Positions 1 to 39,353 of a stretch of 39,353 nt of DNA are shown here, piece after piece. This DNA is from a virus. The stretch lies in the IMG/VR virus record IMGVR_UViG_3300001839_000026, positions 1 through 39,353 of that record; one strand, 5' to 3'. Within the stretch, counting starts at the first letter, position 1. Each line of letters opens with the position of its first letter. The notes under the pieces are model-generated. The model was given only the letters and a program-made list of their open reading frames with translations, was not told the DNA's origin and did not search any database. Made by a program: the position numbers and the translations under genes.

Positions 1-430
1 TTGTACCAGATATGTCGATTTTATAAGCATCATCGACTGCAATAGTATAATCAAGACTATTTAGTAAGAATTGAAATCTAAATGATTTTGCATTAACGCC
101 ATTGTTGAATGCAATGTTAGCGGAATAAAACAAACCTATTTGTAAATTCATCATGCCAGAAGCACTAATATAACCAGAAAAAGAACATTCACCCTTTAAT
201 TGACCAGCTTGTGGCATATTCCAATATGTGAATGAATTACTTCTATCTAATACATCAGATGAAACATCGAATGTCATCTGTTTGATTGTCATGAGAGATG
301 CAGGAGGTTGGGCTATCTGATGCATTGACATACTCTGTCTGGGCATTGTATTTTGCCCAAACGGAGTCATTGTCGCTGCTTGCGTTAGCGTGAGGGTGGT
401 AAATCTTCCCCCTGCAATGGCTACCGACAT
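1..430 (-). CDS. tail-tube-like protein, N-terminal part (cut by window edge)
   Basis: The frame opens at ATG 430-428, behind a TCTCC-complement RBS, and stays open to base 1, giving 143 residues. It begins MSVAIAGGRFTTLTLTQ and continues with a beta-rich pattern (MTIKQMTFDVSSDVLDRS). That pattern resembles the 'W/F-x-V-x-DVSN' strand of the two tube-like proteins just upstream at 937-1716, so I infer a third tail-tube or tail-tip paralogue. Base 1 is the first base of a codon. The piece at 39217-39353 supplies the other two bases and 44 more residues if the molecule is circular, which would make a 188-residue protein. It follows the gene at 440-925 by 9 bp in the same operon. The function is inferred from position and pattern only. 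Confidence 0.6.
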   Translation of the reverse strand, partial: MSVAIAGGRFTTLTLTQAATMTPFGQNTMPRQSMSMHQIAQPPASLMTIKQMTFDVSSDVLDRSNSFTYWNMPQAGQLKGECSFSGYISASGMMNLQIGLFYSANIAFNNGVNAKSFRFQFLLNSLDYTIAVDDAYKIDISGT

Positions 431-439
431 TTTTTCTCC

Positions 440-925
440 TTACACTTTACCGATAAGAACAATCTTATAAGTTGCAGGATTAGATGTGCTAGACTCTGCA
501 ATTAGAAGATTTTTATGTGTTCCGTCAACAGTACCGGCATTGGTTAAAGATGATCCAAAGAAGAAGCTATTGCCAGCTACAATTTCAATTTTTCCTTTAT
601 CGGTTGGTAAGTCAATGAGAGGAAATTGAAATGCATTAGCTGCTGCTCCGTAAGCTTGCACCACGCCACTAGAACATTGAATCATAATTCCAAGAATCTT
701 AGTGAAGTTGATTGCATCACCGAAGAAATCAGTCAGATTGGTCAGGTCGTATGTGTAAGTACCGGAAGCAATTAAAGTTCTTTCTTGAACAAAAACTGTT
801 GTTGCGCCGGAAAAATCAAACAAACCAGAAAGACTATCTGGACCTTGTTGGCTATCAACAAATCCAGTATTAGTTTTGGTGTATGTCCAGCCGATTTGGC
901 TAATACCAGAAGATGTTAAACTCAT
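440..925 (-). CDS. hypothetical structural protein in tail operon (161 aa)
   Basis: The start ATG at 925 has a strong RBS (GGAGGT, five bases ahead). The protein is 161 residues, rich in Ser, Thr, Gly and Asn with few charges, and has alternating hydrophobic strands typical of virion beta-sandwich proteins. The segment GTYTYDLTNLTDFFGDAIN followed by ILGIMIQ resembles small phage coat or decoration-type proteins, but I do not recognise a named family. It lies between the tube protein at 937-1335 (11-bp gap) and the edge-spanning gene (9-bp gap), so it should be co-transcribed with tail genes. A minor tail or tail-tip component is most likely. Confidence 0.6.
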   Translation of the reverse strand: MSLTSSGISQIGWTYTKTNTGFVDSQQGPDSLSGLFDFSGATTVFVQERTLIASGTYTYDLTNLTDFFGDAINFTKILGIMIQCSSGVVQAYGAAANAFQFPLIDLPTDKGKIEIVAGNSFFFGSSLTNAGTVDGTHKNLLIAESSTSNPATYKIVLIGKV

Positions 926-936
926 TTTACCTCCAA

Positions 937-1335
937 TTATGCGCTGGTAAGGCTTGTTGCAGTAATGTCAACAGTTAAAGCACCATTAACATCCAAGCTG
1001 AAATCCATGCCTGTAATTCTGGCAACAACGGCAACTGGATAAGCAGTTGTTTGAGATGCACCACCAGTAATGCCAAGATTGAATGTTGCTGTCGAACCAA
1101 TGACAACAAGAGGCGAAAGATTTGTGTCAGGAAATCCTGAACAAGTAATATCGTATTTGCGAATACCGGAAATATGCTGGGTAACAGCAACGGTTCCGCC
1201 AGTATTGCGACTGGTAAAATTGCTAACATCGACTGTGTTGTCGGCAAAAGTGACTTCCCAGTTACGCATTGGGATTTCAGTTGATCCGATTTTTACGGAG
1301 CCACCCTTGCCGCTGATACCTGAAGCTGTAGGCAT
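937..1335 (-). CDS. major tail tube protein-like (132 aa)
   Basis: The start at 1335 has a good RBS (AAGGAG). The protein begins MPTASGISGKGGSVKIG and contains PMRNWEVTFADNTVDVSNF, a strand pattern typical of phage tail-tube subunits, where a lysozyme-like beta sandwich polymerises around the DNA channel. A later strand reads GALTVDITATS. The length of 132 residues fits small siphovirus tube proteins. It sits directly after the related gene at 1354-1716 and downstream of a tail-terminator-like gene, matching the usual order terminator, tube, chaperone, tape measure. It shares its layout with the 1354-1716 protein (G-K-x-G start, W-x(I/V) strand, C-terminal T-A-x-S), so the two are probably paralogues. 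Which one forms the tube cannot be decided from sequence alone. Confidence 0.65.
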   Translation of the reverse strand: MPTASGISGKGGSVKIGSTEIPMRNWEVTFADNTVDVSNFTSRNTGGTVAVTQHISGIRKYDITCSGFPDTNLSPLVVIGSTATFNLGITGGASQTTAYPVAVVARITGMDFSLDVNGALTVDITATSLTSA

Positions 1336-1353
1336 TGTATTTTTCTCCTTTAA

Positions 1354-1716
1354 TTAGACGGGCACAGATTGTGCGGTTAATTCATATTCGTAGCGTCCAT
1401 CAACAGCCAAGCTATTGCGAACAGATTGAACAATTCCACCGATAGTTGCGATGGCAACATTAGCAGGAACATTGTTGACATAACCAAGTTCAAAGGTAAC
1501 AATATCGCCAACTGCTGGCAAAGTTGTTCCAGCACTCAAAACTGGTCCTGATGCTGTAATTGAAGCAGAATATAATCCTGCAACATTGTCCTGAAACCCG
1601 CCAGTACAAGTATTTGTGGTGTCTACAGCAGGAACAGAATTACTGATGCTCCATCGCTCGACACACAAAGAAGTGACACCATAAGTCACATATCCAGATT
1701 TTCCTGATACAGCCAT
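1354..1716 (-). CDS. tail tube-like paralogue (120 aa)
   Basis: The start at 1716 follows an RBS (AGGAG, eight bases upstream). The protein begins MAVSGKSGYVTYGVTSLCVERWSIS and has the same pattern as the next protein in the operon: a glycine-rich opening, a W-x-I strand, a 'DTTN' turn where the neighbour has DVSN, and an ending of YELTAQS against VDITATS. It is the first gene behind the only minus-strand copy of the promoter-hairpin element (1791-1847), so it probably heads its own transcript. A role as tail tube or tube-related protein is inferred. A duplicated tube subunit could also act as tail-tip adaptor. Confidence 0.6.
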   Translation of the reverse strand: MAVSGKSGYVTYGVTSLCVERWSISNSVPAVDTTNTCTGGFQDNVAGLYSASITASGPVLSAGTTLPAVGDIVTFELGYVNNVPANVAIATIGGIVQSVRNSLAVDGRYEYELTAQSVPV

Positions 1717-1790
1717 GTTATTGTCTCCTAAAATGAAAGTCCACTATTTAGATTATCAAAAAAAACAATTACAAAATGCCTGTTACGATA

Positions 1791-1847
1791 CTGTCAACTA
1801 AGGACAGGTTACTTTTTTAAGTTTAGATTGGTTTTTTTATTTGTCAA
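1791..1847 (-). promoter_or_regulatory. promoter-hairpin element, copy F (drives tail-tube genes)
   Basis: Read on the minus strand: TTGACA (1847-1842), a 16-bp spacer, TAAACT (1825-1820), 12 nt, then the inverted repeat CTGTC (1807-1803) - loop CTTAGTT - GACAG (1795-1791). The stem differs from the other copies at both partners of one pair (C-G changed to T-A), so pairing is kept. The loop is identical to copies B and C. The predicted transcript starts just before the hairpin and reads into the tail-tube gene at 1716. This is the one copy in clear sense orientation to structural genes. Confidence 0.75.
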
Positions 1848-1866
1848 AGGAAAATTTATAAGGGGA

Positions 1867-1888
1867 ATCGATATCTCGTCTGTCCCCT
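1867..1888 (+). repeat. dispersed ~20-bp motif, copy 1
   Basis: The motif ATCGATATCTCGTCT followed by GTCCCCT overlaps the stop codon of the gene at 1887-2327. Its first 15 bases are identical to the reverse complement of the copy at 34565-34584. Flanking GGGGA (1862-1866) and TCCCC (1883-1887) can pair as a 5-bp stem, and on the minus strand this is followed by an AT-rich tract, so a weak terminator role after the tail-terminator-like gene is possible. Confidence 0.5.
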
Positions 1889-2327
1889 ACACAAGCACAT
1901 CTTCCAATGTCGAATATGTCACAAGCCAAGTTGATATCTGATAATTCATTGCATTACCATCAATCGGCATAAACGAACTTTCGTTTATGTTTATATTTGT
2001 GTCCCATACACTCGCAGCACCAGTAAGACGAATCGCATTCAATGCATATCTTATCTTTTGCTGCATATCATAGCTGCTTGCCTGACCTGTAACAAATTCC
2101 CTATTACCTGCCTCAACTAAAGCTACACCAACATTATAATCATACGCAGCTTTACCAAATACCCTAAATCTTATATCTTGACTTTGTTCTACAAGAGAAA
2201 CAATGATGATAGGAAGGTCATCATTTTCCAAAAGCATAAGGCGTTTTCTAACAACTACTGTGGGAATGCCCGCAATGCCCTGTAATTTCGCTTTTACGGC
2301 GTTCAAAATGTCGATGGCGGTACTCAT
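1887..2327 (-). CDS. tail terminator / tail-completion-like protein (146 aa)
   Basis: The start at 2327 overlaps the stop of the upstream gene by 4 bp (ATGA). The protein opens MSTAIDILNAVKAKLQ, followed by VRKRLMLLENDDLPIIIVSL and a second half with strands ending in WLVTYSTLEDVLV. This alpha-then-beta layout, with 'LP-x-I-x-V' after an N-terminal helix, is what lambda gpU / minor-tail-U type tail terminators show. Position agrees: after a gp10-like protein and a connector-like protein and just before tube genes. Assignment is by pattern and synteny. Confidence 0.5.
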   Translation of the reverse strand: MSTAIDILNAVKAKLQGIAGIPTVVVRKRLMLLENDDLPIIIVSLVEQSQDIRFRVFGKAAYDYNVGVALVEAGNREFVTGQASSYDMQQKIRYALNAIRLTGAASVWDTNININESSFMPIDGNAMNYQISTWLVTYSTLEDVLV

Positions 2328-2653
2328 ATGCTCTCACCCGCTTCTATGATACAAGTAACATTTCGGGCTGTTGCTAGGGCGAATTGCTCAACGCTTGTAA
2401 TGCGATAATGTTTGCCTCCAGCAGTAATTCTGGCATTTGTTTGCAAAGGTCCAGAATATTCATTTGTAAATATGCAAAAAATTGTCAAAACAGACTGAAT
2501 ACCAGTTGATTCTATACCTATACCAGCATTTTCATTCGTCGCAGGCATTATCTGTACATTGTTAATCGTCACGGTTGAATTATCTAACCTACGCAAAGAG
2601 ATGCTGGTTAACAAGTTATCGAAAATCTGATAATCTGTGGATATTGAAATCAT
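2324..2653 (-). CDS. head-tail connector-like protein (109 aa)
   Basis: The start at 2653 has only a weak purine-rich RBS. The 109 residues open MISISTDYQIFDNLLTSISLRRLDNSTVTINNV, and the later segment ARITAGGKHYRITSVEQ gives a small beta-barrel outline seen in head-completion and stopper proteins. It lies 2 bp after the gp10-like gene and overlaps the tail-terminator-like gene by 4 bp, the normal place for a connector component. I do not recognise a specific family. The role is inferred from order. Confidence 0.45.
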   Translation of the reverse strand: MISISTDYQIFDNLLTSISLRRLDNSTVTINNVQIMPATNENAGIGIESTGIQSVLTIFCIFTNEYSGPLQTNARITAGGKHYRITSVEQFALATARNVTCIIEAGESI

Positions 2654-2655
2654 AT

Positions 2656-3111
2656 TTATTTCTTACAAAATTGTGATTTTTGTCTTGATCGCATTTCAAT
2701 AACACCAACGATTTTCAAATCGCTAAGGTATTTTGGCAATTGAGATTGTGCTTCTCTTGCAAAATCAACTGCACTTTTTCTTGGTGCCATATATCGTGTA
2801 CCTCTAGCTAAAAATTTAGCATGAGGTGCGGTAGAACCGATTTCTATTGTCCTACCTTTGACACGGGCTTGGATACTGCCTCGTAAACAACCTGTGCGTT
2901 TTTTAGGATATTTTCCTGCTTTGGAAGCTGGCGGATATGCACCGGACAATTTATCATAGAACTTATCGACAAGTTTTGTGGCAAGATCATATGTGTCTTG
3001 CTTAGTTCTCTTTTTTACATAACCGCCTGTTCTTGGGTCTTGTTTATAAACAACTTTTTTCTTTTTAGTTAGGGCAGCAGCTACTTTCTTTTTGTTGTGT
3101 TTCCTTGCCAT
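2656..3111 (-). CDS. HK97 gp10-like head-tail joining protein (151 aa)
   Basis: The start at 3111 follows GGAG seven bases upstream. The N-terminus is very basic (K/R-rich for about 35 residues). The central part has GKYPKKRTGCLRGSIQARV and IEIGSTAPHAKFLARGTRYM. The last of these, 'G-(S/T)-x-APHAx-(F/Y)-L-x-x-GTR', matches the HK97 gp10-like / minor tail Z pattern, where the chain enters a mixed alpha-beta domain. It ends with a helix (PRKSAVDFAREAQSQ). In this family the protein helps join the head to the tail. It sits between two decoration-like genes and the connector and terminator genes, in keeping with this role. Confidence 0.65.
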   Translation of the reverse strand: MARKHNKKKVAAALTKKKKVVYKQDPRTGGYVKKRTKQDTYDLATKLVDKFYDKLSGAYPPASKAGKYPKKRTGCLRGSIQARVKGRTIEIGSTAPHAKFLARGTRYMAPRKSAVDFAREAQSQLPKYLSDLKIVGVIEMRSRQKSQFCKK

Positions 3112-3126
3112 TACTCCTCCAATAAA

Positions 3127-3456
3127 TTACTCAGTATCATTAACAATACGATAAGTAAAATGACCGCTAACTTGAGTTGCATTCAAAAGAGTCAACACCA
3201 ATGATTCACCAGAATTAGTCTCAAAAAGAGCATTCATGGTCATATATGTACTTGGTGCAGTAACACTCACAATTACTTCTGATGCACTAAGACTCATTGG
3301 TCCAGTAAGTGCATTTGTTGCACTTTTGAATGTCATAGTATTATCTGCAACAGCATTCAAAGTATATTGAATGACTTGAATTTTTTTTCCAGTAATGCCA
3401 GCAACCAAAGTATTGGCACCAGCAGTAGCAGTATCAATTTTTCCATAACCGATCAT
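3127..3456 (-). CDS. small beta-rich virion protein, paralogue 1 (109 aa)
   Basis: The start at 3456 has a clear RBS (GGAG). The 109 residues contain the segment NTLVAGITGKKIQVIQYTLNA, repeated almost word for word in the next gene upstream (3468-3797), with the same length and the same ending (YRIV-x-DT). The two are tandem duplicates about 11 bp apart. The chain is a run of short strands with no charged core, fitting a beta-sandwich decoration or accessory coat protein. It lies between capsid and connector genes. The exact role is unknown. Confidence 0.6.
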   Translation of the reverse strand: MIGYGKIDTATAGANTLVAGITGKKIQVIQYTLNAVADNTMTFKSATNALTGPMSLSASEVIVSVTAPSTYMTMNALFETNSGESLVLTLLNATQVSGHFTYRIVNDTE

Positions 3457-3467
3457 TGAAATCTCCT

Positions 3468-3797
3468 TTACATGGTATCTGGCACAATTCTGTATGACAA
3501 AAAACCACCAACATATTTCGCTTGTGTCAAGTTAATAATGAGAGATTGACCAGAACTTGTCTCAATTATGTGATTGATTGTTTGATAAGATGACACAGGC
3601 GCAGAAGCAGATACCCAAAAATCATTATTTACTTCAATTTGTCCAGTAATTGCAGTTGCGCCACTTTTGAATTGAATTTTCTGACTTGCTTCAGCGTTAA
3701 CACCAAATTGAATAACTTGAATTTTATTACCAGTTATACCAGCAACTAAAGTGTTATCTCCTGCTGTTGATGTGCCAATAACCACATGAGCAATCAT
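3468..3797 (-). CDS. small beta-rich virion protein, paralogue 2 (109 aa)
   Basis: The start at 3797 overlaps the stop of the preceding gene by 4 bp (ATGA), so the two are translationally coupled. It is equal in length to the gene at 3127-3456 and shares NTLVAGITG-x-KIQVIQ and the C-terminal YRIV-x-DT. The middle has diverged, with only scattered identities. This is a clear tandem gene duplication inside the structural operon. The likely product is a small decoration or accessory virion protein with a beta-sandwich fold. Confidence 0.6.
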   Translation of the reverse strand: MIAHVVIGTSTAGDNTLVAGITGNKIQVIQFGVNAEASQKIQFKSGATAITGQIEVNNDFWVSASAPVSSYQTINHIIETSSGQSLIINLTQAKYVGGFLSYRIVPDTM

Positions 3798-4012
3798 AGT
3801 GAACCACCTCTAGTTTGAATCAAATAAGGCACATTGATCTTTTGTTGAATTTCTAGCATCTTGTTCAACTGATCTGTAACAGTAGCAAGATAATCAGCCC
3901 ATGACACAGATTGACCGTTAATTGAATAATTTGGCTTTGGATTTGTCGTAATATCTTTGATTACAGCAGTTAAATTGTTTATTGTATCTTGAACATTAGA
4001 TTGTGCGCTCAT
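3794..4012 (-). CDS. hypothetical small protein in head-tail module (72 aa)
   Basis: The start at 4012 overlaps the stop of the gene at 4009-4227 by 4 bp. The protein has a helical N-terminus and C-terminus around the segment PNYSINGQSVSWADYLATV. The phrase 'YSI-x-GQSVSW-x-x-YL' is one I remember from small proteins in other phage structural operons, which supports a real gene, though I cannot name the family. Overlap on both sides (ATGA with 4009 and with 3797) marks tight translational coupling. A small connector or assembly factor is the best guess. Confidence 0.5.
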   Translation of the reverse strand: MSAQSNVQDTINNLTAVIKDITTNPKPNYSINGQSVSWADYLATVTDQLNKMLEIQQKINVPYLIQTRGGSL

Positions 4013-4227
4013 TCCTCACTCTCCTTATTGCTATTATCCTTTCTCACTACTTCAAATAACTTCTTATCAAGATTTGAAGCTAATCTAAAATCTCTAATAT
4101 AATTATTGATTGCAATAATAGGATGATCACACCAATATCTTTTTACGGGCAATAATCCACGCCTGACTTCATACAATCCATATGATCCTTCAATTTCAAC
4201 TTCAATTTTCTTTTGCGCTTTTGCCAT
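4009..4227 (-). CDS. hypothetical small basic protein (72 aa)
   Basis: The start at 4227 has a GAGG RBS eight bases upstream. The protein is 72 residues, MAKAQKKIEVEIEGSYGLYEV and onward, with a central RYWCDHPIIAINNYIRDFRLA helix. There is no family I can name. It is the first of a four-gene coupled chain (4009, 3794, 3468, 3127) behind the HNH gene at 4265-4831, with a 37-bp gap. The context points to the head-tail joining module rather than to the endonuclease. Confidence 0.45.
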   Translation of the reverse strand: MAKAQKKIEVEIEGSYGLYEVRRGLLPVKRYWCDHPIIAINNYIRDFRLASNLDKKLFEVVRKDNSNKESEE

Positions 4228-4264
4228 GTTAACCTCTTAAAAGAACCCAATATAATTATCGAAA

Positions 4265-4831
4265 TTAAGTTTTATTTGACAAAATTGCTTTGCACCAATC
4301 GACTAATTCAGAATCGGTAAACGGTCCCTTCATCATATTTGCCCGAGAACAAACAAGCCTTACATTATCAATTTCATAACCTTTGTTTGAATCAATACGA
4401 TCAATTGAAATGTTTGTTGGAATCTTTCCTTTTCTCATTATATGCGTCATTTCAAAACCAGTTATAGCACATTTTCCTTTTTGATTTTCATATAAAACAA
4501 ACAATTGATCACAAGTTAATTGCTTCCTTTCTTTCATCAAATTTATAAGTTTTTGTAAATGACCTTTTACTGTAGAAGTTCTGTCTTGGTGTTTTTTAAT
4601 TATTGATTCTCTATGAGAATCATAATGTTTTTTACGATATTGTTTCTTTTTATCTGGATTTCTTTTTAACCATTCTTGGTTCTTTTGATAGATATAATCA
4701 TTATTTTTTTTTCTATAAAGTTTATTTACTTCTAATATACACTTTTTACATGTTTTATAAATAAATCCAGTACCTTTTGCATAAAACTCATCTAATTGTT
4801 TGTCTAAATTACACTTATTGCATGTAGGCAT
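4265..4831 (-). CDS. HNH endonuclease with N-terminal zinc-binding CxxC pairs
   Basis: I chose ATG 4831 (MPTCNKCNLDKQLDEFY), which has a GGGGG RBS. An upstream extension would read through the terminator hairpin. The 188 residues show two CxxC pairs (C4/C7 and C28/C31), then a lysine-rich linker, then an HNH core: CAITGFEM at 121-128, SIDRIDSNKGYEIDNVRLV at 142-160 and N165. The 'S-I-D-R-I-D ... G-Y ... N-V' pattern is the usual metal-binding beta-beta-alpha signature of HNH homing-type nucleases. It sits just after the capsid gene's terminator and interrupts the capsid-to-connector gene order, as free-standing homing endonucleases in phages often do. Confidence 0.85.
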   Translation of the reverse strand: MPTCNKCNLDKQLDEFYAKGTGFIYKTCKKCILEVNKLYRKKNNDYIYQKNQEWLKRNPDKKKQYRKKHYDSHRESIIKKHQDRTSTVKGHLQKLINLMKERKQLTCDQLFVLYENQKGKCAITGFEMTHIMRKGKIPTNISIDRIDSNKGYEIDNVRLVCSRANMMKGPFTDSELVDWCKAILSNKT

Positions 4832-4835
4832 ATAA

Positions 4836-4867
4836 AAACCCCCTACTACAATTATAGTAAGGGGTTT
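4836..4867 (-). terminator. intrinsic terminator after the major capsid gene
   Basis: The stem is built from AACCCC and TACTA on one side and TAGTA and GGGGTT on the other, about 10 bp with one mismatch, around a 6-nt AT loop. On the minus strand it is followed by TTTTTAT. It lies between the capsid stop (4894) and the HNH start (4831). The hairpin's GGGGG arm also supplies the RBS for the HNH gene. Confidence 0.75.
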
Positions 4868-4893
4868 CAAATTTTTCCATACCTATTCTACAA

Positions 4894-6234
4894 TCAAGCA
4901 GAATAGTTACGGAAGGCATGGAAGGGGCTGATAACAGCGGGAGTGCCCCTGTAGCTTGCGAAGTAAGACATAGCAATCTTCTTATCAAGCTGTTCATAGC
5001 TACCAGTAGATTGTGACACGGTAAGTGGCATATTGCTGATAAACTTGAAAGCGTGTTTGCTGTCGATGAGGAACCAATACTTGGAAGCAGCAGCGTTGTT
5101 AGCAGCAGTTCCAGTATCAACAAGAACTTGTTCGACAAGCGGAGAAGACAAGATACGGAACTGACCAGCGTATGGGAAGTAATCAGTTTCGGAAACCTGC
5201 AACTGAGTTGAGGTAGCCTGTGTACCATCACCAGTACGACGCTGACCACCAGTTGAACCAAGAATCAACTTTGCAGTTTCAAGCAAAGCAGGTGGCACAA
5301 GTAGGGTGTCTGGCTGGATAAGCAAACGCTTGCCAGTATCAGGATCGGTAAAGCGACTGAAAGCCACAATATCGCTCTGAATTGAGGTCCAGTCAAGAAG
5401 AGCATTGCTGGAGTTGTTGTTGTTATAACCACCAGTATTGATGGTGATGTTGCCGTAAGTATTGTAGGCAGTATCGTTCCATTTGAAGGTAGAAGAAGTC
5501 TTCATAATGGTTTCGAGCATCTCGATTTCACGACGATAAGCAAGTTCGGTTCCCACAGAAGCAGCAACTTGCATCAAGCTATTATCAAGACTGTAGAAGA
5601 TAGCTTCAGCAGTCACATCGATAGCGAGTGCATTTTCATAAGACTCAGGCAATCTCACAAATCTGCCATAAGTGTTGGCACGAACATGGGGTTCGCCAGC
5701 GTTTCTACGAGCAGCCCTATCACCGAGAGGAGAACTCTGAATGAATTTCTGACCGCTTGCTTTCATAGCTTCGCTTGGCATCAATTGATCGCCAATGAAG
5801 ACAGGATTCTGGAAAGCGTCAAGAATCTTGCGTTCGATCAAACCAGAAGTAAGACCGGAGAATGCGTTGATAGACAAACCAGCAGTAGGATCAACACCCA
5901 CGCCGACTGCTTCAAACAATTCCCTGCTACCAACGCCAGCCTTTTCGAGTTCAGCCCTTTTTTGGAGAGAAGCGAGAGAACTGACAGTACGACCTTCGAC
6001 AAGTTCAGCCCAATGATCGCCAAGAATAGCTTGAGCGCACTCATGGAGATTAAACTGTTCGGGAGTCATCTTGGCATTCCTTACTACGGGATTGCCAGCT
6101 TGATCACGATACTTATTGCCATGCTCATCACAAAGACCGAGCATATGATTCATTTCGTTGACAAATTCGAGAGCGCCAGAAGCAGTTTTGCCCTTGCTCT
6201 CATAAAGACCACGAAGTTTGCGTGAGTTAATCAT
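4894..6234 (-). CDS. major capsid protein (446 aa)
   Basis: The start at 6234 has RBS AAGGAG. The protein is 446 residues. Residues 1-130 are helical and charged (SRKLRGLYESKGKTASGALE). The remainder looks like an HK97-fold coat protein: a long 'spine' helix segment (EAIFYSLDNSLMQVAASVGTELAYRREIEMLETI), a P-loop-like DPDTGKRLLIQPDTLLVPPALL stretch, and a C-terminal domain ending in DKKIAMSYFASYRGTPAVISP. It lies directly after the protease and decoration genes and is closed by a terminator, the classical portal-protease-decoration-capsid order. High expression is expected, in keeping with the strong RBS. The N-terminal part could act as a scaffolding region removed by the protease. Confidence 0.85.
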   Translation of the reverse strand: MINSRKLRGLYESKGKTASGALEFVNEMNHMLGLCDEHGNKYRDQAGNPVVRNAKMTPEQFNLHECAQAILGDHWAELVEGRTVSSLASLQKRAELEKAGVGSRELFEAVGVGVDPTAGLSINAFSGLTSGLIERKILDAFQNPVFIGDQLMPSEAMKASGQKFIQSSPLGDRAARRNAGEPHVRANTYGRFVRLPESYENALAIDVTAEAIFYSLDNSLMQVAASVGTELAYRREIEMLETIMKTSSTFKWNDTAYNTYGNITINTGGYNNNNSSNALLDWTSIQSDIVAFSRFTDPDTGKRLLIQPDTLLVPPALLETAKLILGSTGGQRRTGDGTQATSTQLQVSETDYFPYAGQFRILSSPLVEQVLVDTGTAANNAAASKYWFLIDSKHAFKFISNMPLTVSQSTGSYEQLDKKIAMSYFASYRGTPAVISPFHAFRNYSA

Positions 6235-6252
6235 TTTTACATATCTCCTTTA

Positions 6253-6762
6253 TTAGTTCTTGTTGTCCGACCAGTTGAAAGGACTAAAGAGCGCACTAAT
6301 GAGCCTTACACGCACCTTAGTGGTAGCATTATCATATTGGGCAACGACATAACCGATTGCGTCACCTGCGACCTTAGTAGTAGTTGCAACAGTAGTAGGA
6401 CTGCCAGCAACAGCTTTAACCAAAGTTCCAACATCAACAGCGCCAGAAGCGATGTCGGCATTGTAAAGGCATTCAACTTGAACGCTAATGCCGTTATAAC
6501 CAGCAGGGAATACAGGATATCCCTGATTAGTGTTGACAGACAATTCAGTTTGGGAAGCAACGCCAGCGAATGAAGCTGCGATATTTGCTGCGCTATCTGT
6601 AACTCCAGCGACATTGACATCGACTGGAACAAGAACCTTGTTTGCAGCATCCCAGCACACGAAATCTCCAATAGCGATGTTGGTGCTGGCTTTTGCCTTT
6701 AGATTGACTGTATGATCCTCAAAAGGGAGGACAAAATTATTTCCATTGAACAAAGTTGACAT
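6253..6762 (-). CDS. capsid decoration-type protein (169 aa)
   Basis: The start at 6762 has a strong RBS (AAGGAG). The 169 residues open MSTLFNGNNFVLPFEDHTVNLKAK, then IAIGDFVCWDAANKVLVPVDV, AGVTDSAANIAASFAGVASQT, and close with KVRVRLISALFSPF. The whole chain aligns with residues 1-165 of the protein at 8288-10666 (FNGN, IGDFVC, AAIAASFAGVA-x-QT, IRLIS-x-x-SP), so the two are paralogous. The position between protease and capsid is that of lambda gpD-like capsid-stabilising proteins. A homotrimeric decoration role on the capsid surface is inferred. I cannot say whether it is essential. Confidence 0.7.
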   Translation of the reverse strand: MSTLFNGNNFVLPFEDHTVNLKAKASTNIAIGDFVCWDAANKVLVPVDVNVAGVTDSAANIAASFAGVASQTELSVNTNQGYPVFPAGYNGISVQVECLYNADIASGAVDVGTLVKAVAGSPTTVATTTKVAGDAIGYVVAQYDNATTKVRVRLISALFSPFNWSDNKN

Positions 6763-6775
6763 TTCTTTTATCTCC

Positions 6776-7735
6776 TTAGCTTAAAAGATATCGTGCGAGT
6801 TCATTGCCACTAAGTCTATTCTCTGCTTTAACAGGAACAGAATTCTTAGTTGCTGGTTTGAATTTGGATTCTGCAAGTCTGCGAACCATCTTAGTGGCAG
6901 TATCAGCATCCAATTTATTAAGGTCAGAGACAAGATCATCAGAAGCATGAATACCAGCGGCTTCGCAGAGAATTCTGCCATCAATCTTAGTTGTGACAGA
7001 TTCTTTCTTTTCTTCTTCCTTGTCCATTTCCTCTTCTTCCTTCACAGTATCTACGCCGAGTAGATCGTGAAGTTTAGCAAGCTTATCTTCTGGAGACATA
7101 TCACTCTCCAAACAGGCTTTTGCTTCCTCAACAAGCTTTTTGACTCCATCCATATCTTCTTGCATCTTGCTATATTCTTCATGGCAAGAACAATCACATT
7201 TCTTGTCGGAAGATTTTTCTTCCTCTTCTTTAATTGGTTGCATAACACTCTCCATTAAACTTTTTGTGGTTGCGGGATCAGAAACAAGATCGACTGACAA
7301 TACATTTTTAATTTTCGATACTTCTTCAGGTCCATTTTTGTTAAATTTGACTGTCCCAATGCTGCGATGAGAAAAACCAAATAATTCTGGCATCTTCTCA
7401 GCAGCCTCAAGAATCCTCTCGCTCATAGGATGAGTACGCAAAAAATGAAGATCACCGTAAATGCCTGAATCTGTCATGCGAACATTCGTCACTTTACCAA
7501 GACGATCTTCAACTCGAACTTCATCACCAACTGGCGTATGATTCAAATTAACAGGCTTACCCTCATAAAGACCAAGAGCCTCTCTGAGACAAGCTTTTGT
7601 GTATACACGATTATTCTTGGAATTAAACCCGACAAGCTTAACACCAGATATAATACCAGAGTTGTTGTCTACTGCGAACTTTTCACTTTCATTAAGAATG
7701 AAATCATCTTTGAATTCAATGTTGTTTTTTCGCAT
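6776..7735 (-). CDS. prohead protease with fused scaffold-like C-terminus (319 aa)
   Basis: The start at 7735 follows AAGGGG. Residues 30-160 form the protease domain, with LNHTPVG (His66), then FGFSHRSIG (Ser122) and VLSVDLVSDPATT (Asp149/153), the His-Ser-Asp layout of the U35/S78-like phage prohead proteases. It is followed by a highly charged Glu/Lys-rich, probably coiled region (about 165-240) and a C-terminal helix-rich tail, which fits a fused scaffolding part as in other protease-scaffold proteins. It stands just before decoration and capsid genes. The expected role is cleavage of scaffold and coat N-termini during head maturation. Confidence 0.8.
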   Translation of the reverse strand: MRKNNIEFKDDFILNESEKFAVDNNSGIISGVKLVGFNSKNNRVYTKACLREALGLYEGKPVNLNHTPVGDEVRVEDRLGKVTNVRMTDSGIYGDLHFLRTHPMSERILEAAEKMPELFGFSHRSIGTVKFNKNGPEEVSKIKNVLSVDLVSDPATTKSLMESVMQPIKEEEEKSSDKKCDCSCHEEYSKMQEDMDGVKKLVEEAKACLESDMSPEDKLAKLHDLLGVDTVKEEEEMDKEEEKKESVTTKIDGRILCEAAGIHASDDLVSDLNKLDADTATKMVRRLAESKFKPATKNSVPVKAENRLSGNELARYLLS

Positions 7736-7776
7736 ATAATCCCCTTGCAGTTATTGTCATTGTTTTGATATTAAAA

Positions 7777-8253
7777 TTACGCATTATTTTGTATGTCTTT
7801 TTTGTCTTTTGCATATTTCATACTCAAAGCTGCACGATATGCACCATAATTAAGCATCAAAATTGTTAATTCTTCAATAGTCAACGCATGACTGTTTCCA
7901 TCAGTATCAATAATCTCTGGAATAGGAAGATTCATCTCTGCTGCTGTCTTACTAAGCAAGAAAAGAGAACTAAGAAGCAATACATCATCATTCTTTAATC
8001 CCAACTTCCATCCATAAGAAGTTGTAAAACCTTCATCAATTGAATCTGCAAAATTCTTATCCAATTCATCTAACTTATAATACTTATCAAGAATTGTTGC
8101 CTTATTATCAACGATATATTGAGCAGCAGCCCTTTGATCTTCATCAGCAACGCCATCAAAGTGAATAAAATAAGTTTTTCCCTTTTCACTTAGTCCTGTA
8201 ATAGGGCAAACTTTGTTAATTTCTTGAGTCAAAATACCAATTTCATTAAACAT
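7777..8253 (-). CDS. DUF4376-like tail/fibre-associated protein (158 aa)
   Basis: The start at 8253 has RBS AAAGGTG. The helical 158-residue protein contains DEDQRAAAQYIVDNKATIL and then FTTSYGWKLGLKNDDVLLL, IIDTDGNSHALTIEELTILML and YGAYRAAL. The 'F-T-T-x-x-GW ... D-V-x-L-L' plus 'DTDG ... LT-x-(E/D)-E' pattern is what I recall from DUF4376-like domains, which often sit next to or at the end of phage tail fibre proteins and may help fibre assembly. Here it follows directly after the repeat fibre gene at 8288, so a fibre chaperone or fibre-associated role is a reasonable inference. Confidence 0.5.
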   Translation of the reverse strand: MFNEIGILTQEINKVCPITGLSEKGKTYFIHFDGVADEDQRAAAQYIVDNKATILDKYYKLDELDKNFADSIDEGFTTSYGWKLGLKNDDVLLLSSLFLLSKTAAEMNLPIPEIIDTDGNSHALTIEELTILMLNYGAYRAALSMKYAKDKKDIQNNA

Positions 8254-8287
8254 AAATCACCTTTATTTCCTTTTTCGTCTTGACACA

Positions 8288-10666
8288 TTAAAGACCATTT
8301 ACTGTTGCACATGTTAAAATACTATTACAACCGAATGTTCCAGAAGCCGTGCAATATGTAATAGGATAACAAGTATTATATCCCAAAACATTATTTATAA
8401 ATGTTTTTCCTACTGCTTTGTTTTGTGATGGATCATTGGTTGTGTTATTAGGTGTTAAACTGGCTGGCAACCAAGCATAGTTAAATGCTCCAGTTTGATT
8501 TGGACCAGTTACCTGACCAGAACGAAGAGTTATGCCTGTTCCATAATAAGAAACAGCAGCATGAGTTCCGTTTGAACTCGGTTGTCTTGACATATTGGAT
8601 GGTTGACCATCAACATGACTTGTCATTCCAGAAGTGCAAGAAACCCATCTAACATGACAATTAAAAAGGTTATTGTATACTTGATAATGAATTGCTCCTG
8701 ATGTGTTATTAAATGTATTTGTATTTGAAACATAATTGATCAAATTCATTTCAATTTGATTGTCATAGTTTGCAATACCTTTTGTCTCATTAGTCATTGA
8801 AGTTTGACCAGATGTAAATCCAAGAACTGTTCCAATTAAACGACGAGTATTATCACTATTTTTTACTGGTATGCCATTCAAATAAGAAATTGCGTCAGTT
8901 CTGACATTAGGTCCAGTAAGACCACCAGATGAAATACCACCCACATAAGCTGCGGAATATTCCAAAGCAGGAACACCAGCATTATTATAACAGAATATGT
9001 CATAAACATTACCAGATGCCAAAGAGCTTGTAGCAATACTCACATTACCAGAAGAATAGCAATTTCCCCATACACCACCACTAAATAAAGCGATTCTATT
9101 TCCAATATAAGGATTCAAATAAATTGTCGAAGCACCAGAAGTAACACTATTGTCAACAGCAACACCAGATGTAACAGAAAGCCTAAATTGATTCATCAAA
9201 CTGACATCAGAAGTACCGCCACCGCCACCTGTTGCATTGATTGTATAAACATCATTTGCATCAGCAGTTATTGTAACATTAGTACCTTGAGTAAGACCTT
9301 TTACAACTTGTCCAGATGCAATATGAAATTTACCTATCGCACCACTTGCAATATCACCAGAAGTAACGCTGTTGTTTGCAAGCATTATATTCGTAATTGT
9401 ACCAGATAAAATGTTGCCAATTGCTGCACCAGAAGACAAATGATTGTTACTTACTTGACCAGAAGCAATATTGCCAGAAGTAACGCTGTTATTGGCAAGT
9501 AATGAGTTGCCAATTGAGGCAGCAGCAAGATTACCGATTGCTGCACCAGATGATAAATGATTGTTACTTATCTGACCAGAAGCAATATTGCCAGAAGTAA
9601 CGCTGTTATTGGCAAGTAATGAGTTGCCAATTGAGGCAGCAGCAAGATTACTGATTGCTGCTCCAGATGACAAATGATTGTTACTTATCTGACCAGAAGC
9701 AATATTACCGGATAGTATACTATTATTGGCAAGTAATGAGTTGCCAATTGATGCAGTAGCAAGATTACCGATTGCTGCTCCAGATGACAAATGATTGTTA
9801 CTTATCTGACCAGAAGCAATATTACCGGATAGAATTCCACCATTAGAAATGTGTATTGCTCCAATAGTATAAGGAGCAATTTTTCCTGAAGTCACCGCAT
9901 TGTCTTCAATATCAGCGTTGATTACTGCTCCTGAAGCAATATGATTAGCCGTAATTGAACCAGAAGCGATGTTGAAACTTGCGACTCCACCAGAACTGAT
10001 ATGAACGCTTCCAATAGCGCCGGATGCAATTTTACCTGAAGTCACAGCACCGTTAGCAATATCTCCAGCAATGATTGCGCCAGATGCTATAAGATTTGCC
10101 GTGATAGCTCCAGATGCAATCATGTTTGTTGTGATTGATCCAGCAGCAGGTAAAGTTAATTCACGATTGCTATATGGTGAATATTTACCAGAAATTAAAC
10201 GAATTCTAATTTTTGTGGTAGGAGCAGCAGAATAATCTGCAATAACGAAACCAATTGCATTCTCAGGACCAGTTGCAACTTCAACCTTTTTAGGATCACC
10301 AACAACACCTTGAACAAGTGTGCCAAATGAATATGTCGCACTATCACAATTTGCGTTGTAAATGACTTCTGTGTTTACAGTTATGCCATAAAATGAATCA
10401 CCAAGAAGTGCTGGAAAGCTAGGATAACCACCAGTTGAGTTCCAAGATGTGTGAGTTTGAATTGCTACGCCAGCAAAACTTGCTGCAATTGCTCCTGCTG
10501 TATCATTAACGCCTGCTTCAATGACATCAAAAGGAATAATTGTATTGTCATTTTTATAACAAACAAAATCACCAATACTGATTTCTGTTCCTACTGGAGC
10601 AGCAAGAACAACTCCAGCATTCGCAAACGGGAGAATAATGTCATTTCCATTGAATGTTTTACCCAT
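8288..10666 (-). CDS. head-fibre-like protein: decoration domain, repeat shaft, shared C-terminal domain (792 aa)
   Basis: The start at 10666 has AAAGGG upstream. Three parts are visible. Residues 1-167 are homologous to the decoration protein at 6253-6762. Residues 175-480 are a low-complexity shaft of 'SG-x-I-A-S-G' units, including four copies of a 39-residue repeat (117 bp in DNA). Residues 490-792 form a C-terminal domain that shares several blocks with the end of the fibre at 24695-29737: STIYLNPY-x-G, NVR-(T/A)-D, NTRRLIGT, IANYDNQ, LGYN-x-x-YP. I infer a trimeric fibre anchored to the capsid through its N-terminal domain and displaying a binding head. It lies between portal and protease genes, supporting head rather than tail assembly. 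Confidence 0.75.
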   Translation of the reverse strand: MGKTFNGNDIILPFANAGVVLAAPVGTEISIGDFVCYKNDNTIIPFDVIEAGVNDTAGAIAASFAGVAIQTHTSWNSTGGYPSFPALLGDSFYGITVNTEVIYNANCDSATYSFGTLVQGVVGDPKKVEVATGPENAIGFVIADYSAAPTTKIRIRLISGKYSPYSNRELTLPAAGSITTNMIASGAITANLIASGAIIAGDIANGAVTSGKIASGAIGSVHISSGGVASFNIASGSITANHIASGAVINADIEDNAVTSGKIAPYTIGAIHISNGGILSGNIASGQISNNHLSSGAAIGNLATASIGNSLLANNSILSGNIASGQISNNHLSSGAAISNLAAASIGNSLLANNSVTSGNIASGQISNNHLSSGAAIGNLAAASIGNSLLANNSVTSGNIASGQVSNNHLSSGAAIGNILSGTITNIMLANNSVTSGDIASGAIGKFHIASGQVVKGLTQGTNVTITADANDVYTINATGGGGGTSDVSLMNQFRLSVTSGVAVDNSVTSGASTIYLNPYIGNRIALFSGGVWGNCYSSGNVSIATSSLASGNVYDIFCYNNAGVPALEYSAAYVGGISSGGLTGPNVRTDAISYLNGIPVKNSDNTRRLIGTVLGFTSGQTSMTNETKGIANYDNQIEMNLINYVSNTNTFNNTSGAIHYQVYNNLFNCHVRWVSCTSGMTSHVDGQPSNMSRQPSSNGTHAAVSYYGTGITLRSGQVTGPNQTGAFNYAWLPASLTPNNTTNDPSQNKAVGKTFINNVLGYNTCYPITYCTASGTFGCNSILTCATVNGL
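9400..9830 (-). repeat. 117-bp tandem coding repeats in head-fibre gene
   Basis: Four units of about 117 bp (39 codons) encode SGNIASGQISNNHLSSGAA followed by IGNLAAASIGNSLLANNSVT. Neighbouring units differ by only a few bases, and the frame is kept in all of them. The DNA identity is high enough to allow unit gain or loss by recombination. Confidence 0.8.
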
Positions 10667-10690
10667 AATGATTTACCCTTTGCAAAATTT

Positions 10691-12193
10691 TTAGACTGTC
10701 TTTTCTTTATTATCATCATTTTTTTGTTGCTGTTCACGCAAAGAAGCGAAGTTCTCTTGTTCCTTACGCCAATCAACACCAATTTCGGCTGCAATTGTCT
10801 GAGGACTCTTGATGCCCATTTCTAAATAAGTCTTGTTAAGCTGACTTTCTTTAAGATATTCTCTTGTCTCCACACTTGGAGCAACAAGTTCAACTTTCAA
10901 GTTATATTGCTTGTAATTGATAGGAATGAGATCAGCTACAGCAAAATTTTGAATCACCGCTGTCATTATTTTCTGGACTGTCTCCTTGAAATCTTTCTGT
11001 TCTTTTAACACAGATCGCAAAAACGGGCTTTCTGTAGTCAAAGATGATGCAAAATTGATTGAATCTCCTTTACCACTAATCAACCATTCTGGAGCATTCC
11101 ACCTGCGTCCACATTCACGAAGACACATATTCAATGCTTCAATGTATGAACCAACATTTCCTGCACTTGGCGGGTCTTTGTATTCCAACGCTTTTGGCAT
11201 ATCAAGAATCGTTCCAGCAGCATAAAAACCATTGCCGGAAAAAGCACTAGATGCAGCCCATTGAGGATAAGGAGGAGCAGCATTCGTATTTTGACTATCA
11301 ATGAAATCTTGAACTTGTGACTGTGTAGCAGCAGCGTGTTGACGAATAAATGCCACAGAACTTTGAATTGTACTCAAAGTTGTAATGTTTCTAGCCAATT
11401 TTGCTGCATTCATGAACGCCAAACCTGTATCAAAGATAAAACATGGCAATCCACGCTTCATCGCAGCAGTAACGCCCTTTTTGTCATGAATGATCTCATC
11501 TGCATCAACAAACTCAACTGAAGATGCCTCTTTACTGCCTCGATACATATAAACGCCATATCCAAGCACAGTCTGAGGATCATCTGGCTCACATACAACA
11601 CCCATGCTAGCAGCTAAAATGTCATGATCAGGAGGAATTTGAATATGCTCAGGCTCAATTGTCCTTAATTTCAAAAAACCATCCTTCTGAGGAAACTTTC
11701 TAAGAAAATACTCACCATCTACTATTCCACGCTGATATAACTCAACCTGTAATGTATCAAAATTGTTCTTCATCCACCATGTTTGTAACAATTCATCAAC
11801 CAATTTAGTCAAATCATCATCATCAGAACTGACCGTATAGGTAATTCCACCAGCACCGAGTACATATGAACTCAATCCATTCAAAATACCAACAGCATAT
11901 GGATTTGTCTGTGCAATATATCGTGAATTTGCAATATATGTTAATTGATCGGCTAAACTATAAACATAAGGAAAGTTAAGACCATTATTACGATCACTTG
12001 TATTAGCGATGGGAGCAAATGCGTTATAACCCATCGAAGTGGTGACTGAACGGTTATAATAATCCGTCCAGAGCATATTCGGTCCCCAAAGACCGCCGGA
12101 ATCAGCAACATAACCTTCTTTTATTGGCTTAGTCTTTTCTTTTGAAGTATTGCCAAAAAAGTAATTCCTCATGTTCTCATAAAATGTCGCCAT
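10691..12193 (-). CDS. portal protein (500 aa)
   Basis: The start at 12193 has RBS AGGAG. The 500-residue length fits a lambda-type portal. Visible features are the N-terminal clip-side stretch with ANSRYIAQTNPYAVGILNGL and the 'VLGAGGITY' turn (residues about 80-120), typical of 'R-N-x-x-A-x-G-x-x ... V-x-G-x-G' in lambda-family portals. Next come WWMKNNFDTLQVELYQRGIVDGEYF, then LKLRTIEPEHIQIPPD. Later parts have the long stem helix region with NMCLRECGRRWNAPEWLISG and the C-terminal LEMGIKSPQTIAAEIGVDW. The portal is the dodecameric ring through which the terminase pumps DNA. It follows four virion genes and precedes the head-fibre gene. I am confident of the role. Confidence 0.85.
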   Translation of the reverse strand: MATFYENMRNYFFGNTSKEKTKPIKEGYVADSGGLWGPNMLWTDYYNRSVTTSMGYNAFAPIANTSDRNNGLNFPYVYSLADQLTYIANSRYIAQTNPYAVGILNGLSSYVLGAGGITYTVSSDDDDLTKLVDELLQTWWMKNNFDTLQVELYQRGIVDGEYFLRKFPQKDGFLKLRTIEPEHIQIPPDHDILAASMGVVCEPDDPQTVLGYGVYMYRGSKEASSVEFVDADEIIHDKKGVTAAMKRGLPCFIFDTGLAFMNAAKLARNITTLSTIQSSVAFIRQHAAATQSQVQDFIDSQNTNAAPPYPQWAASSAFSGNGFYAAGTILDMPKALEYKDPPSAGNVGSYIEALNMCLRECGRRWNAPEWLISGKGDSINFASSLTTESPFLRSVLKEQKDFKETVQKIMTAVIQNFAVADLIPINYKQYNLKVELVAPSVETREYLKESQLNKTYLEMGIKSPQTIAAEIGVDWRKEQENFASLREQQQKNDDNKEKTV

Positions 12194-12242
12194 AATGATC
12201 TCCTATTTTAATTATCTATGCATTAGAATAAAATAATTTTAC

Positions 12243-12491
12243 CTAAAATGTTCCGCCAGTTATCATTTTTACATTGTGCCATTTGCTATCACTTATATAA
12301 TATTGCAATAAATTACCATCTGTTGGCATGGAAATGTTAACATCAGGCAAGTCAGCAAGATTAGGCTTAGGAAAATTTGAGATTGTCGCTTTGTAGGCGA
12401 TTTCTGTGGTCGGATCAGCCACAATCAAAAGATCAGTACCGGCTAAAGGCAAACTCCTAGCGGGTAAAGCGGGAACTGTTTTAACGCTCAT
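12243..12491 (-). CDS. hypothetical small structural-module protein (82 aa)
   Basis: I chose ATG 12491 (MSVKTVPALPARSLPLAG) because GGAGG lies eight bases upstream. The longer frame has no RBS. The 82 residues include TDLLIVADPTTEIAYKATIS and a C-terminal GNLLQYYISDSKWHNVKM. The 'W-x-x-V-K' ending after 'L-x-Y-x-x-S-(D/G)-x-K-W' is common at the start of phage fibre-type proteins, where a chain says 'LQ-Y-x-x-x-x-KW', so it may be a tiny fibre-related or collar protein. It sits alone between the portal and the Cys-rich protein. Confidence 0.5.
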   Translation of the reverse strand: MSVKTVPALPARSLPLAGTDLLIVADPTTEIAYKATISNFPKPNLADLPDVNISMPTDGNLLQYYISDSKWHNVKMITGGTF

Positions 12492-12514
12492 TATTCTTTC
12501 CTCCAAGAGATGAC

Positions 12515-12534
12515 ATCTATACTCGTCTACCCCT
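12515..12534 (+). repeat. dispersed ~20-bp motif, copy 2
   Basis: ATCTATACTCGTCTACCCCT shares CTCGTCTACCCCT with the reverse complement of copy 3 (34565-34584) and a looser match with copy 1. It overlaps the stop codon of the gene at 12533-14290 and stands just ahead of the RBS for the gene at 12491. Confidence 0.4.
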
Positions 12535-14290
12535 AAATCATCGGCAATTCGTAGCGATCACAAGTAACACAAGTTTTCAATGTTTCGTCCATTTTAGTAG
12601 TGATTACTTTGCACTCACCGAATACTTCGCATGAGTAAATATTTGATCCACCGCCAGCACAACCACAAGTTGAATCTTTCCTGATTGGTTGAATACTTCT
12701 ATATTTGCATGGATTTTTGTACTTTTTCATTACATCTGCTTGATGCAACATTTGTACTTGTTCTGGTGTTTTTGATTCCATTTTTACAACAGTTGATGTA
12801 TTAGGAACATAAACATCTGTATATGGAATATTATCAGGCAATGGTTCTTCTCTATCTTGTGTGAATATTTCTGGTTCAGTTACAATCAGATTGCTAGAAT
12901 CAAGATTGTTATAACCAAGAACATTCAATGAATCTGGATCAACGAGAATGCCCTTTTTCTTGTAGTAATCAGGATCAAAGATGTTAGGCGGATTAACGCC
13001 GACAACGCAATTAGTTGCTGCTATTACGGCAGGAAAAGCTAACCCATATAGAGTTACTACTGGCTGTCCTAAACAATCACCAAAACTCAATTTAGCAACA
13101 TAATGACCAGATGAATTATAAAAATATGATGAATAGTTAACTGTGCTTGGTTGAGCGACATACCAAATATTTTCTGTAGTTGTCTCACGGATGCAAACAC
13201 ATGGAGAACGCTTATTGATGCTTTTAATTGCGATTTGATATTGATATTGAGTGAAGTCAAGTCCGTTCACATCGCTTTGAGTCACGCCTGTTTGTATTTG
13301 TTGCTTATTTACGCTGTTATAAAAGTTTCCTGTGCCTTCATCCTCATGTTCACATCCAAGAGTCAGCAAGTAAACGCAATCCCCTGCCGGATTAGGAGTT
13401 ATGGAATAAATTGGTGGTAAAATTCCAAAAGGATCATATTGAATGCTTCCATTAAGACATCCAGCGCCGTAAGTACAACCTGCAATAGGTTGAGGGGCAA
13501 TATTAACACCTAGTTGAACCCATTTAGGATAAAATGTGTCTGGTATCAATGGTTCAATATAAGCTGCGAAACAACCGAAAGTTCTCCAACCGGCATTAAG
13601 GCTGCAATCCACATCACCATATCTTTCTGCTCTGCCATTGCATCCAAATTTGCGTGGATAAAGAATCAATTGTGCATCTATATATTGAAAATCTAATGGA
13701 CAAGTTTCTGAATAGCATTCTGGCAAAGGTTGTAGAGTGGGAGAGCCAACAATCGGTCCTGAAGTGATAAATGTTTGTGGTTGATTACGATCTAATGTCT
13801 TACTTGTTGCATCTTTTTTCATGTCAAATGTATAAGTGCAACAATCAACATATTGTCCAAAGCCGGTATAAGGAACAACATCGGAAGCAGGAACCAAACG
13901 CTCTACTTTTAGTGTTATATGTAAAATTGGTTCAACACTATCAACAACCATTGTGCAAGTAAATCTAAGTGTCAATCCAAGTTCTGGTGATGCTAATGGA
14001 GGAGTTGAAATAAGAGCGTAACTATTTTGACCTTGCCAAACTCCTTCAGTTCGGTCTTGTGTGCATCCCAAAGTAACTCCCACTACGGGATAATTGGAAA
14101 AATATCGACTTAACTGGAGACCAGTAGATGGGCAATTAGGTGAATACTTATACATTGAAAAATTAAATGAACCAATTTCAAAACTCCATGCCAGCGGAGT
14201 ACAAACAAGACTGCATTCATAAAATACAGGATAAGCCCATTTTGAATCAGGGGCGCATACATTCCTAGCCTCTGCAAATGTAATCGTCAT
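12533..14290 (-). CDS. large cysteine-rich virion-type protein (585 aa)
   Basis: The start at 14290 overlaps the stop of the upstream gene by 4 bp. The first 470 residues are beta-rich and contain many cysteines (for example CCTYTFD, CSETCPLDF). Residues about 430-520 include FDPDYYKKKGILVDPDSL. The last 60 residues hold a compact cysteine motif: CKYRS, then CGCAGGG, then YSCEVFGECK, then CVTCDRYELP. I remember similar short C-terminal Cys motifs from planctomycete and planctomycete-prophage proteins, where they probably bind a metal or form disulphides. The function is unknown. Position between RusA and portal genes and coupling to three more such genes suggests a virion or receptor-related role. 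Confidence 0.55.
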   Translation of the reverse strand: MTITFAEARNVCAPDSKWAYPVFYECSLVCTPLAWSFEIGSFNFSMYKYSPNCPSTGLQLSRYFSNYPVVGVTLGCTQDRTEGVWQGQNSYALISTPPLASPELGLTLRFTCTMVVDSVEPILHITLKVERLVPASDVVPYTGFGQYVDCCTYTFDMKKDATSKTLDRNQPQTFITSGPIVGSPTLQPLPECYSETCPLDFQYIDAQLILYPRKFGCNGRAERYGDVDCSLNAGWRTFGCFAAYIEPLIPDTFYPKWVQLGVNIAPQPIAGCTYGAGCLNGSIQYDPFGILPPIYSITPNPAGDCVYLLTLGCEHEDEGTGNFYNSVNKQQIQTGVTQSDVNGLDFTQYQYQIAIKSINKRSPCVCIRETTTENIWYVAQPSTVNYSSYFYNSSGHYVAKLSFGDCLGQPVVTLYGLAFPAVIAATNCVVGVNPPNIFDPDYYKKKGILVDPDSLNVLGYNNLDSSNLIVTEPEIFTQDREEPLPDNIPYTDVYVPNTSTVVKMESKTPEQVQMLHQADVMKKYKNPCKYRSIQPIRKDSTCGCAGGGSNIYSCEVFGECKVITTKMDETLKTCVTCDRYELPMI

Positions 14291-15456
14291 GCTCTCACCG
14301 CCACTTGTAACTGATGCAATGGTATTCTCATTAACTTAGTAGTTTCATCATATAAATTGCAATCTATTTCTACATACATATTCTCAAATGGACAATTAAA
14401 AAACAAATAAGGATTAAATGGTGTGTTTGTGGAATTAACAGGATCATATGACCCAGCACCATCAAGAAAATCCGTATACCACCACCAGCGCATTTGTGCT
14501 ATTCTTGGACTTTTTATTCCAACTCCAGACAAATATATCCATAATTCAAATGATAAAAATTGTTTTGATGTGACAAGATATGGATAAGGTGGTTCTAATG
14601 CGCCACTATCAATATAAGTGTAATCATATTCAGGTATTTGTGGGCTTAAAACACCAGCATAATTAAAGAATCCTTGAAATCCTAGTCCATCAAATTGTCC
14701 TAGCAACACACCAAGTTTATTTCTAACATTCATCGGATTGCAAAATGGAATGAAATTAGCTTTGTAAGCAGTTTGTGTTTTATCAAAAGATGGCGCAGGA
14801 CCATCATAATGAGCATCTTCATAATATGTTTCACCAAGTAATGGTTGATCAATTGGATTGCACCATAGAGGCGATGCTGGCATTAAATTGGCAAGCCATC
14901 TTCTCTCATATTCCAAAGTATTGTCGCCTACTGTTGCATATTGCCATTGAACATTATTGAGATTCATTAAGGGAAAAAGTTTTTGATTTCTCTTATATAA
15001 ACGCTGAAAACAACTTGCATAACTAAATTTTGGTCCAGCAACATCGTAAAATTCTGGAATAATTCCTAACGGATTTGGAAAATAATCTGGATTAGGAATA
15101 GTTACAGGATTCCAAGCAGATAATTCAGTAAAATCAAAATACCATGTAGGGTCAACAAATTCATTGATTGAACTTTTTCCCCATAAGATACTATTTGGTT
15201 TCTTAGTCCATTGAGGAACTCCATCAATATTCGGATGACCTCGCAATTTACTACAAGGTATAATCAGATTCTTTGTCGCATCAGTTGGGTCGCACAATCT
15301 TGGTCTATATCCAGTTGCAGTTGGAAAACCATCTCCTAAGAAAGGAGATTTTGTAGAAAACATGATATCCATGCTAATTACGGGGAAAGGATCACCGGCT
15401 GGTTTTGGTCCGCTAATCCAACAATCCCCTTTTAATAGTTGTGCAGTCTGTGTCAT
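14287..15456 (-). CDS. hypothetical virion-type protein (389 aa)
   Basis: The start at 15456 overlaps the upstream stop by 4 bp (ATGA), and its own stop overlaps the start of the next gene the same way. The protein is rich in Trp, Tyr, Pro and Asn (WYFDFTELSAWNPVTIPNPD, MRWWWYTDFLDGAG), with no obvious enzyme motif or membrane helix. It looks like a folded extracellular or virion protein. It belongs to a strictly coupled block of four (16369 to 12533) located before the portal gene, so a co-assembled complex is likely. I do not recognise the family. Confidence 0.5.
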   Translation of the reverse strand: MTQTAQLLKGDCWISGPKPAGDPFPVISMDIMFSTKSPFLGDGFPTATGYRPRLCDPTDATKNLIIPCSKLRGHPNIDGVPQWTKKPNSILWGKSSINEFVDPTWYFDFTELSAWNPVTIPNPDYFPNPLGIIPEFYDVAGPKFSYASCFQRLYKRNQKLFPLMNLNNVQWQYATVGDNTLEYERRWLANLMPASPLWCNPIDQPLLGETYYEDAHYDGPAPSFDKTQTAYKANFIPFCNPMNVRNKLGVLLGQFDGLGFQGFFNYAGVLSPQIPEYDYTYIDSGALEPPYPYLVTSKQFLSFELWIYLSGVGIKSPRIAQMRWWWYTDFLDGAGSYDPVNSTNTPFNPYLFFNCPFENMYVEIDCNLYDETTKLMRIPLHQLQVAVRA

Positions 15457-15935
15457 ACATATGTCACTTGGTTAATTGTTATTGTTGATGCTACTGTGTT
15501 TCCCATCCCGTCATCATAAAGATAATTGCTAGTCATATTGAAGTTGTAATCACCTCCAGCGATGTGACTGCAACTCCATGTCTTACTTTGTTCCAATCCG
15601 TATGAGAAAATTTGCATAAGTTGATAATCACTACCGTCAATACTTGGACAGTCATATCTTAAATTCAAATACAAATAAATAAAGAATCCAGTTGATGCCG
15701 TATATAAAAAAATTGATCCAAGTGTTGGGCATCCATCTCCAACTAAGTTAAATGTAATTGGAGTAACACCAGCAGGACAGCCATCAGGAAAAGTAGGAGT
15801 TCCAGTAACAGTACAGGTATAGAATCCTGAAAAAGACAAAGGAGGAACATTAAATCCGCAACAAGGATATGGTCTTGGTAATGCAACTTCACTTATCGCA
15901 TTATTGTCATGACAATTAAAAGATGTCGTAGTCAT
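15453..15935 (-). CDS. hypothetical cysteine-containing virion-type protein (160 aa)
   Basis: The start at 15935 overlaps the preceding stop by one base. The 160 residues are beta-rich with seven or more cysteines (YPCCGFNVPPLSFSGFYTCTV, DGCPAGVTPI, YDCPSIDG, WSCSHIAGGDYNF). Several phrases resemble parts of the large Cys-rich protein at 12533 (a C-C pair followed by aromatic strands), so the two may share a domain type. No family is recognised. Coupled translation with its neighbours on both sides suggests stoichiometric production. Confidence 0.5.
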   Translation of the reverse strand: MTTTSFNCHDNNAISEVALPRPYPCCGFNVPPLSFSGFYTCTVTGTPTFPDGCPAGVTPITFNLVGDGCPTLGSIFLYTASTGFFIYLYLNLRYDCPSIDGSDYQLMQIFSYGLEQSKTWSCSHIAGGDYNFNMTSNYLYDDGMGNTVASTITINQVTYV

Positions 15936-16369
15936 TAGTTATACACCACATATAAAATATTTCCAATACATTGAACTGAATCGATACCTCCTGCACTTGT
16001 TCCTTTACTCATTACTTCCCATAATTGGAAATAATCGCTAGGCGTGTCCATTCTTTTTGATATGTAGTAAAATTGATTTACTTGAAATGTCTCATTTGCT
16101 TTAGAGCCGATGAGTGGATTGGTCAACAAAGTACCTTTGTAGCCGTCTAATTTATCTTGTGGGCGACCATAAGGATCAACTTCTTGTTCGATCCAAGCTG
16201 CTGCATTCCACATGATTGCTGGTTGACCGACTTCATATTGCAGGTTTATTGAACCTATTGCTGTAGTTTTTACCCAAAGAACATCTTTATTCTTGACTGT
16301 TATGTTGTTGTAATCCGGTGTTGTCTGGATTATTGTGTTCCTTGTGTCCGATGTCGTCAGTCTTTGCAT
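15935..16369 (-). CDS. hypothetical virion-type protein (144 aa)
   Basis: The start at 16369 has RBS AGGAGAG, which decides it even though the gene then overlaps the end of the RusA-like gene by about 83 bp in another frame. The protein has 144 residues (MQRLTTSDTRNTIIQTTPDYN) with Ser/Thr-rich strands and the segment DPYGRPQDKLDGYKGTLL. It is the first gene of the four-gene coupled block. There is no recognisable domain. A structural role is inferred from the block. Confidence 0.5.
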   Translation of the reverse strand: MQRLTTSDTRNTIIQTTPDYNNITVKNKDVLWVKTTAIGSINLQYEVGQPAIMWNAAAWIEQEVDPYGRPQDKLDGYKGTLLTNPLIGSKANETFQVNQFYYISKRMDTPSDYFQLWEVMSKGTSAGGIDSVQCIGNILYVVYN

Positions 16370-16820
16370 CTTCTCTCTCCTTTAATGATTGGAAATCGTA
16401 TAATTCCTTATATTTGTGCTTGCTAGGCTGCTTGTTTTTTACCTTTGCAATATGCATTTCACGAATATAAATCTCACATTCAGCCTTCTTCAAATCACCT
16501 TCATATGATATATTTATTTTTCTGACCACATTCTTATTATCATCCTCAATATATCCAGACCTGACTAGCTGATCCAGTAATGCTTTGATTCTGTTATCAA
16601 TGTCAAAATCACCACGAATTCCCTTACCACCCCAAAAACGAATACTTACGCATACATTGTTAAGAAATCTGGTTGGTTTGAATTCCTCAAATTTGACATG
16701 ATTTGTTCTTTTCCATTTCGTGTAAGCATTGCTAGGACACAATCCAGCATTCTTTCTTCTTCTCTTGTATAAATTCCATATAGACGGTGGAACATCAATG
16801 TGTGGAATAACTATTTTCAT
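16287..16820 (-). CDS. RusA-like Holliday junction resolvase (177 aa)
   Basis: The start at 16820 follows an AGGG tract. The key stretch is DFDIDNRIKALLDQLVRSGY (residues 71-90) followed by IEDD (91-94). Asp73/75, Lys79 and Asp94 match the catalytic 'D-x-D-N-x-x-K-x-x-x-D-x-L ... D-D' signature of RusA endonucleases, and NAYTKWKR near residue 31 matches the N-terminal 'N-x-Y-x-x-W' region. RusA dimers cut four-way junctions during replication and recombination and help prepare DNA for packaging. Residues beyond about 130 are a charged His/Asn-rich tail that overlaps the next gene and may be dispensable. Confidence 0.8.
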   Translation of the reverse strand: MKIVIPHIDVPPSIWNLYKRRRKNAGLCPSNAYTKWKRTNHVKFEEFKPTRFLNNVCVSIRFWGGKGIRGDFDIDNRIKALLDQLVRSGYIEDDNKNVVRKINISYEGDLKKAECEIYIREMHIAKVKNKQPSKHKYKELYDFQSLKEREDAKTDDIGHKEHNNPDNTGLQQHNSQE

Positions 16821-17035
16821 GATTTTTGCCCTCTATTTTTATTGTCGCTTTTATTCACGCCTCCAAAATTGACCTATAATGCGTTTTTAATGCGATCTTG
16901 AGGCAATGGGCACCTTTGCCAATTTAATCGCTTTTAGAGGCATCTAATAAACAATGTGACAAAGCGAATAAGAACAGCTTAAAAAACTGCTCTTGACATA
17001 ATTATTTTTTTCATGATAAAATACAGATTTGTTTT
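16821..17035. other. 215-bp intergenic region with predicted secondary structure
   Basis: No gene is seen here. It contains a nested inverted repeat (GCGAT at about 16889 pairing with ATCGC, enclosing GGCAA/TTGCC) and a second one (AAGAACAG with CTGCTCTT, near 16970-16993, fully paired on the minus-strand RNA if G-U is allowed). It is the leader of the RusA and virion operon, and it also holds the plus-strand promoter listed separately. I could not pick a convincing minus-strand promoter. Confidence 0.4.
16993..17022 (+). promoter_or_regulatory. predicted plus-strand promoter facing into the sigma gene
   Basis: TTGACA (16993-16998), an 18-bp spacer and TAAAAT (17017-17022) make a near-consensus sigma-70 promoter. 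It points antisense into the minus-strand sigma-like gene at 17036-17578. No hairpin element follows, unlike the six promoter-hairpin copies. Confidence 0.45.
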
Positions 17036-17578
17036 TTATTCATCAAAGAAATATGATTTGAGGCTGTCACGGAGCAATTCATAAGACAAATTTAATTGTT
17101 GATGAACGATGTTTCGAGTTAATTTGAGTTCTTTGCAGACTTGGTTAATATTATGATCAAAGAAAGTGAAATAACCAAGAATGATCTTGGCGACAATTGG
17201 TAATTCATCAATATTCTTTCTGATGATTTCTTCTTGTTCTTTGATAAGTAATAGGCGAATGGGATCATCCTTTTCATCACCCATGTCAAAATTGTCTGGA
17301 ATCGCAACAGTTTTAATGTTCTTTTTATTATTTGATCTATTAAATGTGTCTAAAGCAGACCAATTAGAATGTAAATGTAAAAAAGTAGTAATACGAGAAC
17401 GAGTTGAATCGTAGCGCAGCATCTTGTGGCATAACGCAAGATAAATTTCTTGCAAAATATCCTCATTTATTGGCTTTCCTTTAAGCGAATGTTTAATTAC
17501 AGCAATATTCTTCTCCATTTTTTCCCTACTTTTTTCAGTAAGTCTCGCTTGTTTCTTATTTTTCTTTTCACTAGACAT
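17036..17578 (-). CDS. ECF-like sigma factor (180 aa)
   Basis: The start at 17578 has RBS AAGGGGG. Region 2 lies at about residues 36-82: NEDILQEIYLALCHKMLRYD, then SRITTFLHLHSNWSALDTFN. This is the standard core-binding and -10 recognition pattern (D-x-x-Q-E ... F/Y-D ... T-F-L ... N ... D). After a short linker, residues 118-175 look like region 4, with a helix-turn-helix NQVCKELKLTRNIVHQQLNL. The length matches two-domain sigma factors. A phage-encoded sigma would redirect host RNA polymerase to phage promoters, perhaps for the late structural operon that starts just downstream. No anti-sigma gene is visible. Confidence 0.75.
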   Translation of the reverse strand: MSSEKKNKKQARLTEKSREKMEKNIAVIKHSLKGKPINEDILQEIYLALCHKMLRYDSTRSRITTFLHLHSNWSALDTFNRSNNKKNIKTVAIPDNFDMGDEKDDPIRLLLIKEQEEIIRKNIDELPIVAKIILGYFTFFDHNINQVCKELKLTRNIVHQQLNLSYELLRDSLKSYFFDE

Positions 17579-17663
17579 TTTCCCCCTTAATTTTCAACCT
17601 ATCATATATACGCAGCAGACTACCCATTTTAACAACGATTTATAAAATTTTTTGTTTGTAAAT

Positions 17664-17697
17664 TGAAAAAAATAAGCAGTCAGATTTACTGACTGCC
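17664..17697 (-). terminator. intrinsic terminator after small-gene operon
   Basis: The inverted repeat GCAGTCAG (17676-17683) / CTGACTGC (17689-17696) with a 5-nt loop is followed on the minus strand by TTATTTTTTT. It ends the operon running 18604 to 17726. Confidence 0.85.
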
Positions 17698-17725
17698 TAC
17701 TTATTGAACATTTAGTGCTTAGTTG

Positions 17726-18058
17726 CTATAGTAAGTAATAATCATATATCGGTGAACCAACTTCCGGTAATCTTTTATTCTTTCGTACATAATAAACTAA
17801 TGCTGCATCCATGATTTCATCAACTATTTTGCTATTATATGATAGCACAATGTTACCCGTGACATTGTGTAGATTATATTTTTTGATGTAAGGCATGATT
17901 AAGTCATGAATCCTAGCATCTGACTGACTCGCATAGATATAGCCATGTGGTGTTTTAATTTCACGATATCTATTCAATTCTGTCTGTTCAACAAGTTTAT
18001 TGCCGACATAGTCATCTGATATAAAATAGACGGATATTTTATTTTCAATGTTAATCAT
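17726..18058 (-). CDS. hypothetical protein (110 aa)
   Basis: The start at 18058 has RBS AAGGGAG. The 110-residue soluble-looking protein (MINIENKISVYFISDDYVGN) has mixed strands and helices, HGYIYASQSDARIHDLIMPY in the middle, and ends KRLPEVGSPIYDYYLL. No family is recognised. It is the last gene of the four-gene operon that starts at 18604 and is closed by the terminator at 17664-17697. The location in the control region suggests an early gene, possibly host takeover. Confidence 0.55.
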   Translation of the reverse strand: MINIENKISVYFISDDYVGNKLVEQTELNRYREIKTPHGYIYASQSDARIHDLIMPYIKKYNLHNVTGNIVLSYNSKIVDEIMDAALVYYVRKNKRLPEVGSPIYDYYLL

Positions 18059-18067
18059 TTTTCTCCC

Positions 18068-18205
18068 TTAGCGAAACATTTCTAGAAATTGTGCTGTTCT
18101 GTAATTGACATCATTACGAGAATCGAAGCAATGCACTATAGTAACAGCAGCAATAATTGCTATTGCAATGATGCCAGTCATCATAATTTTATTTTCATCT
18201 TTCAT
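18068..18205 (-). CDS. small single-pass membrane protein (45 aa)
   Basis: I chose ATG 18205 because AAGGAG stands eight bases upstream. The longer frame would start inside the previous gene without an RBS. Residues about 7-25 (IMMTGIIAIAIIAAVTIVH) form a transmembrane helix after a short charged N-terminus, leaving a 20-residue tail. It is the third gene of the 18604-17726 operon. The function is unknown. Single-helix early phage proteins often target host membrane processes, but no direct clue exists here. Confidence 0.6.
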   Translation of the reverse strand: MKDENKIMMTGIIAIAIIAAVTIVHCFDSRNDVNYRTAQFLEMFR

Positions 18206-18215
18206 TTTTTTCTCC

Positions 18216-18461
18216 TTATTTAGTCGAAAATTCAATAGGATTATCCATTTCATCATATAATCCTAATCCAATAGTAGGATCATATTGGATGTAAATTTCT
18301 TCTTGTGTATCTTGATTGATTACTTCAACAAAATCTCCATCTGTAAATGGAGTTTTGTATTTCTTCACATTGTATATAGTTTTCTTAGTGACAAAAGTAA
18401 AAGGTTTGTCACCCATTTTTTTAGCTTCATTCCAAATGCGAATCATCGTGAACATAGTCAT
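18216..18461 (-). CDS. hypothetical protein (81 aa)
   Basis: The start at 18461 overlaps the stop of the 48-residue gene by 4 bp (ATGA), so the two are coupled. The protein is MTMFTMIRIWNEAKKMGDKP with a following beta-type segment (FTDGDFVEVINQDTQEEIYI) that looks like a small SH3-like or barrel fold, ending in PIEFSTK. No family is recognised. It is the second gene of the operon 18604-17726. Confidence 0.5.
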   Translation of the reverse strand: MTMFTMIRIWNEAKKMGDKPFTFVTKKTIYNVKKYKTPFTDGDFVEVINQDTQEEIYIQYDPTIGLGLYDEMDNPIEFSTK

Positions 18462-18604
18462 GTGTTATCCTCTTTGCCGTCCTTATCATAGGGGAATTTT
18501 TCCAACTTGTCTAGCAAACTTTCCATTCTCTGATTCATTTTTTTCAATCTCAAATCAATAGATTCTAATAGTTTGATGGTTTTCACTAAAAGTAAATCAT
18601 TCAT
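18458..18604 (-). CDS. small coiled-coil protein (48 aa)
   Basis: This short gene runs from ATG 18604 (RBS GGAGGT seven bases upstream) to TGA at 18460-18458, overlapping the next start. It encodes MNDLLLVKTIKLLESIDLRL followed by KKMNQRMESLLDKLEKFPYD, a heptad-like leucine pattern pointing to a coiled coil, and an acidic-lysine tail. It heads the four-gene minus operon, and its start is only 19 bp from the plus-facing promoter-hairpin block (copy A), so the region is divergently organised. The role is unknown. Confidence 0.65.
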   Translation of the reverse strand: MNDLLLVKTIKLLESIDLRLKKMNQRMESLLDKLEKFPYDKDGKEDNT

Positions 18605-18622
18605 ATGTACCTCCAGAGTATG

Positions 18623-18721
18623 TAGTTATCGGTATTTTGGGATAATTTGAAAAAAAAATACATTGACTTTCGGAAAAAACTAGGCTAATCTAAAAATACG
18701 AAACCCGACCTAAGTTGTCGG
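18623..18721 (+). promoter_or_regulatory. promoter-hairpin element, copy A
   Basis: TTGACT (18663-18668), a 17-bp spacer, TAATCT (18686-18691), 13 nt, then CCGAC (18705-18709) - CTAAGTT - GTCGG (18717-18721). The 40 bp ahead of the -35 box are also shared with copy E (38848-38945). The two blocks of about 99 bp differ by one A in an A-run and two bases in the stem. It faces the plus-strand gene at 18761. Confidence 0.75.
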
Positions 18722-18760
18722 CAGGATAGCATCATTTTTTCTTGAATGACGCAGGTAATC

Positions 18761-19075
18761 ATGACACTCGAACAATGGCATCTGCGGTCTGACATTGAGA
18801 GGCTTCTTGTTTATCTCGGTGTTGATAAGCCTTTATACAAAAAAATATGTGCTAAGATAAAGAGTGATATATCGTGTATGGAAGAAGTAAAGAAGATATT
18901 ATTGGCTAAGTATTACGAGAAGTTACAAAAAGCGTATCAGTTCCCTTTATTTGGCAAGATAGCTGCCAGATGTATGGTGGCAGATTTCTGTAACGATAGG
19001 ATAAATTATCTGAATTTCCGTTCATACAAAGATGATAAACCGTATACTATTTTTGGCACGGAGTCGGAATCGTAA
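18761..19075 (+). CDS. hypothetical helical protein, early plus-strand gene (104 aa)
   Basis: ATG 18761 is preferred because GCAGG stands seven bases upstream. An in-frame ATG at 18746 has no RBS. The 104 residues (MTLEQWHLRSDIERLLVYLG) are mostly helical, with SCMEEVKKILLAKYYEKLQKA and a C-terminal basic-aromatic stretch. It is transcribed from promoter-hairpin copy A, 40 bp upstream. Its 3' end overlaps the convergent gene at 19047-19235 by 29 bp, so the two messages are complementary at their ends. No family is recognised. Confidence 0.6.
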   Translation: MTLEQWHLRSDIERLLVYLGVDKPLYKKICAKIKSDISCMEEVKKILLAKYYEKLQKAYQFPLFGKIAARCMVADFCNDRINYLNFRSYKDDKPYTIFGTESES

Positions 19076-19235
19076 CTACGCCGTCTTGTGGGATTGTTGC
19101 ATACATTTTCTGGAAATCATCGAGACTGACGACTATCGGTTGTTCTGCGTCTAGATTGCGAATAAAGCCGATCATGTGGTGGCTGGCGAGGTTGGTTACG
19201 GCGATGGTGCCGAATGGATGATTGCGGTCGCTCAT
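19047..19235 (-). CDS. hypothetical small protein (62 aa)
   Basis: ATG 19235 follows AAGGAAC, so I use it rather than the upstream frame start. The 62 residues MSDRNHPFGTIAVTNLASHH and onward have a beta-type middle (QPIVVSLDDFQKMYA) and a short tail VVTIPTPCQK. It starts 18 bp from the -35 box of promoter-hairpin copy B, which faces away from it. It overlaps the convergent gene at 18761-19075 at its 3' end. The function is unknown. Confidence 0.5.
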   Translation of the reverse strand: MSDRNHPFGTIAVTNLASHHMIGFIRNLDAEQPIVVSLDDFQKMYATIPQDGVVTIPTPCQK

Positions 19236-19252
19236 TTTTTGTTCCTTTTCCC

Positions 19253-19311
19253 TTGACAAATTATTTTACTAAAGCTAAACTAAAAACAAGGAATCCGACC
19301 TTAGTTGTCGT
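19253..19311 (+). promoter_or_regulatory. promoter-hairpin element, copy B
   Basis: TTGACA (19253-19258), a 17-bp spacer, TAAACT (19276-19281), 13 nt, then CCGAC (19295-19299) - CTTAGTT - GTCGT (19307-19311), leaving four strict pairs. The loop contains the reverse-strand stop codon of the gene at 19301-19969. The promoter points antisense through that gene toward the primase at 20213. Confidence 0.7.
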
Positions 19312-19969
19312 CTCCTAATTGATTAAGTTGCACGGACAATGTATCTATTATAGACTTTAGTTTTTTTATTGACAATTTTCTTAATTTTGTATTACTGCCG
19401 TAGTTTAGGAAATGATCTCCTTCGATCATACATGGTTCAATTCCGGTCACTCTGTAATACATATATAGTGCTGCAACGAATAATTCTTGAAATTTGAGTC
19501 CTTTGCCAGCTTGTGAACAAATCTGTTTAATGACGAAAATAAACTGTTCTGTGAATGTGCCTTCATCGGTAAAGCAAAATTGATGGAGATCATAATAAGA
19601 ATCCATGAATAATGGTTTTTGAATGTCGCCGTTCCAATCAAGTTCTGTTAATTCTATTTCGCTAAGATATCGCAAGAATCTTTTTAGAGTATGTTGATAA
19701 TGTTGTTTATGTATTGTTGTCAATTTTTTATCTTTTACACAATAAGCATGACAAATTCTTAATTCTGCTAAACTTTCTATACTTTTGAAATCTGACTCAT
19801 TGACATAAAGTATGACTGTTTCATGTTTATTTTGACTATCACAATATCTTATGATATGTTCATCTATATAACTTGGTTGAATGTCAGTAAAACCTGCAAA
19901 GACAATATCAAGTTTACTTTTGTGGCATAGTCTTGGTAGCTGGTCAAAGAAATGGTTCATGTATTTCAT
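19301..19969 (-). CDS. hypothetical protein (222 aa)
   Basis: The start at 19969 has GAGG eight bases upstream. The 222-residue protein has an N-terminal half with alternating strands and helices (LDIVFAGFTDIQPSYIDEHI, ETVILYVNESDFKSIESLAE) that looks like a small Rossmann-type alpha/beta domain. The C-terminal half is helical, ending LRKLSIKKLKSIIDTLSVQL. No catalytic motif is recognised. Its stop codon lies inside the loop of promoter-hairpin copy B, whose promoter would make RNA antisense to the whole gene. The function is unknown; regulation or host takeover are possible. Confidence 0.55.
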   Translation of the reverse strand: MKYMNHFFDQLPRLCHKSKLDIVFAGFTDIQPSYIDEHIIRYCDSQNKHETVILYVNESDFKSIESLAELRICHAYCVKDKKLTTIHKQHYQHTLKRFLRYLSEIELTELDWNGDIQKPLFMDSYYDLHQFCFTDEGTFTEQFIFVIKQICSQAGKGLKFQELFVAALYMYYRVTGIEPCMIEGDHFLNYGSNTKLRKLSIKKLKSIIDTLSVQLNQLGDDN

Positions 19970-19983
19970 TTTTTTACCTCATA

Positions 19984-20145
19984 ATGGTATCTATGCCTAT
20001 GACAAGATTATTTTCGGTTGTTTTTGCATTTGGATTTGGTTATTGTAAAGTCTTATGGGACAATGAGTTATTCTTTCGGATGCAAGAATATGGACTGTTT
20101 ACTGATTCAGTAATTGGTTCCAGAAAGAAATTTGGTGTAGATTGA
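19984..20145 (+). CDS. possible small hydrophobic protein (53 aa)
   Basis: An open frame begins at ATG 19984, with further in-frame ATGs at 19996 and 20002. It encodes MVSMPMTRLFSVVFAFGFGY followed by a more polar tail ending in GSRKKFGVD. The N-terminal half could be a signal peptide or membrane helix. No good RBS is seen before any of the three starts, so it may be chance. It fills the gap between the divergent gene at 19969 and the -35 box before the primase. Confidence 0.3.
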   Translation: MVSMPMTRLFSVVFAFGFGYCKVLWDNELFFRMQEYGLFTDSVIGSRKKFGVD

Positions 20146-20171
20146 CAAACAGAATGAAACAAAATTATTTT
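20142..20171 (+). promoter_or_regulatory. possible promoter for the primase-like gene
   Basis: TTGACA (20142-20147) is a perfect -35 box. 18 bp downstream lies TATTTT, a fair -10. The predicted start is about 35 nt ahead of the primase ATG, just before the RBS hairpin at 20187-20207. Confidence 0.4.
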
Positions 20172-20186
20172 GAAAAATTGAAGCAT

Positions 20187-20207
20187 CTCCACTAGATAAG
20201 AGTGGAG
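20187..20207 (+). promoter_or_regulatory. RBS-hiding hairpin before the primase-like gene
   Basis: CTCCACT (20187-20193) and AGTGGAG (20201-20207) pair perfectly over 7 bp with a 7-nt loop. The 3' arm contains most of the GGAGG RBS (20204-20208), followed by AAAAATG. A nearly identical arrangement precedes the gene at 22465, suggesting shared translational control. Confidence 0.6.
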
Positions 20208-20212
20208 GAAAA

Positions 20213-22279
20213 ATGAACAGAACATTAGATCAACTCAATAGAATTGGAAAGACAGTAAAGTCTGGTACAAGAGCAATCAAGAAGTATCACATACTAGACG
20301 GCAACAAAAACAAAATCTGGTATGATGCTCTTGTTAAGAATTACAAAACTAACGAGACATATAAGACAAGAAAGCCTCTCATTGTTTCGGCATATGATGA
20401 GAGCAAAGCTATTGACTTGCCAGACTACAAGAAATCCTGTTTTGCGCTTTACAATTTCTTTGTGCCTCATCAATTAAAGCAATTTATTGTTCGCTGGTGT
20501 GATGAAAGCAATTGGAACACACTTGGCGTTACAAAAGGAAATATATTTGAGCTAACTGATTATTGGACTCATATTACAGGCAATGAAGAAGGCAAAGAAT
20601 GTTTTCTGAGTCGTACTGAACAAAAGAAGTTAAAAGAGGCAAATAAACGATTGCCAAAAGAAATTGTCATTAACGGAAGTGAAGTCAGATTTGGTTTAAT
20701 TGCCAATAACTTGGATGAAAAGTATTCATTCTTAAGCATTGATGTCGATACAAGCCGAGATATTGATGAAAATCATGGCAGAACAATGCGTGAAACGGCA
20801 TTGGAATTACATAACTTGTTTTATCACAAAGACTTAGGTGATTCTAATGTTAAAAGAATGATTCCGCAAAACATTAGTAAGCAGTCAGTTCAATATTTGT
20901 TAGTTTTAAGTAAACCGATGTCGGTTCGTGATATTCAGCAATTAGCGAATGATAGAATTTCTGGAATGAAGAATCGTGATCGCATTGATTTTATATCACC
21001 GAATATCAAAAAGGGAATGAGATTACCGTTTGATCGGTCTCGTCCTTGTTGTTTGTTTGGTAATTTGCTTCAATATTATGACATTTGTGACATTGAGAGC
21101 GCATTGTGGGATGATGATGCTGAGTTGACTATAACTGAAGATTGTTATGATTGGATGTTAGATTGGGGGTTCAGAGCGCACAATGTTTCAATTCCTAGTG
21201 TTATTCATCAGGTTGATGAGCGAAAAGATGAAGTTGTAAGTGCTGCTAATGAAGTTGATTTGTTTGATGAGACTATGATTGAGGAAGTTTGTTCAGTTGT
21301 TACGCCAAGTAAGCGTGGCAATTTTAGGAGCAATTGGTACAGCGATGTTCGCTACTTTATGGCGACAGGTCGCAGCAATACTTATGTTGGTCACAGCAAC
21401 ACGACAATGTCATTTCATTATCTTTCTGGCGTTGCAAAGTTACTGATGGCATATGGGCACAATCATTCTTACATTGCTGATTGGCTGTGGAAGTCCGTTT
21501 TAGTGCAAAGATTTGATTTAACTCATGCTGAAATAGAAAACATTGTTGAAAGAGCATGGTTGTACGACAAAGAAAACACAATGATGAAGAAGATTGTGAA
21601 GAATAATCCAGAATATTCGAATAATATGTTGCGTCTGGTAGAGACTGGCATGGCGACATTTACTAGTTCTGCCATCGAAGGCAAAGTATTGCAAATCCTC
21701 AAAGATGTTCAATTTATGGAACATATTAAGGGGAACAACAATATCAATGATGTTGCGAAGCTTGTGTCAGTCGTTATCTACAAGGCTTTTAACGGTGTAG
21801 GCATAACGAACAACTATATCAAGGCTGTGATTGAGAAAAATAATTTAGCCATTAACAAGTCACACGATTACATTACAGCTTTTATTTCTGCATTGGCGAA
21901 GACAAGATTGGTCCATCGCACATTTACGGCTTCCAGTAAACATCTGCGTTCTAAATACGAGATTGGCGAAGCAATTAGGGAGTTGATTGCTGCTGTCGAT
22001 GCTATGGCAGAAGAATTGGCTACCATTGATTGTAACGAATTAGCTCCTGTCGTGACGCAAATAATTGATGTTCGCAAAAAGATCAATGCATCTGAAAAAC
22101 CAAATATGTTGGATTGTGTTGATCTCTGGTTGTCTTGCGCACATTTTTGTCTGATGGTAGAAAAGAATGAGATCATGGATCAGAAAGTGAGACGGATTAA
22201 CAAAAAATTATCATTGACTTTGTCGCCAAGTAAGTTAGTATGCAAAAGTAACCCGTCCTTAGTTGACGGCTGCCGATAA
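20213..22279 (+). CDS. primase-like replication protein (688 aa, AEP type suspected)
   Basis: The start at 20213 has GGAGG. The 688-residue protein shows YSFLSIDVDTSRDID at 171-185, a hydrophobic strand followed by Asp177-x-Asp179 as in motif I of archaeo-eukaryotic-type primases. QYLLVLSKPMS follows at 227-237 and GMRLPFDRSRP at 268-278, the 'R-L-P' region common after the catalytic core in these proteins. Residues about 395-455 (TTMSFHYLSGVAKLLMAYG, then HSYIADWLWKSV) resemble a PriCT-type helical domain. The usual second-motif S-x-H is not obvious, so primase activity is an inference. The C-terminal 200 residues are helical. It is the only large replication candidate in the genome. Confidence 0.55.
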   Translation: MNRTLDQLNRIGKTVKSGTRAIKKYHILDGNKNKIWYDALVKNYKTNETYKTRKPLIVSAYDESKAIDLPDYKKSCFALYNFFVPHQLKQFIVRWCDESNWNTLGVTKGNIFELTDYWTHITGNEEGKECFLSRTEQKKLKEANKRLPKEIVINGSEVRFGLIANNLDEKYSFLSIDVDTSRDIDENHGRTMRETALELHNLFYHKDLGDSNVKRMIPQNISKQSVQYLLVLSKPMSVRDIQQLANDRISGMKNRDRIDFISPNIKKGMRLPFDRSRPCCLFGNLLQYYDICDIESALWDDDAELTITEDCYDWMLDWGFRAHNVSIPSVIHQVDERKDEVVSAANEVDLFDETMIEEVCSVVTPSKRGNFRSNWYSDVRYFMATGRSNTYVGHSNTTMSFHYLSGVAKLLMAYGHNHSYIADWLWKSVLVQRFDLTHAEIENIVERAWLYDKENTMMKKIVKNNPEYSNNMLRLVETGMATFTSSAIEGKVLQILKDVQFMEHIKGNNNINDVAKLVSVVIYKAFNGVGITNNYIKAVIEKNNLAINKSHDYITAFISALAKTRLVHRTFTASSKHLRSKYEIGEAIRELIAAVDAMAEELATIDCNELAPVVTQIIDVRKKINASEKPNMLDCVDLWLSCAHFCLMVEKNEIMDQKVRRINKKLSLTLSPSKLVCKSNPSLVDGCR
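22214..22269 (+). promoter_or_regulatory. promoter-hairpin element, copy C
   Basis: TTGACT (22214-22219), a 16-bp spacer, TAGTAT (22236-22241), 11 nt, then CCGTC (22253-22257) - CTTAGTT - GACGG (22265-22269). It lies within the last codons of the primase-like gene and faces the sigma region 2 gene at 22465. The stem is the CCGTC/GACGG version, as in copy D. Confidence 0.65.
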
Positions 22280-22307
22280 ATAATATAATTTTAGAAAAAT
22301 ATCAAGA

Positions 22308-22340
22308 TTGACTTGAAAAAATTATTGTTGTCATTATAAT
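22308..22340 (+). promoter_or_regulatory. strong predicted promoter ahead of a small RNA
   Basis: TTGAAA (22313-22318), a 16-bp spacer and a perfect TATAAT (22335-22340). The predicted start is near 22347. Transcription would meet a strong terminator only about 30-65 nt later. Confidence 0.6.
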
Positions 22341-22345
22341 ATAGG

Positions 22346-22411
22346 TGTCTGCTGTTTCGTTCGTTCTTTCTCCATCACCCGCTAGTCGAAAGATTAGCGG
22401 GTGATTTTTTT
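22346..22411 (+). ncRNA. candidate small RNA or attenuated leader (about 65 nt)
   Basis: The interval between the TATAAT promoter and the terminator has no reading frame of note. Its 5' part is pyrimidine-rich (TTCGTTCGTTCTTTCTCCATC), which leaves a single-stranded CTCC stretch that could pair with GGAG ribosome sites. It ends in a 10-bp GC-rich hairpin with seven Ts. It could be a free sRNA or the attenuated leader of the sigma-like gene at 22465. Confidence 0.45.
22375..22411 (+). terminator. strong intrinsic terminator upstream of sigma-like gene
   Basis: TCACCCGCTA (22375-22384) pairs perfectly with TAGCGGGTGA (22395-22404) around a 10-nt loop and is followed by seven Ts (22405-22411). 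Confidence 0.9.
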
Positions 22412-22438
22412 ATTTATCAAGAAAAAAAATTAAACATA

Positions 22439-22459
22439 CTCCACTACATACAGTTGGAG
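22439..22459 (+). promoter_or_regulatory. RBS-hiding hairpin before sigma-like gene
   Basis: CTCCACT (22439-22445) pairs with AGTTGGAG (22452-22459), seven pairs with one bulged T, and covers the GGAGG RBS in front of ATG 22465. Apart from the bulge it has the same arms as the hairpin before the primase-like gene. Confidence 0.55.
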
Positions 22460-22464
22460 GAAAA

Positions 22465-22728
22465 ATGACTAATAGAGAAATTTATGATACTAACATCAGA
22501 GCCATTTATCATGCAGCACACACATATAGCAGCAGATTTCACGATAGAGAAGACTGGTTACAGATGTGCGCTTTAAGATGTTTGCAATATTTACATTGTT
22601 ATAGCGAAGATAAAGGTAAATTTTCAACATGGGTTCATTATGTGATCAAAAACTTTCGAGATTATGAAGATAATAGAAAATCAAACAAATTGTTCAAAAC
22701 AAATTACGATTGGAAAAATCATCGATAA
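22465..22728 (+). CDS. sigma factor region 2-only protein (87 aa)
   Basis: The start at 22465 follows GGAGG. The 87 residues match sigma-70 region 2 and nothing more: HDREDWLQMCALRCLQYLHC, then YSEDKGKFSTWVHYVIKNFR and DYEDNRKSN. This is the classical 'D-x-x-Q ... F/Y-x-x-x-x-G-x-F-x-T-W ... N ... D-x-x-R' pattern. Region 4 is missing, and a terminator follows the stop, so this is not a visible frameshift. It could bind core polymerase and act with a partner, or act as an inhibitor or co-factor for the full sigma at 17036. Its expression is apparently controlled by an attenuator-like terminator and an RBS hairpin. Confidence 0.65.
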   Translation: MTNREIYDTNIRAIYHAAHTYSSRFHDREDWLQMCALRCLQYLHCYSEDKGKFSTWVHYVIKNFRDYEDNRKSNKLFKTNYDWKNHR

Positions 22729-22785
22729 TTATGTTGGACATAAGTCCAGACTAATTAAATAACTTCATAAATAAATTATAACTTT

Positions 22786-22819
22786 AAGCCGCTGTAGTTT
22801 CGATTACAGCGGTTTTTTT
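22786..22819 (+). terminator. intrinsic terminator after sigma-like gene
   Basis: CCGCTGTA (22789-22796) pairs with TACAGCGG (22805-22812), extended by G-U and A-T pairs, and is followed by TTTTTTT (22813-22819). It also lies at the end of the convergent terminase gene, so it may serve both strands, though the minus-strand U tract is poor. Confidence 0.85.
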
Positions 22820-24317
22820 ATGCATACGCCGCACTAGAATTAACAACTTCTATCAACGCTCTGATTGCCATTTCGCAAGAATCGGCTGGATCATCGAATT
22901 GTATTTGTGGATACATCTTGATATTATTGACCAAAATTTCATTCATGCTTGATTTATAAAATAATATATTAGGCAAAAATTGTGCTAATCTGAGGATTCT
23001 TGTTTCCTTTTTGACTGTGTTATTGATGCCAAGAAGTCTGGTATAGATACCAGATCGCAGCAATGCGTCATTAAGGGGATTGAGCAAGAGACTTTGAAAA
23101 TTGTTCTTTTCGATTGTAATGGCATCTGGCTTGTGCTGCATAGCAAGAGCGCAGATTCTTTGAATGAGTTCGTCTACTTTGCATCTTTCGTGATAAGAAT
23201 CAATGTAAATCTTTTTAGTTCGTGGACAGCGCATTGCGATTGTGATGCTACTGTAGTCAGAGTTTTTACTATTACCGAGTGCTGGATCAATTGAAATGAC
23301 ACAAGCTTGTCTCATGTCTCTTGGCAGCATAAGATCGGTATATTGTGGAATGAAATTGAATGCAAGGTTTCCAATTGCGACTGGATTTTGCAGATAAAGA
23401 CAGTTAAATTCTTGTAGTCCAATAGATTCTTTAGTTTTGTTAAGTTCATCTATTGGAAATTTATCTGCCCATAGTGATTCATCAGTTTTAACATGCAGAT
23501 CAGGATAATCTTTGTCTGCGATTGCTGGCAATTTAATTTCTTGCCATTTGTCTCCAGTTTTGTTTTGTAAACAAGTACCGATGATGTCATTTGGATGAAA
23601 GCGTGTGCCGACAAGAATAACTTTACTATTGATATCATCTAATCGTGTTCTTGCCACATTCTGATACCATTCTATTACTTTATTGCGAAAAGCATCAGAA
23701 TCAGCTTCATTACGATCTTTATGTAAGTCATCACATATAAGATAATGAGCGCCGAAGCCGGTTAATGAAGAACCAACACCTACTCCTTTTATTGAGCCTG
23801 ATTTTTTGAATGAATCATCAGGATTTACGAGTTCTGTGAAATCTTGTCGTGCGATAAAATTGCGATCCATTTTTGTAGGTATGATGCTTCTTGGGAATAA
23901 AATCTTATATTCTGGACTGCTCATTACTCGCAGTACATCACGCATATTCTTGTTAGCTAATTGTTGACTATATGATGCTAGAACAATGTTATAAAATGGA
24001 TTTATGCCAAGAAGGAAAGCTGGCAACAATCTGCTGCATAGTTCACTTTTTCCCCATCGTGGAGGACACGATAAAGTGAGGAAATAGTCACCAGTAAACA
24101 TGGCTTCAATTTCTTTAATGATTTTGCAATGAAAAGGACTTATGTAAAAATCTGGTTTGACAAATTTGATAAATTTAGAAAATTTAGTTCTTGCTTCTTG
24201 TCTTCTACGAATTTCGGAATCAATATGGATTCTCTTCTGAGTTCGCATATATCGATCCAGCAATCCACGATCTGGATGAAAAAATTCTCTTAGTAAATTT
24301 CGTGCGCCTCTACTCAT
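22818..24317 (-). CDS. terL: terminase large subunit (499 aa)
   Basis: I use ATG 24317. A TTG two codons upstream is less likely. ATPase: Walker A SCPPRWGKSE (83-92), Walker B LICDDL (193-198), coupling motif LVGTRF (235-240). Nuclease: SIDPALGNSKNSDY (342-355, Asp344), ITIEKNNF (400-407, Glu403) and a late Asp in FDDPADSCEMA, the three-acid RNase H-like site. Length and motif spacing are typical. This is the packaging motor that cuts concatemers and pumps DNA through the portal. It follows the small subunit gene, whose TGA is just 2 bp upstream. Confidence 0.92.
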   Translation of the reverse strand: MSRGARNLLREFFHPDRGLLDRYMRTQKRIHIDSEIRRRQEARTKFSKFIKFVKPDFYISPFHCKIIKEIEAMFTGDYFLTLSCPPRWGKSELCSRLLPAFLLGINPFYNIVLASYSQQLANKNMRDVLRVMSSPEYKILFPRSIIPTKMDRNFIARQDFTELVNPDDSFKKSGSIKGVGVGSSLTGFGAHYLICDDLHKDRNEADSDAFRNKVIEWYQNVARTRLDDINSKVILVGTRFHPNDIIGTCLQNKTGDKWQEIKLPAIADKDYPDLHVKTDESLWADKFPIDELNKTKESIGLQEFNCLYLQNPVAIGNLAFNFIPQYTDLMLPRDMRQACVISIDPALGNSKNSDYSSITIAMRCPRTKKIYIDSYHERCKVDELIQRICALAMQHKPDAITIEKNNFQSLLLNPLNDALLRSGIYTRLLGINNTVKKETRILRLAQFLPNILFYKSSMNEILVNNIKMYPQIQFDDPADSCEMAIRALIEVVNSSAAYA

Positions 24318-24319
24318 AA

Positions 24320-24691
24320 TCAATCACCATTATTGGCGTAAGATTGCAACTCCTCATCTGATAGAGTAGGTATATCATGAATTGTTGGTTTCTTAAATCC
24401 TTTTTCGCCTTCATCTATTTCTTGTTTTAGGGTGAAAAGAATTGCCCATTGTTCATCATTTTTTACTGCTTGACTCAATTTATTTTGTGCAAGTAGCTGA
24501 TTCCATTTCTTAAATTTATTCATGATAATGCGAAGGTTGCGGTTTTCTGTACAATGACGCAACAAAGATCGCAGAGGAATTTGCAGCAATTCTGCGCTGG
24601 CGATAAGGTCGCCATCAGTCTGAGCTAAAGCTTTTTTAATCGCTGGAAGAGTTAATTTCGGTTTCCACTTTTCTCTTTTTTTCTTTTCCAT
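24320..24691 (-). CDS. terminase small subunit-like, HTH protein (123 aa)
   Basis: The start at 24691 has a weak RBS (GGGAT from the end of the fibre gene). The 123 residues open with a basic KKKREKWKPKL stretch, then LPAIKKALAQTDGDLIASAE and LLQIPLRSLLRHC, a Fis/homeodomain-like helix-turn-helix ('G-D-L-x-x-A-A-E-x-L'), followed by a helical region and an acidic tail. Small size, HTH and place directly before the large terminase mark it as the DNA-recognition subunit that binds the packaging site. Family membership beyond that is not certain. Confidence 0.7.
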   Translation of the reverse strand: MEKKKREKWKPKLTLPAIKKALAQTDGDLIASAELLQIPLRSLLRHCTENRNLRIIMNKFKKWNQLLAQNKLSQAVKNDEQWAILFTLKQEIDEGEKGFKKPTIHDIPTLSDEELQSYANNGD

Positions 24692-24694
24692 TTT

Positions 24695-27600
24695 TTATCC
24701 CATTTGTGTTGCATGAATACGGTAAAGAGCATATTGCAATGTGCCAGACAAAGTATTTCTTTCTTGTGGATACGCATAATTATATCCGAGAACACCTTGA
24801 GTATGAGCCATTTGCGCTCCTTGATATTCTGTTGTTGCACTAGTTGTATATATTGCAGAATATGCACCGGCAGCAGCATTAGTCGTTGCATCTAGTATGC
24901 TAAATCCTGTTCCAGCCGTTCTAGCCACGCCTCCCCATATGCTAAGAGTACCACCGACTCCAGCAACAGATTGCACCCAGAATATTTGATTGCCAGATGT
25001 GTTATTCCATATTCTTGCTACTGTTGATGAATATGTGTGACTTGTTGAGTCTGTGTTAAACAACGGTCTTGGAACTTGGTTGTCGTAGTTTGCAATATAA
25101 CGGCTTATTAAAGTGTCTTCTGTTGTGGTAGGAGAAGAAGCACGAATTGTGCCGATCAATCTCTTTGTATTATCAGTAGACAACACATAAGTGCCATTTT
25201 TATATGTTAATGTATCTGCTCTTACATTATCAGTTGTCCAAGCAGTAGAAAATGTAAGTTGTGGATTTACGCCGTTCGGGCTTGCGTAAATGTCATATAG
25301 TTTTCCACTTGTTAAACCAGTAATAGCAAGAGAAACACAAGTTCCAGATGTGTTATATAATTGCCAAGATGAACCATTCCACAGACCAATATTATCGCCA
25401 GTATATGGATTGAGATAGATTGTACTTTGTGATGCTTGGTCAGTAGATGTTATTGATACGCCAGATTGAACGCCTATTCGGAAATCATTGATACGGGTAA
25501 TACTATTTCTTATTTCATTTCCTACATGAAACCAGCCAATCTGTCCAGATGCTATTGCTCCACTTGTAATTGCTCCACTTGTGACTGAAAATAGTCCAAC
25601 AGTACCAGATGCTGTTGGGGCAAAAGATTTATTGCCATAAATTCCAGATGTTACATAAATGTTTTTGAAACTTGCATTTTGTGGGAATTGTCTACCTATA
25701 TACAGATTGTCAATTTCTCCAGCCCATTCACATTTTAATGTGATTCTTCCTCTAGATGGAGATCGATAGCCGGTTGCACTACTGGTACTTGGAACGATGA
25801 CAATGGCATCTGCACCGACACAAATTCCACCATAGCTTATTGATGGAGCAGTCCATCCACTCGGGGTTGACAAACCACCCTCAATGTATCTTTCTGCTGC
25901 CGTACTACCACCAGTTAATGGTAACAATAAGAATTGTCCACCATAATAAATAGGATACCATGTATTGGTAATTGCGGTTGTAAATGCAGTCCAATTTAAT
26001 CCATCATAAGAAATATATTGAGTTGTACTTGCACTATTTGTAATAAGGAAAATTCCATTGCCATAAATGATATATTGCGCTGTGATCGCTGCTGGCAAAT
26101 AAGCTGTTGTAAATGTACCTGATCCATCCCATATTTGTATTTGATCAGTTGATCCTGATTGAATGAAGATATATTTTCCTGCTCCATACGCAACATCTTT
26201 CCAGTTACCTGCCGCTGGAGTTGGCATTGTCACTTGAGTAAAATCTCTGGCAGTAAGATGACTACTTGCCCAAACACCCGTAGTCGCCGTCCTTACACCA
26301 AGAGCAACGCATTTCGTACCAACACTTCTTATGTTATAAAGCGTATCGAATATTGGACTTGAAATTGCATATGTCGTAAAATTGATTCCATCATAACTGT
26401 AATAATCAACACTAAGACCGCCATCTTGAACGATAACCCATGTCCCCATGCTCTCAACATAGACAATTTTTTTATTTCCAGCGTAAACAGTACCAAAAAC
26501 AGAACAATTAGACCAATTTATTCCATCATAGCTATAAACAGGTGCATTTGTTCCAGAGTCTACGGCAACATACATATTCATTCCTGCTGCAACATCAGTC
26601 CATGTCCTTGTTGCCGGAAGAGTGACAGCAACCCAATTGAAACTTTCACCACCAATAAAATTGTTCAAATGATCAGTCACAATAGTTGACTGTGTTGTCA
26701 ATTGTTGGAAATTAAGAGTTCCAGAAGAAATAATTCCACTATTTATGTTTAATTGATTCCATTGTAATGCTGTTCCATTTAGCTGAAGAAAGTATCCAGA
26801 TGTAGGTGTAGTGCTTCCTAAGTGATAAGTTCCAATTTGTCCGCTGGCAATTGATCCGCTAATTACACTATTAGCAGAAATATTACCACTATTGATTGAA
26901 TTTACATTTATGTGACCGCTGCGGACTACTCCAGATGATAATGAATTAAGTCCGATCTGACCAGAAGCAATAATTCCAGATGTTATGCTATTTGGAGCAA
27001 AATGTCCGCTATTGACAATTCCGCTTGCAAGATTGAATGTGTTAATTTGTCCACTTGCGATTGCACCACTTGCTATAGAAGCAGGTGCATAATGTCCGCT
27101 ATTGACAATTCCGCTTGCAAGATTGAATGTGTTAATTTGTCCGCTTGCTATTGCACCGCTTGCAATTGAAGCGGGTGCATAATGTCCGCTATTGACGATT
27201 CCACTTGCAAGATTGAATGTGTTAATTTGACCTGATGCAATTACACCGCTTGCAATTGAATTGGCAGCTATATGACCGCTATTTACAGCATTCGCAGATA
27301 AATGATATTGTCCTATTTGACCCGATGCAATGCTGCCACTAACAACAGAGTTGTTACCAAGATAGCCACTTGTAACTTGTCCTGAAGTTAAACTTGTTGT
27401 AGGAAGTGTTGACCAAGTTAATGCCAAATTTTGATTCAACATTAGGAAATAACCTGATGTTGGTGTAGTGCTTCCGAAATGGTAAGTTCCAATTTGACCA
27501 GATGCTATACTACCACTAATAACAGAATTTGCACTAATATTTCCACTATTTACAGCATTTGTTGTTATATGTCCGCTGTTTACGATTCCACTTGCAAGAT

Positions 27601-29737
27601 TGAATGTGTTAATTTGTCCGCTTGCTATTACACCGCTTGCAATTGAAGCGGGTGAATAATGTCCACTATTGACAATTCCGCTTGCCAAATTAAATCTGTT
27701 AATTTGACCTGATGCAATTACACCGCTTGCTATAGAAGCGGGTGCATAATGTCCGCTATTGACAATTCCGCTTGCCAAATTAAATCTGTTAATTTGACCT
27801 GATGCAATTACACCGCTTGCTATAGAAGTGGGTGCATAATGTCCGCTATTGACGATTCCACTTGCAAGATTGAATGTGTTAATTTGTCCGCTTGCTATTG
27901 CACCAGAATAAATAGAATTATTGCTAAGATGATATCGTCCTACTTGTCCGCTTGCTATTGCACCGGAATAGACAGAATTAGCGCTAAGATGATATTGTCC
28001 TACTTGTCCTGATGCGATACTCCCGCTTACAACAGTATTGTCACCTAAATAACCAGATGTAACTACACCTGATGTAAGTGAAAATCCTGCACTTGGAACA
28101 ATCCAATCAAAAAAAATTCCATCTGTAGTAAGTATGTATCCACTAGTTGGCGCAGATATTGTACCAAGATGATATTGTCCTACTTGTCCGCTTGCTATTG
28201 CACCGGAATAGACAGAATTATCACTAAGATGATATTGTCCTATTTGTCCAGATGCAATGCTTCCACTTACAACACTATTGTCTCCCAAATAACCAGATGT
28301 AACTACACCTGATGTAAGTGAAAATCCTGCACTTGGAACAATCCAATCAAAAGAACTTCCATCTGTAGTAAGTATGTATCCACTAGTTGGGGCAGATATT
28401 GTACCCAGATGAGGTTGTTGTATTTGACCTGATGCTATTGCACCGGAATAAACAGAATTGTCTGATAGATGATACTGACTGATTTGTCCAGATGCAATGC
28501 TTCCACTTACAACACTATTGTCTCCCAAATAACCAGATGTAATTATACCTGAACTCAAAGAAAAAGTAGACGGGACAACAATCCAATCAAATGCATTTCC
28601 ATCTGTAGTAAGTATGTATCCACTAGTTGGCGCAGATATTGTACCAAGATGAGGCTGTTGTATTTGACCTGATGCAATATTACCAGAATAAACAGAATTA
28701 TCGCTAAGATGATATTGTCCTAGTTGTCCTGATGCTATTGCACCGGAATAAACAGAATTATCTGATAAGTGATATTGTCCTAGTTGTCCTGATGCTATTG
28801 CACCGGAATAAACAGAATTATCGCTAAGATGATATTGTCCTAGTTGTCCTGATGCTATTGCACCGGAATAAACAGAATTATCTGATAAGTGATATTGTCC
28901 TACTTGTCCTAATGCTATTGCACCAGAATAAACAGAATTATCTGATAAGTGATATTGTCCTACTTGTCCTGATGCGATACTACCGCTTACAACACTATTG
29001 TCTCCCAAATAACCAGAAGTAACTACACCTGATGTCAATAAAGTTCCAGCATTTGGAATAATCCAATCAAATGCATTTCCATCTGTAGTAAGTATGTATC
29101 CACTAGTTGGGGCAGATATTGTACCCAGATGAGATTGTTGTATTTGTCCTGATGCTATTGCACCAGAATAAACAGAATTATCTGATAAGTGATATTTTCC
29201 TACTTGTCCTGATGCTATTGCACCGGAATAAACAGAATTATCGCTAAGATGATATTGTCCTAGTTGTCCTGATGCTACTGCACCAGAATAAACAGAATTA
29301 TCTGATAAGTGATATTGTCCTACTTGTCCAGATGCAATGCTTCCACTTACAACAGCATTATCTGCAATCATTCCTGATTGAACGCAACCAGAAGACAGAG
29401 AAAAAGGTATCGCCCAATCAAATTGTGTTCCATCAGTAGTTAATACAGCGCCAGATGTTGGTGATGTGATTGTTCCAAGATGAGGTTGTTGTATTTGTCC
29501 AGATGCGATATTACCACTTACGACAGCAGAATCTCCAATCATACCGCTGGTAATAGCACCACTCCCGATTAAGGGAGTGGCATAAGGATTGACTAAAACA
29601 TTGACGCTGCCAGATAGTACGCCACCGACATACAGAATCTTGCCATCAACATCAGTAGCCAGTTCTCCCGTATAGAGAGACGCTGGCACATTACCGCTGC
29701 TGGTGCTAAATTTATTGATAATCGTAATATCTGGCAT
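24695..29737 (-). CDS. giant repeat tail fibre / receptor-binding protein (1680 aa)
   Basis: The start at 29737 has GGAGAG close upstream. N-terminus: GNVPASLYTGELATDVDGKI then LYVGG, a phrase found at the start of many phage fibre proteins ('L-x-x-GELA-x-x-x-D-x-K-LYVG'). Residues 55-1020 are a shaft of 'SG-x-IASGQ' units, with 20-residue (60-bp) and 30-residue (90-bp) tandem forms. Residues about 1030-1365 carry repeated YSYDGINW-type blades and look like a beta-propeller. Residues 1395-1680 share blocks with the head-fibre C-terminus (STIYLNPYTG, NTKRLIGTI, IANYDNQ). It is likely the main adsorption protein. Tandem identity suggests length variation. Confidence 0.75.
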   Translation of the reverse strand: MPDITIINKFSTSSGNVPASLYTGELATDVDGKILYVGGVLSGSVNVLVNPYATPLIGSGAITSGMIGDSAVVSGNIASGQIQQPHLGTITSPTSGAVLTTDGTQFDWAIPFSLSSGCVQSGMIADNAVVSGSIASGQVGQYHLSDNSVYSGAVASGQLGQYHLSDNSVYSGAIASGQVGKYHLSDNSVYSGAIASGQIQQSHLGTISAPTSGYILTTDGNAFDWIIPNAGTLLTSGVVTSGYLGDNSVVSGSIASGQVGQYHLSDNSVYSGAIALGQVGQYHLSDNSVYSGAIASGQLGQYHLSDNSVYSGAIASGQLGQYHLSDNSVYSGAIASGQLGQYHLSDNSVYSGNIASGQIQQPHLGTISAPTSGYILTTDGNAFDWIVVPSTFSLSSGIITSGYLGDNSVVSGSIASGQISQYHLSDNSVYSGAIASGQIQQPHLGTISAPTSGYILTTDGSSFDWIVPSAGFSLTSGVVTSGYLGDNSVVSGSIASGQIGQYHLSDNSVYSGAIASGQVGQYHLGTISAPTSGYILTTDGIFFDWIVPSAGFSLTSGVVTSGYLGDNTVVSGSIASGQVGQYHLSANSVYSGAIASGQVGRYHLSNNSIYSGAIASGQINTFNLASGIVNSGHYAPTSIASGVIASGQINRFNLASGIVNSGHYAPASIASGVIASGQINRFNLASGIVNSGHYSPASIASGVIASGQINTFNLASGIVNSGHITTNAVNSGNISANSVISGSIASGQIGTYHFGSTTPTSGYFLMLNQNLALTWSTLPTTSLTSGQVTSGYLGNNSVVSGSIASGQIGQYHLSANAVNSGHIAANSIASGVIASGQINTFNLASGIVNSGHYAPASIASGAIASGQINTFNLASGIVNSGHYAPASIASGAIASGQINTFNLASGIVNSGHFAPNSITSGIIASGQIGLNSLSSGVVRSGHINVNSINSGNISANSVISGSIASGQIGTYHLGSTTPTSGYFLQLNGTALQWNQLNINSGIISSGTLNFQQLTTQSTIVTDHLNNFIGGESFNWVAVTLPATRTWTDVAAGMNMYVAVDSGTNAPVYSYDGINWSNCSVFGTVYAGNKKIVYVESMGTWVIVQDGGLSVDYYSYDGINFTTYAISSPIFDTLYNIRSVGTKCVALGVRTATTGVWASSHLTARDFTQVTMPTPAAGNWKDVAYGAGKYIFIQSGSTDQIQIWDGSGTFTTAYLPAAITAQYIIYGNGIFLITNSASTTQYISYDGLNWTAFTTAITNTWYPIYYGGQFLLLPLTGGSTAAERYIEGGLSTPSGWTAPSISYGGICVGADAIVIVPSTSSATGYRSPSRGRITLKCEWAGEIDNLYIGRQFPQNASFKNIYVTSGIYGNKSFAPTASGTVGLFSVTSGAITSGAIASGQIGWFHVGNEIRNSITRINDFRIGVQSGVSITSTDQASQSTIYLNPYTGDNIGLWNGSSWQLYNTSGTCVSLAITGLTSGKLYDIYASPNGVNPQLTFSTAWTTDNVRADTLTYKNGTYVLSTDNTKRLIGTIRASSPTTTEDTLISRYIANYDNQVPRPLFNTDSTSHTYSSTVARIWNNTSGNQIFWVQSVAGVGGTLSIWGGVARTAGTGFSILDATTNAAAGAYSAIYTTSATTEYQGAQMAHTQGVLGYNYAYPQERNTLSGTLQYALYRIHATQMG
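27000..27920 (-). repeat. 90-bp tandem coding repeats in fibre gene
   Basis: Units of 30 codons read IASGVIASGQINTFNLASGI followed by VNSGHYAPAS. There are at least six copies in two groups (about 27000-27240 and 27570-27900), often nearly identical at the DNA level, and the frame is kept. Confidence 0.75.
28660..29340 (-). repeat. 60-bp tandem coding repeats in fibre gene
   Basis: Units of exactly 60 bp encode SVYSGAIASGQLGQYHLSDN. Around 28680-28980 five successive units differ by only a few bases each. Another group lies at 29150-29340, and further scattered units occur down to 27900. High identity suggests recent expansion. Confidence 0.85.
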
Positions 29738-29749
29738 CTCGTCTCTCCA

Positions 29750-30289
29750 TTATTTATTTTTGCGAGGCAACGGATAAATATCTCCAATTTTCAAATTATA
29801 TGTGTCAACTGTAAATAGATGATCATTACTTGGATCAACTTCACCTTTGCGCCACAATTTTGCAAACTTAAAATAATCATCCTTTTTTATATAACCAAGT
29901 AGGTAAACTTTACTTGGATTATCAAAATCTTTGGGTATCTCTGATGAAACTCGACAAAAAATGTATGTATCACATTTTTGTTTTGTATTATATGCTGCAA
30001 TAGAGCAATCATAATCTACAGTCGGGAAACCATTACACCACTTAGTTTTTACATCTATCTTATTTTTGCCGTAAATAATATCATAATCATAAGAATTACT
30101 TGATTCCCATTTGCTGCCAGCAAGATATTTATGTATTGCAATTTCGCCTAAAAATCCGGTTAAATTACCTTTGCCTTGAATGATAGAATTTTTTAATACT
30201 CCCATTTTTTCAGCTTTTTCTCTACAAATTGCAATTTCTTCTGGCGATGGTGTAAAAACAATAAATCTTTCGTCATCAAAATTAAACAT
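29750..30289 (-). CDS. PD-(D/E)XK-type nuclease-like protein (179 aa)
   Basis: The start at 30289 has GGAGG. Residues 44-50 read TGFLGEI (Glu49 in a helix), residues 66-71 YDYDII (Asp68/Asp70), and residues 77-83 KIDVKTK (Asp79-Val-Lys81). This 'E ... D ... (I/V)-D-V-K-T/S-K' arrangement is the core of PD-(D/E)XK restriction-like nucleases, here with the K-x-K end. The remainder has short strands and a basic C-terminus. It is the first gene after a strong terminator, just before the fibre and terminase genes, so it may act in genome processing, host DNA breakdown or defence against other phages. The family is recognised, the target is not. Confidence 0.6.
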   Translation of the reverse strand: MFNFDDERFIVFTPSPEEIAICREKAEKMGVLKNSIIQGKGNLTGFLGEIAIHKYLAGSKWESSNSYDYDIIYGKNKIDVKTKWCNGFPTVDYDCSIAAYNTKQKCDTYIFCRVSSEIPKDFDNPSKVYLLGYIKKDDYFKFAKLWRKGEVDPSNDHLFTVDTYNLKIGDIYPLPRKNK

Positions 30290-30378
30290 ATTCCTCCATT
30301 AACTGGTACTTAAGAGTTTATGTGAACTGATATTCACAAAGGTATATATGCAAACCTCATATTTATTTTCGATTTTCT

Positions 30379-30408
30379 AAAAAAAAGAGCCGGAATGAAC
30401 CGGCTCTT
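30379..30408 (-). terminator. intrinsic terminator ending the tail/lysis-type operon
   Basis: AAGAGCCGG (30385-30393) pairs perfectly with CCGGCTCTT (30400-30408) over 9 bp with a 6-nt loop. On the minus strand it runs into a tract of eight Ts. The gap 30290-30433 also holds a short palindrome GTGAA-N6-TTCAC at 30322-30337 but no gene. Confidence 0.9.
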
Positions 30409-30433
30409 GTTTAATTATTGTTATTTTTATAAT

Positions 30434-30670
30434 TTATCGTAATTTTTCGTTAATTCTTGTGTGGATATCGTCAACTTTCATATTCAGCGTTGCCAAGCTA
30501 TTGCCAAAATTTTTCAGCGAATCTATAGCAGTATCAAGTAATTCTAAATGTTTTTTTGTAAGTGGTTCAATTACTTTTTTTGCAAGATATTTACTTGAAT
30601 GGATAATGCCATAACCAGCACCCATAATAATGATGCCAAGCAATCCAAATTGGTAAAAAGTATTTTCCAT
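30434..30670 (-). CDS. small membrane protein with coiled coil, holin candidate (78 aa)
   Basis: The start at 30670 has GGAGA. Residues 5-22 (FYQFGLLGIIIMGAGYGI) form one membrane helix, followed by a charged amphipathic coil (VIEPLTKKHLELLDTAIDSL, then MKVDDIHTRINEKL). N-terminal helix plus coiled tail is the layout of BhlA/UviB-type small holin-like proteins. It is the last gene before the strong terminator, but no endolysin is seen beside it. Lysis function is an inference. Confidence 0.5.
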   Translation of the reverse strand: MENTFYQFGLLGIIIMGAGYGIIHSSKYLAKKVIEPLTKKHLELLDTAIDSLKNFGNSLATLNMKVDDIHTRINEKLR

Positions 30671-30680
30671 TATTTCTCCA

Positions 30681-31868
30681 TCATTGATAAATAGCTGAAA
30701 ACCAGCGTGGATCAGAAAATATCACTTGCATCGGTGCGCTGGCATATGTCAATCCAAGTCTCCCATCTTTAATTTTGCCTGTAGATGCATTAAAATCTTC
30801 TGCTCTAATGATCGCAATTGCTTTATCACTTGCTGCTCGTTTGAACAAATTATGCCCAGCAAAAATTTGATTCAAGTTTGTTTTTTGAACATTTGAATAA
30901 TCTTCGGTAATTGTGTCATATCGATAGGAAAAAACAAATTCAATGTCGCATAACAAATTTTCTTTGAAGAAATATCGATTCCCATTAAGCGGATCGGCTA
31001 TAATTTCTGCACTCGTTATTGTTGCTTGATTATACACCGCTGTTGTTGCAAATGATTCTAACAACAAAGAACCGGCTGGAAAACCATAAAATTTGCTGTT
31101 ATTTATTCTTCCAACAAATTCTTCAGCAGCAACTTTGTATTTTATACCTGTCAATGAATCATATCCATTTTGAATAAAATAAGGCACCATATGCCATTTA
31201 AGCTTTACATTAGCTGTTTTATAAATTTGTTTATACATTCCTGTACTTGCTGATCTCAAATTTGGAACAGAAAATTGTGGATTGTTAGGAGCATAAAATG
31301 ATGAACTACCTACATCCATTGTCAAAAATTCAGCTTTCGGTTCATAAGTCAAAGTTGTATATCGAAAATATTCCGGCATACAATTTGTAAAAACATATGC
31401 TCTTTGATTAACATCTACAAAACTAACGCTGAAAGCACGATCTTTGATGAAATTATCATCAGCAACAATGTAAGGTTTAGGCTCAAAATTTACATTTACA
31501 TCATATTCAAAATATTCAGGATATGTAGGAAATGGCTGTGCTGTATAATGTTTACCTGCACCGAGAGTATAAAATTCGTTATCAATATTCCTTGTATACT
31601 GTTGACCCGTAATTTGAGCAATACTAGTGGCATAAGTGAACGGAAATTGTGGATGAGCGAGTGGTGTTTCTCGGGCAATGCCACTAAATCCATCATTCCT
31701 CAAACTATTGAAGCCTAATGAATAATACAAAAATTCATTGAGTTTTTGTGGTCCAACACGATAAGATTGAGTAAGACTACCTCCACCATGAGAGAATCCC
31801 ATAGAATCTGGAGATGTACTTCCAGTAGTCTGCGGAATCGCATTAAACCATGATGGTTTATCAGCCAT
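30681..31868 (-). CDS. hypothetical virion-type protein (395 aa)
   Basis: The start at 31868 has AGGAAC. The 395 residues are aromatic- and Asn-rich: SMGFSHGGGSLTQSYRVGP, then NEFLYYSLGFNSLRNDGFSG and later WHMVPYFIQNGYDSLTGIKY. There are no enzyme motifs or membrane helices. The C-terminal third has strands such as LLCDIEFVFSYRYDTITEDY. It looks like a folded virion protein such as a tail tip or baseplate component, in keeping with a place downstream of the tape measure. No family is recognised. Confidence 0.5.
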   Translation of the reverse strand: MADKPSWFNAIPQTTGSTSPDSMGFSHGGGSLTQSYRVGPQKLNEFLYYSLGFNSLRNDGFSGIARETPLAHPQFPFTYATSIAQITGQQYTRNIDNEFYTLGAGKHYTAQPFPTYPEYFEYDVNVNFEPKPYIVADDNFIKDRAFSVSFVDVNQRAYVFTNCMPEYFRYTTLTYEPKAEFLTMDVGSSSFYAPNNPQFSVPNLRSASTGMYKQIYKTANVKLKWHMVPYFIQNGYDSLTGIKYKVAAEEFVGRINNSKFYGFPAGSLLLESFATTAVYNQATITSAEIIADPLNGNRYFFKENLLCDIEFVFSYRYDTITEDYSNVQKTNLNQIFAGHNLFKRAASDKAIAIIRAEDFNASTGKIKDGRLGLTYASAPMQVIFSDPRWFSAIYQ

Positions 31869-31869
31869 A

Positions 31870-32049
31870 TTAGTAGGTTCCTTTGTGACAATTACATTCT
31901 TTATAAATAATGGTTGGTTTCATGTTATCTTTTACTTTTTTTAATTCTTCTGTCACAGGATCATTCCACATGGCAACTGCAAATCCAAGAATTACTCCAA
32001 ATGCTGGCAGCAAAGATAAACCGATTTTCAGGAAAAAGTTATCATTCAT
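31870..32049 (-). CDS. small single-pass membrane protein (59 aa)
   Basis: ATG 32049 overlaps the stop of the zinc-ribbon gene (ATGA) and has AAGGAG upstream, so I prefer it over the longer frame. Residues 6-27 (LKIGLSLLPAFGVILGFAVA) form a membrane helix, followed by a charged stretch EELKKVKDNMKP and a short CNCHKG end. A holin- or spanin-like role is possible because of size and neighbours, but nothing proves it. Confidence 0.5.
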   Translation of the reverse strand: MNDNFFLKIGLSLLPAFGVILGFAVAMWNDPVTEELKKVKDNMKPTIIYKECNCHKGTY

Positions 32050-32231
32050 TTCTTTTTGCTCCTTCTTAATCGCCTGAATATACAATTGCAAACTATGTTT
32101 TTCTTTAAGTTGAAATCTTTACACTTTTTGCTACAAAACCGTCTTCTTACTTCTTTTGGATTTTTCTTATCATAAAAAAATAATCTTTCACAAACAGGAC
32201 ACTTTCTTCTTGCACGATGACATGGTTTCAT
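32046..32231 (-). CDS. small zinc-ribbon protein (61 aa)
   Basis: The start at 32231 overlaps the stop of the Lys-rich gene by 4 bp. The 61 residues are very basic and contain CPVCERLFFYD and FCSKKCKDF, a C-x-x-C ... C-x-x-x-C arrangement that looks like a treble-clef or zinc-ribbon knuckle, plus an Arg/Lys-rich tail RRLRRSKKK. Likely DNA- or RNA-binding. It is coupled on both sides by ATGA overlaps in a chain 32407-31870. Confidence 0.55.
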   Translation of the reverse strand: MKPCHRARRKCPVCERLFFYDKKNPKEVRRRFCSKKCKDFNLKKNIVCNCIFRRLRRSKKK

Positions 32232-32407
32232 TTCTTCTTCTTAGATTTTTTAGCCTTAGCTGGTCCTTTTTTGCCAACAGCCTTACTAGCTTTCCGAGCA
32301 ACATTCAAGGCAATGGCTACCGCTTGCTTCTTTGACTTGCCAGCAGCCATTTCTTTCTTAATGTTGTGACCGATAGTCTTTTTGCTATAACCCTTTTTAA
32401 GTGGCAT
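32228..32407 (-). CDS. lysine-rich small phage protein (59 aa)
   Basis: This short gene starts at ATG 32407 (RBS AGAGGTG) and ends in TGA 32230-32228, overlapping the next start. It encodes MPLKKGYSKKTIGHNIKKEM, then AAGKSKKQAVAIALNVARKA and a Lys/Ala tail. 'M-P-L-K-K-G-x-S-x-K-T-I ... G-x-x-x-x-Q-A-V-A-I-A-L' is a familiar opening of small basic proteins in many phage genomes. Its role is unknown; nucleic-acid binding is suggested by charge. Confidence 0.75.
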   Translation of the reverse strand: MPLKKGYSKKTIGHNIKKEMAAGKSKKQAVAIALNVARKASKAVGKKGPAKAKKSKKKK

Positions 32408-32417
32408 AATTCACCTC

Positions 32418-32789
32418 TTATTGTAAGAATTTGAGTTTATAAATTCCGTGCTTAGTATCTGAAACAATGTCTTCAAGCAAATTGACCAAGTGACCATTTT
32501 TAGACATGTCAGACGCATAGTCGTCTTTCATCTCTTGTACAACAGTCAAAAAGTCATCTTCAAGATATTCAACAATGTCTTCTGGCTTCACGGGAGTGAC
32601 AGAAAATCCTTTGATTTCCAAAAGACCATCTGTTTGGACAATCTCGACAAAGCTGTCAAAATGATCAAGCATTGCATCATAAAGACCATTAAGAGCCTTA
32701 TGGGCTGCATAAGAAGTAGTTTTCAAATGAGCAATGTGAAGAATGTCACGACATGAAAGAAGCACAGAAGCGAAATCGGATGGTTTCAT
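32418..32789 (-). CDS. helical DUF5856 / ferritin-like phage protein (123 aa)
   Basis: The start at 32789 has GAGGTAAC. The protein is helical: SVLLSCRDILHIAHLKTTSY, then AAHKALNGLYDAMLDHFDSF and VEIVQ. 'H-x-x-H-L-x-T-x-S-(Y/F)-A-x-H-K-A-L-x-x-(L/F)-Y-D' is what I recall from the DUF5856 family of phage proteins, which look like small ferritin/Dps-type bundles. His and Glu/Asp residues on the first helices could bind a metal. Its start codon lies 10 bp from the plus-facing promoter-hairpin copy D. The function is not known. Confidence 0.6.
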   Translation of the reverse strand: MKPSDFASVLLSCRDILHIAHLKTTSYAAHKALNGLYDAMLDHFDSFVEIVQTDGLLEIKGFSVTPVKPEDIVEYLEDDFLTVVQEMKDDYASDMSKNGHLVNLLEDIVSDTKHGIYKLKFLQ

Positions 32790-32798
32790 AGTTACCTC

Positions 32799-32856
32799 TT
32801 GACAAATCTAAAAACATAAACTAAACTAAAAAAAGTAACCCGTCCTAAGTTGACGG
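32799..32856 (+). promoter_or_regulatory. promoter-hairpin element, copy D
   Basis: TTGACA (32799-32804), a 17-bp spacer, TAAACT (32822-32827), 12 nt, then CCGTC (32840-32844) - CTAAGTT - GACGG (32852-32856). It points to the right, antisense to the minus genes at 32976 and 33316. The following 120 bp (32857-32975) hold a stretch richer in G+C than the surroundings but no gene. Confidence 0.7.
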
Positions 32857-32975
32857 ATAATTACCTCAAAAAAAAATAGCTGGCTGAAATACTGACGCTG
32901 TTAATCTTCGTATTTCATTTTACGGCGAACCGGAGCAGGAAACAGCAAAAACGCCCGCCACTTGCCGTCACCAGC

Positions 32976-33287
32976 TTATGCCAAAATGTATTTAAGAGCC
33001 AATTTAAGCAAAAACATAATCGCAGCAGAACTCAATATTCCCTTTTTAATACTGTCAATATTAGGATCGCTGATAATACCCTCTAATTCATCAACGCAAG
33101 CCTCATCAGATACAACCATCATAGGATTTTCTTGATGAACAAGAGGAATACCCATATGCAGACAATATCCAGCAATATTCCAACTTGCAGTTACTACTTC
33201 AGGCAAGTCATGCTCACCTACGCCACGAAACTTTTCTAAAAGAATGTTGACAGCTTGAAAATCTAAAGACTCTGGTAATTGAATCAT
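32976..33287 (-). CDS. hypothetical protein with C-terminal hydrophobic helix (103 aa)
   Basis: The start at 33287 has AAGGAG. The 103 residues begin MIQLPESLDFQAVNILLEKF and end with a hydrophobic stretch ILSSAAIMFLLKLALKYILA, which looks like a tail anchor or membrane helix. The middle is acidic. No family is recognised. It sits between the cysteine protease and the DUF5856-like gene, in the zone where lysis genes would be expected. Confidence 0.5.
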   Translation of the reverse strand: MIQLPESLDFQAVNILLEKFRGVGEHDLPEVVTASWNIAGYCLHMGIPLVHQENPMMVVSDEACVDELEGIISDPNIDSIKKGILSSAAIMFLLKLALKYILA

Positions 33288-33315
33288 ATTTATCTCCTTG
33301 AAATAATTATCTGAT

Positions 33316-34239
33316 TTAGAAATTCCAATCGATTTGCCTCTTGGGAAATCCTGAATAACTGCTTAATGCAAAACTATCACCAGCAGCCAACATACGATCA
33401 ACCACAGCAGCATCAGCCCAAAATGCACCATCATTCATGGGAATTGATCCTTTCGGACCCTTGATCCATTTACTTCCCCATGAATTGTCAATAATGAACC
33501 CATCACGCAATTTGTTGTTCTGTTTCTTTTTCTGATATCCACTAATGCACATACAATGCCCCCAACTACCAGATGGCTTGGCAAATCCTTGTTCATCTCT
33601 TGTGCTTGAGAAGCCTTGATTGGAACAAACTGTAATAAAGAAACCTTGAGCGAGAGCAACCATCGCATCTTTGTAATTAGTAATTTTGGTGTAACTCTTT
33701 ACAGGATGCAACTTTGCGACATTTTCCATGTCTTTGCTCATCCCAATTTTACCCAATTTACGACATTGAGCTTCGTCATATGCTGTGAGATCAAGATCGC
33801 CGTATTTGCCTCTCTTGACCATGCCATATTGTTTGATTGCCTGACAAGCCCATGCACCAATAGAACCATCACCAGTTATGCGCCCACCGCCAATTTCAAC
33901 ACGACTAAGTGCATATGTTACTTCCTGCGTCAAAGTCTGAAATTCTTCTTTATCTTTCAATAAATAAATTTCTGCCAATGATAAATATTCGACTGCTTTT
34001 GTAGTACCAAAACCGACGCAACTACCCACAGACTTTTGATCATAATCAGGTAATGCATGTCCTAATACTTTTGTTGCTATTTCAGCACCAGAGATATAAT
34101 CTGGTATATCATCATAGCTTAAACCAGATGCATCAGTATCATTCCAAAGTTGTACATTGTTAGCCTTTACTACATCAGCTACAATATCAGGTTCATTTAT
34201 CCAACCAAAATAAGCTGGTGCTATAATCTTATTACTCAT
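33316..34239 (-). CDS. papain-like (C1) cysteine protease (307 aa)
   Basis: The start at 34239 has AGGAG. All catalytic landmarks of the C1 family are present in order: Gln68 and Cys74 in DQKSVGSCVGFG, His228 in GSWGHCMCISGY, Asn252 in FIIDNSWGSKW. No signal peptide is visible. Residues 1-60 may be a propeptide or substrate-binding extension. Papain-type enzymes cut peptide bonds. In a phage this could process virion proteins, act at entry, or degrade a protein-rich cell wall at lysis. It lies among small membrane-protein genes and there is no obvious peptidoglycan hydrolase in the genome. Confidence 0.8.
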   Translation of the reverse strand: MSNKIIAPAYFGWINEPDIVADVVKANNVQLWNDTDASGLSYDDIPDYISGAEIATKVLGHALPDYDQKSVGSCVGFGTTKAVEYLSLAEIYLLKDKEEFQTLTQEVTYALSRVEIGGGRITGDGSIGAWACQAIKQYGMVKRGKYGDLDLTAYDEAQCRKLGKIGMSKDMENVAKLHPVKSYTKITNYKDAMVALAQGFFITVCSNQGFSSTRDEQGFAKPSGSWGHCMCISGYQKKKQNNKLRDGFIIDNSWGSKWIKGPKGSIPMNDGAFWADAAVVDRMLAAGDSFALSSYSGFPKRQIDWNF

Positions 34240-34248
34240 GTTAAACTC

Positions 34249-34548
34249 CTATTTGCATTTGCAAAGCCAAACTCTTAATGCTGCATTGATCTTGCTTTTT
34301 GGGTCTTTTGCTTTCTTTGTGCCAGTTAGCTTTTTCTTCATACCACACATTCTGGCGCAAAAACTCTTTCGTCTAGCTTGAGTTTTTTTGCTCATTTTCT
34401 TGACACCACCCTTTTTCTTGGCTTCACGCTTTGTATCAATACCGGCATGAATTCCCAATTTTTTGGCATATGCCCGTGATAGACCGCCTTCAGGATGATT
34501 TTTTTTAGGGTTGTATCCCTTATAAGGTTTCTTCTTTTTTGCTGCCAT
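34249..34548 (-). CDS. lysine-rich phage protein, DUF6321-like (99 aa)
   Basis: ATG 34548 has GAGG and gives MAAKKKKPYKGYNPKKNHPE. A longer frame would run through the repeat motif. The 99 residues contain NHPEGGLSRAYAKKLGIHAG, then RRKSFCARMCGMKKKL and PKSKINAALRVW. 'H-P-E-G-G-L ... RRKSFCARM-x-GM' is the pattern I recall from DUF6321-type proteins in phages. Highly basic, likely nucleic-acid binding. It stands between the secreted protein and the protease. Confidence 0.6.
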   Translation of the reverse strand: MAAKKKKPYKGYNPKKNHPEGGLSRAYAKKLGIHAGIDTKREAKKKGGVKKMSKKTQARRKSFCARMCGMKKKLTGTKKAKDPKSKINAALRVWLCKCK

Positions 34549-34564
34549 TTTTACCTCACAAAAA

Positions 34565-34584
34565 GGGGTAGACGAGATATCGAT
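34565..34584 (-). repeat. dispersed ~20-bp motif, copy 3
   Basis: On the minus strand this reads ATCGATATCTCGTCTACCCC and then runs into TTTTTG. Its first 15 bases equal those of copy 1 (1867). The GGG / CCC flanks and the T run allow a weak terminator after the secreted-protein gene. Confidence 0.5.
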
Positions 34585-34598
34585 CCCTCTGTACGCCA

Positions 34599-35258
34599 TC
34601 ATCTCGGATTAGGAGCAAACACAGTTTTCTTGCTTGCTGCCTTATCTAATGCATCTGTGATTTTGGTTACAAATTTATTGACTTTAGCCTGAAGAACTTC
34701 ATCCATCTTTGCATCATCTGTGCCTAATTCTTTGGCAATCATATCAGATACAGCTTTCTTGATAACTTTTGATGGATTTTCTGCTAGATTCTTTTTTAGG
34801 TAAGCCTCAAAATCAGACAAGTTTTCATAAGCTAATTGCATAGAACACTTTAGCACATATGACATACGAATGATATCATCTGTCTTAGTTGGGCTAGTTT
34901 CTGCTTTAGACGCTGCCAAAATAGCTGATAGAATCTCATCTTGTGGTGCAGGAGGATTTACCGGCTTTGCATCATCATTTTCTGATACAATAAGGGTGAT
35001 GATAACAGGATCGCTAGGAATGTTATTATTTGCCGTATAAGCGATTATTTTGTAATTGCCAGCCTTAGATGCCACAACCACAGTTTTCTTCTTATCAGTC
35101 AAAAGATCGCTAGGAAACACAGATAGATCATCTAGCGTGACGAACTTGACAACTTCGCCAACTAGCGACGGCGCAGAAACAGTAATGAATTGAGCGGGTT
35201 TGCCTTTAATTTCAGGATTTTGGGCAAAAAGGGTAAGAGCAAGCAAAAAACTAAACAT
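34599..35258 (-). CDS. secreted protein with signal peptide (219 aa)
   Basis: ATG 35258 has AAGGAG eight bases upstream. The longer frame overlaps the tape measure without an RBS. Signal peptide: MFSFLLALTLFA with cleavage likely before QNP. Residues 20-105 form a beta domain: PSLVGEVVKFVTLDDLSVFP, DLLTDKKKTVVV, AGNYKIIAYTANNNIPSDPV. This wording ('V-F-P-x-x-L-L-x-D ... T-V-V-V ... G-x-Y-x-x-x-A-Y-T') is one I associate from memory with planctomycete genomes and their phages. After a Pro-rich linker comes a helical C-terminal domain with repeated Asp/Lys helices. Function unknown; an exported or virion-attached role is possible. Confidence 0.6.
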   Translation of the reverse strand: MFSFLLALTLFAQNPEIKGKPAQFITVSAPSLVGEVVKFVTLDDLSVFPSDLLTDKKKTVVVASKAGNYKIIAYTANNNIPSDPVIITLIVSENDDAKPVNPPAPQDEILSAILAASKAETSPTKTDDIIRMSYVLKCSMQLAYENLSDFEAYLKKNLAENPSKVIKKAVSDMIAKELGTDDAKMDEVLQAKVNKFVTKITDALDKAASKKTVFAPNPR

Positions 35259-35280
35259 ATGATTCTCCTTGATAAAATAA

Positions 35281-38079
35281 TTATCGACCCCCTCTAGCGG
35301 GGATAAATGGTTTTCTTTCATTCGTGAATGCTTGGACGAGTGCGCTTGCTTGCGGATTTGCAAGTAATTGATCAAGTTTTGAAAATACAGACATTTGCAT
35401 TCTTTCGAGCGTATAACCGGCAGTAAATGCTCTTTGTTGCATTTCACGCCCAACATCAGATATGCCTTTGAAGCTGGCTTGTCCGACTGTGGGGAACATA
35501 GCTGGGATATATTGATCTTTACTGCGATCTCTCTTTTTCAATGCTTCTCGTTTTGGTTTATTTTCTTCTTCTACTCCTAATGCTTTAGCCAATGCTGGTG
35601 GAAGTTTTGCTTCACCAACTGCTTTAGAAAGACCAGAGAAGTCACCTTTAGTGCCTGCTCCAACGAACCATCCGAGCCATCCTGCGAAGTCTTCTAGGGC
35701 AGCAAGTACGATTTTTATGCCAGAAATGAATGGCGCAACAATCCAATTGTACAAACCATCGCCAATCCATTTAACAGTTTCACCAAGCCAATTCAACCAT
35801 TTACCAACAGTAGAAACAGCAGTAGCTGCTGCTGAAATATCCTCAACTATTTGTGCAACACCATTAACTAAATCTTCAATTAAGGTTTCAAAATCCATTT
35901 CTCCAATGGCATCAATTACAGTTTGAGCCAAAGTGGCTAAAGCTAGTTGTAAAGATTGAATTATGCCAGAATTAACCAAATCATTTAGAATTCCGTTAAG
36001 TCCTTGATTAAGAATTTGGAGTGCTGGTGTGAGGACTGTGCCAATAATTGCTGCCATACTTTCAAGCAATTGATTTGTCATCTGTGCAGTAGCAGGATCA
36101 ACTAAATTGACGAATCCAGCCATTTCTTTCATGATGGCTGGCAATCCCTTTAATGGATTGATAAGTGCTTCTTGTATCTTTGGTAAATAATCAGTTTGTA
36201 GTTCTCCGACTGTATCAGCTTGACTTTGTTTTCTCTTAGCTTTCATGCCAAGAAGATCAAAACCAAAGAATAAACGATCAGCAGCATTGCTTAATCTCGT
36301 TAATGCAGTTGCAAATGGTGTTAATATTGTGTTGACGATTTTGCCTAATATTTTGCCAACACCGCCGATGATATTGCCAAATGCTGATGCAATTTTAAGT
36401 GTGTTTTTAAGTTCTAATCCAAAAGATGCAACATTAGCAGTTAACAATCCAGATACTAAATTTCCAAGACTTAGTAAACTTTTACCAGCATTGAATGCAA
36501 CAGAAGTTAATGTACTCATTGATTTGCCGAGTACACTTTCACCGGCAGCTTCTGATAATTTTTTACCTATTGCTGTTACGCCTTTGAATAAAGATTGAAT
36601 TCCTTTTCCAATACCGGCACCAGCAACAGCACCACCCGCTGCACCAGCCATTCCTCCCATCGGACCACCAAGAGTACCACCGATGCCAGCACCAATTGCA
36701 CCACCAATCATGCCTGATCTTTTACCAAAAAAATTGCCAATAGATTTCATCCATTGTGGCATTTGCATTTGGGAAGAGCGAGGTTGTTTCAGATTAAATA
36801 ATTTATCTAATGTGTCTTTTAACTTTGGATTAGCTTCTTTGAGTTTGTCAATAAATGTTGTGTCTATTTTTGCAAGATCACGCAACATTGATTCAAATTC
36901 TGTACTTGCTTTTTGTAATTCATCAATTCTGAATATTTTTTCAGAAGCAGGCAAAGCACTAATTTCTTGTATAGTATCTTGTAATACTTCTAAATGTTTT
37001 CCTACTGCTTTTGCGTTTTTGTCATATGCTGCTGATTGTTCAAAAATCGTAGAATAGAGGCTTTCCATTTCTCTATCTGCTGCATCTTGAGTAGCATTAA
37101 GTGTTCTTAACTTTTCGTTTGATTGTGATACTGTCCTACTCCATTGCTTCAGATCATTGAAATTGTTTATTATTTCTCGTTCAAAATCATTTATCGCTGG
37201 ATCAGTATTTCTAAGATGTGTTCCAAAATCATTTAATTCATTTCTTAATACTTCTAGGATATCATTAAATGTTTCACCATCACTTGCAAAATGCGTAACT
37301 AAATCTTGAAAACTACCAATCATTCCTTGTGTGGCAGGTGTCATACGAGCAAAAGCAGCATTTAATTCACCAATAATTCTTTGCCAGTTTTCTTGTGCTG
37401 CTACTGATTCATCATAGATTCTAGTTGCTTCAATTTCGCTTTCAATAGCAATTGAAGTTGCATCATTTTGTCTATTTATTGTATTTCTTAATGATTCAGC
37501 ATCTTTAATCAATTCTTTGAATGTTATGCTACTCATTCCTTTGAGTTTTGTCTCAATTATAGTTAATGCAGATGATATTGAACTTACGGCTTCAGGAGCG
37601 TGTTCTTCAGATACAGGTGCAATTTCAGGCATTCTTACAGATTGTAATGCATCTTTTATTTTAACAGGTTTAATTTTAGCTAATTCTTTTACTGATACAG
37701 TTGCAATGCCCATAGCAGCAGCAAAACCAGAAATCGTTTTGATAAATCTATCAATAATTCCAAAACCACCAAATGATCCAAGAGCATCACGGATTTCTTG
37801 ACCTAATTTTGCAAATAAGTCAGCATTAGTCTTTAGATTTTTATTTTGACCACGCAACGCAGCAATATTGCCAGTTGCAGGATTTGCAGAAGTTTGAAGT
37901 AATCGTAAATGCTTGTTTTGAATCTGCACCAATTGATTCAAAAGGAAATTGTTTCTTTTTGTGTAATTTGCTTGTTTCTCCATTGCATCTGCAACCATAT
38001 CAAGCGCATCGGTTAATGGCTTGAAAGCATCAGATGGATCAGAGTCGCCACTTGTTGGTGTTGGTATATCAATTGGCAT
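35281..38079 (-). CDS. tail tape measure protein (932 aa)
   Basis: The start at 38079 overlaps the TAA of the frameshift product by one base and has AAGGA. The 932-residue, mostly helical protein has coiled-coil regions up to about residue 450, then Gly/Ala-rich hydrophobic stretches (GAIGAGIGGTLGGPMGG) and several predicted membrane-like helices (LVSGLLTANVASFGLELKNT), ending in a basic tail. This is typical for siphovirus tape measures, which set tail length and help DNA injection. By the usual rule of about 0.15 nm per residue the tail would be near 140 nm. No lytic domain was seen. It follows the chaperone pair, as expected. Confidence 0.85.
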   Translation of the reverse strand: MPIDIPTPTSGDSDPSDAFKPLTDALDMVADAMEKQANYTKRNNFLLNQLVQIQNKHLRLLQTSANPATGNIAALRGQNKNLKTNADLFAKLGQEIRDALGSFGGFGIIDRFIKTISGFAAAMGIATVSVKELAKIKPVKIKDALQSVRMPEIAPVSEEHAPEAVSSISSALTIIETKLKGMSSITFKELIKDAESLRNTINRQNDATSIAIESEIEATRIYDESVAAQENWQRIIGELNAAFARMTPATQGMIGSFQDLVTHFASDGETFNDILEVLRNELNDFGTHLRNTDPAINDFEREIINNFNDLKQWSRTVSQSNEKLRTLNATQDAADREMESLYSTIFEQSAAYDKNAKAVGKHLEVLQDTIQEISALPASEKIFRIDELQKASTEFESMLRDLAKIDTTFIDKLKEANPKLKDTLDKLFNLKQPRSSQMQMPQWMKSIGNFFGKRSGMIGGAIGAGIGGTLGGPMGGMAGAAGGAVAGAGIGKGIQSLFKGVTAIGKKLSEAAGESVLGKSMSTLTSVAFNAGKSLLSLGNLVSGLLTANVASFGLELKNTLKIASAFGNIIGGVGKILGKIVNTILTPFATALTRLSNAADRLFFGFDLLGMKAKRKQSQADTVGELQTDYLPKIQEALINPLKGLPAIMKEMAGFVNLVDPATAQMTNQLLESMAAIIGTVLTPALQILNQGLNGILNDLVNSGIIQSLQLALATLAQTVIDAIGEMDFETLIEDLVNGVAQIVEDISAAATAVSTVGKWLNWLGETVKWIGDGLYNWIVAPFISGIKIVLAALEDFAGWLGWFVGAGTKGDFSGLSKAVGEAKLPPALAKALGVEEENKPKREALKKRDRSKDQYIPAMFPTVGQASFKGISDVGREMQQRAFTAGYTLERMQMSVFSKLDQLLANPQASALVQAFTNERKPFIPARGGR

Positions 38080-38818
38080 TAGATGTAATCCTTGTATAAT
38101 TCGTTAAATTCTTTCTCCAATTCGACGGGATCACGACCGAATTGTTTGCCGACATTGATGAAGTTTTGTCGTTCAATTTCTGGTATAAATATTGTCCTAG
38201 ATTGTAATGGATCAAGTTGTTGCTTCTGCCCGTGCTTGTCTCTTTCGCCAAAATATAATGTGTGTATCTGATAATCAGTCAATAAAGCAATTTGCCCTAG
38301 TGGGAGAGAAAAAGGCTCCTCCACTAGGGCAGCATAACATGACGCTACACCAAAAACCTGATGCTGGCTTAGTCGCTCTGGTCTGCCTTCTCCAGATTTT
38401 TTTTTAGTTGAGGAAAAGAAAGATCGAGCAATTGTTTAATCAATAGAGAACAATCAAGAGGATTTTGCAATAACGCATCTTCCCAATATTCTTGACTCTC
38501 TCCAGATGAAATCGCCAACAAGGTAGCAATCCCTGTAGGAGTTCCCAAAAACTGTTGCATGGTGCGTGATCCAAAACTGTACTTTCCAGAAACTACAGCC
38601 TCAGAATGCGATTCCCACGCCAACTTAAATTCATCATCGGACAATTGAACTTTTTCATTTTTCAAAAGCTGCTTGGCTTTTGTAATAAGCTTGTTTTCTA
38701 ATGCAGCCTTCACAGTTTGATCAACTAACTTGAATTTCAGCTTCTTTCCATCAATTTCATGTTCCAAACCACCACCGAAATTACCCAGATTAGCAATAAC
38801 ATTAGCATTCTGTTCCAT
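38079..38818 (-). CDS. tail assembly chaperone, -1 frameshift fusion (gpGT-like, 246 aa)
   Basis: The 0-frame gene from 38818 holds a run of nine A (38405-38397) in CTA-AAA-AAA-AAT, a canonical A-AAA-AAA slip site. After a -1 shift the frame stays open through KSGEGRPERLSQHQVFGVAS, CYAALVEEPFSLPLG and then LTDYQIHTLYFGERDKHG to the TAA at 38081-38079, giving 140 + 106 residues. The C-terminal part has no good start of its own (only GTG without RBS) and has the look of other 'T' extensions (L-T-x-x-Q-I-x-x-L-Y-F). The two products usually bind the tape measure and guide tube assembly. Confidence 0.85.
38369..38818 (-). CDS. tail assembly chaperone, short form (gpG-like, 149 aa)
   Basis: The start at 38818 has GGGAG. 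The 149 residues (MEQNANVIANLGNFGGGLEH) contain a helical middle (KLKFKLVDQTVKAALENKLI) and a C-terminal FPQLKKNLEKADQSD. Normal termination gives this form and slippage at 38397-38405 gives the long form. Size, position just ahead of the tape measure and the slip site identify it as the G-type chaperone. Its start lies 29 bp from the plus-facing promoter-hairpin copy E, which points away. Confidence 0.8.
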   Translation of the reverse strand: MEQNANVIANLGNFGGGLEHEIDGKKLKFKLVDQTVKAALENKLITKAKQLLKNEKVQLSDDEFKLAWESHSEAVVSGKYSFGSRTMQQFLGTPTGIATLLAISSGESQEYWEDALLQNPLDCSLLIKQLLDLSFPQLKKNLEKADQSD

Positions 38819-38847
38819 ATATTGCTCCCAAAATAAAGATCACACAA

Positions 38848-38945
38848 TAGTTATCGGTATTTTGGGATAATTTGAAAAAAAATACATTGACTTTCGGAAA
38901 AAACTAGGCTAATCTAAAAATACGAAACTTGACCTAAGTTGTCGG
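38848..38945 (+). promoter_or_regulatory. promoter-hairpin element, copy E
   Basis: TTGACT (38887-38892), a 17-bp spacer, TAATCT (38910-38915), 13 nt, then TTGAC (38929-38933) - CTAAGTT - GTCGG (38941-38945). The stem closes with two U-G pairs in RNA but would be mismatched in DNA. It is nearly identical over about 98 bp to copy A. It faces right, antisense to the gene at 38934-39209, whose stop codon lies in the loop. Confidence 0.75.
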
Positions 38946-39209
38946 TGGTTCGTCATTAAGTGTTTTGACTAAGAAAGCAACTTCAGAATTAGTTCCAATC
39001 GTTTCAGTAAAATGAGCTTCCGCTGATTCAACATCTAAACCCGCCTCTTCAATTAAATTATTTATTATTGCATCAGTATCATAAACCACGAAGAATTGAG
39101 TGCCAACCGCAATGACTCCAATAGCGAAATCATCATATGTATCAGCTAATTTCTTCAAATCTTCGCCATCATTCACAGCTTTCAATTCTTCTAATTCTTC
39201 ATTCAGCAT
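38934..39209 (-). CDS. hypothetical acidic protein (91 aa)
   Basis: ATG 39209 gives MLNEELEELKAVNDGEDLKK and is the most sensible start (weak TTAGGTG upstream). A longer frame overlaps the edge-spanning gene's end. The 91 residues are acidic, with strands in the middle (FAIGVIAVGTQFFVVYDTDA) and a helical end. No family is recognised. It sits between the edge-spanning tail gene and the chaperone gene, so it probably acts in tail assembly. Its stop codon TAG is inside the loop of promoter-hairpin copy E. Confidence 0.5.
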   Translation of the reverse strand: MLNEELEELKAVNDGEDLKKLADTYDDFAIGVIAVGTQFFVVYDTDAIINNLIEEAGLDVESAEAHFTETIGTNSEVAFLVKTLNDEPPTT

Positions 39210-39216
39210 AAAACAC

Positions 39217-39353
39217 CTAACATACATAAGGATATGATCTTACAGTAGCAGGCTGATATGTTGGAGCATAACTCCTGTTACTAGCATTATTATCGAGAGG
39301 CGCAGATGCGGGAACATAATATCCGTAACGAGTCGTGTAACTTGTGGGAAAAA
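39217..39353 (-). CDS. C-terminal part of edge-spanning tail protein
   Basis: This is an open minus-strand frame from the right edge to TAG 39219-39217. It encodes FPTSYTTRYGYYVPASAPLD, then NNASNRSYAPTYQPATVRSY and a PYVC end, rich in Tyr, Pro and Ser. The first two bases at the edge complete the codon begun at base 1, so the two edges join in frame into one 188-residue protein on a circular map. The tail looks unstructured and might be exposed. Confidence 0.55.
   Translation of the reverse strand, partial: FPTSYTTRYGYYVPASAPLDNNASNRSYAPTYQPATVRSYPYVC

Follow-up and report, generated by a model that had tools for sequence, protein, structure and literature searches.

A conserved two-frame gene pair beside a phage tape-measure gene, probably a lambda-type G/GT tail assembly chaperone pair with a -1 shift on nine adenines

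The window analysed here (the whole viral stretch, 39,353 nt) carries, beside a tape-measure gene, two overlapping reading frames that comparison with relatives shows to encode conserved proteins, joined at a slip point in a -1 relation. The conserved -1 arrangement and the independent profile matches in both frames therefore make it probable that these genes form a tail assembly chaperone pair of the lambda G/GT type, whose fusion would arise by a ribosomal -1 shift on a run of nine adenines (A9). Most ribosomes would end the first open reading frame (ORF) after 149 residues, giving G, while a minority would shift back one base at the heptamer A_AAA_AAA (38405-38399), giving a 246-residue G-T fusion whose end would coincide exactly with the start of the tape measure gene. 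On the lambda model, the tape measure would be coated by G, and tail-tube subunits would be recruited by the T part. We infer that the fusion is produced, that the ribosome and not RNA polymerase makes the shift, and that the products act as tail assembly chaperones. Conserved G/GT frameshifting has been described (PMC5009743, excerpt).

The plus strand bears nine Ts at 38397-38405, read as A9 on the minus strand, near the 3′ end of the 149-residue ORF (38369-38818, minus strand; the G-like ORF, candidate short form of the chaperone), in the 0-frame context TCT TTT CCT CAA CTA AAA AAA AAT CTG GAG AAG. The original prediction, made from the letters of the window, had placed nine As in CTA-AAA-AAA-AAT and had joined the 149-residue protein to a 106-residue extension without a stop, and both statements are borne out. 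A 0-frame slippery heptamer, A_AAA_AAA, lies within the overlap and itself overlaps A_AAA_AAT (38402-38396); the -1 frame has no stop between 38435 and the one that ends at 38079. A -1 slip on A_AAA_AAA would thus add 106 residues starting with KSGEGRPER (the T-like extension, 38079-38399, minus strand). It had also been claimed that the second part has a GTG only and no ribosome-binding site, and this holds as well: ahead of the conserved T core, the -1 frame contains a single ATG, GTG or TTG codon, GTG 38324, and no SD-like sequence precedes it, while the first ORF has an SD-like GGGAG upstream. T in the window therefore lies in the -1 frame without an initiation signal of its own. An SD-like sequence is likewise absent before the A9 run in the window.

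The ORF pair stands directly upstream of a tape-measure-like ORF (35281-38079, minus strand, 932 aa), which matches phrog_167, tail length tape measure protein, with an E value of 9.8e-9; its ATG (38079-38077) shares one base with the T stop (TAATG), and the layout is the same in relatives. Upstream of the run, the conserved Ser-Phe motif (codons TCT TTT CCT) contains a possible second slip tetramer, U_UUU (38414-38417, minus strand); it too falls within the open stretch of the -1 frame and occupies the position of the U_UUY site of relatives described below.

Taken alone, the A9 run is at chance level, with four such runs observed on both strands of the window against 4.97 expected; the decisive evidence for the site is comparative, residing in the conservation of the arrangement. 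In-frame heptamers of the form X_XXY_YYZ (Y = A or T) number 49 in the 46 window ORFs, and at two places among them the -1 frame runs more than two codons beyond the 0-frame stop, the A9 site and 3468-3797. The TTTTTTG within 3468-3797 was rejected as a -1 site: the frame merely enters the neighbouring ORF, which starts with an ATG of its own, and the two ORFs match one single gene region in the related contigs L013 and L011, so that they look like tandem paralogues. Codon usage at 38079-38399 favours the -1 frame, with a mean log-odds of -0.008 versus -0.363 and -0.419.

Direct searches of viral contigs and phage records with G or the tape measure retrieved no relatives, one MCP search returned only L002, a distant phage, and searches with single TerL and portal sequences retrieved a contig that is identical to part of the window and ends short of the site. 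TerL matches among named phages are too distant to inform on the chaperone locus. Nothing was found by a scan of genome contigs with the T alignment or by tblastn of named phages with the relatives’ G or T, and a PDB sequence search gave no match for G and weak partial matches only for T, the best being a designed protein (E 0.0011). Uncultured relatives were reached in three steps, with TerL first, MCP next and the second ORF (T) last. A TerL alignment scan combined with local tblastn revealed that contigs L011, L013, L020 and L022 have portal, protease and MCP in common with the window. The search with the MCP alignment (A3) gave 28 loci, 15 of which extend to the tape measure; a T-like frame at -1 could be read in 14 of these 15, all but L120. 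Eight of the 14 carry a different chaperone pair with G_GGA_AAC, and five are homologous to the window pair (L097, L106, L107, L108 and L116; alignments A4 and A5); the MCP relative L117 has C_CCA_AAA. Scanning with the T alignment (A6) yielded 52 loci, five of which lie on the contigs of L097, L106, L107, L108 and L116.

Analysis of these 52 loci revealed both G and T, with T at -1 relative to G, in 51; L157 is cut by the contig end. The relation was read directly in 48 loci and assigned by profile in L137, L167 and L171, because their T frame is open far upstream. With conserved proteins on both sides, a -1 relation in every readable relative of the T search and a large ORF following, the G/GT logic originally proposed for the pair is supported. 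At 80% T identity the relatives form 23 clusters, with the window excluded and L167 added by hand. Profiles of G and T built without the window were run against its six-frame translation (798 segments), and each gave a single match: the G profile in the minus-strand frame 38372-38839 (E 1.7e-40) and the T profile at 38082-38435 (E 1.1e-23). Over residues 1-140 the window G matches L121 (41%), and the window T has its match from the slip residue onwards (40%). As G homology ends and T homology begins at the slip point, the homology changes frame at the slip.

No PHROGs family match was obtained for 36 G or 36 T members, and Pfam gave only a weak unrelated KinB_sensor match for 4 of the 36 G members; no family member matches any named chaperone family in either collection. 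These chaperone ORFs have low sequence similarity between phages (PMC5009743, excerpt), so the missing family match bars assignment to a named protein family but not to the gene role. The structure model of G has a pLDDT of 83.8. Its fold search returned three viral matches at E <0.001, all unnamed proteins, and several entries named tail assembly chaperone as weak matches (E 0.2-0.9), while the comparison of the G fold with the PDB gave no match of weight.

A shift-prone motif lies within the overlap in 22 of the 23 relative clusters, the slip site of L171 being uncertain. The motif is C_CCA_AAC in seven clusters (L121, L122, L123, L126, L154, L165 and L170), A9 with A_AAA_AAA in the window and five clusters (L127, L137, L139, L151 and L172), C_CCA_AAA in L160 and A_AAA_AAC in L168. 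Eight clusters without an A/T heptamer have a T before the Phe codon at the same Ser-Phe motif, forming a U_UUY tetramer, written TCT TTC in L128, L132, L138, L161, L164, L166 and L167 and AGT TTT in L169. The site of L128, L138 and L164 can also be read as U_UUC_CCN, a heptamer with Y = C. Given a stimulator, U_UU.C ranks second and U_UU.U third among tetramers in Escherichia coli, where A_AA.A_AA.A shifts above 0.10% without a stimulator (PMC4066793, excerpt). The Ser codon ends in T in 8/8 clusters without an A/T heptamer versus 1/8 heptamer clusters with the Ser-Phe motif (Fisher p 0.0014; the window, outside that test, would make the heptamer count 2/9), which is weak evidence because the U_UUY rows are one tree branch and not independent.

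The tree was built on 36 rows out of 53 sequences (the window and the 52 loci), omitting the slip columns and dropping near-copies, L157 and L171, the last of these left out here and in the hairpin test because of its uncertain slip site. All U_UUY rows fall in one branch (support 96/88), and slip type changes at least six times on the tree. The window belongs to a nine-row set (support 100/99) whose other eight rows use C_CCA_AAC, so its lineage probably replaced C_CCA_AAC by A9. Its branch is long (1.58), which leaves its exact neighbour unsure. In an alignment by eye, the L121 codons CCA AAC TTG AAG GAG correspond to CCT CAA CTA AAA AAA in the window. The original prediction had named disruption of the A run in close relatives, with both frames kept, as evidence against the slip site. 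Such disruption does occur, but it does not count against the site, because C_CCA_AAC or U_UUY occupies the homologous place, mostly with a hairpin.

To evaluate hairpins, the best one starting 4-9 nt after the motif was compared with 60 control positions in the same genes, using 23 anchors (the window and 22 clusters). The hairpin was better than all 60 controls in 12 of the 23, a result that suggests ribosomal frameshifting within the family. By slip type, this was the case for 4/7 C_CCA_AAC, 6/8 U_UUY, 2/6 A9 and 0/2 other anchors. The distance from UUY to the start of the hairpin is exactly 6 nt in four of the eight U_UUY anchors and 4, 5, 7 and 9 nt in the rest; in the clade of the window, C_CCA_AAC usually comes with a hairpin 5-8 nt downstream. 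Among the A9 loci, the hairpins of L127 and L139, at 4 and 9 nt, surpass 60/60 controls, while the same test found none near the site in the window, L151 and L172; the hairpin z of A9 loci against the rest gives a p of 0.055 only. The earlier statement that no strong pseudoknot follows the run is thus right at normal spacing, where the best hairpin of the window, 4-9 nt downstream of the heptamer, reaches -3.3 kcal/mol and 26 of 60 control positions are as good. A very stable predicted hairpin (38293-38331, minus strand, -24.6 kcal/mol) is located in the T part; it starts 67 nt past the heptamer and covers GTG 38324. Among 13,105 minus-strand segments of 39 nt (step 3), just one is equally stable, and it is this hairpin again, displaced by a single base.

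Since the window has no hairpin at normal spacing, slippage by RNA polymerase is a live rival, although we consider it unlikely: the polymerase would add one A on A9, and the resulting A10 mRNA would be read directly into the G-T fusion. The invariant length of the A run and the lack of a hairpin in the window favour the polymerase. Each of the 12 A-run loci (six clusters, window included) has nine As, neither more nor fewer, so that the window and the 11 others all reach the minimum of about 8-9 A or T associated with polymerase slippage. A9 occurs in three codon registers (1+6+2, 2+6+1 and 3+6+0), for which a heptamer needs only seven, eight or nine As, making the run longer than needed in two of the three. 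The six runs are the only coding-strand A9 in 50,572 nt of the six cluster representatives (9,353 nt from the window), and in three of the six A9 clusters (window, L151 and L172) a nearby hairpin is absent. Bacterial polymerase slips efficiently in vivo on nine As or Ts, the RNA-DNA hybrid being 9-10 bp (PMC5009743, excerpt), and slippage is given for An with n>7 (PMC3711429, excerpt).

The ribosome is in turn favoured by the history of ribosomal signals, by the hairpins in some A9 members and by the low expected ratio. L127 and L139 keep hairpins better than every control, and the C_CCA_AAC and U_UUY motifs of sister lineages are not homopolymer runs, so that a polymerase mechanism would need a switch. 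In cited cases, run efficiencies are about 25-50%, seemingly high compared with the lambda G/GT ratio of 30:1 (PMC5009743, excerpt). In the excerpts of PMC5009743 and PMC10885494, no tail chaperone is said to depend on polymerase slippage. A history in which the mode of G-T fusion switched more than once between ribosomal frameshifting, on C_CCA_AAC or U_UUY with a hairpin, and polymerase slippage on A9, with the window among the switched lineages, appears rather improbable to us. Ribosomal or polymerase slippage on A9 would give the same protein, including KSGEGRPER.

It is very improbable that T is instead a separate protein made from GTG 38324 by translational coupling, with the open -1 frame upstream being incidental. 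That GTG does exist, 45 nt after the G stop, but it lacks an SD-like sequence and is part of a hairpin stem, the hairpin being the most stable on that strand, and relatives keep slip motifs in the overlap (22 of 23 clusters, L171 uncertain); an independent T start was rejected on these grounds. An assembly error (a true A10 and one continuous ORF) or a decayed second part is scarcely credible and was also rejected: homopolymers are error-prone and no second record over 38397-38405 was found (L003 and L004 stop near 33071), but independent contigs repeat the two-frame layout with non-homopolymer motifs, A9 recurs in 11 other loci, and T retains codon bias and homology.

The lambda-type pair with a ribosomal shift thus remains our preferred reading, and it can be set against known systems. 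The slippery heptamer of lambda G/GT is G_GGA_AAG, whereas the slip run of the window is A9, and the T extension of the window abuts the tape measure ATG. In contrast to its likeness to the lambda gpG/gpGT -1 frameshift (PMC5009743, excerpt), the window pair has no sequence match to PHROG or Pfam chaperone families. An HK97-like tail assembly chaperone cluster, with 6-7% frameshifting in a reporter (PMC3711429, excerpt), resembles the window in gene role and type of event but differs in protein family by sequence. Poly-A sites of IS elements and dnaX work by ribosome or by polymerase (PMC5009743 and PMC4066793, excerpts). They have A_AAA_AAA and A9 sites in common with the window family, and both mechanisms occur among related genes; unlike them, the window pair is a candidate tail chaperone, and the mechanism at its A9 is putative.

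Judged from its sequences, this is an uncultured, probable tail-chaperone family absent from PHROGs and Pfam, and since both collections miss it, annotation would list the two genes as unrelated hypotheticals. We know of no earlier tail chaperone pair set by the transcription machinery, and if a switch to polymerase slippage did take place, the window would hold the first such pair known to us. Because several slip signals, some accompanied by hairpins and some not, serve one conserved protein junction, the family amounts to a natural experiment. It could show how phages hold the chaperone ratio through the replacement of a slip signal, and whether slippage by the ribosome and by the polymerase can stand in for each other at one junction.

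Joining positions 1 and 39353 of the window creates a single in-frame ORF of 188 amino acids without a stop, and the resulting gene order, from the major tail protein through the G/GT chaperone genes to the tape measure, is that of siphoviruses. The record therefore probably represents a complete genome, either circular or circularly permuted.

The window contains six near-identical 17-bp dyad sites (0.01 expected) matching the consensus CYGWC-AACTWAG-GWCRG with at most one mismatch, one on the plus strand (1791-1807) and five on the minus strand (18705-18721, 19295-19311, 22253-22269, 32840-32856, and 38929-38945). Promoter context was judged by eye at four of the six sites (1791, 18705, 32840, and 38929), all of which were directly preceded on the 5′ side by a sigma-70-like pair, TTGACW...TAAACT/TAATCT. 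Because of this position just downstream of the pairs, the dyad sites appear to be repressor operators. A 99-bp stretch comprising promoter and putative operator is present in two copies (97% identity), at 18623-18721 and 38848-38945, the latter close to the G ORF on its upstream side and directed away from it.

Two large tail-fibre-like ORFs (24695-29737 and 8288-10666) carry many internal DNA repeats of approximately 72-92% identity; one is located directly 5′ of the terminase large subunit gene, and the other is flanked by portal and protease. The window also encodes a papain-family cysteine protease domain (Pfam Peptidase_C1; 33316-34239) near the tail genes and a sigma-factor-like protein (17036-17578). 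Between the major capsid protein (MCP) and neck genes lie an endonuclease VII-like gene (4265-4870) and two adjacent ORFs of 109 amino acids each (3127-3456 and 3468-3797). Both ORFs match the same single gene region in the related contigs L011 and L013, and they likely arose by tandem duplication.

Within the T coding region, a hairpin with 16-nt arms (38293-38331) forms the most stable 39-nt stretch of its strand. Its distance from the slip site is too large for the usual frameshift stimulator.

In the loci L093, L098/L099/L114, and L100/L102/L103/L104, recovered by MCP alignment, the MCP is 47% identical, yet the chaperone pair is different: G_GGA_AAC abuts the G stop (GGA AAC TAG), and the T extension is short. 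The tail module therefore appears to have been exchanged among phages with related heads.
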